Source: Cystobacter ferrugineus
GTDB taxonomy: Bacteria > Myxococcota > Myxococcia > Myxococcales > Myxococcaceae
Assembly (NCBI RefSeq): GCF_001887355.1
Contig: NZ_MPIN01000009.1
Span: 434,001-498,000, forward strand
Reading direction: 5' to 3'
Length of the DNA: 64,000 nt
The notes below the pieces were generated by a model. The model worked only from the letters and a program-made list of their open reading frames with translations, was not told where the DNA came from and searched no databases. Shown here piece after piece: positions 1 to 64,000 of the stretch. Position 1 is the first letter of the stretch, and every line of letters starts with the position of its first letter. The translations under genes were made by a program, and so were the position numbers.

Positions 1-747
1 TCTCTGCGCCTCGTAGGATTGAGTGCCAAGCCATTGCCTGACCGTCAGCCTTGTTGATCTGGTAATGATGGGGCGAATCCTCGAGTAAAAGGCGCTCACC
101 TTGTCGTGCAGCGCCTTATCCAGCGCGATGACGTTTTCAGTGTTGTGCAAGGCTTTTCCGCCAAATCGCTTCGCGTTGCCCGGCGTCTGCTCCACGATGT
201 GATGCCATTCCTTCAGGGCGAGCGCAAGGTTTCGTTTGTCGTCATCCTGGAAGCGGGGCCCGTCTTCGAACAGCGTCAAGCAATCTCCTGGAGTTCTGCA
301 CCGCTCGCAAAATTGTCCATAGGACCGGGCCAGGTCTGATTGCCACGTTTCGCCACTCAGGGGCGCGGAAGCCAACGCCAGCCTACGGCCGACATACAAC
401 GGAGGCCGAGACACGGCCACTCGAAGCGGCATGTTGAGCCAAAGCGTTGTCATGGCTTCCAAAAACGCAGCGTCGCTCACCTGCACAGGCGCGAAGTCCG
501 TGGGCAGCTCGGCAAAGAAAGCCTCTCCCTGGCTCCAGTCCTCGGCTTCTGACTTCTGCGCCCAGGGCTCGGGCGAGTCGCGCGGCACGGGCGGATGGTA
601 ACGGAAAGCCAAAGCCGTCAACCCTCCACTCATGGGGGTCCCCGTGGCGCACGCTGTCACCAGCATCAGCGCCGCCAGGGCCAGCGCCCCCGCGCGCAGG
701 GGCCTTCGCGTGTCCACGGAACGCGAATTGTCGGAATGTTTCAACAT
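1..747 (-). CDS. SitA-like lipoprotein toxin with WHH nuclease domain (3' end outside window)
   Basis: The frame is open from ATG 747 to the window edge, so the C-terminus is missing. Residues 1-33 form a lipoprotein signal peptide ending in the lipobox VTAC, followed by ATGTP. The middle carries a CERC...GDCLTLFEDGP segment and a DDDKRNLALAL stretch, both shared with the toxin gene at 29989-31674. Immediately after this comes KEWHHIVEQ, then FGGKALHNTENVIALD and a Y-S-x-I-x-P segment. That is the pattern of WHH/AHH-type HNH/Endo VII nuclease toxin domains. Such lipoproteins in Myxococcus (SitA) are exchanged between kin through TraA-dependent outer-membrane exchange and kill recipients that lack the immunity protein. 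The hydrophobic middle of the second locus is absent here. The immunity gene should lie to the left of position 1. Toxin class is well supported; assignment to the Sit system is inference. Confidence 0.8.
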   Translation of the reverse strand, partial: MLKHSDNSRSVDTRRPLRAGALALAALMLVTACATGTPMSGGLTALAFRYHPPVPRDSPEPWAQKSEAEDWSQGEAFFAELPTDFAPVQVSDAAFLEAMTTLWLNMPLRVAVSRPPLYVGRRLALASAPLSGETWQSDLARSYGQFCERCRTPGDCLTLFEDGPRFQDDDKRNLALALKEWHHIVEQTPGNAKRFGGKALHNTENVIALDKALHDKVSAFYSRIRPIITRSTRLTVRQWLGTQSYEAQR

Positions 748-985
748 CGCCGCACCTCGCCGGGCGGGCCACCCGAGTTGGAAGCCCAAACCCGAAGATT
801 ACAGAGGGCGACTGACGGCAAGGTCAAGCCACCGGGCCTGGTGAGGTGCTGAAAACCACCACTTTCAAGGTCGTGTGGAGGGTGTCACCATCGCGGTCGC
901 GGTCATCGGCGGCGCGCTCTTTCTTGTTCCCATCTAAACCAAGCGTTTCCTCCAAAAACAGAAACGCGAAAGGCTCGGCGTCACC

Positions 986-1381
986 ATGCCCTACATTCCG
1001 GATTTCGACACAGACACAATCCTCAGCGCTCTCAACGCCATCAGCCAGAAGCATCCGGAGGGATCCCCGGAGCGGGATATCATCGAGCTCGCGCAGATCG
1101 CATTGGTCTACCCCCGCCACATCCGAAAAGAGGATGACTTCCGCAGGTTCTACAAAGAGTTCTTCGATCCCTCATTCAAGCTCAAAGTCTCACAGGAGTT
1201 CGCCACACGGGAAGAGGCAGACAAATGGCTGGCCAGCGGGAAGGCTGAGGACGCAGAGCGCGTCAGAATCGCCGGCAAGGGTTTCATGGTCGTTCGACTG
1301 CCTGGGAGGTTTACGTTCATGAGCGCACCTCTCGAGGGGGAAGAGGTGGAGGAAGACGAATCGGGAGAAGCTTCCGAGTAG
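986..1381 (+). CDS. small toxin-locus-associated protein, paralogue A
   Basis: A 131-aa soluble, acidic protein with no signal peptide or membrane segment. It aligns along its whole length with the product of 28918-29316: YxxxFDxDxxL near the start, PEGS at about 30, a DD(F/Y)RxFF segment at about 53-60, FATREEADxWL at about 73-83 and IAGxGF at about 97. Both copies lie beside a SitA-like toxin gene, which suggests an immunity or accessory role, although the family is not one I can name. This copy is divergent from the toxin at 1-747 and converges on the kinase gene, with 26 bases between the stop codons. The 239 bases upstream contain no other gene; a 20-codon hydrophobic stretch ending in TAA at about 935 may be a coding remnant. 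The coding call is strong because of the paralogue; the function is unknown. Confidence 0.8.
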   Translation: MPYIPDFDTDTILSALNAISQKHPEGSPERDIIELAQIALVYPRHIRKEDDFRRFYKEFFDPSFKLKVSQEFATREEADKWLASGKAEDAERVRIAGKGFMVVRLPGRFTFMSAPLEGEEVEEDESGEASE

Positions 1382-1407
1382 GCAATTCAGCTCGCGGGAA
1401 GGTCCCA

Positions 1408-4400
1408 TCACATCGCATGCCTCGGCAGGCGCACGGTGAAGGTGGTGCCCTCCTCCGGCGTCGAGCGCACGTGGATGTCCCCGCCATGGGCGAGGACGAT
1501 CTGCCGGGTGATGAAGAGCCCCAGCCCGAGGCTGCCCTGACCCGACCTGGCTTCGGGCCCCCGCCGGTAGGGCTCGAAGAGGTTCGACAACACCTCGGGA
1601 GGAATGGCGCTCCCCTTGTTCTCGTTGTGCACCTCGAACAGGACGCTCGAGCCCTCGCTCCGGGTACACACCCGCACAGGAGAGCCGGGCGGACTGTGTT
1701 GGAGCGCATTGCCCACCAGATTGGTCACCACCTGGGCCAACCGGTCCCCATCCCACTCACCCCGCCCCTCGCCGCTGGCGTGGAACGCGATGTGCCTGTC
1801 CGGATGGGCGAGCCGCACCTCCTTCACCACCCGCAGGACATGGGCGTGGAAGTCCAGGGGCTCGCGATGGACGGGGACGCCCTTCATCCGTGCCTGGTTG
1901 AAGTCGAGCAGGTCGTGAATCATCCGGGTGGCCCGGTCCGCCGCCGCGCGGATGCGGCTGACCGCCGTGAGGGTGCGCTTGTCCATGTCCTCGCGCTTGA
2001 GCAGCGCCGTGGCCGACAAGCTGATGGCATTGAGGGGCGTGCGCAGGTCGTGGCTGACGATGGCCACCACGTCCTCGCGCACCCGGATGGCGTCCTGGGC
2101 CTCCTGGTAGAGGCGCGCGTTGTCCAGCGCCAGGGCCGCGCGATCGGCCACGCCCCGGGCCACCTGATCCGTCGTGTCACACTCGGGGCGCGGCTGGCTC
2201 CAGGCGAAGGAGATGAGCCCGAGCTCGCGACCCCGGGCCACCAGCGGGACGAAGAGGAAGGATTTCACGTCGAGTACATCCAGGAGGGCCCGGTGCTCCG
2301 CGTCGCGGGCGAGCTCGTCCAACCACTCGGGGGTGGGCTCCGGCTGGGCCACGGGCACTCCCCCCTCCAGGATGCGCGGCAGCAGGCTGGATTCCAGTTG
2401 AGGGGAGGAAGTCATCGAACGGCGCAGGAGCGCCTGGCGCTCGGGATCCCGTGCCGCCATCTCCAACAGCCGCAACTGCCCGTCCTCCCCCAGCAGGGCC
2501 ACCATGCAGTAGTCGGCCAGATGGGAGACGACGAGCGAGGCGAGGCTCTTGAGCGTGGTGGTGACGTCGAGCGACTGGGACAGCAAAGTCCCCACCTGGA
2601 CGAACAGGGCCTGGGCCTCCTCGGCATGCTTGCGCGCGGAGATGTCGCGCACCAGGCAGGTGAAGAAGCGTCCCTGGGACAGACGGGTCTCTCCAACGGA
2701 GAGCTCCAGGGGGAAGAGGCTGCCGTCCACGCGACGGCCCCGCACCTCGCGCCGGTTGCCGAGCAGCTTGCGCGCTCCGGACTGGATGTTGCCGCTCAGG
2801 TAGGGCTCGGGCAGCAACTGGAGGAAGTCCTGGCCGAGGAGCGTTTCGGGGGGATGACCGAAGATGCGCACGGTGGCCGGGTTGATGCTCTGGATCTTGC
2901 CCGACTCGTCGATGGTGAGGATTCCATCCACCGCCGTCTCCAGGACGGCTTCCAGCCGCTGGGTGGTCGCGCGCAGCGTCTCCTCGGCTTGCCGGCGCGG
3001 GGAGATGTCGCGGGTAATCATGGCGAAGCCACGCAGGCCCCCTCGCTCGTCGCGCAGGGCGGTGATCAGGACATCGGCCCAGAAGCGGCTGCCGTCCTTG
3101 CGCACCAGGGGCAGCTCCGCGCGGTGCTGTCCCTCGGAGGCGGCGAGTTGCAGAGCCTCCTCGGGGACACCGGCCACCACGTCTCCCGGGAGGTAGAAGA
3201 GGGACAGGGAGCGGCCGAGGACCTCCGAGGCCTTCCATCCCTTGATGCGCTCGGCCCCCGGATTCCAGCTCGTCACCCGGCCCTTGGGATCGAGCATGAA
3301 GATGGCATAGTCCTCCACGCCCTCCACCAGCAGGCGGAAGCGCTCCTCGGCCGCGCTCTCGGCGCGCTTGCGCTCGGTGATGTCCAGCGCCACGCTGGCC
3401 ACGAGGATGACCTCGCCGGCCTGATTGCGGACCGGGGCGTGGTTGAAGAGAAAGTGGCGAACCTCCGTGCCCATCCCCCTGGGGGGGACCTCCAGTTCCT
3501 GATCCAAGACCGGCTGCCCCGTCTCCAGCACCCGGAGGCGGAGGGGCGTGATCTGGGAGGCCAGGGCGGGATGGAGCTCATCCAAGCGATGGCCCAACAT
3601 GTGCTCGATGGGAATGCCGAGTTCATCGGCGAGCATCTGGTTGACGCGCACATGGCGCAAGTCACGGTCGAGGAAAGACAGCAACACCGGAGTGGTGGTG
3701 AGCAGGGTATCCAGCAGCGCCAGCGCCTCTTCCGCCTTGCGGCGCTCGCGCACCAACTCCGTCACTTCCACCACATGCCCGAAGACACCATCCACCTCTC
3801 CGTCCGGCCCGTGGGTGGGTGTGTAGACGTAGTTGAAGAAGGACTCCTTGGGCTCTCCCCCTTCCGGGGAGACCAACCACAGCGGGGCCTCGTTGGCCGT
3901 GGCGGGCTTGCCCGTGCGATAGACGTTGTCGATCAACTCGCCGTAGCCCTGCTCCACGAATTCCGGAATCGCCTCGCGCAGGGGCTTGCCCACCAGTTCC
4001 CGGCCACCGAGGCGCCGGACCGCGAGGGGATTGGCCAGGGTGAGGATGTGCTCGGGCCCCCGCATCACGAAGATGAAGGCCGGCGACTGTTGAAAAAGTG
4101 AGTCCAGGCGTTCGCGTTGGGCTTCGGCCTCGCGCAGCAGCCGGGCGCGAGCGGCCTCGGTCTCCTTGCGCTCGGTGATGTCCGTGGCGATGCCACCGAT
4201 GGCCACGGGATTGCTCTCACCTCCCGGCAGGGGGAACGTCGTGGCCAGGTACGTGCGTGGTCCCCAGGGCGTGTCCACCACGAACTCCTTGACACTGGTC
4301 TGCCCAGCCAGGGCATGGGCGTCAGCGGAGTGGTACATGTTGGCGACTTCATCGGAGAAAAAGGAGAAGTTGTCCCGGCCGAGGATCTCCTCGCGCGAGC

Positions 4401-4971
4401 GCCCCAGCACCTCCTCCACGTGACGGTTGACGACGAGATAGCGTCCCTCGGCATCCTTGGCATAGATGGAGACGGGGGCCTGGTCCAACAACGCCTGGAG
4501 CTGGAATTCGTTGAGCCGCTGCGCGGCCTCCCGCTGACGGGTGTACTCGTCCACCGCATCGGCGATGCCGTGGACGATGAAGGAAGCGAGCGTACGGAAT
4601 TCAGCCAGGGTGACACGCGTGCCCGTCTGCTCGATCAAGTCGAGGATGCACTCGTGCAGCACGCCATATTCCCGCACCAGCACCGCCAGGTCGAAGCCGA
4701 GGCGCAGGCGCTGGCGGCCGTGCTCCCGGGCGACGGTGCTCCCCTCCCGTACCACGGCGACTCCCTCCTGGCCGACCCGGTGCAATACCGTCGTCAAATC
4801 CCGGAGGTAGTCACCGATGTGGTTCTCCAGCACGCTCTGGGCGCGGGGCGACGGGGCCAGCCCCTCGCACAGATGTTCCACCCAGTGGTGGATGATGTCG
4901 TCCTGCCGGGACTCCAGCACGTCCGCCAGTGATACAGGCGGAGACTCTGACCGATGCGTCTCGAGATTCAC
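1408..4971 (-). CDS. multi-PAS sensor histidine kinase
   Basis: About 1187 aa, cytoplasmic, with no membrane segments. Domains in order: an RsbRD-type N-terminal sensor domain (about 10-150), five PAS domains joined by DITERK-type linkers (about 155-790), a GAF domain (about 800-950), a HisKA helix with the phospho-accepting His in VSHDLRTPLNAIS (about 967), and a HATPase domain with N-box NLVGNALQHS and G-box GLGLGLFITRQ. All catalytic boxes are intact, so it should autophosphorylate. There is no fused receiver and no regulator directly beside it, so its partner is unknown. I chose the GTG at 4971 because GGGGAGGAA lies seven bases upstream. In-frame ATGs at 5010 and 5022 have no ribosome site, and a longer start would run into the preceding gene. 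The ligand of the PAS array cannot be read from sequence. Confidence 0.92.
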   Translation of the reverse strand: MNLETHRSESPPVSLADVLESRQDDIIHHWVEHLCEGLAPSPRAQSVLENHIGDYLRDLTTVLHRVGQEGVAVVREGSTVAREHGRQRLRLGFDLAVLVREYGVLHECILDLIEQTGTRVTLAEFRTLASFIVHGIADAVDEYTRQREAAQRLNEFQLQALLDQAPVSIYAKDAEGRYLVVNRHVEEVLGRSREEILGRDNFSFFSDEVANMYHSADAHALAGQTSVKEFVVDTPWGPRTYLATTFPLPGGESNPVAIGGIATDITERKETEAARARLLREAEAQRERLDSLFQQSPAFIFVMRGPEHILTLANPLAVRRLGGRELVGKPLREAIPEFVEQGYGELIDNVYRTGKPATANEAPLWLVSPEGGEPKESFFNYVYTPTHGPDGEVDGVFGHVVEVTELVRERRKAEEALALLDTLLTTTPVLLSFLDRDLRHVRVNQMLADELGIPIEHMLGHRLDELHPALASQITPLRLRVLETGQPVLDQELEVPPRGMGTEVRHFLFNHAPVRNQAGEVILVASVALDITERKRAESAAEERFRLLVEGVEDYAIFMLDPKGRVTSWNPGAERIKGWKASEVLGRSLSLFYLPGDVVAGVPEEALQLAASEGQHRAELPLVRKDGSRFWADVLITALRDERGGLRGFAMITRDISPRRQAEETLRATTQRLEAVLETAVDGILTIDESGKIQSINPATVRIFGHPPETLLGQDFLQLLPEPYLSGNIQSGARKLLGNRREVRGRRVDGSLFPLELSVGETRLSQGRFFTCLVRDISARKHAEEAQALFVQVGTLLSQSLDVTTTLKSLASLVVSHLADYCMVALLGEDGQLRLLEMAARDPERQALLRRSMTSSPQLESSLLPRILEGGVPVAQPEPTPEWLDELARDAEHRALLDVLDVKSFLFVPLVARGRELGLISFAWSQPRPECDTTDQVARGVADRAALALDNARLYQEAQDAIRVREDVVAIVSHDLRTPLNAISLSATALLKREDMDKRTLTAVSRIRAAADRATRMIHDLLDFNQARMKGVPVHREPLDFHAHVLRVVKEVRLAHPDRHIAFHASGEGRGEWDGDRLAQVVTNLVGNALQHSPPGSPVRVCTRSEGSSVLFEVHNENKGSAIPPEVLSNLFEPYRRGPEARSGQGSLGLGLFITRQIVLAHGGDIHVRSTPEEGTTFTVRLPRHAM

Positions 4972-5177
4972 GGCGGCATTCCTCCCCAGCGGAGGAGACA
5001 GCGGCTCCATCCGATGGACCATGCGATGGAGATAACAAGCGCATGGGAAGAGGAGTCCCCCCCCAGCCCGCGAGCGGACATGGGAGTGCATTCCCGCTCG
5101 GAGGAGGCGCCCCAGAGCACAGGTCCCGCGTGCTCCGCCGTGCTTTCGACCGCCCCCTTCCCCGCCGGAGCCCGACA

Positions 5178-5957
5178 CTATTCGCTGTAGACCGCGACGG
5201 TCGCACTGCACGCGGTGTTGGCGGCGCAGCCCACGCGGATCTGGTAGTACCCGGCGGAGGGCACGGAGTAGACGATCTCGGCCGCGCTCGCGCAGGCCGC
5301 TCCCGCGTTGTCGTTGTTCGCGACCTCGGTCGTGTAGCCGCCGCTGCTCTGCTGGAAGATGCGCAGCAGGGTGTCACCACTGGCGTTGGCACCGAGGGCC
5401 GTCGCGCCGCAGGTGCTGACGCGGATGACCTCGCCTCCGTTGAAGTGATACTGCTTGTTGAAGGTGTTGACGGTCGCGTTGTGGGTGTTGCGCAGGTTGG
5501 GAGCGGCGAAGGTCGCCTTGCGGCGCGAGAGCGCGACCGTCCCCGAGCAGGCCCCCACGTCGAAGCATCCCGCCCGGAGCGTGTAGATCCCCGCGGCCAG
5601 GGCCGTGTAGACGAGTCTGGAGCCCATGGAGTCCGGTCCACAGATCTCGGAGTCGTCACTGGCGGCCACCAGGGTCAACGGACTGTAGAGACGAAGGTAG
5701 GTGTCGCCCGTGAACGCGCTGTCGGTCAACCCGCAGGTCCCCAGCATGACCGTCTCACCCGCGGCCAGGGAGATCTCACTGCTCGCGGATTCGTGGATAT
5801 CCTGCGCGCTGTTGGTGTTGGAGGCGCTGTAATCGAAGAACGCCAATCTGTGCTTCACGGTGCCAAGCCCCGGGTCTTCCTCCTGGGTCGGCGCCATCGC
5901 CCCCCCACAACCCGTGGACAGCAGAAATACTTCAAGGATGAGCAGGCGGCGCATCAT
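5178..5957 (-). CDS. secreted lipoprotein with two PPC-like beta-sandwich domains
   Basis: A 259-aa protein with a lipoprotein signal peptide (LLSTGC lipobox, Cys about 17). The rest consists of two copies of one domain of about 105 residues. Each has a hydroxyl-rich start, a GDT(Y/L)LR(L/I) motif, a C-G pair and an ending of the form AG(I/Y)Y..R.GC......C.(G/A)TVA. The pattern resembles bacterial pre-peptidase C-terminal (PPC) domains, which are carbohydrate- or protein-binding modules; four cysteines per copy suggest disulfides. No protease domain is present, so this would be a stand-alone surface or outer-membrane lipoprotein. It precedes the kinase gene on the same strand by about 200 bases and follows another Cys-rich duplicated lipoprotein gene. 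Function unknown. Confidence 0.82.
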   Translation of the reverse strand: MMRRLLILEVFLLSTGCGGAMAPTQEEDPGLGTVKHRLAFFDYSASNTNSAQDIHESASSEISLAAGETVMLGTCGLTDSAFTGDTYLRLYSPLTLVAASDDSEICGPDSMGSRLVYTALAAGIYTLRAGCFDVGACSGTVALSRRKATFAAPNLRNTHNATVNTFNKQYHFNGGEVIRVSTCGATALGANASGDTLLRIFQQSSGGYTTEVANNDNAGAACASAAEIVYSVPSAGYYQIRVGCAANTACSATVAVYSE

Positions 5958-6014
5958 GACATTCCCTCGGTGATGGAAATCCTCTCAACTCTTCATCATC
6001 GGTACGCCAGGGGC

Positions 6015-6590
6015 TCACGGCAGGCCATTGCAGATGCCTGGGAGCCGCTCCTCGCGGAAGATCTCGATGCCATTCCACGTGCAGAAGATGCTCCGGCTGG
6101 GATTGTTCGCGGCGTTGAGGGCGCAGTTGTCCAGCGCGTACTGGCAGGGGATGTTGTTGGTCGTGATGAAGTTGTGAGAACCGCAGATGTAACCCCGGTA
6201 CGTGCCCGTTCCCGAGGTGGTCTGGCAGACGAGCGGATTGCAGGCGCCGCTGGTGATTTCCTTGCGGTAGACGAGCCGGTCATTCCACGTGCAGTAGAAG
6301 CTCGTTCCAGGATTGGCCTCGGCCTTGAGCGTGCATTTGCGGCGCGCCTCCTGACAGGAGATGTTCTCGGCGGTGATGAATTTGAACGAGGCGCCACACG
6401 TATAACCCTTGTAGGTGCCCGGGCCCGTGGCGTCCGCGCAAGGGTCCGCGAGCGCGGGCCGCTCGGGAGTCAGCGCCTCTCCCAGTTCCGCGCCGTCCCT
6501 CCCCTGATCGTCCAACGACACCCCTGAACCACAACCCCCCAGAAAGGCTGCCAATGACAAAACGACGACGGCACGATGCGGTGTCCGCAT
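6015..6590 (-). CDS. lipoprotein with duplicated Cys-rich domain
   Basis: A 191-aa protein with a clear lipoprotein signal peptide (LAAFLGGC, Cys about 20). Two tandem copies of a domain of about 65 residues follow. Each has the order C-x(6-7)-G-T-Y-(K/R)-G-Y-x-C-G, then FIT.(E/N)NI.C, a second Cys seven residues on, N-P-x-(S/R)-S-x-(F)-x-C-T-W-N and a final Cys. Six cysteines per copy point to a disulfide-stabilised extracytoplasmic fold. I do not recognise the family. It is 57 bases upstream of the PPC-like lipoprotein gene on the same strand, so the two may be cotranscribed. A ribosome site is weak (an AAGGAG-like run overlaps the region just upstream on the other strand only), so the start rests on the signal peptide. 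Confidence 0.8.
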   Translation of the reverse strand: MRTPHRAVVVLSLAAFLGGCGSGVSLDDQGRDGAELGEALTPERPALADPCADATGPGTYKGYTCGASFKFITAENISCQEARRKCTLKAEANPGTSFYCTWNDRLVYRKEITSGACNPLVCQTTSGTGTYRGYICGSHNFITTNNIPCQYALDNCALNAANNPSRSIFCTWNGIEIFREERLPGICNGLP

Positions 6591-6637
6591 GGGATTTCTC
6601 CTGGTACAAGGAGATGAAATAGCACCGGCCCCCCGGA

Positions 6638-6657
6638 CACTCCGCTGTCCCGGAGTG
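6638..6657. repeat. 7-bp inverted repeat in the gap between operons
   Basis: CACTCCG, six bases, CGGAGTG. It lies 53 bases beyond the stop of the gene at 6710 and about 48 bases upstream of the lipoprotein start at 6590. It could be the end hairpin of the upstream operon (no T-tract is seen) or an operator for the lipoprotein genes. Confidence 0.35.
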
Positions 6658-6709
6658 CCAGCCGTCGTTGGATTGGAATCACTTGCTCGTGGAGTGGCTC
6701 ACGCCGCCA

Positions 6710-7009
6710 TCAGCGGGAAGGGCTCGCGCCTCGAGCCACGCGCTTGCCGCGAGGTCTTGCCAGGTTCTTGTCCGCGATGGCCACCAGGATGAGCACGAAG
6801 GAGAGCAGCCGGATGAGGTACACCCCGAGGACATTCTCGTTCTCGCTGCCCCGCAGGAGCATCATCATCACCCGGTGCAACGCCATCATCCAGAAGGAGG
6901 CGGCGAAGAATCCGAAGAAGCGATCACCTGTCTTCCTCCAGAAACGCAGGAAGAGCAGCCCCGCGACGAGGCACAGGCCCGAGGTCATGCCGGAGAGGAA
7001 ATCGTTCAT
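6710..7009 (-). CDS. small membrane protein, DUF5985-like (second copy)
   Basis: A 99-aa protein with three predicted membrane helices (about 9-20, 27-46 and 60-82), positively charged loops and an Arg/Lys-rich tail. It resembles its neighbour at 7006-7263 in length, helix layout and the (R/K)xGDRFF/GRD.L-type loops; both fit the small DUF5985 proteins common in myxobacteria. Its ATG overlaps the preceding stop codon in the four-base ATGA arrangement, so translation is probably coupled. The two proteins may form a complex. Function unknown. Confidence 0.78.
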   Translation of the reverse strand: MNDFLSGMTSGLCLVAGLLFLRFWRKTGDRFFGFFAASFWMMALHRVMMMLLRGSENENVLGVYLIRLLSFVLILVAIADKNLARPRGKRVARGASPSR

Positions 7010-7263
7010 TCGGAATCCCACACGAGGCCATACACCAGGAGCGCGAGCGCCAGGAACCCGGACAGGTTGCGCAACAACAGCAGATCCCGGCCGGGGAGGA
7101 TGATCTTGTCCAGCACCAGCAGCGCGTTGTTCACCGCCAGCCCGACGAAGCACAAGCTGCTCCACAAGAGCAGGCGCACCCGGTTGCGGGCATAGCCCCG
7201 CAGAAGCAGCACCGCGCAGGCGACGCTCGTCGCCGCGCACAGCAGGAAGACCGCGTCAGCCAT
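7006..7263 (-). CDS. small membrane protein, DUF5985-like (first copy)
   Basis: An 85-aa protein, almost entirely hydrophobic, with three predicted helices and a PGRDLLLLRN loop. The start overlaps the end of the winged-helix gene by eight bases. I chose the ATG at 7263 because a purine run, AAGGGGG, sits seven bases upstream; the ATG at 7269 would abut that run. It forms an overlapping three-gene unit with 7256-7657 and 6710-7009. This layout suggests that the cytoplasmic protein controls or senses through the two membrane proteins, but nothing in the sequence proves that. Confidence 0.78.
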   Translation of the reverse strand: MADAVFLLCAATSVACAVLLLRGYARNRVRLLLWSSLCFVGLAVNNALLVLDKIILPGRDLLLLRNLSGFLALALLVYGLVWDSE

Positions 7264-7657
7264 TGTCATCCCCCTTCTTCCGCAGCCGGAAGGCATCGGC
7301 GAAGGTTCGAATCTTGTCGACCGGCTTGGAGAAGATGAGGTTGATGACGGTCACCCGGCGCGTGGGATACGCCGTGGCCAGACCGCGCACCGCCTCATCC
7401 AGCGCGGCACTCTCCGGCCCGTAACGGAACCCGGCCTCGCTCCCGTCCGCCCGGGACACGAACCCGTCGTACGTCAGGTCCTCCAGCCGTTCACCCGCGG
7501 AGATCGGGGAGATCCGCAGCTCGCGCGCCACCGTCTCCGCGTTCCAGATCCTGTCCGGATGATGGAACAGCAGCAGGAGGATCTCCAGCTGCTCCACGGA
7601 GTCGATGTTCTCGGCGATGAGCCGCCGGACCTCTTCGGGAAGATCGCTAGCCTGCAA
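7256..7657 (-). CDS. winged-helix-like DNA-binding protein
   Basis: A 133-aa cytoplasmic protein. Residues about 18-70 have a helix-turn-helix layout (SVEQLEILLLLFHHPDRIW, then AETVARELRI, then ERLEDLTYDGFV). This matches the winged-helix pattern in which a first helix of leucines precedes a recognition helix and a short wing. The C-terminal third is amphipathic and ends in charged residues. It heads the overlapping block with the two DUF5985-like genes and follows the degenerate kinase gene by 60 bases on the same strand, so all four may be one operon. Targets unknown. Confidence 0.75.
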   Translation of the reverse strand: MQASDLPEEVRRLIAENIDSVEQLEILLLLFHHPDRIWNAETVARELRISPISAGERLEDLTYDGFVSRADGSEAGFRYGPESAALDEAVRGLATAYPTRRVTVINLIFSKPVDKIRTFADAFRLRKKGDDNG

Positions 7658-7717
7658 ACGTCATCCCTCCCTTTCCCGCCACGAAGCCGGGGCAGGCGCT
7701 CGTGCCAACATCTTCGT

Positions 7718-8725
7718 TCAACCCCGGGGCAGGACCACGCTGAACGTCGTGCCCCCACTGCCCGTGGACTCCACCGACAACCCCCCACCATGCAGCCGCG
7801 CCAGCTCCGAGGCGATGTACAGGCCCAGTCTTCCCGTCGTGCCTTGGGCCCGGAAGGGCTCGAAGAGCCGCTGCCGCTCCTCGTCCGTCAGCTCCGGCCC
7901 CTGATCCCTCACCCGGATCGTCACCATGGAGGGCGTGGACTCCAGCTCCACCCAGACCTCGCCCCCATGCCGCCCCGCCTGCTCCAGCAGCGCGTCCAGC
8001 ATGCGCTGTACCCGCTCCGGATCGAAGCGCAGCTCCACCGGCGAGTACGGCACCTGCACGTCCCAGAGCGCTCCGGGGTGGCGCTGCCGCGAGGACTCCA
8101 ATGTCTGGCGCAACCGGGCGCCCAGGTCCGCCATCACCGGCCGCAGCGTCACCGCGTGCGCCGCCAGGTGCGCCGCCTCCTGGAAGTCGCGCGTCAGGCC
8201 CTCGAGCGTCCGCAGGTGCTCGCCGAGCCGGTGCAGCGCGCCACCGTCCGCCTGGCCCTGCTCGCGCAGCCGCTCCAGCTCGGAGCGCGCCGAGCACAGC
8301 GGCCGCGCGAAGCCCTCGGCCACCCAGTCTCCCAGCCGCTCCACCGCGGCCGTGCCCTCCAGCGGCTTGGGCCTGGGCGCATGCGCCAGCGCCTTGCGTA
8401 CCAGGCCCTCGAAGTCCGTGATCTCGAAGGGCTTGTGGAGGAAGGCGTAGGCCTCGGGTGCTCCGTGGGGAAGCACCGCGCTCAACAGGATGATGGGCAC
8501 CCGGCCCAGCAGCTCGTCGTCGCGCATCCGCCGGCACAGGTCCAGGCCGCTCAGGCGCGGCATCATGTGGTCCGTGACCACCAGTTGGGGCCTGCGCGCG
8601 CGCGCGAGACTCCAGGCCTCCTCGCCATCACGCGCTTGGATCACATCGTGACCCAGGTCCTCGACGACCTGACTGAGCACTTCGAGCACCGCGGGCTCAT
8701 CGTCCGCCACCAGGACGAGACTCAT
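7718..8725 (-). CDS. receiver-HATPase protein with degenerate kinase core
   Basis: A 335-aa protein. The N-terminal receiver (1-120) is complete: acidic pair ADDEP, phospho-acceptor Asp in VVTDHMMP, and Lys in LHKPF. A dimerisation-like helical region follows, but it has no H-box histidine (it reads GDWVAEGFARPL). The HATPase-like domain lacks the N-box asparagine (DALLEQAGRHG), its D-box is DQGPEL instead of DxGxG, and its G-box is reduced to GRLGLYIAS. It is therefore probably a non-catalytic kinase relative that passes on a phosphorylation state by binding. It is divergent from the HtrA gene and heads the operon with the winged-helix and membrane genes. Confidence 0.85.
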   Translation of the reverse strand: MSLVLVADDEPAVLEVLSQVVEDLGHDVIQARDGEEAWSLARARRPQLVVTDHMMPRLSGLDLCRRMRDDELLGRVPIILLSAVLPHGAPEAYAFLHKPFEITDFEGLVRKALAHAPRPKPLEGTAAVERLGDWVAEGFARPLCSARSELERLREQGQADGGALHRLGEHLRTLEGLTRDFQEAAHLAAHAVTLRPVMADLGARLRQTLESSRQRHPGALWDVQVPYSPVELRFDPERVQRMLDALLEQAGRHGGEVWVELESTPSMVTIRVRDQGPELTDEERQRLFEPFRAQGTTGRLGLYIASELARLHGGGLSVESTGSGGTTFSVVLPRG

Positions 8726-8865
8726 AGGCCTCCCATCCAGTCAGGCAGCCCCCCCACCCGTCCAGCCCCGTTTTGGGGAATGCCGTTATCATTGCGGAGT
8801 TCCCGACATTCAACGGGCGGCCCGCCTCCCGCGGGGCGTCCGCGCAACATGAGGAGACCAAGGAC

Positions 8866-10188
8866 GTGAAGACGACCCAAGCAGTGCGGATGGGCCTGGG
8901 GATGCTCGCGGTGCTGGCGGTGGTGGGGGGCGAGGCCCGGGCGGACCAGGCCCGGCGGCGCAACGAGGTGGTGGAAGTGGTGCAGAAGGTGTCCCCCGCC
9001 GTCGTCTTCATCGGGACCGAGCAGGAAGTGGAGTCCCCGTTCCGGGGACGGCGCTCCATCCTGGAGGAGTTCTTCGGCGCGCCGCCGCAGCAGGCCCAGC
9101 GCACCCAGGGGCTGGGCAGCGGCGTGCTCGTGGACCCCAGCGGCGTCATCATCACCAACGATCACGTCATCCGGGGCGCCTCCGCCATCCACGTGGTGCT
9201 GGCCGACGGACGTGAGCTGGAGGCCGAGGTGGTGGGCAGTGACGCCAACAACGATCTGGCCGTGCTCAAGGTGAGCTCCAAGCAGCCCCTGCCCGCGGCG
9301 AAGCTGGGCACCAGCGCGGATCTGATGATCGGCGAGACGGTGGTGGCCATCGGCAGCCCCTTCGGGTTGAGCAAGACGGTGACGTCGGGCGTGGTGAGCG
9401 CCACCGGCCGCACCTTCAAGGCGGACGGGCGCACCTACAACGACTTCATCCAGACGGACGCGGCCATCAACCCGGGCAACTCGGGCGGGCCGCTGCTCAA
9501 CGTGGACGGCGACGTCATCGGCATCAACACCGCCATCTTCGCGAGCGCCCAGGGCATCGGCTTCGCCATCCCCGCGGACAAGGTGCGCCGCATCATGGAG
9601 GAGCTCACCCGCTTCGGGAAGGTGCGCCCCGCCTGGGTCGGCCTGGAGGTGGAGGGGCTGTCGCCGCGGCTGGCCCGGCAGCTCGGCTGGGATCGCACCT
9701 ACGGCGTCGTCGCCCGCGAGGTGGAGCCGGGCAGCCCCGCCGAGCAGGCGGGCGTGCGCCGGGGGGATGTGCTCGCCGAGATGGGCGGCTCGCGCATCGC
9801 CGACGCCGAGGACTACGTCACCCGCGCCCGCGGCTACCCCGCGCGCGCCGCCTTCCCCCTCGTCATCTTCCGCAATGGCGAGTCGAAGACACTCCAGGTG
9901 ACCCCCGTGGAGTTTCCTCCCCAGCTCGTGGAGGCGCTGGGCTGGAACCGGCTGGGACTGCGGGTGAAGCCGGTGCGCGGCGCCATGGCGGTGCAGTCGG
10001 TGCGTCCCGGCTCGGCGGCGGACGAGGTGGGCCTGGAGCCGGGAGATCTCATCACGCGCATCAACAACCAGCCCACGACCGAGCCCGCGGCCTTCCAGGA
10101 AGCGCTGCTGTCGGCCCGGGGCAGCCGCAGCGTGCTGCTGGTCGTGCGGCGCGGACGTTACGCCTATCACGTCACCCTGCCTTTCTAG
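8866..10188 (+). CDS. HtrA/DegP-like periplasmic serine protease
   Basis: A 440-aa protein. A Sec signal peptide covers about residues 1-26 (cut near GGEARA). The trypsin-like domain has the full triad: His100 in TNDHVI, Asp130 in NNDLAVL and Ser206 in NPGNSGGPLL. Two PDZ domains follow (about 240-330 and 340-435; the second contains GDLITRINNQP). This is the DegP/DegQ architecture, a protease-chaperone for misfolded envelope proteins. I chose the GTG at 8866 because GAGGAG lies nine bases upstream and the signal peptide begins there; the in-frame ATG at 8773 would put 31 extra residues before it. The gene is followed 48 bases later by the pseudokinase gene on the same strand. Confidence 0.93.
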   Translation: MKTTQAVRMGLGMLAVLAVVGGEARADQARRRNEVVEVVQKVSPAVVFIGTEQEVESPFRGRRSILEEFFGAPPQQAQRTQGLGSGVLVDPSGVIITNDHVIRGASAIHVVLADGRELEAEVVGSDANNDLAVLKVSSKQPLPAAKLGTSADLMIGETVVAIGSPFGLSKTVTSGVVSATGRTFKADGRTYNDFIQTDAAINPGNSGGPLLNVDGDVIGINTAIFASAQGIGFAIPADKVRRIMEELTRFGKVRPAWVGLEVEGLSPRLARQLGWDRTYGVVAREVEPGSPAEQAGVRRGDVLAEMGGSRIADAEDYVTRARGYPARAAFPLVIFRNGESKTLQVTPVEFPPQLVEALGWNRLGLRVKPVRGAMAVQSVRPGSAADEVGLEPGDLITRINNQPTTEPAAFQEALLSARGSRSVLLVVRRGRYAYHVTLPF

Positions 10189-10236
10189 GCAGGCCCCTAG
10201 CGAAGCCCGGGCCGGGACCTCTAGCATGGGGCCCCA

Positions 10237-12261
10237 ATGAACTCGGTTCGCTACCATTCCCTGGGGCCTCTGCTGTCGGGAGAGGGCTCGCGGGCCTTCC
10301 TCGGGCTCGCGCTCGAGGAGGGCCGGACGCCCCGGCCGGTGGTGCTCGTGTGGGCGCCGCCCGATGTGGCCCGGGACGCGGAGCTCTCCCTGCAGCTCCA
10401 GCGCGAGACCCAGCGCGCCTCCGCCCTCGAGCACCCCAACATCCTGCGCGTGCACGGCCTGGCCCAGCTCGAGCCCGGCCTCGCCCGCATCACCGAGTTC
10501 GCCAACGGCGAGTCCCTACGCCGGGTGCTGGAGGTGCGTCCGCGCATTCCCCCCGCCTTCGCCGCGCTCATCGCCTCGGACGTGGCCCTGGGGCTGCACT
10601 ACGCGCACCTGGCGGGCAACGACGATGGAACGCCGCTGGTGCACGGGGACGTGCGTCCGGAGACGGTGATGGTCTCCTTCAATGGCGTGTGCAAGGTGAC
10701 GGGCTATGGCGCCCTGAGCGTCGCGCCCCGCGAGCGCAATGGCCGGCGCGTGCGCAACCGCCGCAACTACAGCGCCCCCGAGCAGCTCAACGGCGGCCGG
10801 GGGGCGATGACCCCGAGCACCGACGTGTTCCTCCTGGGCCTGCTGCTGCACGAGTGCCTGTCGGGGCACATGCCCTTCCACGACGCGCCGGATGGAGATC
10901 AGGCGGTGCTCACCGCGCAACTGCCTGCCCTGCCGGCGGATGTGCCGCGCGCGCTCGCCGCGGTGGTGACGCGCGCCACCGCCAAGCGCGTCCACGAGCG
11001 CTATGCCAACGCGCTCGAGTTCCGCGAGGCCCTGGTGGCCGCCGTCGAGGGCGCCATCCCCCCGGCCAGCGTCTTCGCCGAGTTCCTCTCCCAACTCTTC
11101 CCGCCGGACCGCGATGCGCGGGCCACGCGGCACCAGATGCTGGAGATGGGGTTGGCGGAAGTGGGACGCCGCGCCTCGCCCGTGAGCTCGGGAGCGATTC
11201 TGACCGTCTCGGCCCCGCCGCGACGGCCCTCGGGCGCCCTGGCCGCCCCGCCTCCCCCCGCCGAGGCCAGCCCCGCGGTCGACGTGAGCACCGACTTCGT
11301 GGACGTGCCTTTCGAGAACGAGGACGCGGACGCCGTGGACTCGGTGCTGGAGATCACCGGCCGGCATGCCCGCCCAGGCGTGGCGAAGCCCCTGCCCCGC
11401 GAGGAGCAAGAACCCCCTCCCGTCCGCCCGCGGCCCCCGCCCCCCGCGCCGAAGCGGAAACAGACCCCGGCGCCCGCGCCGCGCAAGCCCCTCCCTCTCC
11501 TGCCTCTGATCGCTGGCGCGCTGGCCATCGCTTCCGCCGTCGTGGCCGTGGGAGGCTTCTTCGTGTGGAACGCGCGCAAGCCCGTGCGGCCCGCCACACC
11601 CGAGGCGCCCGCCGCCGCCGCCGCGCCCTCCGTGCAGCCGCCCTCCCGGGCCGAGCCCCCACCGGAGCCGGACGAAACGGCCCAGGCCCCGGCGCCCGCC
11701 GAACCCGAGCCGGGCACGCCCTCGGACATGCTCCCGGCCGAGGCCACCGCGCCAGACACCGCGGCGCCCGCGGCGACGGACGACATGGTGCTCGCCGCGG
11801 GCACGCTTCCCTCGCCGCCCACGCCCGGGGACTCGCAGACGCCCGCGGCCGAGAGCGCTCCGGTGACCACCCGGCTCCAGCTCTTCGTGCTGCCCGAGGT
11901 GGAGGTGTCGCTCGGGGGCAAGCACCTGGGCCACACGCCCCTGTCGGTGCCGCTCCCGCCCGGTGCCCACACGCTGGAGTTGACCATCCCCGCCAAGGGC
12001 GTGCGCACCACCCGCACCCTCACCGTGAAACCCCAGGGCGTGACGACCGAGCGCTTCCTGTTGGGCCGCGGCTCGGTGCAGGTGAACGCACCTCCGGGCG
12101 CCGTCATCCTGCTCGATGGACGCAAGGCGGGGCGCAAGCTGTCTCCGTGGGAGGGAGAACATCAGCTCGTCGTCACCTCCGGGGAGGGCCGCTGGGAGAA
12201 GACCTTCCGGTTGGAGCCCGACCAGCAGTTGACCTTCGACGCGACGCCCGCGACGCCGTGA
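10237..12261 (+). CDS. membrane-bound Ser/Thr pseudokinase with PEGA-type C-terminus
   Basis: A 674-aa protein. Residues 1-280 have a protein-kinase fold (HPNI in the C-helix region, HGDVRP in the catalytic loop, YSAPEQL in the activation segment, a D-V-(F/W)-x-LG motif). The ATP lysine of VAIK is missing (VVLVWAP), the catalytic-loop Asn is Thr (HGDVRPETVMV), and DFG is replaced by TGYGA. It should not phosphorylate. A Pro/Ala-rich linker, one transmembrane helix (about 425-447), another Pro-rich stretch and two PEGA-like beta modules (about 545-670; HLGHTPLSVPLPPGAHTLEL is typical) follow, so the C-terminus is periplasmic. It probably acts as a signalling scaffold. The partner is unknown. 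Confidence 0.88.
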   Translation: MNSVRYHSLGPLLSGEGSRAFLGLALEEGRTPRPVVLVWAPPDVARDAELSLQLQRETQRASALEHPNILRVHGLAQLEPGLARITEFANGESLRRVLEVRPRIPPAFAALIASDVALGLHYAHLAGNDDGTPLVHGDVRPETVMVSFNGVCKVTGYGALSVAPRERNGRRVRNRRNYSAPEQLNGGRGAMTPSTDVFLLGLLLHECLSGHMPFHDAPDGDQAVLTAQLPALPADVPRALAAVVTRATAKRVHERYANALEFREALVAAVEGAIPPASVFAEFLSQLFPPDRDARATRHQMLEMGLAEVGRRASPVSSGAILTVSAPPRRPSGALAAPPPPAEASPAVDVSTDFVDVPFENEDADAVDSVLEITGRHARPGVAKPLPREEQEPPPVRPRPPPPAPKRKQTPAPAPRKPLPLLPLIAGALAIASAVVAVGGFFVWNARKPVRPATPEAPAAAAAPSVQPPSRAEPPPEPDETAQAPAPAEPEPGTPSDMLPAEATAPDTAAPAATDDMVLAAGTLPSPPTPGDSQTPAAESAPVTTRLQLFVLPEVEVSLGGKHLGHTPLSVPLPPGAHTLELTIPAKGVRTTRTLTVKPQGVTTERFLLGRGSVQVNAPPGAVILLDGRKAGRKLSPWEGEHQLVVTSGEGRWEKTFRLEPDQQLTFDATPATP

Positions 12262-12304
12262 CGCGGTGAGACATGGGCGGTGGAACTGGAAGATTCCGCC
12301 CTGT

Positions 12305-12334
12305 TTGACAGTGAACAGTCCGCTCCTCTATAGG
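12305..12334 (+). promoter_or_regulatory. sigma70-like promoter of the 12363 lipoprotein gene
   Basis: A perfect -35 box TTGACA (12305-12310) is followed after 18 bases by TATAGG (12329-12334). It lies 29 bases upstream of the start codon, with a GGGGGTAGAG purine run between. The promoter is read from sequence only. Confidence 0.6.
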
Positions 12335-12362
12335 GTCGAGGACCCAAGAGGGGGTAGAGACC

Positions 12363-13307
12363 ATGCGGATGTGGAAGCTCGGCGCGTATGTGCTGGCACT
12401 GATGGCAGTGGCTTGTGGTGGAGCAACGGAAACCGAAACACAGACGCCGGAGATGGAAGGCGCGTTGACGCTTCCCCTGACGGCGACGAGCGCGGACGGC
12501 AAGGTTTTCAAGCTGGTGGGCGCGGCGTTCGAAATCATGGGCCCCCAGAACGTCCTCGTCACGGACACGTCGGCGGATACCGTGAGCGTGCCGCTCGCCA
12601 TCGGTGTCTATTCCATCCGGCTGCACAGCGGGTGGCAGTTGGAGCGCGCCAATGAGCCGGGCCAGCGGGTGCAGGCGGAGTTGATCTCCCCCAATCCCTT
12701 GTCGTTCTCCATCGAGAAGGGAGCGACGTCCCAGGTGCGGTTCCTGTTCAAGCTTCAGGGCGAGGGAAGCGCGGACGTGGGCATCCACGTGGACAGCGGA
12801 GGCTCCATCTCGGGCGAGATTGAGTTCCAGGGCGCCTCCTCGGATCCTCGGGATGGTCCCCTGTTCGAGCCGCTGGTGGGACAGCGGGTGCCCTTCACCC
12901 TCAGCTTCGAGTCCTCCACGCTCAGCAAGTCGACCGATGGAGTCGTGCGCCGGCTGCACGTGACCACCGGTCCCATCACCCTGCAGTTCGGAGGAGTGCC
13001 TTCCGAGGCCCTGACCAGCCGCGTCGCTCCGGCCTTGAATGGCACGACGGCCGAGTTCGTCCTGGAGGCCACGCCCTATGGAAGGGTTCGCTTCCTGGGC
13101 CTTCACCTCGGGATGGGTGCCAATGGCACTCCCGATCGCCTGTTCATCTTCAACCTGCGCGAGCAGGATGTCCTCGAGTCCGTGCTCGACAACGAGGGCT
13201 ATCCCGCCGCGAAGCCCTTCGAGGTGAACTCGCTCGTCTCCATCCAGACGACCTCTTCGAGCAGCCGGGTGGATGGCCAGGGACTGTTCCGCATCACGCC
13301 GTACTAG
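12363..13307 (+). CDS. secreted lipoprotein of unknown function
   Basis: A 314-aa protein with a lipoprotein signal peptide (LMAVAC, Cys about 18, then GGATETETQTPE, a typical flexible tether). The remainder is beta-rich and Ser/Thr-rich, with no cysteines and no catalytic motif that I can see. It is preceded by its own sigma70-like promoter, so it is probably monocistronic. No domain family recognised. Confidence 0.8.
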   Translation: MRMWKLGAYVLALMAVACGGATETETQTPEMEGALTLPLTATSADGKVFKLVGAAFEIMGPQNVLVTDTSADTVSVPLAIGVYSIRLHSGWQLERANEPGQRVQAELISPNPLSFSIEKGATSQVRFLFKLQGEGSADVGIHVDSGGSISGEIEFQGASSDPRDGPLFEPLVGQRVPFTLSFESSTLSKSTDGVVRRLHVTTGPITLQFGGVPSEALTSRVAPALNGTTAEFVLEATPYGRVRFLGLHLGMGANGTPDRLFIFNLREQDVLESVLDNEGYPAAKPFEVNSLVSIQTTSSSSRVDGQGLFRITPY

Positions 13308-13355
13308 CCAGGCCGCGGGGACGGGAGGGGATCTCCGCTCTCCCCCGCTCGCGCC

Positions 13356-14696
13356 TCACGCGCTCTTGCGGCGGCGGATCATCGCCTCGTACGAGCGGCC
13401 CACGCCCTGCGAGAGGATGAGCAGCTCGCCCACGTCGGGCGGGGTGAGCTGTCCCGGCCCGTTGTCCACGTACAGCATGTGCACCAGCTTGCCCCGCACG
13501 AGCAGCGGGAGGATGACGGCCGTCGTTGGATAGTCCCCGGTGAGCAGCTTGTAGAACAGGCCCGAGGCCGCGTCCCGCCGCACCGGCCCCACGTAGTGCG
13601 CGCGCGTGTCGCGCACCAGCCGGAACGTGCTCGGCCCCTGCAGGCCGATGCCCATGCGCCGCACCGCCGCCTCGCGCACGCCCTGCCCCATCCCTCGCCA
13701 CCCCGTCACCAGGCTGCCCTGCACGCTCAACAACAGACACCGCTTCCACTTGCCCAGCGCGAAGCGCAGCACCGTCGTCGCCACCTGCTCGCGATCCATG
13801 CTGCGCGACAGCTCCGCCTGGGCCTCGGCGAAGGTGAGCGGCGTGTACACCTGCTCCGGCACGGGCACCCTCGGGCGCGGCATGTCCTCCAGCTCCAGCA
13901 CCGACATGCGCCGCGGCATCTCGCGGTGCGGGGGCGGAGGGGGCACGGGTCGCGTCTCGGGCACTGGCACGGGGAGCGGCTCGGGCTCCGGGAGCGGCTC
14001 GGGCTCGAGCACCTCTTCCTCGATGATGGCCTCGGCAACGGGCTCGAGGACAGGCTCGGCGACGGGCTCGGGCGCCACCTCCTCCACCGTCTCGACGAGA
14101 TCCAACACCGGCTCGTCCTGCTCCGCCGCGCTCCCGCCCTTGAGCGCCTGGGCGTAGAGCGACTGGAACTCCTCCTCGCTGATGAGATCCCCGCTCCCCG
14201 CGCGAGAGATCTCCTTCTCTTCCTCCTGCTTCACCCGCGAGGGCCGCACCGCGTTCATGTCGATGGAACGCATCGCGCGGAACGCCTTGCAGTAGCGCCG
14301 CAGGAGCTGGTTCATCCGGAACTCGGGGATGACCACCGGCACCACGCGCTTGCCCGTCTTGAACGCCAGCGCGTCCCGCGTGGCGATGTCCCCCGGGTTG
14401 AGCATCGCCACGCTCATGCGCGTGGCGTCCATCCGCATGGGCAGGTAGTCCTTGTCGTCCGCGTCGCTCAGCTCCACGAGCGCCAGCGCCCGCGGGTCCG
14501 GCACCATCTCACCCGAGGCCGCGGACACGCCGTGCTGCTGGCCGAGCACGCGCGCCAGCTCCTGCTCGGACAACAGGCCCAGCTCCACGAGGTTCGTCCC
14601 CAGCCGTCCACCGTGGACGACCTGGGACTCGAGCGCTTCCTCCAGCGCCTCGGGGGTGATGAGCTTTTCGTGGAGAAGCAGTTCGCCCAGGCGCAT
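13356..14696 (-). CDS. MshEN-domain signalling protein without ATPase
   Basis: A 446-aa protein. Residues 1-140 match the N-terminal domain of GspE/PilB-type ATPases (MshEN): MRLGELLLHEKLITPEALEE, then LGTNLVELGLLSEQELARVL, DKDYLPM and a P(N)PGD-like motif. In other proteins this domain binds c-di-GMP through RLGxxL-type motifs. No Walker A or B follows. Instead there is a long Glu/Pro-rich linker (about 215-305) and a GAF-like domain of about 140 residues at the C-terminus. This is a secretion-ATPase-like sensor domain reused for signalling, common in myxobacteria. The ATG at 14696 is chosen because the MshEN domain begins exactly there. The glyoxalase-fold gene ends 67 bases upstream. Confidence 0.82.
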   Translation of the reverse strand: MRLGELLLHEKLITPEALEEALESQVVHGGRLGTNLVELGLLSEQELARVLGQQHGVSAASGEMVPDPRALALVELSDADDKDYLPMRMDATRMSVAMLNPGDIATRDALAFKTGKRVVPVVIPEFRMNQLLRRYCKAFRAMRSIDMNAVRPSRVKQEEEKEISRAGSGDLISEEEFQSLYAQALKGGSAAEQDEPVLDLVETVEEVAPEPVAEPVLEPVAEAIIEEEVLEPEPLPEPEPLPVPVPETRPVPPPPPHREMPRRMSVLELEDMPRPRVPVPEQVYTPLTFAEAQAELSRSMDREQVATTVLRFALGKWKRCLLLSVQGSLVTGWRGMGQGVREAAVRRMGIGLQGPSTFRLVRDTRAHYVGPVRRDAASGLFYKLLTGDYPTTAVILPLLVRGKLVHMLYVDNGPGQLTPPDVGELLILSQGVGRSYEAMIRRRKSA

Positions 14697-14763
14697 GACG
14701 GCCTGGGCTTGTAGCCGCCCGCTGGCGCTCTCCGCAAGACGCGCCAGGCAGCCATCCGCTTTC

Positions 14764-15159
14764 TCAGGAGATCGGATCTTCCGGGTGGTGGCTGAGCGCC
14801 ACCCGGTTGCCCTCGGGATCCCGGACGTACACCGTCCAGCGCGTTTCGTGCTCCAGGGGGATGCCAGCGCGCGCGAAGGTCTCCACCGCCCGGGCCCGCT
14901 CGGCCGGGGCGATGCGCAGGGCGAGCAGCAGCAGGCCCGGCCGCTCGTGGCGGAAGGAGCCGGCCTCGGGCTCGCCCGCCACCGCTTCCAAGGCGAGGAA
15001 GCCACCGCCGGGAACCCCGACCCACACGCTGCGCAACGAGCCGTCCGCCCGGAAGTGGCGCTGCAGTTCTCTCAGACCCAGGACGTCCCGGTAGAAGGCG
15101 GTGACCCGCTCCACGTCGCGTACCTGGATGGCCAGATGATGGAAGCCCTGAACGTCCAT
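14764..15159 (-). CDS. VOC/glyoxalase-fold protein
   Basis: A 131-aa protein with the two-module vicinal-oxygen-chelate fold. It starts MDVQGFHHLAIQVRDVERV, with FYRDVLGLREL next, and ends with YVRDPEGNRVALSH. His8, the Glu near residue 58 and the HETRW/RDPEGNRV segment sit where metal ligands lie in glyoxalase I-like and dioxygenase-like members. Substrate cannot be told. It is divergent from the receiver-DUF4388 gene, with 30 bases between the starts. Confidence 0.85.
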   Translation of the reverse strand: MDVQGFHHLAIQVRDVERVTAFYRDVLGLRELQRHFRADGSLRSVWVGVPGGGFLALEAVAGEPEAGSFRHERPGLLLLALRIAPAERARAVETFARAGIPLEHETRWTVYVRDPEGNRVALSHHPEDPIS

Positions 15160-15189
15160 GACGCGAATGCTATATGGTGCCCCGCCCCC

Positions 15190-17196
15190 ATGGCGCGACT
15201 GCTGATCGTCGAGGATCACCCCGAGCTGGCTTCCCTCATGGTCGCCGCGGCCGAGAGCCGCGGCCATGAGGCCACGGCCGTCCATACCGGCGAAGCCGCG
15301 CTGGCCCTCGTGCGTCCGCAGGCCTTCGAGGTGGCCGTGGTGGATCTGCTCCTGCCCGACATGCGGGGCAGCGCCGTGCTCTCCGTCCTCCGGGACAACG
15401 CCATTCCCGCCATCGCCGTCAGCGGCGTCTTCAAGGGCGATCGCTTCGCCCGCGAGGCCACCGAGGTGTACGGCGCGCGCGCCTTCTTCGAGAAGCCCTT
15501 CGAGCTGCTGCACCTGCTGGAGTTCGTCGAGCAGCTCTGCGGCCTGGAGAGCCCCCCGCCCGCTCCGCCCTCCGACGACGAGTCCGACGAGGTCGTCGTC
15601 TTCGAGGACGCCACGCTCATGGAGCTGGATGACGAGCCGGGTTATGCCGTCACCTCGGAGGATGAGCCCCTCTTCGTGTCTCCCGAGCCCTCGCCTCCCG
15701 TGGTCGAGGGGCTCACCGTCATCGAGGAGGTGGAGGATCCGCTGAGCGACGAGCGCCCCCTTCCTCCGCCGCTCCCTCCCGCTCCGCCCCCCTTCTACGT
15801 GGAGTCGGCACCCGCGTTCGTCCGGGAGACGCCCATCACCCTCAGGACGGTGGAGCTCGCGGGGCTCGTGGATCTCTCCTCGCTCGAGTCCCCCGAGGCG
15901 CGAGAACCCCTCGCCCCGGAGGAGCCGCCCGAAGAGGAACTGCAGGAGCTGGAGACGCTCGACCCGGAGGACGAGGAGCCTCCTCCGACGTCCTCCGTCC
16001 CCGCCGAGGAGCTTCAGTCGCTCGAGGAACTCGGGCCGTACGAGGCCCCCCCCCCGACGCCCACCATCTCCGCCGAGGAGCTCCAGGCCCTGGAGGCGCT
16101 CGGGCCGGACGAGGCGCCTCCTCCGACACCCGCAATCTCCGCCGAGGAGCTCCAGGCCCTGGATGCACTCGGGCCGGACGAGGCGCCCCCTCCGACGCCC
16201 GTCGTCTCCGCCGAGGAGCTCCAGGCCCTGGAGGCGCTCGGACCCGCCGAGGAGCCGCCCTCCACGTCCGTCGTCTCCGCCGAGGAGCTTCAGGCCCTGG
16301 AGGCACTTGGACCCTCCGAGGAGCCGCCCACCCCCGAGTCCTCCGGCGAGCCGCTGGAGCCCGAGCCCGGACTCGCCCTGCCCTTCGGGGAGCGCGAGAA
16401 GGTGTGGAGCAAGACACCCAGCACCGCGCCCCGGACGCGCGCCCCTCCCGCCTGGTCGCTCTCCGGAAATCTCAAGGACACCAGCATCCCCCGCCTGCTC
16501 AACGCCTACTACGAGGCGCGCCACAGCGGAGAGCTCAAGCTGCGCCAGGGCACCACCCAGAAAGTCATCTACTTCGAGGCTGGCCGGCCGGTGTACGCCG
16601 CCTCCAACCTCGCCCAGGAGCGCTTCCTGCGCTTCTGCGTCCGCCGCGGCGTGGTGAGCGAGGCCCAGGCCCAGGCGGCGTTCGCGCTCGCCCGGGAACA
16701 GAACCTGCGCTCCAGCGAGGCGCTCGCGCGGCTGGGGTTCGTGGACGCGCGGCGGCGCCAGCAGGTGCTCGAGGAGCAGGTGAAGGAGGTGATCTGGTCC
16801 ACCTTCCCGTGGACGGAAGGCGCCTATGGCTTCAGCGCCCTGCGTCCCCCCAGCGCGGGACGGGTGGCCCTGTCTCTCTTCCCCGGCGATCTCATCCTCG
16901 AGGGCATCCAGCGCACCGAGCCCCTGGTGGCGCTGCGCCAGCACATGCCGCGCTCCCGCCGGCTCTTCCCCTCGGCCGCGCCCCCCTACGCCCTGCACGA
17001 GCTGAAGTTGAAGGGACAGCAGGCCCTGCTGCTGGCGTACGCGGACGGAACCAAGACGGTGGAGGACCTGCTCACCGTCACGGAGCTGCCCGAGCGCGAG
17101 GGGCTCGCCACCCTGCGGGGCCTGGAGCTGCTCGGCGTCCTGGAGGAGCGGCGCGAGGAGCCCGGCAGCCGCCGCCGCATCAGCTTCGGGCTGTAG
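15190..17196 (+). CDS. receiver-DUF4388 (PATAN) response regulator
   Basis: A 668-aa protein. The receiver domain (1-120) has VEDHPE, phospho-acceptor Asp in VVDLLLPDMRG and Lys in FFEKPFE. A very acidic Pro/Glu-rich linker (about 125-430) contains five near-identical 23-residue repeats. The C-terminal domain (about 425-665) begins LSGNLKDTSIPRLLNAYYE and contains GELKLRQG...VIYFEAGRPVYA, the signature of DUF4388 (PATAN). This is a typical myxobacterial and cyanobacterial output module thought to act by protein contact. The ATG at 15190 is directly followed by the receiver domain. Confidence 0.9.
   Translation: MARLLIVEDHPELASLMVAAAESRGHEATAVHTGEAALALVRPQAFEVAVVDLLLPDMRGSAVLSVLRDNAIPAIAVSGVFKGDRFAREATEVYGARAFFEKPFELLHLLEFVEQLCGLESPPPAPPSDDESDEVVVFEDATLMELDDEPGYAVTSEDEPLFVSPEPSPPVVEGLTVIEEVEDPLSDERPLPPPLPPAPPPFYVESAPAFVRETPITLRTVELAGLVDLSSLESPEAREPLAPEEPPEEELQELETLDPEDEEPPPTSSVPAEELQSLEELGPYEAPPPTPTISAEELQALEALGPDEAPPPTPAISAEELQALDALGPDEAPPPTPVVSAEELQALEALGPAEEPPSTSVVSAEELQALEALGPSEEPPTPESSGEPLEPEPGLALPFGEREKVWSKTPSTAPRTRAPPAWSLSGNLKDTSIPRLLNAYYEARHSGELKLRQGTTQKVIYFEAGRPVYAASNLAQERFLRFCVRRGVVSEAQAQAAFALAREQNLRSSEALARLGFVDARRRQQVLEEQVKEVIWSTFPWTEGAYGFSALRPPSAGRVALSLFPGDLILEGIQRTEPLVALRQHMPRSRRLFPSAAPPYALHELKLKGQQALLLAYADGTKTVEDLLTVTELPEREGLATLRGLELLGVLEERREEPGSRRRISFGL
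16003..16341 (+). repeat. five 69-bp in-frame tandem repeats (AEELQALEALGP unit)
   Basis: Each unit encodes AEELQALEALGPDEAPPPTP plus three residues. Copies start at 16003, 16072, 16141, 16210 and 16279; the first and last are more divergent. They lie in the linker of the receiver-DUF4388 protein. The near-identity of the inner copies suggests recent expansion by slippage or recombination. Confidence 0.85.
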
Positions 17197-17217
17197 GGCC
17201 CCCGCCCGCCGCGGCCG

Positions 17218-20200
17218 TCACCGGCGGCGGCGCAGGGCTCCTCCCAGCGCGGCGAGCACGAGGAGCATCGGCCCCGAGCCCGCGCTGGCGCACCCACAGC
17301 CGGGCGGACGCGGCTCGCTCGCCTCGGACTGGGAGAGGCGCACGTCCCCCTTGCTGGCCTCGCCCCACATGCGGCGCTCGCCCACCAGGTGCGGCCGCGC
17401 CACGTAGCTGAGCTTCCGGGTGGCGCCGCCCGCCAGCAGCAGCCCGTCCACCTGGAGCGCGTTGTCCTCCCAGTGCGCCGCCACGGGCTGTCCATCGAGC
17501 ATCGCGCTGCCCTCCACGTAGGCGAGCCCCTCCAGGTGCTCCACGTAGCGCACCCCGCTCACGTCGCACGCCGTGGTGTTGGTGAGCTCCACCAGCACGC
17601 CCACGAGTCCCGTCTCCGAAGCGACGGGCAGCTCGGTGCGGCGGCCCAACTTCACGAAGGGATCCACGGTGATGGGCACGTCGAACGACAGCTCCGTGCG
17701 CGCTGGCCCCTTGCTCGCCGTCACGCCCACGCGCACGGCGCCGCCGAGCAGCGCGTCCAGGTCCTTCGTCTTCGTGTCGAGCCGCACCGTGCCGTCCGGC
17801 TCGGAGACCTGCTCGAGCTCCAGGGCCGACGCATACGTCCAGGCGTAGTCCGGCGTCTGGCAGAACCCCGGCGTGGGGGTGACGAGGGAAGAGAGGGACA
17901 TGCTCGCGCCCTGACCACAGACGGCCTTCATCCCGCTCTGGGGTTGAGGATCCAGGGACACCCCCCGGCCGGGCAGCACCATCCGGAGCTCCTCCTGCTC
18001 CACGGAGCTGCCCGTGGAGTCCTCCAGGATGGCGCGCAGATGGTAGCTCCCGCATTCCAGATCCATCAGCGACCACTCGCCCGGCACCGCCACGCTCGCC
18101 GTCCGCGTCGGCACGCTCGCGTTCTCCGGTTCCAACCGCAGGTCCGCGCGCAGCGCGCGCTCCACCTCGCAGTCGAGGGTCGAGTCCACCCACAGCGACT
18201 GGGCACTCTCGTTCAACGACACCTGGAGCGACTTGCTGGTCAGCGTCGACCACGCCGACTCGATGAGGAGCTCCCGCTGGGAGGACTGCCCGCGCTCGGA
18301 GCCCACCGCATTCGTGGCGCTGACCCGCACCCGGGCCGGGGGCTGACAGGCGGACGTCTGGAGCACGAGCCCCGTCGCGTCCACCGGGAAGTCGTGCACG
18401 GCGCCGCCCTCCCGCTTCTGGATGGAGAACTCCGGCCCCGGCACCCGGCCATCCTCCAGTCTCATGTCCCACGTGGTCACCATTCCGGGAAACCCGGGCG
18501 CGCTCACGCAGCCGTGCGATCCCTCGGAGGACAACTCCAGCCGCTCTCCGTGGCGCAGCCTCAGCACGACTCCGTCCGTGGTGAAGACGCGCTCCGGAGC
18601 GCCCCAGGGTTTCTGGTGTACCGTGAAGCGTTGGGAATTGGAGAGGTTTCCCTCGTCCGCCACGTCGAGCTGGTACTGGTAGTCCCGGCCTCCCGCCTCG
18701 CAGAAGAAGCGTGGGGGCACGAGCGTGGCGAGCCCCTTGCCGTCCTGCGTGGGCACCGGACCGTCCGTGGACACCCGCCTCCAGTTCTTGCTCCACCACC
18801 CGCAGTTCGCCGACGTCCTGTCCGCCGTCGCGTTGAGCGTCAGGGGCGAACCACCCGCGGTCAGCTCGCCCGCGAGTTGCCCTGGAGCCACCACGCTTCC
18901 ATCCGCTCGCACCACCGGAGGCATCTCCGGGGGCACCGTATGGAGCACCGTCACCGGCATGCTCCGCCGGACATCGTGCGCCCCCAGGCCGTCAGAAGCC
19001 ACCACCTCGAAGGAACCCGCCTGGCGCGTCTTGCAGATGGAACCCGTGGAGACCTCCATCACCACGGGCTCGCCCGGTGCCGCGGACACCGGAGTCACCG
19101 ACCAGGGATCCGCCGACGAGCGCTGGGTCGACGTCGTGAGCCGCACCGGATCGCCGTCGGTGTCCTTGCCCAGGAAGGTCAGCCGGGTGTTCGTGCGCTC
19201 CCCGAACACCAACGACGCGAGCTCCCGGCCGGCCGGGTCCAGCACCACTCCCTGGGGGGCCGCGTCATTGGAGTAGGTGAAGAGGTTGTGCACCGTCTCG
19301 CCCGGAGCGGAGAGGACGCAGAAGGCCGCGCCATGACAGGCCACCTGCATCAGCCTCGTCGTCATGTTCTTCAGGAGCTCCGGTGGAACCGCGCGCGGTT
19401 GCCAGACGGTGCCCGCGAGCGCCTGGGTCTGCATGGGCACCGGACTCATCACCTGGAGGCCGCCATCCGCCTGGGCCACGAGCGCCATGCCAAACCCATA
19501 GCCCCCGTCGCCCCCCGCCTCCACGTTCATGGACAGGGCGAGGAGCTCCTCGCCCGCCTGCAGCGGTTGGACCACGCGGAGCGGATGGCTGGAGGCGTTG
19601 TTCGAGCCCTGGATGAAGGCATGCTTCGCGCCCAGCACCGCGAAGGGAAAGGACGCGCCCTCGACGGCGAACAGCTCCACCGCCCGCACCTCGCCCGAGT
19701 CTGGATCGTCCAGAAACCAGGGCGTCTCGCCCTTGGGGTTGAGGGTGCCCCACTTGCCATCGGGCGAGGCGCCCGGGAACCCGATGAAGGAGTAGACCGT
19801 CGACCCCACCCGCGTCACGCCGAACGGGGCATCCCGGCTCGAGCCCTTCTCCACGCGCACCACCGACTCGAAGGTGTCGGTGGGCACGCCGATGCCCGCG
19901 CCCGAAAGCAGGGCCGTGTGTTGTTGGCTGCCGATGGTCACCGCGGCGGCGCCCCCCTCCGGCACCTGCTTCACGCGTTGAAAGCCTTCGTCCGGATAGT
20001 AGATGGGCGTGCTGGGATTGACTCCTCCACACACTCCCCCATCCGCGCCGATCGAGGTGCGCTGTCCGTACGGATTGATGCTCACGAAGCAGTCCGTGTC
20101 CGGCTGGTAGGAGGTCCCCACCGACTCGCTCCCCTCGAAGGCGTTGAGCTTGCGCGCCACGCCGCCATCCACGAACAGGTAGGCGCCTCCCCGGCCACCG

Positions 20201-20412
20201 CCCACGAAGCCCAGCGAGAACGTCCCATCGCCCCACACGTCGAGGGTCGCGTTGGGCCGCTCCGTCACGGACGTCACCTCACGCCATCCCGCGTGCGCCC
20301 GGGACGCGGCCAGCATCGCCAGCACCCCCGCCGCCGCCAGACACACGAGCCGCGCGCGCGTGCGCCACCTAGTAGGCGAATTCCGCTCGAAGATAGAGCC
20401 TGTCGGACTCAT
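17218..20412 (-). CDS. MYXO-CTERM cell-surface protein with DUF11-like domain
   Basis: About 1064 aa. A signal peptide (about 20-42, ending SRAHAG) precedes a long beta-rich extracellular region. Near the C-terminus lies a DUF11-like module (about 900-1030). The protein ends with GCGCASAG, a hydrophobic helix and RRRR, which is the MYXO-CTERM tripartite sorting signal. This predicts proteolytic processing and surface anchoring. The ATG at 20412 overlaps the end of the barrel gene by 44 bases. It is the last gene of a five-gene codirectional set. The N-terminal two-thirds show no catalytic motif I recognise. Confidence 0.85.
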   Translation of the reverse strand: MSPTGSIFERNSPTRWRTRARLVCLAAAGVLAMLAASRAHAGWREVTSVTERPNATLDVWGDGTFSLGFVGGGRGGAYLFVDGGVARKLNAFEGSESVGTSYQPDTDCFVSINPYGQRTSIGADGGVCGGVNPSTPIYYPDEGFQRVKQVPEGGAAAVTIGSQQHTALLSGAGIGVPTDTFESVVRVEKGSSRDAPFGVTRVGSTVYSFIGFPGASPDGKWGTLNPKGETPWFLDDPDSGEVRAVELFAVEGASFPFAVLGAKHAFIQGSNNASSHPLRVVQPLQAGEELLALSMNVEAGGDGGYGFGMALVAQADGGLQVMSPVPMQTQALAGTVWQPRAVPPELLKNMTTRLMQVACHGAAFCVLSAPGETVHNLFTYSNDAAPQGVVLDPAGRELASLVFGERTNTRLTFLGKDTDGDPVRLTTSTQRSSADPWSVTPVSAAPGEPVVMEVSTGSICKTRQAGSFEVVASDGLGAHDVRRSMPVTVLHTVPPEMPPVVRADGSVVAPGQLAGELTAGGSPLTLNATADRTSANCGWWSKNWRRVSTDGPVPTQDGKGLATLVPPRFFCEAGGRDYQYQLDVADEGNLSNSQRFTVHQKPWGAPERVFTTDGVVLRLRHGERLELSSEGSHGCVSAPGFPGMVTTWDMRLEDGRVPGPEFSIQKREGGAVHDFPVDATGLVLQTSACQPPARVRVSATNAVGSERGQSSQRELLIESAWSTLTSKSLQVSLNESAQSLWVDSTLDCEVERALRADLRLEPENASVPTRTASVAVPGEWSLMDLECGSYHLRAILEDSTGSSVEQEELRMVLPGRGVSLDPQPQSGMKAVCGQGASMSLSSLVTPTPGFCQTPDYAWTYASALELEQVSEPDGTVRLDTKTKDLDALLGGAVRVGVTASKGPARTELSFDVPITVDPFVKLGRRTELPVASETGLVGVLVELTNTTACDVSGVRYVEHLEGLAYVEGSAMLDGQPVAAHWEDNALQVDGLLLAGGATRKLSYVARPHLVGERRMWGEASKGDVRLSQSEASEPRPPGCGCASAGSGPMLLVLAALGGALRRRR

Positions 20413-23400
20413 TCTGGGCCTCCTGCGACAAGTCCACTCCGGTGAATCCCAGCAGGGTGTAGCCCAGGCCCACCCGAATCCGGTCATCCACGCGCCAGGC
20501 GATCTCGCCTCGGAGCGAACCCAAGGATTCATGGTCGGTCGACACCGACCTCCCCGCGCCCTCCACCGCCACTTCCAGTCCGCCCACCACTCGCACCGAG
20601 GGGCGCAACGAGCCGGTGAATACCCATATCGCAACCTCGCCCCGGTTGCTGCGGCTCACGTGCAGCCCCGCCGCCAGCGCGAGGCGATCCCCCAGGCGCA
20701 TGGCCGGCAGGAGTGAAAGGATCTGCTGCACCCGCTCGCCAAACACCGCGCGCTCTCCGGGAAACAGCTCCCGGGTGATGCCGTAGCGCGCCACCACCGT
20801 GAAGGGCCCTGGCCTCCAGGACAGGGCGGCGTACCCCTCGAGCAGCCGGGCCTCCATCCGCCCGCCTTCCCGCTCGCCCGTGCGGCTGAAGTTCATCCGG
20901 CCCGAGAGCGACAGATCCTCGCGCAGCCTGGCCTCCGCGGCGAGCATCGCCACCGTCTGGAGGCGATCCACCGGCGCGGTGGCGCCCCGTCCGGGCATGC
21001 CCCGCTCGTAGCGCAGCTCCAGGTGGCCCCCCAACCGGAGGCGCTCCAGGACGAGCTGTCCGGACACTCCGGCCGCGTCCCGCCGCAGCGTGTCCGGCAC
21101 GTCGAGCACTCCCCGCACGCCCCGCTCGTAGCGCGCGCTCAGGTCCAGGGCGCCGAAGAGGGTGCGCTGGAAGCCCACGGCGCGCGCCAGATGCATGCCC
21201 TGGGTGTCATGGGAGGCGACGTCCTCCACGAAGACGCTCGTGCCGTCCGCCAGTTGCGTGCTCGCCCCGCTCACCATGCGGCGCGCACCGAAGTCCGGCC
21301 CGTCCACGTCCACCGAATAGCCGCCATAGTAGACGTCGTCGCCCCGCTTCCAACCCCCGCGCACCCACGCGAGCGGCCCCAGCTCGGGCCCCCAGCCCCC
21401 GCGCACCCCCAGCGTGGCGTCGCCCGCCGTCACGTCCGCGCCCACCGCCGCGAAGGTGTCCGCCACCCGGCCGAGTCCCTCGCCGTGGAGGCCCACCGTC
21501 TGCTGGTGGCTGGCCGACACCCGCAGCCAGTCATTCACCCGGTAGTGCCCCTCGAGTCCCACCGAGGTCCGCCCTCCCTCGAGCGGGGTGTCCTCGCCGG
21601 GCAACACGCTGGCGCGCAGGCGCGCGTCGCGCACTTGCGCGCTCACGCCCCACCGCTCCCACTCGTAGCCCAGCCCCAGCCCCAGGGTGCGCGCCCCCAC
21701 CTCCCCCGGCTCGAAGGGGCGCCGCGGATCCGCCGTGAGGCGATCATCCCCGAGCAACGTGAGGCGCCACGGCCCCAGGGGCTGCACGGCGCGCAGGGAG
21801 AGCTGACGCGAGGACTGGAGATCGGCGTGGGTGCCATCGGAGAACCCCGCGGTGCGCCGGCGGAAGGCCGCGTCCACGGAGCCGCGCCCGAAGAGGCCCG
21901 GCCCCCGCACGCGCAAGCTCAAGGCATCCCCTCCGGCCGGCACCCAGGTCGGCGAGGGCCGGAGGAAGGACAGCCCTCCATCATCCGAGACGCCAAAGGA
22001 CTCCGGCGGCACCGCCGCGCCCTGGCTGCGCGCCACCTCGGCCAGCAGCGTGTAGGCGCCCAGGGTGGTGCGCGCATGCCCGGTGAGCAGTTGATAGGCG
22101 CGCCCTTGCCGGGGCTCGCGCACGGCCGACACGGACACCCGTCCGCCCTTCCACTCGGCCCAGGCCTCGCCGCCCACCGCGTCCGTGGGCGCCCCGTAGC
22201 GCAGCACCGCGTACTCCACGCACAGCACGGGCTCCGGCGCGGCCGTCGGGGCGGCGGCGCTCAGCAGTGCCTCGCCCGACACGAAGGACAACGGCCGCGC
22301 CAGGAGGATGCGCCCCGCCACGTAGTCGATGTCGTAGTCCCGGTGCCGCACCAGGTGCTGCTCGGCGAGCGGCAGGCCGGTGAGCCCATCGCGCAGCTCC
22401 ACGCGCACCACCTCGGAGCCCTCGGCCATGGGCACCGAGCCCAGGTAGTAGAGACTGCCGCCGGTGGCGCGCAGCTCCTCGTACGCGGGTTGGGCGGCGA
22501 CGTCGCGCAGGGGATCCGCGAGCCCTCCGGCGAAGCCCGTCACACCCGCGCGCACCGGGCCCAGCTCCACCGCCAGCTCCGCGTAGGGGCCGAACAGGGG
22601 ACGGTGGTAGCGGCCCACCTCGCCCTCCTCCCAGCGGGCCCGGTACGTGCCCAGGCCCACGCGGCCCAGGGCGTCATGACGCAGCTCCAGCCGCAGGCGG
22701 CTCTCGGCTGGATTGGGAGTGAGGCCCACGGAGGTATCTCCCCACTCGGGCAGCACCCAGTCCGGATCCGGCACCCGGTCCAACCGGGGAAGCAGGGGGC
22801 GCAGCGCATCCACCAGCGGGCGCCCGCGCAAGGCGTCCACGTCCGTGTCGCGCACGTCCAGTTCGCCCACCAGGGAGAAGGGCCCCCGGTACGCCTCCAC
22901 ATGGGCCGAGCCCCGTCCACGCAGGCGCACGCCCCCCGTGGCCGGAGAGTACGTGGCCTCCACGTCCAACAGGGCCACCGCGAAGTCCTGCCGCACCGCC
23001 TCCACGGGCACCGTCATCGTCCAGGCGGGCTCGCCGGGCGGTTGCACCTCCAGGACGACGGGATTGCGGCCAGGGGCGAGCTCCAGGGGCAGCAGCGCGG
23101 AGCCATCACCGCCCACCATCACCTCGCCCCCGGACGAGCGCACGCGCGTGCCCGGGGGAAACTCGGCCTTCAACGACGCGGGGCCACTGGCCGGTGGACG
23201 CTCCTTGCTTCCCGGCAGCCGCAGCACGCCGCGGGGCTCGGGCGCGCGGGGGATGACGAGCACGCTGCCCTCGCGGGGCACCACATCGACGCGCTGTTGG
23301 AAGAGGCGCAGCACGCCCTCGGTGCCGCGCACCACGAGCCGCAACACGTTCTCCCCGGGCACCAGTTGGACGCGGGCGCGCCAGCCGCCCCGGTCGTCCA

Positions 23401-23962
23401 CGCTCGCGCTCACACCGCCGACCGTCACCTCCTCGTGCGGCTCCACGTGGCCCGCCAGGAGGAACTCCACCCCACCCGGCACGCCCCGCGCGGCGGGCGG
23501 TGACGCGTCATAGGCGAGCTGCAGCGCGGGGGGCGTCTCGCCCTGGAGGCGCACCGCGAAGTCCTGGAGCACCCCGGCGGCCCAGGGCACCTCGAGCGTG
23601 ACGGCCTCGGGCGAGGGCACGCCGCCGGCGGGCAGGGAGCGCGTGTCCAGGCGCAGCCGCTGACGGCCGGGACGCAGGTGCAGGCCCCCCGTCGCGTCCA
23701 GGCTCCGCGCGTCCACCTGGGTGAAGTGGTAGCGGCCCTGGGCGTCCGTGCGCACCTCGCGGCCCGAGGCCAGCACGAGGCGGATACCGGGCAGACCCGG
23801 CTCGCCGGGGGCACACCGCCCATCCGCGTCCTCGTCGCGACACACGCGCCCGGTGATGGCCGCCGCCAGCTCTGGAGACTCCTGCCGCGCGAGCTGCGCC
23901 CAGGCGGTGTCCGGCCCCGCCAGCACGCCCACCGCCGCGCCGAGCAGCAACCCCCGCCTCAA
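20369..23962 (-). CDS. large outer-membrane barrel protein with SdrD-B-like N-domain
   Basis: About 1197 aa. A signal peptide (about 1-26, ending DTAWAQ) is followed by a SdrD/carboxypeptidase-regulatory-like module (GRVCRDEDADGRCAPGEPGL, then GRYHFTQVDA) and several Ig-like modules. The second half alternates polar and hydrophobic residues in the manner of a transmembrane beta-barrel and ends LYLRAEFAY, with the terminal aromatic expected for BAM recognition. I chose the TTG at 23962 because it overlaps the previous stop codon in a four-base TTGA junction and sits exactly at the signal peptide. It is probably an outer-membrane anchor or channel for the neighbouring secreted proteins; no known secretion family is recognised. 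Confidence 0.8.
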   Translation of the reverse strand: MRRGLLLGAAVGVLAGPDTAWAQLARQESPELAAAITGRVCRDEDADGRCAPGEPGLPGIRLVLASGREVRTDAQGRYHFTQVDARSLDATGGLHLRPGRQRLRLDTRSLPAGGVPSPEAVTLEVPWAAGVLQDFAVRLQGETPPALQLAYDASPPAARGVPGGVEFLLAGHVEPHEEVTVGGVSASVDDRGGWRARVQLVPGENVLRLVVRGTEGVLRLFQQRVDVVPREGSVLVIPRAPEPRGVLRLPGSKERPPASGPASLKAEFPPGTRVRSSGGEVMVGGDGSALLPLELAPGRNPVVLEVQPPGEPAWTMTVPVEAVRQDFAVALLDVEATYSPATGGVRLRGRGSAHVEAYRGPFSLVGELDVRDTDVDALRGRPLVDALRPLLPRLDRVPDPDWVLPEWGDTSVGLTPNPAESRLRLELRHDALGRVGLGTYRARWEEGEVGRYHRPLFGPYAELAVELGPVRAGVTGFAGGLADPLRDVAAQPAYEELRATGGSLYYLGSVPMAEGSEVVRVELRDGLTGLPLAEQHLVRHRDYDIDYVAGRILLARPLSFVSGEALLSAAAPTAAPEPVLCVEYAVLRYGAPTDAVGGEAWAEWKGGRVSVSAVREPRQGRAYQLLTGHARTTLGAYTLLAEVARSQGAAVPPESFGVSDDGGLSFLRPSPTWVPAGGDALSLRVRGPGLFGRGSVDAAFRRRTAGFSDGTHADLQSSRQLSLRAVQPLGPWRLTLLGDDRLTADPRRPFEPGEVGARTLGLGLGYEWERWGVSAQVRDARLRASVLPGEDTPLEGGRTSVGLEGHYRVNDWLRVSASHQQTVGLHGEGLGRVADTFAAVGADVTAGDATLGVRGGWGPELGPLAWVRGGWKRGDDVYYGGYSVDVDGPDFGARRMVSGASTQLADGTSVFVEDVASHDTQGMHLARAVGFQRTLFGALDLSARYERGVRGVLDVPDTLRRDAAGVSGQLVLERLRLGGHLELRYERGMPGRGATAPVDRLQTVAMLAAEARLREDLSLSGRMNFSRTGEREGGRMEARLLEGYAALSWRPGPFTVVARYGITRELFPGERAVFGERVQQILSLLPAMRLGDRLALAAGLHVSRSNRGEVAIWVFTGSLRPSVRVVGGLEVAVEGAGRSVSTDHESLGSLRGEIAWRVDDRIRVGLGYTLLGFTGVDLSQEAQNESDRLYLRAEFAY

Positions 23963-25884
23963 GGACGCACCTCCGCCATCGCCGTGACGCCGGTGGCCAC
24001 GTCCGCCACGGACACGCTCAGGGGACCCGGGTTCCTCACGACGAAGCTGCCGCGGCCCCCCTCCACCACCACCGCGCTCTTCTCCCCGGCGGACAACCAG
24101 ACATAGGCCTCGCGTCCCTCCAGCACCCGGCCCGCCGCGTCCTCCATCCAGTACGTCACCCGCGCGCCTTCCACCTTCAACCGCACGTTCACCGGCGCCT
24201 CGGGCGCCAACCGCACCCGCCGCGTCTCCCGGGGGACACGCGGGGACGGATCGACGGGGAAGATCGGTCCCCCCTCGGCCAGCACGTCGAGGGTGCGCCG
24301 CAGTCCCGGCCACCGCTCGTGGATCACTTCCCACCGGCCCGGCCGCGCGGGGCCGAGCACCCCCGTGCCATCCGCTCCCGTCACGAGCCGCGCATCGCCC
24401 ACGCGCAGCGGCTGCTCCGGCACGGGCAGGCCACACAAATCCGTCACGCCCGCGTACAGCACGCCCTCATCCACCCAGACGCTCAGCCGCGCGGGCTCCG
24501 TGCCGACCGGGCCATACGCGAGCACCTCCAGCGTCGTCTCGTTGTCCCGCGCGCGCGGCGGCAGGCTCCAGGAGTGCTCGACGACCCCGGGCGGCTCCTC
24601 CCGGGGCGCGGAGAACGTGCCCAGGGGCGAGCGTGGCACCACCACGGCCCCGGGCCTGCGCTGACCGGCGGCGTCCCAGGCGCGGGTGATCACCCGCACC
24701 GTCGAGCCGAGGTGCACCAGCGGCTCGGCCAGCTCCAGGGCGACACGCGCCACCGGCCCCTGCTCGAGCTGCATCGGCAGCTCCTCGCGCGAGCCCGCGC
24801 CGCGCTCGGGCCACGTGGCCAGCAGCCGCTCGGGCGTCTTGGGCGGAGAGGCCGGCGCGGTGTAGCGCCACTCGATCAGTCCCCCTTCCACGTGCGTCGG
24901 CCCGCGCAGGGTGCCATGCCGGGCACTCACCTCCACGCGCGCCTGGTTCACCGGTTGGCCCAGCTTGTCGCTGGTGGCGCACAGCAGCCGGGCCTGGGAG
25001 ACACCGTCGGGGGGAAGCCGCTGCGGGTGGAGGACGCACGCCAGCCCGTCCGTGGGCGGCAGCGCCAGGTTCACCTTCGTGCGCCGCACGTTGCCCGCCT
25101 TGTCCACCGCGCTCGACCGGGCGGTGTCATGGCCGGGCGGGACGATGACGGGCAGGCGGACGCGCCCATCCGCGCCGGCCTTCGCGGGCCCGAAGCTCGT
25201 CCCGGCGATGGAGACGGAGAGCTGCGCGTTCGGCTCGGTACGCAGGGGCAGCTCCACCGCGGCGGCCAGCGGCACCAGCACCTTGCCATAGGCGCCGTGG
25301 ATGGACTGGGGGTGGGGCCACGCCGACAGGGCGACGAGCACCGCCACCTCCGGGTAGCGGGTGTCCGGGAGCACGTAGCGAGCCGTCCAGGTGCCGGGCC
25401 CCGCGCGCACCAGCTCCTCCACCCTCCCCACGTTGGCCCGCAGCACCGGAGGCGCCCCGGAATCCTCCGGCGTGCCGTCCGGCTGGAGGATGCGCACCGT
25501 GAGCCGCGCCTCCTTGTCCCGTCCCTTCACGGGGGTGGGCGGCTCCAACGACAGCGACACCTGGGTGGCGGGCGGGCCCAGGGTGAAGTCGGCCTCGGTC
25601 CGTGCTTCCTGTGCCTGGGCGGACACCCGCACCCGCCGCGCACCCGGCTCCGGGACGACGAGGAACGTGCGCAGCGGCGGCTGCCCGGGCCCGGGCAACA
25701 GGCGCGCTCCGCTCGCGGACACGGCGACGCCCTCGGCGGACACGAGGGTGCCCGAGGCGTCCCGTCGCACCAGGGCGATGGAAAACCCCTCGGGCGCCAC
25801 GGCCGCCGATGGCCCCAGGATGTCGAGCGTGTCCGCCGAGGCCACCGTGCCCGCGAACAGCAGGACTGACAGGAAACGGTTCAG
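23959..25884 (-). CDS. secreted Ig-like repeat protein, probable CTG start
   Basis: About 641 aa if it begins at the CTG at 25884. It then starts (M)NRFLSVLLFAGTVASA|D, a good Sec signal peptide. The first ordinary start codon in the frame, GTG 25845, would remove most of the signal, and two stop codons lie just upstream, so no longer ordinary start exists. The mature part is made of beta-sandwich, invasin- or Ig-like segments (for example VSARHGTLRGP, and SPLGTFSAP near 395) and has no cysteine-rich or catalytic motif. It is translationally coupled to the barrel gene by a TTGA overlap, so the two products probably work together in the envelope. Confidence 0.75.
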   Translation of the reverse strand: MNRFLSVLLFAGTVASADTLDILGPSAAVAPEGFSIALVRRDASGTLVSAEGVAVSASGARLLPGPGQPPLRTFLVVPEPGARRVRVSAQAQEARTEADFTLGPPATQVSLSLEPPTPVKGRDKEARLTVRILQPDGTPEDSGAPPVLRANVGRVEELVRAGPGTWTARYVLPDTRYPEVAVLVALSAWPHPQSIHGAYGKVLVPLAAAVELPLRTEPNAQLSVSIAGTSFGPAKAGADGRVRLPVIVPPGHDTARSSAVDKAGNVRRTKVNLALPPTDGLACVLHPQRLPPDGVSQARLLCATSDKLGQPVNQARVEVSARHGTLRGPTHVEGGLIEWRYTAPASPPKTPERLLATWPERGAGSREELPMQLEQGPVARVALELAEPLVHLGSTVRVITRAWDAAGQRRPGAVVVPRSPLGTFSAPREEPPGVVEHSWSLPPRARDNETTLEVLAYGPVGTEPARLSVWVDEGVLYAGVTDLCGLPVPEQPLRVGDARLVTGADGTGVLGPARPGRWEVIHERWPGLRRTLDVLAEGGPIFPVDPSPRVPRETRRVRLAPEAPVNVRLKVEGARVTYWMEDAAGRVLEGREAYVWLSAGEKSAVVVEGGRGSFVVRNPGPLSVSVADVATGVTAMAEVRP

Positions 25885-25910
25885 AGTGCCGGTAATTTAT
25901 CAGCGTCCAT
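25881..25910 (-). promoter_or_regulatory. possible nine-residue leader ORF overlapping a CTG start
   Basis: ATG GAC GCT GAT AAA TTA CCG GCA CTC TGA encodes MDADKLPAL. Its TGA overlaps the CTG at 25884 in a four-base CTGA junction. This is the layout expected for reinitiation-coupled translation. A frameshift between the leader and the main frame would give the same signal peptide with a longer N-region. No clear ribosome site precedes either start. Confidence 0.3.
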
Positions 25911-25986
25911 GCCGTGCCCGAAATGCTATCGCCGGGGCGCGGCACGTTTCCCCGCCCTCCCCCCCATGGAGGTGGGCGGCGCCGGA

Positions 25987-27570
25987 TCACCGCCAGGCGA
26001 CTCCGGACTCGTCCCCCGCGCGGACGAAGTAGCGCGAGCCACCCGCGCGGGCGAAGCGGATGCCCAGGTGCTCCGAGCGGAGTTTCTCTCCCTGACGGAC
26101 CTCGGTGGGCTGGAAGGTGGCGTCCTGCGCCGCCATCTCGCACACCCGGGGACCGTAGAGCCGCACCCGGAAGCTCCCCCCTTCCGGCCCCTGCGCCTGA
26201 GCGGACAGCGGGCACGAGCCCTGGAGCGGAACCTTGCGGGCCACGCCCGCTGGCACCCGGGTGAAGTCGTGGGGATCCACCGCCACGCCCTCGCCGAGCC
26301 ACACCCAACCGGAGCTGGCGGCCGGGCCCCCATGGCCGTTGTCCACGCACACCACCCCCGTGCCCTGGCCGGAGATGGGGGTGGAGACTGGCACCGGCTG
26401 CCCCGCGGAGGACGTCACCTGGAGCACCCCCAGCAACTGGCGGTTGCCCGGCGTGGCGCACACCGTCTGCGCGCTCTGGGTGCCAGGCGCCTCGTGACAG
26501 TTGACCGGCAGGCGGAACTCGTAGGCGTAGACGTTGTACTCGCCGTTCTGGCGCATCGCCCAGGTCAGGCGCACCTGACCGTCCGCGCCAAAGCTGATGT
26601 CGCTGAGCGACTCGTTGGCCGGGGTCTCGGTGAGCCGGTAGATCCTCTGCGTGCGCAAGTCGTACAGGTGGATGTCGTAGTTGGGCGCCGGGCTGGCCGC
26701 GTCCCAGTGCTCGAAGGCGATGAGCGGACCGCTGATGGAGGGGTTGGTGTCCGTGCCGGGCAGGGACAGGCGGTGGGCCTCGCCCCCCTCCAGGGACGTC
26801 CAGGCGATGTCCGACTCCAACACGCCATGGACCCAGGCGCGACTCACGTACACCACCACCTGCCCATTGGTGTCCGGCTGCGTCTCCTCCCCCTCGGCGC
26901 CGGTGAGCTGACGGATCTGGTAGCCGGCCGGCAACTCGCGCGCCGCCCAGATGTCACACCCATCCACGCTGGTGGCGCACTTCGACCACACCACCGCCCG
27001 TCCGTCCTCGCTGACGGCGGGGGTGCGGTCCACGCTCGCGTCGGCGGTGAGCCGGGTGAGCGCCTGCGTGTCCTGGTTGTAGACGTGGATCTCCGGGGAG
27101 AGCGCACTGTCGCCAAGGGCCACGTCCTGCCAGGCCACCGTGTGCCCGCCCACCGTGGGGGTGCGGCGATCCGTGCCGGGCCGCGGCGCCAGCTCCTCGG
27201 CCAGGCCGCCCAGGCGCGCGTCGAAGCGGTAGACATGGTTGGTGGCGTCGGTGAGGCGGGTGCGGGTGAACACCACCTGGGCGCCCTGGATGTCGGCGAG
27301 CGAGTCGAGCCCTCCCCCGGTGGGAATGGGCAGATCCACACCCGTGGGCAGGTGGTGGTAGCGGATCTCACTGACGTCGCGGGCCGGCTGGTTCGTGTAG
27401 ACCACCCACTCGCCGCTCACATGGGGATCCATCTGATCTCCCGGCGAGGTGTTGATCACCCGGGGTGTTCCGACCAGGGTGCCTACGGCCTCCTGCCCCA
27501 ACGCCCACGCGGGTACCAGACACAACAGAGCAGCAAACATCCGAGGCATCGCGAGGGACCTCCGGGTCAT
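25987..27570 (-). CDS. secreted TolB/PD40-type beta-propeller protein
   Basis: A 527-aa protein with a Sec signal peptide (about 1-26, PAWALGQ). Residues about 40-360 contain repeated blade motifs of the PD40/TolB type: VSGEWVVYTN, VGGHTVAWQD, SEDGRAVVWS, TNGQVVVYVS, ISGPLIAFEH and ADGQVRLTWA, about 50 residues apart, so a propeller of six or more blades. The C-terminal 150 residues are a separate beta domain with two Cys pairs. Such proteins commonly act as periplasmic or surface protein-binding scaffolds. It is second in the five-gene codirectional set. Confidence 0.85.
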   Translation of the reverse strand: MTRRSLAMPRMFAALLCLVPAWALGQEAVGTLVGTPRVINTSPGDQMDPHVSGEWVVYTNQPARDVSEIRYHHLPTGVDLPIPTGGGLDSLADIQGAQVVFTRTRLTDATNHVYRFDARLGGLAEELAPRPGTDRRTPTVGGHTVAWQDVALGDSALSPEIHVYNQDTQALTRLTADASVDRTPAVSEDGRAVVWSKCATSVDGCDIWAARELPAGYQIRQLTGAEGEETQPDTNGQVVVYVSRAWVHGVLESDIAWTSLEGGEAHRLSLPGTDTNPSISGPLIAFEHWDAASPAPNYDIHLYDLRTQRIYRLTETPANESLSDISFGADGQVRLTWAMRQNGEYNVYAYEFRLPVNCHEAPGTQSAQTVCATPGNRQLLGVLQVTSSAGQPVPVSTPISGQGTGVVCVDNGHGGPAASSGWVWLGEGVAVDPHDFTRVPAGVARKVPLQGSCPLSAQAQGPEGGSFRVRLYGPRVCEMAAQDATFQPTEVRQGEKLRSEHLGIRFARAGGSRYFVRAGDESGVAWR

Positions 27571-27796
27571 GGAAGAGGGGACTCCCTGTGCCCCGGCTCA
27601 ATCCCATGCCCGCTGCTCGCGGCACGCTCCTCACCCCTCCTCTGGAAGACTTCGGCCCCTCGACTCGCGTCTCATGGCCTCGTGCTCCAGGGCGCCGACC
27701 TGGATTGTCCCTGTGCAGGAATTCCCGCTGAGGTGTTGGATTGCAAACCACGGACCGCCCCAACAGGGGTCAACACACTCATTAGAGGGGCTGCAC

Positions 27797-28777
27797 TCAA
27801 GGCGGTGGTGGAGCGGGGTCATTCCAGAGTCCTGGGTCGACAGTGACCGCCTTGGGAGGCGTGGTGTCCACCTGGAGTGCGCGCTGTTCCTCCTGTCGTA
27901 AACCACCCACGGAGCGGACCTGGACGCGCACGGGGTTGGAGCCTTCCTTGAGGGTGAGGGGGAAGGAGAAGCGGCCCTGGGCATCCGGAAGGACGCCCTC
28001 GCCGTTGGCGAGCACCTGGGTGCCGGGCTCCGTCTGTCCCGAGATGAGGATCTGCCGGCGGGGACGATCGGGCCAGTTCACCTTGAGCAGGAGGCTGGCG
28101 GGGATGGGGGCGGGGGCGGAGGGGGCCTGGCCGGGGCGGACGACGGACTGCTGGCCCGCGAGGACGACGACGCTGCGCTGCTGGCCGGACAGCGTGGTCT
28201 CGCCCTCGAGCGTGGCCAGGGCGACGGTGCCCGCGCCGTTGTTGCTCACGGTGAACGCGCCGCCTTGCGAGCGGGCGACGGCGTCGCTGCCGGTGGCCGT
28301 CAACTCCAGGGCGTGAGGGGCACCGGAGCTGGAGCGCACCCGCATCGTCGTCATGCCCTTGCCGAGCAACAACCGTGAGAGCGTGTCGGTGAGCTCCGCC
28401 ACGGTCACCTCGGTGCCGGGCTCCATGCGCACCTCCACGGCCTCGCCGCCGATGAGCACCGCGTAGGAGCCCGCGAGCGTGCGCACCGCGTCGGAGGCGC
28501 GCAGGGCCTCGCCCACGCTGGCACCACGCCACTCGCCGCCGCCCCGGCGCACCTCGACGGTGCCGCGGATCTCCTGCAGCTTCAGCTCCACCAGGCGCGG
28601 TGGCTCCGGGGCCGGCGGAGGCGTGCTCACCTTGGGGGCGGGGGCGGGCATGCTGACCGGGGCGGGGGCCGGGGCCTCGTGGAGGAAGAGGAAATAGCCC
28701 ACGGGCAGCGCCGTGAGGATGGCGAGCAGTCCGATCAGGAAGGGCGCGCGGCGCCTGCGGGAGCGGGAAGCGTCCAT
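27797..28777 (-). CDS. FecR-domain membrane protein
   Basis: About 326 aa. A short Arg-rich cytoplasmic end (SRSRRRRAP) and one transmembrane helix (about 14-32) precede a Pro/Ala-rich periplasmic linker. A FecR domain follows (about 65-200), with EIRGTVEVRRGGGEW, DAVRTLAGSYAVLIGG and MEPGTEVTV typical of the fold. The C-terminal 100 residues form a bacterial Ig-like domain (SGQTEPGTQVLANGEG). There is no anti-sigma N-terminal domain and no sigma factor beside it, so it is more likely a structural or sensory envelope protein than a FecR regulator. The ATG at 28777 is chosen; a TTG at 28789 is also possible. Confidence 0.85.
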   Translation of the reverse strand: MDASRSRRRRAPFLIGLLAILTALPVGYFLFLHEAPAPAPVSMPAPAPKVSTPPPAPEPPRLVELKLQEIRGTVEVRRGGGEWRGASVGEALRASDAVRTLAGSYAVLIGGEAVEVRMEPGTEVTVAELTDTLSRLLLGKGMTTMRVRSSSGAPHALELTATGSDAVARSQGGAFTVSNNGAGTVALATLEGETTLSGQQRSVVVLAGQQSVVRPGQAPSAPAPIPASLLLKVNWPDRPRRQILISGQTEPGTQVLANGEGVLPDAQGRFSFPLTLKEGSNPVRVQVRSVGGLRQEEQRALQVDTTPPKAVTVDPGLWNDPAPPPP

Positions 28778-28807
28778 ACGGGACCGCAAGCTACCTCAGG
28801 CAGGGGC

Positions 28808-28909
28808 GCGCGCCTCACACCTTCGCTAGCCACACGGTGAAGCAGGTCCCCTGCCCCACTTCCGTGCACAGCTCGATGATGCCCCCCGCCTCGCTGAGCA
28901 CCCGCCAGG
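28808..28909 (-). repeat. left direct repeat: relic of the 3' end of the 31797 kinase gene
   Basis: This 102-bp stretch matches 31790-31891 at 93 of 102 positions, in the same orientation. It still reads WRVLSEAGGIIELCTEV and GQGTCFTVWLAKV followed by a stop, against WRVVSEAGGTIELRTEV and GQGTCFTVWLPKA in the intact kinase. Five residues differ, as expected for a relic no longer under selection. It marks the left border of the toxin island. Confidence 0.9.
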
Positions 28910-28917
28910 GATCTTGC

Positions 28918-29316
28918 CTACTCCGTCTTCGGTGGCTCGTTCTTCATCAATTCTTCCGGCAGGGGCATCCTGACGAACCTCAAGCCCGGTCCTTTTCGCC
29001 CGGGCATGACCTGGAAGCCCTGGCCCGCGATCCCGACGAGAGCACCCTCCCTCGCCGATCCACCGCCGAGCCACGCATCCGCCTCTTCTCTCGTCGCGAA
29101 CGTCTGGGAGACGACGATGTAGTCGATGGCGGGCGTGTAGAACGAGCGAAAGAACTCTCGATAGTCGTCCAGCTTCTGGGTCTCACGCACGTAGAACAGC
29201 GCCACCGCGGCGATTCGGAGTGCCTCGTCCTCTCGCGAGCCCTCCGGGTATTTTTCGTTGATGGTGCGCAGGACTTCGAGGACGGAATCGGCGTCGAAGT
29301 TGTGGTTGTAGATCAT
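28918..29316 (-). CDS. small toxin-locus-associated protein, paralogue B
   Basis: A 132-aa soluble protein, paralogous to the product of 986-1381 along its length (shared FD.D..L, YPEGS/HPEGS, DD(Y/F)R.FF, FATREEAD.WL, IAG.GF). The start at 29316 (MIYNHNFDADS) matches the paralogue start. It is last in the toxin island, its stop lies eight bases from the left repeat, and it begins 29 bases after the pentapeptide-like gene. Position suggests immunity or an accessory function; no domain family is recognised. Confidence 0.82.
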   Translation of the reverse strand: MIYNHNFDADSVLEVLRTINEKYPEGSREDEALRIAAVALFYVRETQKLDDYREFFRSFYTPAIDYIVVSQTFATREEADAWLGGGSAREGALVGIAGQGFQVMPGRKGPGLRFVRMPLPEELMKNEPPKTE

Positions 29317-29344
29317 CGCTGCGCAGGTTGAGCCCTGGTCCGGG

Positions 29345-29977
29345 TCAGTAGAGGATGCAGTCGAACTTCTGGATGACGGCTTGGAGTTCTTCCGGGGTGG
29401 TGTCAAACCGCTTCGCGATGGCAGCAGCGTCCTCGGTCAAGGCCACCGTGCCGGGCGGCTGTTTTCGCAGCGTTTCGATAACGATGGGGCCGACTTGTCC
29501 AGGCCACTGGACGCTGTTGAGCTCACGGCTTCTGCCAATGGGGTCCAGGATGGTGAAGCAGGGCCACTTGGGAAAGCGAAGGGTGGCGGGATCCGAGCCC
29601 ATGATGCGGCAGCCAGTCATTTGGGCCTCGGTGAAGTCGCAGTCCTCAATGGAGCCGAATTGAAACCAGGGGTCACTGCCGTACTCGGGCCAGTGGCCGA
29701 AGTCGCACCCCGAGAAGCGACCCTTGAACCGACATCCCTTGAGGGCGGCACTTATCCACTGCTGGTGGTTCTTCAACTCCTGCTTCACCTCGAAGGTGCA
29801 GTCAATGAACGTGGCCTGCTTGATGACCAGACGGCTGGCGGGAACCTTCAGGACGACGGTGCAGTTGCGCAGTGTCAAGCCCGTGCTGAGGAAGTAGAGG
29901 GAGTTCTTGTCCGTCAGTTCCAGCCGCTCGTTGGCAATCTCCTGGTTCTTGAAGATGACGTTCTCCAGCCACCCCAT
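29345..29977 (-). CDS. pentapeptide-like protein, candidate immunity protein
   Basis: A 210-aa cytoplasmic protein. Residues about 30-125 have a loose five-residue periodicity with aromatic or Leu and Cys in register (FIDCTF, LKGCRFKG, FSGCDFG, IEDCDF, MTGCRIMG), as in pentapeptide-repeat right-handed beta-helices. The C-terminal 80 residues are mixed alpha/beta with an AIAKRFDTTPEELQAVI helix. It begins 11 bases after the toxin stop on the same strand, the usual position of an immunity gene in polymorphic toxin loci. Immunity function is inference from position. Confidence 0.78.
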   Translation of the reverse strand: MGWLENVIFKNQEIANERLELTDKNSLYFLSTGLTLRNCTVVLKVPASRLVIKQATFIDCTFEVKQELKNHQQWISAALKGCRFKGRFSGCDFGHWPEYGSDPWFQFGSIEDCDFTEAQMTGCRIMGSDPATLRFPKWPCFTILDPIGRSRELNSVQWPGQVGPIVIETLRKQPPGTVALTEDAAAIAKRFDTTPEELQAVIQKFDCILY

Positions 29978-29988
29978 GGCCGTCCCTT

Positions 29989-31674
29989 TCAGAAGGTGAG
30001 CATCCGGAAGAACTCGCCCGCCATGCGGCGACCATGACGGGCCAGGTTCGACTCCGTTCCAGCGAGAATCTCGTACTGGCGGCCCGTTTGGGGGTCAATC
30101 ACGTCGACGCCCTGGGGCTTGAACTGGAGCGGTCCGTCGAATTGTTGTTTCAACCTGGCATGCACGAAGCGCCCCCGGGCCTCGCGCTCCAGCAGTTTCG
30201 CCAGCCAGTATTCGCCCTTCTTTTGAGCCTGTTCGATGGCGATTTGCTCTTGGCGGCTGAGCCTGTGGGGTCCCCACTCCTTGGCGGCCTGAGTGACGGC
30301 CTTCTGGAGCATGTCCCCCACCTTGTCCTCGACGGGAATGTCCGCGGCCGATTTACCGCGCGGCAGGTGCCAGCGCTGGCCGTCGCTGAGTTCGACCTGC
30401 CGGTTGCCGCCCCGGTGGCGAATGACGGTTTCGGCGAAGCGGCCCCCTGGAGCCTGTCCAGCTCGGGAACCCGTCCCCTTCTTGAGCATCACCACGGCCA
30501 GGGGACCCTGCGGTGAGGTAGCCACTGTATCCACTGCCGCCACGGCCTGGGCCAGGGCGCCCTCCTTCGCGAGCGCCGCCTCCGTCACCTCCAGACGACC
30601 CATGACGCCGGCGCCGCCCTGCGCCTCGAACTGCTTCCCGGCGAGGTTGAAGCGCGGGAGCGATTTCACCCGCGGCAGCACCTGTCCCAGTGTGTGCCCA
30701 CCCAGCGTGGCCACGGCGAGAATCATGGCGCGGGCCGCGTCCTCGCCCAGCACCTTGCCGAACTCCTCGCCCGCCGCGCGCAACTCCTCGAAGGTGGTGG
30801 CGTGGTGCGCCGTGTCCGCCATGCGGGCCCAGCCATCCATGAGGCCGTACATCGTCTGGAGGCCCAGATAACCCATCAGCAGGAGGGTCATGCCGGCGGC
30901 CAGGGCCTTGGTCGTTGGCTCAGGCATCACCCACAGCATGCAGTAGAGCGCCACCGTCCAGACGACCATGGACACCATCATCCGCACGTCCAGCAGCTCG
31001 TGCGTCAGGGCCTCGCGCGTCTCGTCGAGGACGTGGCCGAAGGCCAGCGCCAGGGCGAATGCCCGCCGGTCGTCCGTGCGCAGATAGGGCCCGTCGTCCA
31101 GAAGGCCCAGGCAGTCACCTCCTCCCCTGGGCGCACACCACTGGAGGTACCTGGCCCGCAGGGCTTCATCCGCCGCAGGGGTGAGGACCACCGGTCCCTC
31201 CTGTCGCTCGGGCACCAGGGTGTAGGCCTGGTCGCGATACACCTCCAGCAGCCAGTCTCCTTGGCTGTCTACCGTCTCGCCCCCCTTTGGGGGTGGCAGG
31301 AGGTGGAGCAACTCCCGGGCGGCCGCTTGTGGAGTCTTCGTCCCCAGCCGCACGTCGCGCGAGAGACGCAGGAAGGCCCGCTGGAACTCGGCCCTGGGAA
31401 TGGGCACTGGCCGGGTGACGACGGCGCCGGGCTCCATGAAATCCACGACGTACACGGTGGCGGACTTGAGGCCCGGCTCCGCCGTGACGGCCACGCGCTC
31501 CTTGGTGGTTCGTGGGGGCGTGACTGAGTCGTCGCGGCCGCTCTCGAGGAAGAGCCCTCGTGGAGTGCCAGTGGTGCAGGCGAACTGGAGGAAGAGGACG
31601 AAGAGGAACCAGCCACCCAGCAGGGTGCGGAGCTGAGTGACAGAAGAGCACGGGCCAACAGGGCGGGTAGACAC
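29989..31674 (-). CDS. SitA-like lipoprotein polymorphic toxin
   Basis: About 561 aa from the GTG at 31674, which has AAGGGA just upstream; an ATG at 31740 is the longer alternative. The signal helix (about 18-31) ends QFAC33, a weak lipobox, then TTGTP, matching ATGTP in the edge toxin. Shared domain: WCAPRGGGDCLGLLDDGP and DDRRAFALALA. Two hydrophobic helices follow (about 235-285), then a helical region with AAGEEFGKVLGEDAARA. The variable C-terminal domain (about 400-561) contains LSRQEQIAIEQAQKKGEYWL and ends VDVIDPQTGRQYEIL and HGRRMAGEFFRMLTF. The D...E pair resembles a PD-(D/E)xK-type nuclease core, but this is tentative. Delivery by outer-membrane exchange is inferred from SitA knowledge. 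Confidence 0.8.
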   Translation of the reverse strand: MSTRPVGPCSSVTQLRTLLGGWFLFVLFLQFACTTGTPRGLFLESGRDDSVTPPRTTKERVAVTAEPGLKSATVYVVDFMEPGAVVTRPVPIPRAEFQRAFLRLSRDVRLGTKTPQAAARELLHLLPPPKGGETVDSQGDWLLEVYRDQAYTLVPERQEGPVVLTPAADEALRARYLQWCAPRGGGDCLGLLDDGPYLRTDDRRAFALALAFGHVLDETREALTHELLDVRMMVSMVVWTVALYCMLWVMPEPTTKALAAGMTLLLMGYLGLQTMYGLMDGWARMADTAHHATTFEELRAAGEEFGKVLGEDAARAMILAVATLGGHTLGQVLPRVKSLPRFNLAGKQFEAQGGAGVMGRLEVTEAALAKEGALAQAVAAVDTVATSPQGPLAVVMLKKGTGSRAGQAPGGRFAETVIRHRGGNRQVELSDGQRWHLPRGKSAADIPVEDKVGDMLQKAVTQAAKEWGPHRLSRQEQIAIEQAQKKGEYWLAKLLEREARGRFVHARLKQQFDGPLQFKPQGVDVIDPQTGRQYEILAGTESNLARHGRRMAGEFFRMLTF

Positions 31675-31789
31675 GGCATCCCTTCGGAAGCAACGCGGCC
31701 AAAAATCCATATCCCAGAGTGGCATGGAAATGCGGAGCACCCATCGAGCCGCGGGGATTTGTTGTACCCGCCGGCTCTCGCATCAAGAG

Positions 31790-31891
31790 GCGCGCCTCAC
31801 GCCTTCGGCAGCCACACGGTGAAGCAGGTGCCCTGCCCTACTTCCGTGCGCAGCTCGATGGTGCCTCCCGCCTCGCTGACCACCCGCCAGG
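31790..31891 (-). repeat. right direct repeat: functional 3' end of the kinase gene
   Basis: This is the intact counterpart of 28808-28909, including the kinase stop codon (31797-31799) and the G-box-distal end of its HATPase domain. It forms the right border of the toxin island. Confidence 0.9.
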
Positions 31892-33635
31892 CGACGGACA
31901 GGCCCAGGCCCACGTTGCTCCACACGTCCTTGGTGGTGAAGAAGGGCTCGAAGACGCGCGAGCGGTGCTCCGGAGCAATCCCCTTGCCCGTGTCCTCCAC
32001 CTCGAAGAAGCCCTGCCCGTCGCGCTCCCCGGTGCGCAACGTGAGCCGGCGCTGCTCGGACTTCATCATCGCCGTGCGCGCGTTGGACACCAGCGCCAGC
32101 ACCACCTGCGACAGGTGCCCTGGATCCGCCCGCACCCGCACGGGCGGGCTCGCCAGCTCCAGGGAGAGCTGGATGCCCTCCGCTTGAACCTGGTTCTCCG
32201 TGAGCGAGAGCGCGTCGCGCAGCACGACCCCCAGGTCCACCGGGCGGAACTCGGGCCGCGCGCGTTGCTGGGAGAAGCGCAGCAGGTTCTGGGTGATGTC
32301 CTTGCACCGCTTGGCGCTCTGCTCGATCTTGCGCAGCGTCTCGAAGTCCGGGTCCTTCTCGCCGCGCTCGAGCATCATCAACTGCGTGTTGCCGAGGATG
32401 CCGGCCAGGGGGTTGTTGATCTCATGCGCCACGCCAGCGCCGAGCTGGCCCACCGCCGCGAGCTTCTGCGCCTCGAGCAACTGGCTCTGCGCCGTCTTCA
32501 ACTCCGCGGTGGCCTCGTCCACGCGGACCTTGAGATCGTCGTTCCAGCGCAGCAACCGCTCCCGGGCGCGCTCCAGCTCGCCGCCCATGGCATTGAAGGT
32601 GGAGGCCAGATCGCTCAGCTCGTCATCACCGTCCACCTGGACGCGCTGGTGCAGCTCGCCCCGGCTGAACGCCTCGGCGCCGGACACCACGCGGGCCAGC
32701 CGGCGGTTGAGCCGGCGGGTGAAGAGCGCCCCCACGCCGAGCAGCACCGCGAAGGCCCCCAGGATGAACAGCAGCACCGTGCGGCGCATGGCGCGCACCG
32801 GCGTCAGCGCGGACGCCTCGTCCAGGGACACCACCACCGCGAAGTCGGGCACCTGGGGCACCCGCGCGGTGCTCACCCTCAGGGCGAGCGGCTCCACCCG
32901 GAAGCTCCGTCCCGCCGTGCCGCCCGCCTCCAATGGCGAGGCCAGCGCCGGCTCCAACGTCTGCATGCGCCGTCCGGGCTGGGAGCTGAGCAGGATGCGT
33001 CTGGCCGGCACCTCCACCAGCTCGATCCGTCCGAGCTCGGGCCGCGCGCGCCGCGACAGGAGCGACTCCAGCTCGGAGAAGACGACCTCGGCGAGCGCGA
33101 AGGAGGAGTTCTCACCATCGGCGAGCTTCACCGCCATGGCCATCGCCGCCTGACCGGAGGGCCGGTGCGCGTAGACACCGCCCAGGAAGACCTGGCCCCG
33201 GCTCGCCAGGCGCAGCGAGCGCACCGGCACGGCCTGGGCGAGCGCCAGCGCCGCGGTGGGCTCGAAGTCCGGATGATCGTTCTTTCCCTCCGCCTGGAAG
33301 AGCGGCGCCCCCTGGGGTTTGCCCTCCGCGTCGACCACCAGCACCGCGCTCACCGCGTAGGACTGCCCGTAGAGCAGCCTCAGCCCACCCTCGAACTCCG
33401 CGGGGGTGACGTGCTCCCAGTCGATGAGTCCCGCCGAACGTCCGAGCGCCTCCGCCGTCTTCATCAGCTCTCCGGAGAGGGCCTCGGCGGTGGTCTCGGC
33501 GATGAGGCCCTGCTCGGAGACGATGCGGCGGGTCAGCTCCGACTCGGCTTCCGACAGCAGCGAGAAGCCCACGGCCACCAGGGGCAGCACCGTGGCGGCG
33601 AGCATGAAGAGGACGAGTTGCTGGTAGAGCCTCAT
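31797..33635 (-). CDS. membrane sensor histidine kinase (Cache-HAMP-HisKA-HATPase)
   Basis: A 612-aa protein with two transmembrane helices (about 8-26 and 283-303) around a periplasmic Cache-like sensor domain of 250 residues. A HAMP domain (about 305-358), a coiled coil, a HisKA helix with His in GVAHEINNPLAGI (about 400) and a HATPase domain (FEVEDTGKGI, VGLGLSVAWRV) follow. The N-box is VSNARTA. The kinase should be active. The start ATG overlaps the stop of the upstream hybrid kinase gene (ATGA), so the two are coupled and may signal together. Its last 31 codons lie in the direct repeat of the toxin island. Confidence 0.92.
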   Translation of the reverse strand: MRLYQQLVLFMLAATVLPLVAVGFSLLSEAESELTRRIVSEQGLIAETTAEALSGELMKTAEALGRSAGLIDWEHVTPAEFEGGLRLLYGQSYAVSAVLVVDAEGKPQGAPLFQAEGKNDHPDFEPTAALALAQAVPVRSLRLASRGQVFLGGVYAHRPSGQAAMAMAVKLADGENSSFALAEVVFSELESLLSRRARPELGRIELVEVPARRILLSSQPGRRMQTLEPALASPLEAGGTAGRSFRVEPLALRVSTARVPQVPDFAVVVSLDEASALTPVRAMRRTVLLFILGAFAVLLGVGALFTRRLNRRLARVVSGAEAFSRGELHQRVQVDGDDELSDLASTFNAMGGELERARERLLRWNDDLKVRVDEATAELKTAQSQLLEAQKLAAVGQLGAGVAHEINNPLAGILGNTQLMMLERGEKDPDFETLRKIEQSAKRCKDITQNLLRFSQQRARPEFRPVDLGVVLRDALSLTENQVQAEGIQLSLELASPPVRVRADPGHLSQVVLALVSNARTAMMKSEQRRLTLRTGERDGQGFFEVEDTGKGIAPEHRSRVFEPFFTTKDVWSNVGLGLSVAWRVVSEAGGTIELRTEVGQGTCFTVWLPKA

Positions 33636-36600
33636 CCCAAGCTCGCCCGCACGAAGGCCTGTTCGCGGTCACTGCGCAGGTAGACCGAGCCCGGGATGGC
33701 CTTGGCGCGCTTCTTCAGGTCCGAGGCCCGCCGCGCCAGCTCCGTCAGCGCCTGGCCGGGCACGCTGTCGCTGAGCACCGCCACCACCGACACGCTCATG
33801 ATGGGACAGCGGCGCGTGTCGCCGTAGCGCCCCTGCGTCTCGATGTAGCCGCGCTCCCGGTCCTGCTTGTCGTAGTAGAGCGGGATGAGCCGATCGAAGA
33901 CCTCGAGCGCGCGCTGACACACCCGGTCCACGCTCTCGGCGGAGGTGACGAAGACGAAGTCATCGCCCGTCATGTGCCCGAGGAAGTCGCCGGGCAGTCC
34001 CTCGCGGGCGAGCACCTCGCGCAGGAGATCTCCCGTCTGGCGGATGACGCCGTCGGCCTTCGCCAGGCCGTAGTAGTCCTGGTAGGCCTTGAGGTGATCC
34101 AGATCCAGGTAGCAGTAGGCGAACGGAGTGCCCTCGGCGGAGCGGCGTTGGATCTCCCGCTCGATGGCGCCCGGGCCGGGCAGTTGCGTGGTGGGCGAGG
34201 CACCGCGCTCGCGCTGCTTGCGGCGCAGCACCGCCTCCACGCGCGAGCTGAGCATCAACGCGTCGAAGGGCCTGGAGAGCACGTCATCGGCGCCGCGCTT
34301 CAGGGCGCGCACCTTGACGGTCGTGTCGGCCGAGGGGGCGAGGAAGAGCACGGAGATGGAGCCGCTGGCGCGCTCGGCCTTGATCTCCTCGAGGAAGTGG
34401 TAGCCGTCCCCATCGGGCAGTTGCGCGTTGAGCAGCAGCACGTCCGGGCGGTACTCGCCCAGGGCGCGGTGCGCGAGCGCCAGGGAGGAGGCCACGCGCA
34501 CCTCGTAGCCGAAGCCGCCGAGCGCCTCGTGGCAGAGCGAGGCCATCTTCTCGTCGGCATCCGCGAGGAGCACACGCCCCTGGGACTTGCCGGTGCGTCC
34601 GAGCACGAGCGAGTCCGCGGTGGCCACCAGGCTCTCGGCGCTCAAGGGCATGGACAGGAAGGCATCCGCTCCGGCCCGGAAGGCGCGCGGGCGCTCGTCG
34701 AAGGCGGAGAGGATGAGCACGGGCAGCATGCGCGTGCGCGGATCCTGCCGGAGCAGCTCCGTGAGCCGCATCCCATCGATGACGGGCAGCCGGGCATCCA
34801 CGAGCATCGCGTCCGGCGGCCGGGGGCGCGCGAGCGACAAGGCCTCCTCGGCATTGGGCACGATGCGCACCGCGTAGCCGCGCGCGCGCAGCAGCGCCTT
34901 GGTGATGACGGCGATGTTCGGGTCGGACTCCACGAGCACCAGGTGGCCGCGCGGCGCGGTGTCCTGCTTGCGCGGAGGGTCCATCCCCTCGGGCCGGGGC
35001 GGCTCGGTGACGGGCTCCAGGGGGAACACCGCGATGAAGCGCACCCCATCCGTGCACGGCTCGCTCCAGATTTGGCCGCCGTGCGCCTGCACGATGTTGC
35101 GGCAGATGGCGAGCCCCAGCCCCGTGCCACGCACGGTGCGGTTGGCCTGGGTGCGCGCCTGCTCGAAGCGGTCGAAGATGCGCTCCAGGTTCTCCTCGGA
35201 GATGGGCTCGCCGCTGTTCCAGCACGACAGGGCGAAGTAGCCGGGCACCGCCGAGGTGCTCTTGAGCGCCAGCCGCATCTGGCCGCCCTCGGGGGTGAAC
35301 TTGGCGGCGTTGGTGAGCAGGTTGTTGAGCACCTGGGTGATGCGGTTGGGATCCACCTGGGCGCGCTGGCCATGTTGCGGCAGGGCGGTGGTCATCGTCA
35401 CGCGGCGGGCCAGGAAGGCCGGGCCGTACTTCTCCACCGCGCGGCGCACCAGCTCGTCCACGTGCGTCCACTCGAAGTTCATCCGCAGCCGGCCCTTGGC
35501 GAACTTGGCCAGGTCCAGCAAGTCATCCACGATGGCGTTGAGCTTCTCCGTCGAGTCGCGCGCGAGCATCAGGTAGCGCCGCTGCTTCTCGTTCATGTCC
35601 GTGGTGAGGAAGTTGAGCACCAGGTCCAACGAGCCGGAGATGGAGGTGAGGGGCGTGCGCAGCTCGTGGCTCACCATGTGGACGAACTCGTCCTTGCGCT
35701 CCTCGAGCTGCTTCTGCTCGGTGACGTCGCGCAGCACCACGCACACGCCGCGCAGCGCGCCCCGTGCGTCGTGCACCGGCGTCACCGTGGTGTGGATGGT
35801 GCTCGCATCCAGCGTGAGCTCCTCGCGCAGCACCTGGGTGCTGCCCGCCTGCCAGCCGTGCACCAGCTCGAAGGGGTCGAACCCGAGCTTCTCGCGCAGC
35901 CGCCGTCCCGCGTCCTGGGGGGCGCCCTCCTCGAGCATCAGCAGGCGGCGCGCGGCGGGGTTGAGCACCACCACCTCGTTCTTCTCGTCGGTGAGCAGCA
36001 CGCCATCGGCCATGGAATGCACCATGCGCTCGATGAGCTGGCGCGACGCCTCCTCGGAGACGCGCAGGGCCTGGATGGCGGCGGCCGTCTGGTTGGCCAG
36101 CGTGTCCAGCAGCACGCCGTCCTCCTCGGAGTAGGCGTGCGCGCGCTGGGAGAAGAGCGACAGCAGCCCCACCGGACGGCCCTCGGCGGTGAGCGCCACG
36201 GTGAGCTGACTGCCCCAGACAACGGGAGCGGCGGTGTCCGGGGACGTGGTGCCCTCGACGTGGGTGATGACGCGGTCCTCGGACAACATCAGCCCCGAGC
36301 GCGTGCTCCAGGCGCCCAGCATGGACTCCTTGACGCCGAGCAGGGCCTGCTCGCCCATGGCCAGTCCCTGGCAGCGCAGGCGCAGGGTGGCCGTGCGATC
36401 CCACCCCACCGCGATGAGCGCCGCGCCACAGTCGTACGGCAGCACGCGCGACACCGCCACGAGCACCCGGTCGATGATGACGTCGTAGTCGAGCGGCTCC
36501 CCGGCGCTCGCGCGGCTCACCTTGTAGAGCACGTCGAGCGCCTCGACGCGCTGGTGGAGCTGGCGCAGGAGCCGCTCCTTGTCGCGCCGCAGCTGGGTGT

Positions 36601-36967
36601 AGTCCACCGCGTTCTTCACGGTGAAGACCAGGTCGTTCAGGTCCCATGGCTTGGTGATGTAGCGGTAGACCTGCCCCCGGTTGATGGCGGCGATGATGTC
36701 CTCGGGGTTCGTGTAGCCGGTGAGCAGCAGGGCCGTGACGTCGATGCCCTCGGCGCGCGCGGCCGTCACCAGTTCGATGCCCGTCATCTCCGGCATGCGC
36801 TGGTCGGTGATGAGCACGTCCACGGGGTGGCGCCGCAGCAGCTCCAGGGCCTCGCGACCCGAGGAGGCCGAGAGCACCTGGTAGCGCTTGTGGAACAAGC
36901 GCTGGAGGAGATCGATGACATCCGGCTCGTCATCGACCAACAGCAGGGTATGTCGGGTGTCGGACAC
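33632..36967 (-). CDS. hybrid kinase REC-GAF-PAS-HisKA-HATPase-REC-REC-GGDEF
   Basis: A 1111-aa cytoplasmic protein. REC1 (1-125; Asp in [10 protein letters not shown], Lys in ITKPWD); GAF (about 145-310); PAS (about 315-430); HisKA with [13 protein letters not shown] (about 440); HATPase with [10 protein letters not shown] and [14 protein letters not shown]2 (about 675-790) has [13 protein letters not shown]3 (about 800-920) has Asn in place of the phospho-acceptor Asp ([12 protein letters not shown]) and SRPF where KPF is expected. The last domain is GGDEF-like, but its signature is TGDDF, so cyclase activity is doubtful. It is divergent from lexA and overlaps the next kinase gene by four bases. 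Confidence 0.92.
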
Positions 36968-37049
36968 GGTTGGCCGAGTCTACGCCCAGCCGGGGTGCCC
37001 CCTCAGCATCCGTCCTCGGGGGGTCTCGGGGCCCTTGAACGCATTGACT

Positions 37050-37066
37050 CTATACGTATGTTCAGG
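37050..37066 (+). promoter_or_regulatory. LexA operator (SOS box)
   Basis: CTATACGTATGTTCAGG fits the Myxococcus LexA motif CTRHAMRYBYGTTCAGS, as I recall it, at 16 of 17 positions. It lies 61 bases upstream of the lexA start and overlaps a possible -10 element (TATACGTAT), so LexA should repress its own gene. Confidence 0.75.
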
Positions 37067-37127
37067 GAGCATTGGGACTGAAAGCCTGTTTCGCAGGTGG
37101 GTTGCCCACCAGCCGAGGGAGCTGGGC

Positions 37128-37790
37128 ATGGAAGAGCTGACCGAACGTCAACGGGAGATCCTCGCCTTCATCGTGAAGGAGACCGAGTCGCGGGGCTTCC
37201 CGCCGACCATCCGGGAGATCGGCGAGGAGATGGACATCCGCTCGACCAACGGGGTGAACGATCACCTCAAGGCGCTCGAGCGCAAGGGCTACCTCAACCG
37301 GGGCGAGCAGCAGAGCCGCTCGCTGGTGCCCACCAAACGGGCGCGCCTGTTGTTGGGACTGGGAGTGAAGAAGGAGTCGGGGATGGTGGAAGTCCCCCTG
37401 CTCGGCAAGGTGGCCGCCGGCGCTCCCCTGCTCGCCCAGGAGAACGCGGAGGACTCGGTCCGCATCGACAGCTTCCTGTTGGGGGGCAACGGGCGCGAGG
37501 TGTTCGCGCTCCGGGTCAAGGGCCAGTCGATGATCGAAGACGGCATCTTCGACGGGGACTACCTCTTCGTGCGCAAGACGGCACAGGCGCAGCCCGGCGA
37601 CATCGTGGTGGCGCTCATCGAGGACGAGGCCACGGTCAAGCGCTTCTACCCCGAGGGCGAGCGCATCCGCTTCCAGCCGGCCAACGCCACCATGCAGCCC
37701 ATCTACGTGAACCGGGCGGACTTCCGCTCCACCATGATCCTCGGCCAGGTGGTGGGCGTGTACCGCAAGCTGCCGGGCGGCAAGAACTGA
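37128..37790 (+). CDS. lexA: LexA repressor
   Basis: A 220-aa protein. The N-terminal winged helix (1-70) starts [19 protein letters not shown] and has the recognition helix in [17 protein letters not shown]. The cleavage site is Ala-Gly in [10 protein letters not shown], and the Ser-Lys dyad is in [10 protein letters not shown] and DEATVKRFY. It represses DNA-damage genes and is inactivated by RecA-stimulated self-cleavage. The start at 37128 gives the usual family N-terminus. Regulation is probably autogenous through the box at 37050-37066. Confidence 0.96.
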
Positions 37791-37971
37791 GCGCTCCCCT
37801 GCCCGGAAGGCATGGTCCGTTTTTCGCGTCTTGCGCGGATCGTGCCTACCTTGGGTGGAGAGAGGAGACGGAGGCCACGCCGTGTCGCCTGATGACCAGG
37901 CGGGCGGGGTTCACCGGGACGCACCGCGGGAGCCTTGAATTCCCGAAGCGGAAGGTCCGTATCAGAACGCC

Positions 37972-38664
37972 ATGACGTTTCGTCCGCTCCTGCTGGCCTG
38001 CCTGCTGGGCGTGTCCTTCGCCTCTCCCGTGCTGGCGGCGCCCCAGGCGCCCGCGAAGCCCGCCGCGTCCAGCACCGTCGCGAAGAAGTCCACGAAGAAG
38101 TCCGCGACGAAGTCCACGCCCGCGAAGACGAAGCGCAAGGCCGTGAGGCCCTCCCGGGGCCGACGGGTGGCCCAGCGGGCCGCGGGCCTGGTGGGCGCGT
38201 CGTTGGCCCGGCACCGCGTGCCGGATGACTGTTCGGGACTCGTGCGGCTCGCCTATCAGTCCGTGGGGGTGGAGCTGCTCTCGCACGGCACCCGCCCGGG
38301 AGAGAACGCGGCGAGCGCCATGTACCGGCGCGCCCAGGCCAAGGGCGCCCTGCACCGCAAGACGCCCCAGCCCGGCGACATCATCTTCTTCCGCGAGACG
38401 TATGACCGCAACCGCGATGGCCTGCGCAACGACGGGGTGACGCACGTGGGCGTCATCGAGTCGGTGGCGCGCGACGGCACCGTCGTCTTCGTGCACCGGG
38501 GTGGCAAGGGCGTGGGACGGGCGCGGATGAACCTGCGCCATGCCGGGCACCAGGGCGCGGGGGGACGCGTCCTCAACGACTACATCCGCAAGGCGGAACA
38601 GGGCGAGCGCGCGCGCCTCACGAGCGAGCTGTTCGTCGGGTACGCGTCTGCCACGCGCCTTTGA
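37972..38664 (+). CDS. NlpC/P60-family cell-wall hydrolase
   Basis: A 230-aa protein with a Sec signal peptide (about 1-22, PVLAAP). A very Lys/Ala/Ser-rich tether (about 25-65: KKSTKKSATKS) precedes an NlpC/P60 domain (about 68-205). The catalytic Cys is in PDDCSGLVRLAY, the His in THVGVIES, and the third polar residue is His in VFVHRG. It should cleave peptidoglycan stem peptides. The basic tether probably binds wall polymers. It is 181 bases after lexA and 149 bases before the graspetide precursor gene on the same strand; a functional link to the latter is not evident. Confidence 0.88.
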   Translation: MTFRPLLLACLLGVSFASPVLAAPQAPAKPAASSTVAKKSTKKSATKSTPAKTKRKAVRPSRGRRVAQRAAGLVGASLARHRVPDDCSGLVRLAYQSVGVELLSHGTRPGENAASAMYRRAQAKGALHRKTPQPGDIIFFRETYDRNRDGLRNDGVTHVGVIESVARDGTVVFVHRGGKGVGRARMNLRHAGHQGAGGRVLNDYIRKAEQGERARLTSELFVGYASATRL

Positions 38665-38813
38665 GACTTCACACACCCCTTGTTGAGCAGACGGCTATCC
38701 GGGCGGGAGAGCAGGTGAAAACCGGGGAGTGACTTTCCCCGCGTCACATCGGGTTCCTTCTTCATCCACCCAAGCGGGCAAGTCAGTTCCCGCTCAACCC
38801 AGGGAGGCAGGCC

Positions 38814-38981
38814 ATGAAGCAGGAGACGAATCGGAAACCCTTCTTCGCGCGGTTGCTCGAGGGCCAGGGAAGGAAGCCCCCCAACGGCGAACAACCCACG
38901 ACGCGGAAGTACCCCTCGGACAATGACGAGGAGGACACGCTGAAGTTCCCCTCGGACTTCGAGGATGTCGGAGGGGCGTGA
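38814..38981 (+). CDS. microviridin-type graspetide (omega-ester peptide) precursor
   Basis: A 55-aa peptide with an excellent ribosome site (AGGGAGG, six bases before the ATG). The leader has PFFARLLEGQ at residues 9-18, matching the PFFARFL helix of microviridin leaders, the docking site for the ATP-grasp ligases. The C-terminal part has two core motifs: TRKYPSDNDE (30-39) and TLKFPSDFED (42-51). Both fit TxK(Y/F)PSDx(D/E)(D/E), in which Thr/Ser form esters and Lys an amide with the acidic side chains. The product would be a caged protease-inhibitor-like peptide with two ring systems. No ATP-grasp ligase or exporter lies within the window, so maturation must be encoded elsewhere. Confidence 0.9.
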   Translation: MKQETNRKPFFARLLEGQGRKPPNGEQPTTRKYPSDNDEEDTLKFPSDFEDVGGA

Positions 38982-38990
38982 GCCCCGTCC

Positions 38991-40130
38991 TCAGGGGCAC
39001 TTCTGGGGCGTTCCCCCATCCCCCGCGAGGCGCGCGCACGCGGCGCGCACCACGGCCTCGTCCTTCAACTCCCGGGCGAGCGCCGCGGTGCGCCGCTGCA
39101 GCTCCGCGTCCCGGGCATGGTCCGGCTCGGCGCTCAGGTTGGTGAGGATGCGCAGGGCATCCGGCTTGCGCCCGAGCGTCGAGAGCAGCTCCGCCAGCTC
39201 CATGAGCTCACGCACGTCCGAGCCCGACACCGTCTCGAGCGCCTTGCCCAGCTCCTCCTCCGCCGCCTCGCGCTCGCCGCGGCCCAGGTGGATGCGCGCG
39301 ATGGCCACGTGGATGATGGCCCGATCCTTCACACGCAGGGACTCGCGGTAGGCCGCGAGCGCATCGCCCGGCTTGTCCAGGCGCGTATAGATTTCCCCAA
39401 CGAGCTCCCACAACGTGGGATCCCTCGGTGACTGGCGCGCCGCCTCGCGGTAGGACTCGGCCGCGGGGAGCAGTTGTCCGGCGCGCACCTGCTCGTCTCC
39501 CAACGTCGAGAGCAGCGCCGGATCCCTCACGCCCTTGGGGCCCGTCCACTCCCCGAGCATCAACAGGGCCTCGGCGTGGCGCCCATCGGCGATGAACACC
39601 TCGGCGGCGCGCAGCACGAGCGGGGCCTTGCCCGCGTCGGGACTCGCCTCGGCCGCGAGCAGGAAGTGCTTCACGGCGGAGTCCTTGTCGCCGCGCTTGA
39701 GATCCAACTCCCCGAGCTGCTCCAGGGCGTTGAAGTCCCGGGGGTAGATGGCCAGGGCCTTGCGCAGGGCGCTCTGGGCCTCCTCGGTGTGACCGAGCTG
39801 GGCGTGGATGAAGCCCACCCGGCTCCAGTTGGTGGAGCGCTTGGGATCGCGCTGGAGGGCGAGCTGGAACTGGGCGAGCGCCTCGTGGAGCTTGCCCATG
39901 GACAGGTACACCTCGCCCATGGCGGCGGGCAGGCGGGGGTCGTCCGGGGACAGCTCCTTCATGGAGCCGAAGGAGGCCAGGGCCTGCTCGAAGTTGCCCT
40001 GGAGGTACTCGGTGGTGCCCTTGATGTAGTAGCCCTCCGCCCGCTCCTTGGGGCCGGGCTTGGGAGGGCCGTCCTCGCAGCCCGCGAGCAGGAGGACGAG
40101 CAGGGACAGGACGCACCAGCGCGGATGCAT
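38991..40130 (-). CDS. TPR-repeat lipoprotein
   Basis: A 379-aa protein with a lipoprotein signal peptide (LLVLLLAGC, Cys about 18). It is made almost wholly of tetratricopeptide repeats: about nine 34-residue units from residue 30 on, with the typical G-Y-A-P spacing (YYIKGTTEYLQGNFEQALAS, AMGEVYLSMGKLHEAL). It is anchored to a membrane facing the periplasm and probably acts as a protein-binding scaffold. It follows the outer-membrane protein gene by 19 bases on the same strand. It is tail-to-tail with the graspetide gene, with nine bases between the stops. Confidence 0.9.
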   Translation of the reverse strand: MHPRWCVLSLLVLLLAGCEDGPPKPGPKERAEGYYIKGTTEYLQGNFEQALASFGSMKELSPDDPRLPAAMGEVYLSMGKLHEALAQFQLALQRDPKRSTNWSRVGFIHAQLGHTEEAQSALRKALAIYPRDFNALEQLGELDLKRGDKDSAVKHFLLAAEASPDAGKAPLVLRAAEVFIADGRHAEALLMLGEWTGPKGVRDPALLSTLGDEQVRAGQLLPAAESYREAARQSPRDPTLWELVGEIYTRLDKPGDALAAYRESLRVKDRAIIHVAIARIHLGRGEREAAEEELGKALETVSGSDVRELMELAELLSTLGRKPDALRILTNLSAEPDHARDAELQRRTAALARELKDEAVVRAACARLAGDGGTPQKCP

Positions 40131-40149
40131 GGGAGGGTGGGCTCCAGGA

Positions 40150-41211
40150 TCAGAAGTGCCAGACGATGCCGAGGTTGAAATCGAGGTTGAGGCCACTGCC
40201 CAGCCCCCCATCCGCCAGGCCGAGCGTCGCCTGGGCGATGTTGGTGGAGGCCTCGAGCTGCACGCCGAGGCGGTTGAAGAAGAGATACTCGAGGCCCACG
40301 AAGCCGATGACGGTGGGCAGCGGGCCCGTCTGCCGGAAGATGCCGAACTCGCCGAAGGACAGCTGCACGCCCAGCCCCAGGCCCCAGTACGGGCGCAGGC
40401 GGTTCTCGATGCCGTGGTAGTGGCGCAGCCCGAGCACGCCGGGCACCACGTTGAGTCCACCCTTGGAGCCCGTCTGCGTGGTGGTGATGAAGGTGACGCC
40501 CAGCTGACCGAACACCACCCACTCGGGATGGAATTGGTAGCCGAGCTCCACGTCGCCGCCGGGGTTGAACGAGGAGAGGTTGAAGATGAGGCTGTTGATG
40601 CGCAAGCCGGCGAGGAACGAGCCCTGGCGCGGGCGGAGTTCCTCGGGCATGGGCGACGTGGCGCGGGCATTGGGGTCCGGCACGAGCGTGGCGAGGATCT
40701 GATCCGCCAGGGACACGGCGGCGCGAGGCAGCGCCTCGCGAGCGGCCACCTCGGCGCGGGGCCGGAGCAGCGCCTGCCCGCTCTCCGAGTCCACCAGGGT
40801 GGCGGTGAGCAGGAAACGCGAGCCGAAGGCATCGAGCCGGCCGGTGACGACGTAGCGGGCCTTGGTGGCGCGCGCGGCTTCCTGTTCACACGAGCCATCC
40901 GCGCAGGAGCCCGCGGTGCGCACGGCCTGGACATCCGACTCGGTGGATACCGCGAGGCGGGGCGACTCGGCGAGCCGGCTCGCCATGAGCGCCGTCAGGC
41001 CGGGGGCTTCCTCGCGTGTCTCCGTGTCGGCCTTGAGGGGCAGGAGCACGAGGCGCATGGGCGCCGGCGTCTCCCCCTCGGGGGCGGGAGGCGCCGGGGA
41101 CTCGGAGGCGGGCCGGGCGTGGACGGCCGGGGCGAGCAGGAGCAGGAGCAGCAGCGGCGAGAAACGGCACACGCGCGACACTCTAGTGCCAGACGCTCCC
41201 GGGTGGGGCAT
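40150..41211 (-). CDS. predicted outer-membrane protein with periplasmic N-domain
   Basis: About 353 aa. After a signal peptide (SPLLLLLLLAPAVHA) comes a periplasmic alpha/beta domain (about 50-190): RLVLLPLKADTETREEAPGL, DVQAVRTAGSCADGSCEQEA and KARYVVTGRLDAF. This matches the TolB-N-like or CsgG-like fold of lipoproteins that assemble on membranes. The C-terminal 150 residues alternate like a small beta-barrel and end NLDFNLGIVWHF with a terminal Phe. The start is uncertain: ATG 41211 is used; GTG 41181 begins right at the signal peptide, and GTG 41253 overlaps the NlpD stop in a GTGA junction. Confidence 0.82.
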   Translation of the reverse strand: MPHPGASGTRVSRVCRFSPLLLLLLLAPAVHARPASESPAPPAPEGETPAPMRLVLLPLKADTETREEAPGLTALMASRLAESPRLAVSTESDVQAVRTAGSCADGSCEQEAARATKARYVVTGRLDAFGSRFLLTATLVDSESGQALLRPRAEVAAREALPRAAVSLADQILATLVPDPNARATSPMPEELRPRQGSFLAGLRINSLIFNLSSFNPGGDVELGYQFHPEWVVFGQLGVTFITTTQTGSKGGLNVVPGVLGLRHYHGIENRLRPYWGLGLGVQLSFGEFGIFRQTGPLPTVIGFVGLEYLFFNRLGVQLEASTNIAQATLGLADGGLGSGLNLDFNLGIVWHF

Positions 41212-41249
41212 GGAGCGCGGAGCCCCGCTCGTTCGGTCCATCACCGGAC

Positions 41250-42143
41250 TCACGAGGAGGGCGACGCGCCCAGGTAGTCGAGCGGATCCACCGGCTTGCC
41301 ATCCACACGCACCTCGAAGTGAAGCTGGGGGCCGCTCGTCTTGCCCGACTCGCCCACCGTGGCGAGCACCTGCCCGCGGCGCACCTTCTGGCCGGTGCGC
41401 ACGCGCAAGTCGCGGTTGTGCGCGTAGAGCGTGATGAGGTGCGCGGAGTGCTGGACGATGACGATGAGGCCGTAGCCGCGCTGTTCCCCCGCGTACAGCA
41501 CCTCGCCCTCCTGGGCGGTCTTCACCGGGGTGCCCACGGGGACGGCCAGGTCGATGCCGTCATGGGGCTCGCGGCCCTTCTTGCCAAAGCGCGCGTAGAG
41601 GACACCCCGCAGGGGCCAATCCAGCGTGCCCTTCGTCTCCGGGACGGGCTTGGGGGCCTTCTGGGGCGGGGGCCGGCCCGCCGGGCGGCGCGACGGCGAC
41701 GAGACGATGGGCCCCCGGGACGACGTGGTGGGGCCGGACGTGGCGGGCGCGCGCGTGGGCGGCGGCGAGGACTCGGTGGCCACGGGAATGGGCCGGGGAG
41801 CGCCGGGAATCACCAGCTCCTGGCCCACGGCGAGCGTGCGCGGATCCTTGATGCCATTGGCCGCGGCCAACTGCTCCACGCTCAGTTGATGGTTGACGGC
41901 GATGCGGTAGAGCGTCTCGCCCGGGGCCACCGTGTGGGTGCGCGAGGAGGGCACGGGAGGCTCGGAGACGAGCTCCAGCTCCGGGTGGGGCTCATGCAGC
42001 TCGGCGAGTGCGATGGGAGGCGCGGCGGACGAAGGCTCGACGGGGGGACGCAGGGCGGAGGGCGCCACGGCACAGCCGGAGGCCGCCAGGAGCGCGAACA
42101 GCGCGAGCAGTGCCGGACTGGCCGCCGCGCCCCGCAACCTCAA
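41250..42143 (-). CDS. nlpD: NlpD-like LysM-M23 lipoprotein
   Basis: A 297-aa protein. Lipoprotein signal (LLAASGC, Cys about 24), LysM domain (about 68-113: HTVAPGETLYRIAVNHQLS), a Pro/Ser-rich linker, and a LytM/M23 domain (about 165-290). The first metal motif is HDGIDLAVP, but the HxH motif reads QLHFEV, so one ligand is lost. This fits NlpD and EnvC, whose LytM domains activate amidases and do not cut peptidoglycan. The start overlaps the surE stop by four bases (ATGA). The surE-nlpD adjacency is also found in E. coli. Role in cell separation is inferred. Confidence 0.88.
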   Translation of the reverse strand: MRLRGAAASPALLALFALLAASGCAVAPSALRPPVEPSSAAPPIALAELHEPHPELELVSEPPVPSSRTHTVAPGETLYRIAVNHQLSVEQLAAANGIKDPRTLAVGQELVIPGAPRPIPVATESSPPPTRAPATSGPTTSSRGPIVSSPSRRPAGRPPPQKAPKPVPETKGTLDWPLRGVLYARFGKKGREPHDGIDLAVPVGTPVKTAQEGEVLYAGEQRGYGLIVIVQHSAHLITLYAHNRDLRVRTGQKVRRGQVLATVGESGKTSGPQLHFEVRVDGKPVDPLDYLGASPSS

Positions 42144-42931
42144 TCCCCTCCCCTGCCCGCGCCCGGGAAGCCCTCGAGAGTCCAGCCCTCCAGCTCCTTC
42201 AGCGTGCGCGTCTCGGTGAGCTCGAAGTTGAGCGGCGTGACGGAGATGAGGCGCTCGTCGTGCACGGCGTTGCAGTCGCTGCCGGGCAGGTCCTCGTGCG
42301 CGTAGGTGCTGCCGCCGATCCAGTAGTACTTGCGGCCGCGGGGATCTTCCTTCTCCACCACGTCATAGCCGTACGAGTGGCGGCCCAGGTGGGTGATGGC
42401 GTAGCCCCGGGGCTCGCCCGAGGGCACGTTGACGCTCAGCAGCATCCGGGAGGGCAGTTGGGGCTGGGCGAGCGCCGCCGCCACCAGCGAGCGGGCGAAG
42501 CGCGCCGCGTGCTGGAAGTCGAACGGGGCGCGCGACACCAGGCTGAAGGCGATGGAGGGGATGCCCAGCAACGCCGCCTCGCGGGCGGCCGCCACGGTTC
42601 CCGAGTAGTTGACGTCGTCGGCCAGGTTGGCCCCGTGGTTGATGCCGGACACCATGATCTTCGGGCGATCATCCTTCAGGAGGTGATGGATCGCCAGATA
42701 AGCGCTGTCCGCGGGGGTGCCATCCACGGAGAACCAGCGCTCGCGGATCTGGGTGAGGCGCAGGGGGCGCCAGAGGGAGATGGCGTGCGAGGCCGCGCTC
42801 TGCTCGCGGTCGGGCGCCACCACCCACACCTCGCCCAGGGGACTGACCGCGTCCACCAGGGCCCTGAGCCCCTCGGAGAAGTAGCCGTCATCGTTACACA
42901 CCAGGATGCGGGGTTGCTGCGTGCCGGCCAC
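42140..42931 (-). CDS. surE: 5'/3'-nucleotidase SurE
   Basis: A 263-aa protein, the usual SurE length. Metal-binding N-terminus RILVCNDDGYFSEGL, then APDREQSAASHAISL, the DGTPADSAYLA segment and VSGINHGANLADDVNYSGTV, all diagnostic. SurE dephosphorylates nucleoside monophosphates in the cytoplasm and has survival functions in stationary phase. The start is GTG 42931, placed just before the family N-terminus with GGCGGAG upstream. It lies 32 bases after enolase and overlaps nlpD. Confidence 0.95.
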   Translation of the reverse strand: MAGTQQPRILVCNDDGYFSEGLRALVDAVSPLGEVWVVAPDREQSAASHAISLWRPLRLTQIRERWFSVDGTPADSAYLAIHHLLKDDRPKIMVSGINHGANLADDVNYSGTVAAAREAALLGIPSIAFSLVSRAPFDFQHAARFARSLVAAALAQPQLPSRMLLSVNVPSGEPRGYAITHLGRHSYGYDVVEKEDPRGRKYYWIGGSTYAHEDLPGSDCNAVHDERLISVTPLNFELTETRTLKELEGWTLEGFPGAGRGGD

Positions 42932-42963
42932 TTCTCCGCCTTTCTTCAGGTTGTCTGCCTGGC

Positions 42964-44304
<1,341 letters not shown>

Positions 44305-44344
44305 CTACACTTCGCGGACACTTCACCCCCACCCCCCGTCCACC

Positions 44345-45409
44345 ATGCCTCCGCGCCGCCCCACCGAGACCCCTCCCGACATCTACCCACGCCTGCGAGG
44401 CCGGGGCGCGCTCCTCGGACTCGCGGTCGGGGATGCGCTGGGCAGCACGTTGAAGGGCCGGCGGCTGGTCGCCCCGGCCTTCCCGCACCTGTCCGACGGA
44501 GTCCACCGGAACATGCGCGGGGGCGGCCCATTCTCCCTCAAGCCGGGACAGGTGGGCGAGAGTGGCCAGATGGCCTGCTGCCTGGCGGGGGGCATCCGGG
44601 AGTCCGGCGCCTACGACACGGAAGCCCAGATGCGCCGCTATCTGAAGTGGCGCCAGCACGCCGTGGGCATGGACGACTACACCCGGGAGGTGTTGACCGA
44701 GATGGCCGAGTCGACCCTGCCCAAGGCGAACGCCGCGCAGCGCCTGTGGCTGAAGGATGGGCGCAAGCGGGCGCTCAACGGCAGCCTGGCGCGCACCGCG
44801 CCCATCGGCGTGTTCTACTCCAAGGACGCCCAGACGCGTGCCCTGGCCTCGTTCGCCGACAGCATGCTCACGCACTTCGCTCCGAACTGTCTGCTCGCGT
44901 GCGCCACCCTCAATGCGTCCATCGCCCATGCGATCCACGCGGGGGAGAAGCTGACCAAGGAGGACCTGTTCAAGGCCACGCTGCGCGAGCTGGCCGTGAT
45001 GAGCGCGCAGCTCGGGCGCACCATCAACAGCTTCGTCAAGGAAGTCTCCACCGCCACCGCCGACGTCCGGGAGGACCTGTCGGTCTCCAACCAGAATGAT
45101 CCGCTGCTGTATTGGCCGGAGCTGCACATGCACCGCAAGCTGGACCATGTGCGCGTGGCGTTCCGCCTGGCCTACTGGGAGCTGTGGCACGCGCCCTCGT
45201 TCGAGGCGGCGCTGGTCGACGTCGTCAACCGGGGAGGAGACTCGGACGTGAATGGCGCCGTCACCGGAGCGCTGCTGGGTGCTTTCTACGGGGAAGAGGC
45301 CATTCCCGCGGCCTGGCGACAGGCCGTCCTGGAGGCACTCAACTTCCGGGCGGGGCCCTTGTGGAGCCTCTACCACCCGAAGGACATGGTGCTGCTCGTG
45401 CCGGGCTGA
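44345..45409 (+). CDS. ADP-ribosylglycohydrolase family protein
   Basis: A 354-aa protein. N-terminal GALLGLAVGDALGSTLKG and C-terminal NRGGDSDVNGAVTGALLGA are the two metal-binding signatures of DraG/ARH enzymes, which remove ADP-ribose from proteins. The usual D-T/S-D triad reads GGDSDVNG, so activity is expected. In many relatives the first motif is followed by T-D-D at about 60; here the corresponding segment reads GQVGESGQMAC, which departs from the consensus, so the metal site may be altered. No ADP-ribosyltransferase lies nearby. Confidence 0.88.
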   Translation: MPPRRPTETPPDIYPRLRGRGALLGLAVGDALGSTLKGRRLVAPAFPHLSDGVHRNMRGGGPFSLKPGQVGESGQMACCLAGGIRESGAYDTEAQMRRYLKWRQHAVGMDDYTREVLTEMAESTLPKANAAQRLWLKDGRKRALNGSLARTAPIGVFYSKDAQTRALASFADSMLTHFAPNCLLACATLNASIAHAIHAGEKLTKEDLFKATLRELAVMSAQLGRTINSFVKEVSTATADVREDLSVSNQNDPLLYWPELHMHRKLDHVRVAFRLAYWELWHAPSFEAALVDVVNRGGDSDVNGAVTGALLGAFYGEEAIPAAWRQAVLEALNFRAGPLWSLYHPKDMVLLVPG

Positions 45410-45440
45410 AGGGCCACCCGCGGGCCCCCCTCCTCGGAAC

Positions 45441-45620
45441 TCAGCCGAGCAGATCGATGATGACGACGCCGCGGGGCGGCTTCTCGTCATCCTCGGCATC
45501 CGAGCGGCGCCGGGGGCGCTCATCGGGCCGAGGCAGGGGGATTTCCAGCACGGGACGATCCCGGTCATCCCGGTTCCGTTCCCGGCGCTTGATTTCCTCG
45601 ATGATGAAGGCGTCGAGCAT
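45441..45620 (-). CDS. small conserved-looking acidic/basic protein, 59 aa
   Basis: Starts MLDAFIIEEIKRRERNR, with PVLEIPLPRP in the middle and GVVIIDLL at the end. A GAGGGAGAG run about ten bases upstream serves as ribosome site. The hydrophobic ends with a charged centre and the coding-like codon bias make it a real gene; I believe similar small proteins occur in other myxobacteria but cannot check that here. Tail-to-tail with the ADP-ribosylglycohydrolase gene. Function unknown. Confidence 0.65.
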   Translation of the reverse strand: MLDAFIIEEIKRRERNRDDRDRPVLEIPLPRPDERPRRRSDAEDDEKPPRGVVIIDLLG

Positions 45621-45985
45621 GGGTTCGGTCTCTCCCTCAGCCTACGTACCCTGGTGGACGCTCGTCACTCCATTGGGAGAGACCGCCGCCACGGGTGCTT
45701 CAAGTGCAAAGTAAGGGCCCCATTTACGATTGGAGGACTCCTGGGCTGGCAAGCCCGCTCGTCCGTCCTCCACCCGACAGCCGGGCCCGGTGGAACGTTC
45801 CTCGAACCGCGGGTCGTCCACCCGCGGACATTCAGAACGTGAGGTGGATTGTAATGAACTTGTACGGGCCCGCAAGCGATGCCTGGGGACCCGTTCCACT
45901 CTCCCTGGAATGCCAGGGTCGGCGGGAGGGGGCCTGAACTCCCGCTCGCTCCTTGGAGGAGCGAGGAGCGCACCGGGAAGAGGAC
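45621..45985. other. intergenic region of 365 bases
   Basis: No frame here has convincing start, ribosome site and codon bias. It contains two hairpin-like palindromes: CCCTGG AATG CCAGGG at about 45904-45918 and CTCGCTCC TTGGA GGAGCGAG at 45945-45965. It must hold the promoter of the 59-aa gene (minus strand) and the end of the SRPBCC gene. Confidence 0.6.
45945..45965 (-). terminator. hairpin 3' of the SRPBCC gene
   Basis: A perfect 8-bp stem with a five-base loop, 20 bases beyond the stop codon. No T-tract follows, so termination would be Rho-dependent or inefficient. Confidence 0.4.
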
Positions 45986-46411
45986 CTAGGTGGCCTCGGC
46001 GCGGCGCTTGAAGGACTCCAGCATCTTGGGCAGGGACGTCTCGGTGAGGGCGTTGACGATCGCCTTGGGGACGAGCGGCCCCAGGGCGAGTTCCACCGTG
46101 TAGGTGGCCTTGGTACCGCCCTGACCATCGGGCTCGAGCACCCAGCTTCCCTTGTTGTCCTTCATCACCTCGCCCTCGACGAAGGTCCAGGACATGCGCT
46201 TGGGGCGCTCCTCGGTGACGAGGATGGTGTAGCGGATGGTCTTGATGACATCCACCTCGTACTGGATCTTGACCGTGTTCTCCTTGCGCTCGAGGACGCG
46301 GATCTTCTTCACCTCCGAGAGGAACTCCGGGTACTTCTCGTACTGGGTGATGACGTCGAAGAGCTTCTCGGGGGGAGCGTTGATGACGATGGAGCGGGAG
46401 GCGCCAGCCAT
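45986..46411 (-). CDS. SRPBCC (START/COQ10-like) protein
   Basis: A 141-aa protein with the helix-grip fold pattern: ASRSIVINAPPEKLFDVITQ at the start, YEKYPEFLSEVKKIRVLE, a beta-rich centre and a long C-terminal helix ending LPKMLESFKRRAEA. It resembles the COQ10/RatA group, which bind hydrophobic ligands. It starts 52 bases after glpX on the same strand. Ligand unknown. Confidence 0.88.
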   Translation of the reverse strand: MAGASRSIVINAPPEKLFDVITQYEKYPEFLSEVKKIRVLERKENTVKIQYEVDVIKTIRYTILVTEERPKRMSWTFVEGEVMKDNKGSWVLEPDGQGGTKATYTVELALGPLVPKAIVNALTETSLPKMLESFKRRAEAT

Positions 46412-46463
46412 GATGTGTGTCTCCGAGGGGTGAAGAGGTTCTCTGCAGAGGTTGAGAGCTTGC

Positions 46464-47429
46464 CTAGAAGTTGTAGCCCGGCTTCTTGTCGAACTTGTGG
46501 CGGGACTGGATGAAGCGCACGGTGCCCGTCTTGCTGCGCATGACCACCGAGTGCGTCTCGCACCCACCGCCGAAGAAGCGCACACCGCGCAGGAAGTCGC
46601 CAGTGGTAACGCCCGTGGCGGCGAACATCACGTCGCCGCTGGCCAGCTCCTCGGCGGTGTAGATCTTGGAGATGTCGGTGATGCCCATGCGCGCGGCGCG
46701 GGCGACTTCCTCGGCGTTGCGTGGCACGAGCCGCCCCTGCATGTCGCCGCCCACCGAGCGCACGGCCGCGGCGGAGATGACGCCCTCGGGCGCGCCGCCC
46801 GTGCCCATGAGCACGTCCACGCCCGTGTCCTCGAAGCAGGTGGCGATGGCGCCCGCCACGTCCCCGTCATCGATGAGGCGGATGCGCGCGCCCGCGGCCC
46901 GCACCTCCTTGATGAGCTCCACGTGGCGCTCGCGCTCGAGGATGATGACGGTGAGGTCGGCCACGTAGACCTTCATGCGCTCGGCGATGGAGCGCAGGTT
47001 CTCCGTGGGGCTGCGGCGCAGATCGATGGCGCCCCGGGCGCGCGGCCCCACGGCGATCTTCTCCATGTACGTGTCCGGCGCGTTGAGCAGCTTGCCCTTG
47101 TCGGCCATGGCCACCACGGCGATGGCGCCCGGGCGGCCGTAGGCGCACAGGTTGGTGCCCTCGAGCGGATCCAACGCGATGTCCACGGAGGGATCATCCG
47201 CGTGGCGCCGGCCCACCTCCTCGCCGATGTAGAGCATGGGGGCCTCGTCGCGCTCGCCCTCGCCGATGACCACCGTGCCGTTGATCTGCAGGGCGTCGAA
47301 GGCGCGGCGCATGGCGTCCACGGCGGCCTGATCCGACTCGTTCTTGCCGCCGCGGCCCATCAGCCGCGCGGAGGCAATGGCCGCCATCTCGGTGACGCGC
47401 ACGACCTCCATGGCCAGGTTGCGATCCAT
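46464..47429 (-). CDS. glpX: class II fructose-1,6-bisphosphatase
   Basis: A 321-aa protein, typical length. Starts MDRNLAMEVVRVTEMAAIAS; metal site in GEGERDEAPMLYIGE and DPLEGTNLCAYGRPGA; then DGDVAGAIAT, GTGGAPEGVISAAA and the C-terminal TGVTTGDFLRGVRF, all GlpX signatures. It makes fructose-6-phosphate in gluconeogenesis. The start at 47429 has AGGAGGAA-like bases upstream (complement of TTCCTCCT). It follows the thioesterase gene by 43 bases and precedes the SRPBCC gene. Confidence 0.96.
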   Translation of the reverse strand: MDRNLAMEVVRVTEMAAIASARLMGRGGKNESDQAAVDAMRRAFDALQINGTVVIGEGERDEAPMLYIGEEVGRRHADDPSVDIALDPLEGTNLCAYGRPGAIAVVAMADKGKLLNAPDTYMEKIAVGPRARGAIDLRRSPTENLRSIAERMKVYVADLTVIILERERHVELIKEVRAAGARIRLIDDGDVAGAIATCFEDTGVDVLMGTGGAPEGVISAAAVRSVGGDMQGRLVPRNAEEVARAARMGITDISKIYTAEELASGDVMFAATGVTTGDFLRGVRFFGGGCETHSVVMRSKTGTVRFIQSRHKFDKKPGYNF

Positions 47430-47472
47430 TGTGGGTTCCTCCTGAGGAAACAGGGTGTGAAGAGGTGGAGAC

Positions 47473-47874
47473 TCAAACCGCCATTTGCAACAGCGCCACG
47501 AGCACGGGCGGCAAGCGCGTGGGCCTGCCGTCGCGGCCCACGCATGCATGGACGGTCTGTCCGGTGCACAGCAGGGTCTCGGGAGCCCCCTCGCGCCGGA
47601 CGTCATAATGGAAGGTCAGCGAGGCCCGCTTGAGCTCGCTCACCCGGACGTGCACCAGCAGCACGTCGTCATAGCGCGCGGGGGACTTGTAGGCGATGGA
47701 GGCTTCCACCACGGGCAGCATCAGTCCCTCGCGTTCCACATCCCGGTAGCTGCCACCCCGCGCGCGGAAGTACTCGCCCCGGGCGAACTCGAAGTAGCGG
47801 AAGTAATTGGCGTGATACACGACACCCATCTGGTCCGTGTCGCCGTAGATGACTCGGATTCGTGCCTCGACCAT
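47473..47874 (-). CDS. YbgC/4HBT-type acyl-CoA thioesterase
   Basis: A 133-aa hot-dog protein. The active-site motif is YGDTDQMGVVYHANYFRYFE with the catalytic Asp in GDTDQMG, and FARGEYFRARG follows. In E. coli, YbgC works beside the Tol-Pal system; here no tol genes lie nearby. Probably hydrolyses short or aromatic acyl-CoA. The ATG at 47874 directly precedes the family start. Confidence 0.93.
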   Translation of the reverse strand: MVEARIRVIYGDTDQMGVVYHANYFRYFEFARGEYFRARGGSYRDVEREGLMLPVVEASIAYKSPARYDDVLLVHVRVSELKRASLTFHYDVRREGAPETLLCTGQTVHACVGRDGRPTRLPPVLVALLQMAV

Positions 47875-47970
47875 GAGTCCCGCCGACCGTAACAAGGCAG
47901 TGTCCAACCGGGAAGCATGAGCCCCGGGAGTTGGTTGCTTCTGAGCACGAGGCGTGGAGGATGCGAGCCC

Positions 47971-49596
47971 ATGTTCCGCGCCCGCGCTCCCCTCCCCCTG
48001 CTGCTGTTGCTCCTGGCCCTGCCCGCCTGGGCCAGGCCTCCCCGGTTGACGCTCTTCATCACCGTGGACGCCATGGGCACGGATCTGCTGCTGCGCACCC
48101 GGCCCCGGCTCCAGGGGGGCATGGGCAAGCTGATCGACTCGGGGGCCTTCTACCCGTACGCGCGCTACGACTATGCCAAGCCGCGCACCGCGCCGGGCCA
48201 TACGACGCTCGCCACCGGCGCCAACCCGTGGCGCCACGGCATCGTGGACAACCGCGTCATCGATCGGGCCACGGGCAAGCCCGCGCGCGTCTTCCCGGAC
48301 GCGCAGCACCCGGTGCTGGAGGCACCGCTGTCCGAGGACGACGTGAGCCCGGCCAACATCCTGGCGGAGACGCTCGCGGACCGGCTGCGGCTGGCCACGA
48401 ACGAGCAGGGCAAGGCGGTGGCCCTGTCGGGCAAGGCGCGCTCGGCCATTCCGCTCGCGGGCCGGCTCGGGCAGGCGTACTGGTTCGACGAGACCGTGGG
48501 GAAGTTCGTCACGGGCACCTGGTACACGAAGGAGCTGCCCGGCTGGCTCAAGAACTTCAACGCGGCCAACCCGCCCTCCGCCTGGTTCGGCAAGACGTGG
48601 GAGCCGGTGCGGCCGCGCACCGAGTACCTGGGTGAGGATGATCGTCCCTACGAGGGGGAGTACTACGGGCTCGGGCGCGTCTTCCCCCACCCGCTCACCG
48701 GAGGGCTCACGGCGCCGGGACCCCAGTCCTACAGCGCCTTCGCCATTTCTCCCTTGTCGCTCGACCTGGTGGTGCGCGCCGCCGGGGCCGCCATCGCCGG
48801 CGAGGGGCTGGGCAAGGACGAGGTGCCGGACCTGCTCGCGGTGAGCTTCAGCGCCACGGATCGCGTCTACCACCAGTACGGCCCGAGCTCCTGGGAGATG
48901 CAGGACACGATGTTCCGCCTGGACAAGGCGGTGGGAGACCTGGTGGCGCTCGCCGAGCGCGCCGCGGGAGGCCGCGCGAACCTGCTGGTGGTGCTCTCGG
49001 CGGACCATGGCGGCGCGGCGGCACCCGAGCACTGGACGGCCCAGGGCATGGAAGCGCGGCGCGTGAGCCCGAAGGAGCTGTCCAAGGGATTGACCGAGGC
49101 GCTGCGTCAGCGGTTCGGCGGGGACGTGACGGCCACCGTCGAGGAGCTGGACGTGTACCTGGGAGGCAAGACGCTGGAGGGCGGCAAGGTGGACGGAGCG
49201 GCGGTGCGGCGCGCCGCGGCGGACTGGTTGGGGAAGCAGCCCGCCATCTCCCTGGCGGTGGCGAGCGATGATCTGCCCACGCTGCCGGACATGGCGGGGC
49301 TCGCGACGGCCCTGCGGCGCGGCTACTACCCGGGACGCAGCGGCGACGTGCTCTTCGTGGTGAAGCCCTTCCACGTCATGAGCGCGGATACCGTCGGCAG
49401 CAACCACGGTGCGCCCTATGCGTATGATCAACTGGTGCCCTTCGTGCTCGCGGGCAAGGGCGTGCGCCCGGGCACCTATACGCAGCAGATCAGCACCACC
49501 GACGTGGCGCCCACCGTGGCGGCGGCGCTGGAGATGAACCTCCCCGCGTCCGCCGAGGGACACCCCCGCTCGGAGGCCCTCGGAACCGGACGCTGA
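47971..49596 (+). CDS. secreted alkaline-phosphatase-superfamily protein (PafA-like)
   Basis: A 541-aa protein with a Sec signal peptide (about 1-22, LALPAWA). The N-terminal VDAMGTDLL gives the first metal Asp, and the nucleophile Thr lies in RTAPGHTTLATGA. The remaining ligands fit DRVYHQYGP (Asp and His), SADHGG (Asp, His) and NHGAPYAYDQL (His). This is the PafA/nucleotide-pyrophosphatase type of phosphomonoesterase, which cleaves phosphate from organic compounds outside the cell. The ATG at 47971 was chosen because GGAGG lies ten bases upstream and the signal peptide begins there. Confidence 0.92.
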   Translation: MFRARAPLPLLLLLLALPAWARPPRLTLFITVDAMGTDLLLRTRPRLQGGMGKLIDSGAFYPYARYDYAKPRTAPGHTTLATGANPWRHGIVDNRVIDRATGKPARVFPDAQHPVLEAPLSEDDVSPANILAETLADRLRLATNEQGKAVALSGKARSAIPLAGRLGQAYWFDETVGKFVTGTWYTKELPGWLKNFNAANPPSAWFGKTWEPVRPRTEYLGEDDRPYEGEYYGLGRVFPHPLTGGLTAPGPQSYSAFAISPLSLDLVVRAAGAAIAGEGLGKDEVPDLLAVSFSATDRVYHQYGPSSWEMQDTMFRLDKAVGDLVALAERAAGGRANLLVVLSADHGGAAAPEHWTAQGMEARRVSPKELSKGLTEALRQRFGGDVTATVEELDVYLGGKTLEGGKVDGAAVRRAAADWLGKQPAISLAVASDDLPTLPDMAGLATALRRGYYPGRSGDVLFVVKPFHVMSADTVGSNHGAPYAYDQLVPFVLAGKGVRPGTYTQQISTTDVAPTVAAALEMNLPASAEGHPRSEALGTGR

Positions 49597-49602
49597 GGCG
49601 GC

Positions 49603-50445
49603 TCACGAGGCCTGGAGGATCTCCAGGGACAGGTCCATGGCGCGCGCCGAGTGGGTGAGCGCCCCCATGGACACGAAGTCCACGCCGAGCTTCGCCAGCC
49701 GGGGCAGCCGCTCCAGGGTGATGCCTCCGGAGACCTCGAGGGGAATGCGGCCGGCCGTCAGCTCCACCGCGCGGCTGATCTGCGCGTCGTCCATGTTGTC
49801 GAGCATCACCACGTCGGCGCCCTCCTCGAGCGCCTCGGCGAGCTGCTCCAGGTTGGTGACCTCGATCTCGATCTTCACGAGCTGGGGGGCGTTGGCCCGG
49901 GCGCGGCGGAGCGCCTCGCGCACCGAGCCCCCCACGGCCGCGATGTGATTGTCCTTGATGAGGATGCCGTCGAAGAGGCCGAAGCGGTGGTTGAAGGCCC
50001 CGCCCGCCTTGACGGCCAGCTTGGACAGCGAGCGCATGCCCGGGGACGTCTTGCGCGTGTCGAGCACGCGCAGGCGGGTGCCCTTCACGGCGTCCATGAC
50101 CTGGCGGGCCATCGTGGCCATGCCCGAGGTGCGCTGGATGATGTTGAGGGCGGTGCGCTCGGCGGTGAGGAGCGAGCGCAACCGGCCATGGACCCGGGCC
50201 ACGAGCGCCCGATCCTGGACCTCCTGACCATCCGACGAGAGCAGCTCGATGCGGACCTCGGGGTCCACCCGCTGGAAGACGCGGGCGAAGGCGTCCAGTC
50301 CAGCGATGACGAGCCGCTCCTTGGCGATCAACTCGGCGGAGCCCAGGGACTCCGCCGGGACGAGCGCGAGGGTGGTGATGTCCCCCGCCGCCCCGAGGTC
50401 TTCCTCCAGGGCGAGCGAGATGAGGCGATCCAGGAAGGCATCCAT
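49603..50445 (-). CDS. nadC: nicotinate-nucleotide pyrophosphorylase (carboxylating)
   Basis: A 280-aa protein, full length. [12 protein letters not shown] at the start, [41 protein letters not shown] with the substrate-binding Arg/His, [11 protein letters not shown] and the C-terminal SGGITLERL and [13 protein letters not shown]. It converts quinolinate and PRPP into nicotinate mononucleotide in NAD synthesis. It lies 15 bases after valS and is tail-to-tail with the phosphatase gene. Confidence 0.96.
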
Positions 50446-50460
50446 GTGCGTCGCGTCTCC

Positions 50461-53400
50461 CTACCGGCGGGACTTCGCCGGCTTTCCCTTGGCCTGCTTG
50501 CGCGCGGGCGCCTTGGACTTCGCCGGAGCCTTCTTGGCCGCGGCCTTCTTCGCCGGAGCCTTCTTGGCTGGAGCCTTCTTGGCCGCGGCCTTCTTCGCCG
50601 GAGCCTTCTTCGCGGGCGCCTTCTTGGCCGATGCCGCCTTCTTGGCTGGAGCCTTCTTCGCGGGCGCCTTCTTGGCCGGAGCCTTCTTGGCCGGAGCCTT
50701 CTTCGCGGGCGCCTTCTTGGCCGATGCCGCCTTCTTGGCTGGAGCCTTCTTCGCGGGCGCCTTCTTGGCCGATGCCGCCTTCTTGGCTGGAGCCTTCTTC
50801 GCGGGCGCCTTCTTGGCCGGAGCCTTCACCGTCCTGGAGGACCCAGACTTCCGGGCGGGAGGCGCCGCGGGCTCCGGCTCCTCCTCGTCCTCGTCGGCGA
50901 TGGACTCGACGACGTCGTCCTCATCGTCCTCCTCGGTGTCGACGACGGCTTCGACGACGTCGTCGTCCTCATCGTCCTCCTGGGTGTCGACGACGGCTTC
51001 GACGACGTCGTCCTCGCCGTCGTCCTCGTCTTCAACAGCCGATTCGGTGGAGATGACCTCTGCCTGGACGAGCTGGGCCTCGACGACGTCGTCCTCGACG
51101 ACTTCGGCCGTGACGGGCTCGGACGCGGACGTGGGAGCGGGCGCGGAGTCCCGGCCCTCTAAGTCCGCCACCGCCTGTCCGGAGGTGGGCTCCGAGGCCT
51201 GGGGCGAGAGCCGTTGCAGGCTGTCCTGGAGCTTGGTCACGCGGGCCTCGAGCTCCTCGACGCGGGCGCGATCCTTCTCCACCACGTCCGGGGGCGCCTT
51301 GGCGACGAAGTTGGGGTTGTCCAGCTTGCGCTTGATGCCACCGAGCTCCTGCTCGGAGCGGGAGATCTCCTTGCCCAGGCGCTCGCGCTCGGCGTCCACG
51401 TCGATGAGGCCCGCGAGCGGCACGAAGATCTCCATCTGCGCGCTGACAAAGGCCGCGGACAGGGGCGGCTTGGCGCCCGGGGCGGCGATGTGCAGCTCGC
51501 CGAGGCCCGCCAGCCGCGTGACATCCCCCCGCCACCGCTCGAGCAGCTCGCGGGTGCGCGCGTCGGCGCTCTGCACGTGCGCGGTGATGCGGGCCGAGGG
51601 CGCCAGGTTGCTCTCGCCGCGGATGTTGCGCAGCCCCTCGATGGCGGTGATGACGGTGCCGATCTCCGCCTCGGCGGCGGTGTCCTCGAGCGACACATCC
51701 GGCTCGGGGAACGGGGCAATCATGATGGAGTCCGTCTGCCGGGTGAGGGGCAGCTTCTGCCAGATCTCCTCGGTGATGAAGGGCATGAACGGGTGGAGCA
51801 GCCGCAGGATGCGCTCCAGGCAGAACACGAGCACCGCGCGGGTGGTGTCCTTGGCCTGGGCGTCCTCGCCGTAGAGCGAGCCCTTGGCCAGCTCGATGTA
51901 CCAGTCACAGAACTCGCTCCAGAGGAACTGGTAGAGCGTGGAGGCGGCCTCGGCGAAGGCGTAGGCCTCCAGGGAGGTGCGCGTCACGGCGATGGTGCGC
52001 TGCAGCCGCGAGAGGATCCACCGGTCGGCGAGCGTGAGCGGGCGCTCGGTGAGGGGCCGGGAGTCCAGGGTGAAGTCGCCCATGTTCATGAGGGCGAAGC
52101 GGCTGGCGTTCCACAGCTTGTTGGCGAAGGCCTTGTAGCCGGCCACGCGGTCCAGCGAGAGCTTGATGTCGCGGCCCTGCTGGGTGAGCGAGGCCAGGGT
52201 GAAGCGCAGCGCGTCCGCGCCGTGCGGGGGCATGCCCTGGGGGTACTTGTTGCGCAGGTTCTTGTTGAGCTGCTCGGGGGGCGCGCCGAGGATGATGTCG
52301 AGGGGATCGATCACGTTCCCCTTCGTCTTGGACATCTTCTCGCCCTTCTCGTCGCGCACCATGGCGTGCAGGTAGATGGTGTGGAAGGGCACCTGCTTCA
52401 TGAAGTGCAGGCCGAACATCATCATCCGGGCGACCCAGAAGAAGAGGATGTCGTGGCCCGTCTCCATGACGGAGTTCGGGTAGAAGGCGCGCAGGTCGGC
52501 GGTCTGCTCGGGCCAGCCCAGGGTGCTGAAGGGCCACAGGCCGGAGGAGAACCACGTGTCGAGCACGTCCGGGTCCTGCGTGAGCCGCGAGCCCGAGCAC
52601 TTGGGGCACTTGTCCGGCGCCGTGCGCGCCACGATGGGCTCGGCGCGCGAGTAGTCGATGGTGCCGGTGGCCTCCAGGCGCGGGCTGCACTCCTCGCAGT
52701 ACCAGGCGGGAATCTGGTGGCCCCACCAGAGCTGGCGGCTGATGGTCCAGTCGTGGATGTTGCGCATCCAGTGGAAGTACGTGTTGGTCCACGACTCCGG
52801 GATGATCTTCGTGCGGCCCTGCTCCACCGCCTCGATGGCGGGCCTGGCCAGGGGCTCGATCTTCACGAACCACTGCGGAGACAGGCGCGGCTCCACCACG
52901 GTGGCGCAGCGCTGGCAGCCGCCCACCGACAGCTTGTGCGGCTCTTCCTTCTCCAGCAGGCCCTGCTCGGTGAGATCCTCGAGGATCTTCTTGCGCGCCG
53001 CGTAGCGGTCCATGCCCGCGTAGGGGCCGCCCTCGCTGTTGATGCGCGCGGCCTCGTCCAGGATGTTGATCTGCGGCAGCTTGTGGCGCAGGCCCGTCTG
53101 GTAGTCGTTGAAGTCATGGGCGGGCGTCACCTTCACCACGCCGGTGCCGAAGGCCGGGTCCACCAGCTCCGCGTCGGCGACGATGGGGATTTCGCGGCCG
53201 ATGAGCGGCAGCACCACGGACTGGCCCACGAGCCCCAGGTAGCGCGGATCCTCCGGGTGGATGGCCACGGCGGTGTCGCCGAGCATCGTCTCCGGACGGG
53301 TGGTGGCGACGGTGAGCCGCCGGTCGCTGCCCTTCACCGGGTAGTGGATGTGCCAGAGCGAGCCCTGCTTCTCCTCGTGCTCGACCTCCAGGTCGCTGAG

Positions 53401-53964
53401 CGCGGTGAGGCACGAGGGGCACCAGTTGATGAGCTTCTGGGCCCGGTAGATGAGGCCCTCCTCGTGCAGCCGCACGAAGACCTCGCGCACGGCGGCCGAG
53501 ACGCTCGGATCCATGGTGAAGCGCTCGCGGCTCCAGTCCAGGCTCGCGCCGAGCACCTTCTGCTGCTCGTTGATGCGCTGGCCGTACTTGTTCTTCCACT
53601 CCCAGACGCGCTCGAGGAACTTCTCGCGGCCCAGGTCATGGCGGCTCTTCTTCTCCGTCTGCTTGAGCTCGCGCTCCACCACCATTTGCGTGGCGATGCC
53701 GGCGTGGTCCGTGCCCGGCACCCAGAGCGTCTTGAAGCCGCTCATGCGCTTCCAGCGCACGAGGATGTCCTGGATGGTGGCGGTGAGCGCGTGGCCCAGG
53801 TGCAGGCTGCCCGTCACGTTGGGAGGGGGCAGCACGATGCTGAAGGCGGGCTTGTCGGCGTCGGCGTCGGCGCGGAAATAGCCGCGCTCCTGCCAGCAGG
53901 CGTACCAACGGGCCTCGACCTCCTTGGCATCATAGGACTTCGGCAGTTCGGTCGTGTCGCTCAT
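50461..53964 (-). CDS. valS: valyl-tRNA synthetase with acidic and histone-H1-like tail
   Basis: About 1167 aa; ordinary ValRS proteins have 880-950. Catalytic motifs: [15 protein letters not shown] (HIGH) and [10 protein letters not shown] (KMSKS); editing domain with [19 protein letters not shown]; anticodon-binding domain; and the ValRS C-terminal coiled coil (about 845-920). An extra 240 residues follow: an acidic block ([15 protein letters not shown], twice repeated) and then a Lys/Ala/Pro block of KKAPAKK units, as in histone H1. The tail is encoded in frame and is not a separate gene. It probably binds nucleic acid. The ATG at 53964 lacks a ribosome site; TTTTTT directly precedes it. 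Confidence 0.95.
50480..50830 (-). repeat. short tandem repeats encoding KKAPAKKA units in valS
   Basis: Units of 15-18 and 21 bases built on GCCTTCTTCGCGGGCGC/GCCTTCTTGGCTGGAGC, with a longer period that includes GCCGATGCCGCC (Ala-Ser-Ala-Lys). The copies vary only slightly, so copy number is likely to differ between strains. Confidence 0.85.
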
Positions 53965-53976
53965 AGAAAAAACACA

Positions 53977-54023
53977 ACCGGCCCCTCGGGCCGGTGAAAG
54001 GACCGGCCCGACGAGGGCCGGTC
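53977..54023 (-). terminator. tandem hairpins between romR and valS, T-tract next to valS start
   Basis: On the minus strand a 9-bp stem (54001-54023, GACCGGCCC with GGGCCGGTC, loop of five) is followed after five bases by an 8-bp stem (53977-53995, ACCGGCCC with GGGCCGGT, loop of three), then TGTGTTTTTTC and the valS ATG eleven bases on. The second is a good intrinsic terminator. Both stems use the same CCGGCCC/GGGCCGG sequence, so strands could pair alternatively. Confidence 0.75.
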
Positions 54024-54058
54024 GGGGTGGGAAACCACGGATGGAGCGGGATGGGCAC

Positions 54059-55360
54059 TCAGTGCTTCGTCTCGCGATCCTTGATGAGCCGCTCCAGCTC
54101 CTCGCGGATGATCGTCTCGGCGAGCTGGGGAACGACCTCCCAGGCGATCTTCTCGATGACCTCGCGGGAGGCCTTCGAGAGGGCCTCGCGCAGCAGCGCC
54201 TCGCCACCGTCAGCGGAAGGCGCGGCGGGGGCTAGCGCGGCGGACCTGGCCTCGGGAGCCGCGACGGGCTCCGGAGCGAGGGGCTCGGCGATGGGCTCAT
54301 CGAGCGACAGCTCCTCCAGGCCACTGGCCTCGGTGGGCTGGGGTGCGACGGGAGCGGGCTGGGGCGCGCCGGCTCCCAGACCGAAGGGATCCCGTCCCCG
54401 GCCCACGCCCGCGGGCGCACCCGGCAGCGGCGCGGCCCCGGGAGGACGAGGCAGACCTCCGGCCATGCCCGGAGGCGCGGCCCCAGGCCCCGGCATGCCC
54501 GGACGAGGACCCGGACCCATACCCGGAGGCGGAGTCCCAGGCCCCGGCATGCCCGGACGGGCCATGCCCGGAAGCGGTGCCCCAGGCGCGGGCGGCATGC
54601 CTGGACGCGGACCCATGCCCGGAGGCGGCGCACCCGGTCCCGGCATGCCCGGACGGGCCATGCCCGGAGGCGGCGCACCCGGTCCCGGCATGCCCGGACG
54701 GGCCATGCCCGGAGGCGGCGCACCCGGTCCCGGCATGCCCGGACGGGCCATGCCCGGAGGCGGCGCACCCGGTCCCGGCATGCCCGGACGGGCCATGCCC
54801 GGAGGCGGCGCACCCGGTCCCGGCATGCCCGGACGGGCCATGCCCGGAGGCGGCGCACCCGGTCCCGGCATGCCCGGTCCGGGCGGACGCGGCGCGCCGG
54901 GACCCGGAGGGCCGGCGGGCGCACGGGGCTGGGCGGCGGCGGGGCCGGGAGCCGTCACCTGCGTGGCAACGGACGCGGGCATGGTGTTGGACTTCTGACC
55001 CACCAGCGTCTTGACCTTGTCCAGCAGGACCTGGCTCTCGAAGGGCTTGGTGATGTGATCGTCCGCCCGGGCAGCGCGCGAGCGGGCCTCATCGAAGGCC
55101 TCGAAGGTGCCCGCCAGCAACATCACGGGAATGTGCTGCGTGGCCGGATCATGCTTGAGCGCCTCGCAGACCTCGTAGCCGTTCTTGCCCGGCATCATCA
55201 CATCCGCGAGCACCACATCCGGGCGCAGCTCCCGCGACCGGCTGATGGCGTCCAGCCCGTTGTCGACCGCGGTGACCTGGAAGTCCTCGGTCGCGAAGAT
55301 CATCCCGATCACCTTGCGGATGGTGAGCGAATCATCGGCGACCAGCAGAGTCTTGGGCAT
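54059..55360 (-). CDS. romR: RomR-type polarity response regulator
   Basis: A 433-aa protein. The receiver domain (1-118) starts [17 protein letters not shown] and has its phospho-acceptor at Asp53 (LADVMMPG), the position known for Myxococcus RomR, and Lys in ITKPFES. A 200-residue linker of Pro/Gly/Met repeats follows, then a Glu-rich C-terminal helix region (about 380-433: [19 protein letters not shown], and [14 protein letters not shown]). This is exactly the RomR layout. RomR places MglA/MglB and sets the leading pole for gliding and type IV pilus motility. It lies 94 bases upstream of valS with terminator hairpins between. Confidence 0.85.
54651..54875 (-). repeat. five exact 45-bp tandem repeats in the romR linker
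   Basis: Each unit encodes [15 protein letters not shown] in some phase. Copies at 54651-54695, 54696-54740, 54741-54785, 54786-54830 and 54831-54875 are identical; degenerate relatives continue to about 54470. Exact identity at DNA level indicates very recent expansion. Confidence 0.9.
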
Positions 55361-55482
55361 CGGTTCGGGCCTCGGGGGAAGAGTCCCCCTCAGAATTCGG
55401 TGAACGGCGGGACGTCACGTCCCACCGGCAGGCCGGGCAGCTTACGGGTGCCTACCCACGCCTTCAAGAAAACAAGCGGGGT

Positions 55483-56295
55483 TCAGGAAAACATGCTCCA
55501 CAGGTCCACGAAGAGGATGGGGTCCGGCACGCCGGAGACGGTGAACTCCCCGGGGTTTCCGGTGGGCTCGAAGCGCGGATAGACGCCGATCACGCGCGAG
55601 GCGCACAGCCCCAGGGTGCGTCCTTCCACCTCGGCCAGCACCAGGAAGTCCTCCGCGACGGCCCGTCCCCCCAGCAGCGCCGGCACCGAGTAGAGGGGCC
55701 AGAGCACCTGGCCATGGGGCATGAGCCCCGCGATGGCGCCCCCGCGTCCCGGCAGCGCGCTGAAGGACTCGCCGCGCATCACCACCTGGGAGATGAAGGG
55801 CAGCGGCAGGCCGAACAGCCGCCCCTGGGACTCGAAGACGAGCGAGCGCTCCGGCGGAAAGCCGAAGAGGTAGAGGGTGGGCAGGGGGGGCGGCGTGACG
55901 ATTCCGGGCTCGTGGGGCAGTACGTCCGCGCCGAGCTCCAGGTAGAGCCGCCCCTTGTGCATGACCGCGCTGTGGCTGAGCGCGGCCAGCGAGTCGCCCA
56001 GCACCGAGGGCAGCACGAAGTGGACCGCCCGGGTCACGTCGGCCACCTCGACGACGGAGCTCACGCGCACCGCCAGCGTGGGGCTCACGTCCAGCACCAC
56101 GACCATGCCGGGGGTCGGCTCGGGCTCGCCGCCCAGCAGCACCGAGAGATCCTGGACCTCCAGCACGCCGCGCAAGCTCGTCTGGTCGGGGTCCGGCGCG
56201 GCCACTTCCGTGACGGAGGTGGCCTCGACGCTGAAGCGCGTACCGCCCGCTTCCAACAGAAGACAGAGTCGGCGTCCGCTTTCGAAGAGGGGCAC
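55483..56295 (-). CDS. protein with two CheW-like domains
   Basis: A 270-aa cytoplasmic protein. Two copies of a CheW-like beta-barrel pattern: residues 1-125 (RFSVEATSVTEVA, LRGVLEVQDLSVLLGG, MVVVLDVSPTLAVRVSSVVEV) and 140-265 (ERSLVFESQGRLFGLPLPFI, HGQVLWPLYSVPALLGG, GRTLGLCASRVIGVYPRFEP). No CheA, MCP or receiver is fused. It could be a scaffold in a chemosensory array or work with the neighbouring diguanylate cyclase, to which it is divergent (49 bases between starts). Confidence 0.82.
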   Translation of the reverse strand: MPLFESGRRLCLLLEAGGTRFSVEATSVTEVAAPDPDQTSLRGVLEVQDLSVLLGGEPEPTPGMVVVLDVSPTLAVRVSSVVEVADVTRAVHFVLPSVLGDSLAALSHSAVMHKGRLYLELGADVLPHEPGIVTPPPLPTLYLFGFPPERSLVFESQGRLFGLPLPFISQVVMRGESFSALPGRGGAIAGLMPHGQVLWPLYSVPALLGGRAVAEDFLVLAEVEGRTLGLCASRVIGVYPRFEPTGNPGEFTVSGVPDPILFVDLWSMFS

Positions 56296-56343
56296 CCGGG
56301 CAGGCTAGCAGCGTTGGGACCTTGGTGCTAAGCCCCGCGTGCG

Positions 56344-57720
56344 ATGGCGCGTCTCCTCCTCGTCGACGACGACAAGATGGCTCGGGTCCACTATGGGGAC
56401 TCCCTGCGGGGGGTGGGCCATGAAGTCACCACGGTCGCCACCATGGCCGAGGCCAGGGAGGCCCTGGGTCACGGCCGCTACGACGTGGTGGTGACGGACC
56501 TGCTGCTGCCCGAGGGCAGTGGCATGGAGGTGCTGCGCTACACCAAGGAGCACCACCCGGGCATCGAGGTGGTGGTCATCACCGGCCTGGACAAGGTGGA
56601 CCCCGCGGTGCGCGCCCTCAAGAGCGGCGCCGCCGAGTACCTCATCAAGCCCGTGGCGCCCGAGGTCCTCCAGCACGCGGTGAACCGGGCGCTCGCAACA
56701 CGCGAGCTGCTGCAGGAGAACGCCGCGCTGCGCCGCTACGTCTCCCTGTTGGAAACCGGACAGCGCATCTCCACCACGCTCGATCGCGGCCGGTTGATGA
56801 CGACCACGTGCGCGGCCTTTCTCGGCATGGCCGCGGCCAGCGCGGTGATGCTCGTGCAGCGTGATGCCCAGGGCAAGGCGCGGGTGCTGGGCACGCAGAA
56901 CCTGGCGGGCGCCTCCCACGAGAACGTGCTCCTTTCCCGGCTCGCCCCGTACCTGCCGACACTGAGCGAGGCGCGACTCCTGGAGGGATTGCCCGGCCCC
57001 TGGCCCTGCGGCCTGGCCGTGCCCGCGCAGGACGGGGAGGATCTGCTCGGGTGCGCCCTGCTGCTCTACCCCTCCCAGCCTCCCGCGGACATCGCCGAGG
57101 CCACGAACTTCCTGGCGCGCAGCCTCGCGCTCGCCCTGCGCAACCAGGGCCGCCTCGCCCAGGTGGAGGACCTGGCCTACCTGGACGATCTCACCCACCT
57201 CTTCAACACCCGCTACCTGCACCTGGTGCTGGACCGCGAGGTGAAGAGCGCCCAGCAGACCCACGGCGCTTTCAGCCTGCTCTTCCTGGACCTGGACTAC
57301 TTCAAGACGGTCAACGACACCCTCGGGCACCTCATGGGCTCGCAGCTGCTCGTGGAGATGGCGCACGTGCTCAAGGGATGCGTGCGTGATCGCGACGTGG
57401 CGGTGCGCTACGGCGGGGACGAGTACGTGGTGCTGCTGCGCGGCACCGACTCGAGCGCGGCCCTGAAGGTGGCCGAGCGCATCCGCCGCACCGTGGAGAA
57501 GCACCGCTTCCTCGTCCCCGAGGGCCACGCGCTGTCGCTGTCCACCTGCATCGGCGTGGCCAGCTTCCCCGAGCACACCCAGGACAAGGCCACGCTGCTG
57601 GATCTGGCGGACCGGGCCATGTACCGGGGCAAGAAGGGCAGCCGGAACGTCGTGTACCTCGCGGGCAAGGACCTCGAGGCCACGCCTCCGGCGCGGCACA
57701 GCCAGCCCACGGGCGGCTGA
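56344..57720 (+). CDS. receiver-GAF-GGDEF diguanylate cyclase
   Basis: A 458-aa protein. Receiver domain 1-120 (VDDDKMAR, Asp in VVTDLLLPEGSG, Lys in LIKPVAPE), GAF-like domain about 135-270, and GGDEF domain about 285-445 with FLDLDYFKTVNDTLGHLMG and the intact signature RYGGDEYVVL. An RxxD inhibitory site (RDRD) lies five residues upstream of GGDEY, so product inhibition is expected. It should make c-di-GMP under phosphorylation control. Confidence 0.94.
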   Translation: MARLLLVDDDKMARVHYGDSLRGVGHEVTTVATMAEAREALGHGRYDVVVTDLLLPEGSGMEVLRYTKEHHPGIEVVVITGLDKVDPAVRALKSGAAEYLIKPVAPEVLQHAVNRALATRELLQENAALRRYVSLLETGQRISTTLDRGRLMTTTCAAFLGMAAASAVMLVQRDAQGKARVLGTQNLAGASHENVLLSRLAPYLPTLSEARLLEGLPGPWPCGLAVPAQDGEDLLGCALLLYPSQPPADIAEATNFLARSLALALRNQGRLAQVEDLAYLDDLTHLFNTRYLHLVLDREVKSAQQTHGAFSLLFLDLDYFKTVNDTLGHLMGSQLLVEMAHVLKGCVRDRDVAVRYGGDEYVVLLRGTDSSAALKVAERIRRTVEKHRFLVPEGHALSLSTCIGVASFPEHTQDKATLLDLADRAMYRGKKGSRNVVYLAGKDLEATPPARHSQPTGG

Positions 57721-57830
57721 TTCCAGGACGAGCGGCCAGCCAGGCATCTGCCTCAGGGGACGCCGGACCTCGGAATCCAGGCTCCCCCCGCGTTGCGGCC
57801 AGGCCAGCGGCTCGGTCATGCTGAGACGCC

Positions 57831-59390
57831 ATGGACACCCCGGCCCCGCTCGCGCTTCTGCTCCAGGCCCTGGAGGCCGGCGACCTGCGGGCCGCCAGGG
57901 CCGCCGCCGCGGAGTTGCAACGCACCGCCGGTCAAGGCTCCACCCAGCTCGCCGCCGAGGTGCTGCACGAGCTGCGTCAGCCGTTGCTCGGCGTGAAGGC
58001 CTATACCCAGATGCTCACCGAGGAGATCGGCTCCCGCGGCGCCCTGCGGCAGATGCTCGCCCAGGTGGAGCGGATGGAGCAGATCATCTCCGACTTCACG
58101 CGTCTGGCCAGCGAGCGCCCCGCGCCCCAACAAGCCGTGTCGCTGGTGACGCACGTGCAGGCCGCCGTGCGCGCCTTCTCCCTCAACCCCGACTCCGCGC
58201 GCATCCACCTCGAGGTGGAGGTCCGCGAGGAGCTCACCGTCAACGGCAATGGCCGGCTGTTGGAGCAGCTCGCCCTCAACCTCCTCAACAACGCGCGCGA
58301 CGCGGTGACGGGGCGCGGGCTGGTGAAGGTGGTGCTCACGCACGAGGACCGCGCGCCGGTGATGTACGTGGCCGACTGGGGCCGGGGCATCCCGGACGCC
58401 GTGCGCCCCCGCCTCTTCGAGCCCTATGTGACGGGCAGCAAGCGCGGCACGGGGCTCGGGCTCGCGGTGTGCCGCCGCATCGCGCAGGAGCACCACGCCC
58501 AGCTCGATCTCGTCCCGCCCTCGGTGCTGTCCCTCCAGCCCGCCCCCACCACCGTCTTCCGTGTCCGCTTCCCTCCCCCGGAGCCGGCACCCACCGCGCT
58601 CCCGGCGCCCGCGCCCCTCGCGCCCTCCCCCGCCCCGGCCACCGTCCGCCGCCGCCTGCTGGTGGTGGATGACGAGGAGATCATCCGCAGCGTCTTCAAG
58701 GACTTGATGAGCCGGGAGTGCGAGGTGCTCGAGGCGGCCCACGCCGAGGAGGCCCTCGCGCACCTGGAGCGCGGGCGCGTGGACCTCATCCTCACCGACA
58801 AGAACCTGCCGGGCCTGTCGGGCCTGGAGCTCGCGCGACGTGCCCGCCAGTTCGATCCCCACTCCCGCATCATCCTCATGACGGGCTACCCCTCGCTCGT
58901 GACGGCCCAGGAGGCGCTCGAGCTCGGACTGCTCGACTACCTGCTCAAGCCCTTCGACGACATCCGCGAGGTGCGCGTCCGGCTGCGCGAGGCCCTCCAC
59001 GGCGCCGCCCCGCTCCCCAGGGGACTGCGCCCCGGCAACCGCCGCGTGGACGTACTCGAGGACAGCCCCGCCTCCGCGCGACGGCTCACCGAGGCGCTCG
59101 CCCTGCTGGGGTTGGAGGCCCGGGTGCTGGCCACCGCCCCCACCGAGCCTCTCGCGGAGCCCCCCGCCGCCGTGGTGGTGAGCTGGGACCTCGCCGTCGC
59201 CCATGGGCGGCAGGCCCTCGCCCTCGCCAGACAGCTCGGCCAGGGGGCGCCCTTCGTGGTGCTCGCCGAGTACCTCTCCCAGGAGACCATGCTGGAGTCG
59301 CTGCGCGCCGGCGCCTCCGGGTGCCTGCCCCGGGAAATGGAGACACCGGAGCTCAGCCGCGAGCTGTCCCGCCTGCTCCACGCCGCCTGA
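57831..59390 (+). CDS. hybrid histidine kinase HisKA-HATPase-REC-pseudoREC
   Basis: A 519-aa cytoplasmic protein. HisKA with phospho-His in LHELRQPLLGVKAY (about 47), HATPase (N-box NLLNNARDA, DWGRGIP, GTGLGLAVCRR) about 95-245, Pro/Ala linker, receiver about 280-395 (VDDEE, Asp in ILTDKNLPGLSG, Lys in LKPFDD). A last domain of about 115 residues looks like a receiver that has lost its acidic pair and phosphate-accepting Asp (AAVVVSWDLAVAHG). It is downstream of the cyclase on the same strand (110 bases), so the two may act in one pathway. Confidence 0.92.
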   Translation: MDTPAPLALLLQALEAGDLRAARAAAAELQRTAGQGSTQLAAEVLHELRQPLLGVKAYTQMLTEEIGSRGALRQMLAQVERMEQIISDFTRLASERPAPQQAVSLVTHVQAAVRAFSLNPDSARIHLEVEVREELTVNGNGRLLEQLALNLLNNARDAVTGRGLVKVVLTHEDRAPVMYVADWGRGIPDAVRPRLFEPYVTGSKRGTGLGLAVCRRIAQEHHAQLDLVPPSVLSLQPAPTTVFRVRFPPPEPAPTALPAPAPLAPSPAPATVRRRLLVVDDEEIIRSVFKDLMSRECEVLEAAHAEEALAHLERGRVDLILTDKNLPGLSGLELARRARQFDPHSRIILMTGYPSLVTAQEALELGLLDYLLKPFDDIREVRVRLREALHGAAPLPRGLRPGNRRVDVLEDSPASARRLTEALALLGLEARVLATAPTEPLAEPPAAVVVSWDLAVAHGRQALALARQLGQGAPFVVLAEYLSQETMLESLRAGASGCLPREMETPELSRELSRLLHAA

Positions 59391-59419
59391 GCGCCCCCGG
59401 CTTCCGCCACGAAAAACCA

Positions 59420-59460
59420 CGGCCCCGAGCACCTTCCCGTGAGGGAGTTACCCGGGGCCG
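59420..59460 (-). terminator. groEL terminator
   Basis: An 8-bp GC stem (CGGCCCCG with CGGGGCCG) encloses an inner TCCC/GGGA hairpin. On the minus strand it is followed by TGGTTTTTCG, 30 bases beyond the groEL stop codon. It could also serve the converging kinase gene. Confidence 0.7.
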
Positions 59461-59491
59461 CGAACCACATGAGCCCGTGTGGACGAGCGGC

Positions 59492-61132
<1,641 letters not shown>

Positions 61133-61186
61133 CGTTAACCTCCTGAAAAGATTGAAGAATGTACGTCGGGGCCAGGAGCCCTTGAG

Positions 61187-61213
61187 TTAGCACTCGGCCC
61201 AGGCGAGCGCCAA
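61187..61213 (-). promoter_or_regulatory. CIRCE operator (HrcA binding site)
   Basis: TTAGCACTC, nine bases, GAGCGCCAA. The first arm is perfect and the second matches GAGTGCTAA at seven of nine positions. It overlaps the promoter at the expected start of transcription, 55 bases upstream of the groEL start codon. Confidence 0.85.
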
Positions 61214-61239
61214 AATAAGAGACGGTCCGGGCTTGTCAA
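61212..61239 (-). promoter_or_regulatory. sigma70-type promoter of groEL
   Basis: On the minus strand TTGACA (61239-61234), 16 bases, TATTTT (61217-61212). Placed directly before the CIRCE element. Confidence 0.75.
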
Positions 61240-61300
61240 CACGGAACGGTTGGCATGTGGGGGAGCGGACGGCCGGCGGGACGCACGGGCGCCCCAGGCG

Positions 61301-61657
61301 CTACTCGGCGAAGCGCACCAGGTTGAGCAGCTGGTTGAAGTCCAGGGGCTTCTCCAGGGTCATCGCCACGCCCTTGCGCAGGCCCTTGTCCTGCACGTTG
61401 CCGTCGGCGTTGCCCGTCATGAGGATGACGGAGGTGCCCTGGTGCCGGGGGTCCGCCTTGAGCATCCCGGTGAACTGGATGCCGTCCATGTGGGGCATCC
61501 GGTAGTCACTGATGATGAGCCCCACGTCATGGCGCTCGAGGATGTCCAGGGCCTGCAGGGCATCGGACGCGGAATAGACGGTGTACCCGTGCTTCTCGAG
61601 GAAGCGCGAGAGCAGGGTGCACAGCTCGACATCATCATCCACGACCAGAATGTTCAC
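61301..61657 (-). CDS. single-domain response regulator
   Basis: A 118-aa protein made only of a receiver domain: VVDDDVEL, phospho-Asp in LIISDYRMPHMDG, Thr in ILMTGN and Lys in LEKPLD. Such CheY-like proteins act by protein contact. It lies upstream of groEL on the same strand but has its own position about 60 bases before the groEL promoter. Its kinase is not identified. Confidence 0.93.
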   Translation of the reverse strand: MNILVVDDDVELCTLLSRFLEKHGYTVYSASDALQALDILERHDVGLIISDYRMPHMDGIQFTGMLKADPRHQGTSVILMTGNADGNVQDKGLRKGVAMTLEKPLDFNQLLNLVRFAE

Positions 61658-61736
61658 GGACCCTTATGAGCGGTGTGCGGAGGGGGCGGAAGGTAACAGC
61701 CGAGAGCTACGTTGACAACGCGCGGAAGGGATTCGT

Positions 61737-62822
61737 ATGTCGCCGAGCATGGGGAAGCGGACGTCGAAGCGGGCGCCGGCGGATTGGGAGGCCCGGCTCG
61801 AGGGGGTGGCGGCGGCCTTCGACCGGGGCGCCCACCAGGAGGCCCTGGCCGGAGCGGACGCGCTGCTGGCCGAGGACGACTCCCTGGCCGAGGCCCTGCA
61901 CTGGCGCGCGGCGGCCCTCACCGAGCTGGGACGGCTCGACGAGGCCCTGGAGACCTACTCGCGCGCCGTGAAGGTCGCCCCGGATGACCTGGAGCTGCTG
62001 CTGTCGGCCACTGAATGCCTGGTGGGTCGGGTGGGAGACGATCGCGAGGCGGTGGAGGACGGGCTGGCCCTGTGCGCCCGCGGACGCAAGCTCGCCCAGC
62101 GCGCCGGGGACGTCGAGCTGCTCTTCGAGTTCCTCTTGTGGGAGGGCATTGGACTCAATCAGGTAGGGGAATGTGCGCGAGCCCTGACGAGCCTGGAGGC
62201 GGCGCTCGGGCATGTGCCGCGCTCGGTGGAGGCGAGGCTGGAGCGGGCCATTGCCCTGTTCGAGTTGTGCCGCTTCGGCGAGGCGGAGGCGGCGCTCGAG
62301 GAGCTCCTGGGCGATGCCCCGGACGAGCCATGGGCCCACCACTACCTGGGGCTGCTGGCGGAGCGGCGGGGAGATGGGAAGGCGGCGCTCGGGCACTTCA
62401 CGAGGGCGCGCGCCCTCGCGCCCGAGGAGTTCCCGCCCCCGGTGGAGTTGGGGGAAGAGGCGTTCGACAAGGCCGTCGAGGACGCGGTGAAGGCGCTGCC
62501 AGGGCACGTGAAGGAGTACCTGGACAACGTGACACTCGCGGTGGAGGAGATTCCCAAGGATGAGGATCTGATGGGCGAGTCCCCTCCCCTCTCCCCGTGC
62601 ATCCTGGGGGTGTTCCGGGGAACGCCGGTGGGCGAGCGCCACAGCATCCTGGGCACGTTCGACCCCTACCCGGCCTCCATCGTGCTGTACCAGAAGAACC
62701 TGGAGCGCTTCGCGAAGACGCGCGAGGAGCTCATCGAGCAGATCGGCATCACGGTGATGCACGAGGTCGGACACTTGATGGGGCTCGACGAGGAGGACCT
62801 GTGGCAGCGGGGGCTGGACTGA
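61737..62822 (+). CDS. TPR protein with zinicin-like metallopeptidase domain
   Basis: A 361-aa cytoplasmic protein. TPR-like helical repeats fill about residues 15-235 (EALHWRAAALTELGRLDEAL, WAHHYLGLLAERRGDGKAAL). The C-terminal domain (about 245-360) carries MHEVGHLMGLDEEDL, an HExxH zinc-peptidase motif with the further His/Asp spacing of the small zinicin-like family. The family usually has about 120 residues, so this is a fusion to TPR repeats. Substrate unknown. An ATG at 61749 is an alternative start. Confidence 0.9.
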   Translation: MSPSMGKRTSKRAPADWEARLEGVAAAFDRGAHQEALAGADALLAEDDSLAEALHWRAAALTELGRLDEALETYSRAVKVAPDDLELLLSATECLVGRVGDDREAVEDGLALCARGRKLAQRAGDVELLFEFLLWEGIGLNQVGECARALTSLEAALGHVPRSVEARLERAIALFELCRFGEAEAALEELLGDAPDEPWAHHYLGLLAERRGDGKAALGHFTRARALAPEEFPPPVELGEEAFDKAVEDAVKALPGHVKEYLDNVTLAVEEIPKDEDLMGESPPLSPCILGVFRGTPVGERHSILGTFDPYPASIVLYQKNLERFAKTREELIEQIGITVMHEVGHLMGLDEEDLWQRGLD

Positions 62823-62869
62823 GACGCGGGCGTTGACGGGGGAGCGCGCTCGTGGCGGTAATCGCGCGC

Positions 62870-62965
62870 GGTAGGACCACTGGACCTGGTGGCTGGCCCG
62901 GTCTTCAAAACCGGTGGGGGGCATGGAGACATGTCCCCGGGAGGTTCGATTCCTCTGTCCTACCG
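62870..62965 (+). tRNA. selC: tRNA-Sec (anticodon TCA)
   Basis: A 96-base cloverleaf. The 8-bp acceptor stem GGTAGGAC pairs with GTCCTACC and the discriminator is G. The anticodon arm is CCGGT-CTTCAAA-ACCGG with TCA, the long variable arm is GGGGGCATG-GAGA-CATGTCCCC, and the T arm is GAGGTTCGATTCCTC. The 8-bp acceptor stem and long variable arm are specific for selenocysteine tRNA. A T-run (CCTTTTTCCC) follows at once. Its presence implies selA, selB and selD elsewhere in the genome. Confidence 0.95.
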
Positions 62966-63717
62966 ACCTTTTTCCCCTCTGAATAAGGGCGGTTGCGGCG
63001 GGTGAGTCATCGGACGCAAGTGTTCGCCGACGTTCGGGGGCGTCCGTTTGATTACGTCCCTTTTACGTCCCTGGTGAGCGCCTCTCCTCCTCTTTCATCC
63101 CTCATCGGGAAGTTGCCTTGAAGCAATGATGCCGCGCATGCCCCCTGTGCTCGCACGGAAACAGGCCGGTGCAGTCCGCCAAGATACCGGGGCTTACGAC
63201 GCGTGAGGGGTCAAAGCGCAGCACGGCCACGCGGGGGCGCCCGGTTCAAGGTCGCTGACGCGCCGCCAGGGGCGGTGCCCTCCGGGCAATCTGTGAGCCG
63301 GCCAGCTCGCGCACGGCACGCGCACGACGCCCTCCCCCGCTGCTGCGGGGAATGGCTGGGGCCACCCGCCACGGGCGGCTGGAAGAAGACGGATTGGGCC
63401 TGGGTAACGTAGGGCGAGCGTGGACGAGGCCGACCTGAACTGCACATCGAGTCCGCTGTCCAGGTGAGACACCGACAATGGGGATGGAAGCAATCCTTCC
63501 TCCCTGGAGGCCTCTGACACAACGGACGGGCGGAGCGCTAAGCGCCCGGACATCAATTCTGTCTACCTGCCCCGCCCCCGGAGAGGTAGCGCAGCAGGAG
63601 CCTCACGCCGAAGGTGTACAACATTCATGTCCGGGGGCTTAGTGTGCTTGGCGCCGTACAGCAGCCGCTCGGAGTGCCGATGCCTCGGAACGGCGCGGTT
63701 GCCAGCCCAGCTCGCGG
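62966..63717. other. non-coding or decayed region downstream of tRNA-Sec
   Basis: No frame over these 750 bases has both a ribosome site and codon bias like the rest of the window. It includes two TTACGTCCCT repeats 12 bases apart (about 63053-63074). The 3' flank of a tRNA gene is a common integration site, but no integrase is seen. Codon bias is lost here compared with the rest of the window. Confidence 0.6.
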
Positions 63718-63999
63718 GTGCCAAGTACCTCCGAGCTGGGGCTGAGGAGGAGCAATCCTCCTCCTCAAAGTTCCCAGGGGCGCCGCAAGCAGCGGCTGCC
63801 CACGCTGCTGGTGGACCAGGGCACGGCGGACAAGTTCCTCCATGAGCAGCTGAGGCCGGAGTTGCTGCGCGAGGCCTGCGACGCCGTGGGCCAGCCCCTC
63901 AACCTGCGTATTCATGAGGGCTACGACCACGGCTACTACTTTGTGCCCACGTTCATGGAGGACCACCTGTGCCACCATGCGGTGGCGCGGAACGCGTAG
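63718..63999 (+). pseudogene. fghA: C-terminal fragment of S-formylglutathione hydrolase
   Basis: The last 70 codons read LPTLLVDQGTADKFL, HEQLRPELLREAC, GQPLNLRIHEGYDHGYYF and VPTFMEDHLCHHA, then a stop. This is the C-terminus of S-formylglutathione hydrolase, including the Asp (TADKF) and His (GYDHGYYF) of its triad. The serine-bearing N-terminal 200 residues are missing and the sequence before about 63780 is unrelated. It is a relic of a formaldehyde-detoxification gene. The window ends one base after the stop codon. Confidence 0.8.
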
Positions 64000-64000
64000 C

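Follow-up and report, generated by a model that had tools for sequence, protein, structure and literature searches.

Can a microviridin precursor gene that stands apart from any modifying ligase still be in use, and which enzymes would then act on its product? The question is raised by a short open reading frame of a myxobacterium with a large genome, situated in the window, i.e. the whole 64-kb stretch of DNA that was analysed, which a sequence-only reading had taken for an orphan two-core precursor. We consider it probable that this gene is a working stand-alone precursor, separated from its ligases and modified in trans by a distant pair. This reading draws on sequence comparison and is well supported by the genomic data.

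The reading frame lies on the forward strand at 38814..38981 and comprises 55 codons and a stop, encoding a protein of 55 amino acids (MKQETNRKPFFARLLEGQGRKPPNGEQPTTRKYPSDNDEEDTLKFPSDFEDVGGA). A GGAGG ribosome site (38803..38807, forward strand) stands 6 nt before the ATG and is present in both orthologs too, and further upstream (38731..38771, forward strand) the blocks GACTTTCCCCGCG and TTCATC.ACCCA are common to the three aligned species and may belong to a promoter or a 5' untranslated region. All parts of the protein that follow are read from the forward strand. The leader helix expected for the family, PFFAR(F/L)L, is found as KPFFARLLE (PFFARLLE at 38838..38861), invariant in three species and identical in a ligase-linked precursor of the same genome on contig C7; x-Gln follows it in the orphan, a feature shared by all 27 short precursors that are not relics. 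Behind it lies a linker (38868..38900) that changes fast among the three species and contains no double-glycine cleavage site. Core 1, TRKYPSDNDE (38901..38930), and core 2, TLKFPSDFED (38937..38966), are spaced by two residues, and the core scan finds the pattern T-x-K-x-P-S-D-x-(D/E)-(D/E) twice with the six ring residues complete each time. A microviridin core carries two lactones and one lactam formed from these six residues, and the established chemistry predicts the rings T-D, S-D and K-E for core 1 and T-D, S-E and K-D for core 2.

Since many overlapping reading frames stand open in GC-rich DNA, openness alone is uninformative, and the claim is carried by profile matches and conservation. 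The orphan reaches 47.5 bits with NF033738 (microvirid_RiPP; cut-off 26, E 2.3e-12) and 42 bits with PF12559 (Inhibitor_I10; cut-off 21, E 1.1e-10), thereby exceeding both curated cut-offs. Comparison with all PDB chains gave one weak match (E 0.039), to the chain that the ligase entry 5IG9 lists under the name Microviridin. Judged by its sequence, 38814-38981 encodes the precursor of a microviridin, a type of protease-inhibitor peptide, and the gene, ribosome site, leader and two cores described in the sequence-only reading are borne out together with the assignment to the microviridin type.

That no ligase stands beside the precursor had been claimed as well, and this holds for the whole window. 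No relatives of MvdC or MvdD were detected in the 64 kb (tblastn, E<=1e-8, pieces longer than 80 residues), the genome-wide ligase positions include no RimK-type or MvdD-type match on the orphan's contig, and within about 8 kb of either ortholog (L031, L032) no MvdC/MvdD-type ligase is encoded. The genome as a whole does possess such enzymes, so that the proposal does not fail for want of a graspetide ligase, as it could have by its own terms. Contig C7 carries an MvdC-type and an MvdD-type gene as a pair (G000:C7:285661-287610) directly after a second two-core precursor (locus L025), whose sequence begins MKKDTTKKPFFARLLEEQELEQVTGG. The best model of the MvdC-type gene is TIGR04185 with 397.6 bits, below the equivalog cut-off of 425, and that of the MvdD-type gene is TIGR04184 with 430.8 bits, below the cut-off of 475, which is reached in none of the 96 genomes of the family. 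In the PDB the MvdC-type enzyme is closest to 5IG8 and 7M4S (AMdnB), and the MvdD-type enzyme to 5IG9; we take 5IG8 to be MdnB. Entry 5IG9 is MdnC according to the available part of PMC5934393. The orphan and the C7 cluster are located on different contigs of a draft assembly, and the distances to the contig ends place them at least about 310 kb apart.

The neighbourhood of the orphan was described as lexA, an NlpC/P60 hydrolase and a TPR lipoprotein, and these are what we find: lexA, an NlpC/P60-CHAP protein gene upstream (37972..38664, forward strand; profile match and locus comparison) and, convergent downstream, a TPR protein with a lipoprotein-like start (38991..40211, reverse strand). 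The gene is present in three of the four sampled genomes of the genus (its own, G000, as well as G001 and G002), with amino-acid identities of 73% and 69%, and in all three it occupies the same slot in the order NlpC/P60, precursor, TPR. In G003 the TPR and NlpC relatives sit at separate places and the orphan gene is absent. Of the copies expected beside lexA in related genomes, orthologs do occur in two of three congeners, but the conserved slot is defined by NlpC and TPR and not by lexA. A lexA/SOS link as a conserved arrangement was considered and rejected, lexA and NlpC being neighbours in this genome but separated by about 6.7 kb in G002. The TxK(Y/F)PSD motifs, whose absence from the orthologous loci would have spoken against the proposal, are intact in both orthologs. 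Beside NlpC homologs elsewhere (L090-L117, which are the loci for part of the 42 genomes with such homologs, with 1.5-kb flanks) no ortholog of the orphan was found at E<=1e-3. The window further contains a large hybrid sensor with receiver domains, GAF, PAS, histidine kinase and a GGDEF match (33632-36967, reverse strand).

To judge how the gene has been maintained we compared the three orthologous proteins column by column. Of 55 columns 18 vary, one of 20 at the leader motif and ring residues compared to 17 of 35 elsewhere (hypergeometric P 6.6e-4; of the four position sets tried, the other three gave P 0.003, 0.03 and 0.04, and the test ignores shared ancestry). None of the eight leader motif positions varies, and the sole varying ring position, E50, changes to D, which still allows bond formation. 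Nonsynonymous differences per pair amount to 5-11 in the linker, 1.5-3 in the leader, 0-2.5 in core 1 and 3-6.2 in the core 2 segment, where the first position (a spacer), the Y/F position, a free position and one acid position change. The gene as a whole evolves fast (dN 0.10-0.20, dS 0.21-0.27); with 55 codons there are too few sites per segment for a formal dN/dS selection test. Frameshifts or stops occur in none of the three copies. The pattern suggests more than chance, with variation avoiding the leader motif and the ring residues.

The orphan is not a single case. The 96 genomes of the family were searched with NF033738 and TIGR04184 and the precursor loci were then read, which yielded 28 short precursors: 17 beside MvdC/MvdD pairs (at 16 loci), 10 orphans and one relic. 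The tally omits seven giant multi-core genes (L068, L075, L077, L082, L084, L087, L130), locus L086 of G094, which matches the profile below cut-off and is not a precursor, as well as L141 (a short precursor with two cores) and L142, both from outside the family. A precursor was called an orphan if the 6-8 kb fetched to its left and to its right contained no ligase piece of more than 80 residues at E<=1e-8, and the calls were cross-checked against the genome-wide ligase positions. One must keep in mind that the profile search can miss precursors, as happened with L130 and the relic at L129. The 10 orphans are spread over eight genomes (G000, G001, G005, G007, G009 and G010 with one each, G002 and G006 with two each), and all eight carry an MvdC/MvdD pair elsewhere. 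By our reading of the TIGR04184 search a pair exists in 19 of the 96 genomes; short orphans were found in eight of these 19 and in none of the 77 others, a co-occurrence drawn from two genera and hence without phylogenetic independence. Across the 10 orphans 119 of 120 ring positions are preserved, if Ser is allowed for Thr in the first core of G009, and ligase-linked precursors do no better, with one ring residue missing in L072 and most of one core in L085. The sequence-only reading was right about the missing ligase, but the gene is not unique and represents one of ten ligase-less short precursors in the family. In the order 20 of 145 genomes match NF033738, all of them in this family, and in the phylum 22 of 195 sampled genomes do, two of them outside it (G182, G185). 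The ligase trees resolve terminal groups and not the deeper order, so ligase losses were not dated from them. At L028 (5650-6340, in G002) a single ligase pair is preceded by two precursor genes in tandem, whose cores differ.

Individual genomes offer snapshots of such a separation. In G001 a second precursor adjoins its ligase pair (L029). At the counterpart locus in G002 the flanks are collinear with 91-97% identity and the precursor is intact with both cores, but the ligases are missing except for approximately 181 and 140 bp, both remnants of the MvdD gene. The pair of G009 sits in a neighbourhood of the C7 type with flanks common to L025 and L064, and no precursor was seen beside the ligases at this locus. 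The only precursor found in G009 has its place at 9.63 Mb; if the 12.68-Mb contig is circular, some 3.3 Mb separate it from the only pair. If a microviridin is made from this lone precursor, it must be made in trans, and the question is directly testable in one strain. G009 is nevertheless an imperfect example, as the second core of the precursor lacks one ester acceptor and a further precursor may have escaped the profile search. Beside the cluster on C7, and conserved beside the G009 pair, there is a long reading frame (2288-5185 of L025, reverse strand) which, read by eye, appears to be a fusion of an AAA (ClpB-like) part with a release-factor-like C-terminus. Finally, G003 carries at L129 (approximately 6635-7620, reverse strand) a relic consisting of a leader and a broken core (MTTPPEPRPFFARLLDEQHPSDRDAGV) before an MvdC-like ligase of 57% identity, and no MvdD was found by a genome-wide TIGR04184 search and reading of the locus. 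The G003 locus shows that a microviridin system can decay.

Decay is also the main rival explanation for the orphan itself, which would then be a leftover precursor copy, intact only because it is recent and no longer modified or used. The decayed precursor of G003, the G002 precursor with its ligases gone but for remnants, the high overall dN and the missing double-glycine site all fit such a relic. One would hardly expect a relic, however, to keep every ring position bond-competent and the leader motif invariant in three species with the linker free to change, to remain without frameshift or stop in all copies, and to retain the ribosome site and the upstream blocks. The ten orphans of the family have moreover preserved their ring residues no worse than the ligase-linked copies. 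With the ring residues preserved in three species speaking against it, we regard this explanation as rather unlikely.

The same invariance of the leader could be explained if the peptide acted as a decoy, binding ligases via PFFARLLE in order to regulate or compete, with the cores being beside the point. A precedent might be seen in AMdnAi, by its name a variant of AMdnA, which competitively inhibits AMdnC with a Ki of 1.3 uM (available part of PMC5934393). A decoy would need no two intact cores, though, and their conservation together with the leader makes this explanation improbable. A further possibility is that the genome encodes another graspetide ligase that modifies the orphan, for instance the third, more distant MvdD-related ATP-grasp gene on contig C18 (177.8 bits), which adjoins the gene of a transporter with a C39 domain. 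The C18 enzyme shares only about 33-35% identity with those on C7, and in the small reading frame upstream, which is likely the precursor belonging to this enzyme, the leader is of another kind and has no PFFAR; that the C18 ligase should serve the orphan seems very improbable to us.

Modification in trans by the distant C7-type pair would proceed as follows. The MvdD-type ligase (MdnC-like) would bind the PFFARLLE helix and close two lactones per core, with the single lactam of each core being closed by the MvdC-type ligase (MdnB-like); both enzymes would act in trans. The predicted product has undergone up to six water losses and bears two adjacent tricyclic cages. A ligase pair that reads mainly a short leader helix would not need to be linked to its substrate. 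MdnA is a Microcystis peptide. MdnC binds the leader helix and is activated by it, and AMdnC of Anabaena processes MdnA and is activated by a piece of the MdnA leader supplied in trans; AMdnC further modifies the several cores of a precursor independently, the data suggesting no lactones across cores (all in the available part of PMC5934393). Regarding its origin, the orphan may descend from a cluster precursor that was copied, the copy then coming to depend on the distant pair, and some other precursors of the family may have become orphans by losing their own ligases.

As for leader removal, none of the three copies in the slot has a double-glycine site, whereas the remaining 24 short precursors that are not relics all have one ahead of the cores. 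This suggests that no C39 transporter would take off the orphan leader, which may instead be released in another way, perhaps by a protease cutting after L-E-x-Q. The residues after the helix read LEGQ, LEGQ and LESQ in the three orthologs. In class I microviridins the unlinked M1 protease NosP cuts at an L(E/A)EQ site, as stated in the available part of PMC13039773. The third residue, Gly or Ser in the three orthologs, differs from this motif, and a NosP-like cut is only a guess by analogy. Candidates for a dedicated leader protease or exporter were sought in the orphan's own genome, and none of the six C39 and seven M1-peptidase matches (six over cut-off) could be assigned.

The giant precursors left out of the tally deserve mention in their own right. 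The polyproteins at L084 (G052), L068 (G095), L075 (G092) and L077 (G090) comprise 358-471 codons with 12 to 16 cores, possess an N-terminal domain of approximately 110-125 residues that ends in PFF, and adjoin MvdC/MvdD-type genes, the loci L075 and L077 being cut by contig ends. In a different family, L142 (G182) is a frame of 517 codons which carries 10 PSD cores and whose N-terminal part is unlike theirs. For class II microviridins up to five cores are reported in the available part of PMC13039773. Multi-core genes at L082 (G014), L087 (G013) and L130 (G087) occur in genomes with a single ATP-grasp match of the MvdD (lactone) type. Lys is found in none of the eight cores of L082 and none of the nine of L087, and the last acid is kept only in the last core of each, so that the absence of the lactam partners coincides with that of the lactam ligase; tandem marinostatins resemble this pattern. 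In L130 all five cores have Arg for Lys and the last acid is mostly kept. The N-terminal domains of L068, L075, L082, L084, L087 and L130 have a conserved ERSGG(F/L)AG motif, and the Pfam family Emfourin, an M4-protease inhibitor, matched one of the six at E 0.21 only. If this hint is true, the giant precursors would be fusions of two kinds of protease inhibitor. The domain gave no PDB sequence match and no Foldseek match at E<=0.001; its AlphaFold model has a mean pLDDT of 72, i.e. middling confidence, and the best VIA Z is 4.9.

The microviridin family and its chemistry are known, and it is the dispersed pattern of precursors and ligases for which we found no report. Myxobacteria are already known to have microviridin clusters: PMC12766979 gives clusters that antiSMASH labels as microviridin as being conserved in Archangium, Cystobacter and Sorangium. 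One survey states in its accessible text that links in trans were not addressed (PMC8939145). In the literature, mainly freely readable papers, we found no account of ligase-less microviridin precursors or of in-trans modification of unlinked ones. Genome mining for graspetides commonly begins at the ATP-grasp gene and inspects the adjacent DNA. If precursors often separate from their ligases, this approach misses products, as it would for 10 of the 27 non-relic short precursors reported here.

Among the closest known systems is the cluster on C7 of the same genome: its precursor has KPFFARLLE, two cores and all ring residues like the orphan, but LEEQELEQVTGG before the cores, a spacer of 12 residues between them instead of two, and two ligases directly downstream. 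The AMdnA/AMdnC system of Anabaena sp. PCC 7120, a class II microviridin, likewise combines a common PFFAR-type leader with several TxK.PSDx(D/E)(D/E) cores and ligases of the MdnB/MdnC type for each core, but AMdnA lies in a gene cluster with its ligase and the orphan has none beside it (available part of PMC5934393). Class II precursors are marked by a double-glycine site, often with a C39 transporter as well, and the orphan has neither beside it; judged by core number it is of class II, without the class II double glycine. The class I microviridins processed by NosP resemble it in having no double-glycine site, and also in that a part of the pathway is unlinked, NosP being encoded 0.8 Mb from the cluster; they differ by a single core, by ligases within the cluster and by a cleavage site L(E/A)EQ in place of the LEGQ or LESQ of the orphan slot (both classes as described in the available part of PMC13039773). 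The arrangement at large may also recall another class of peptides. In the prochlorosins, which are lanthipeptides, one modifying enzyme serves precursors scattered in the genome. A similar scheme is conceivable here, and we put it forward tentatively: one or two ligase pairs would serve scattered precursors that outlive their own ligases, and the orphan without double glycine would be directed to another protease or compartment, giving two product streams. The scattered precursors are the feature in common with the prochlorosins; the chemistry and the enzyme are unrelated, and the many precursors there compare with one or two orphans per genome here.
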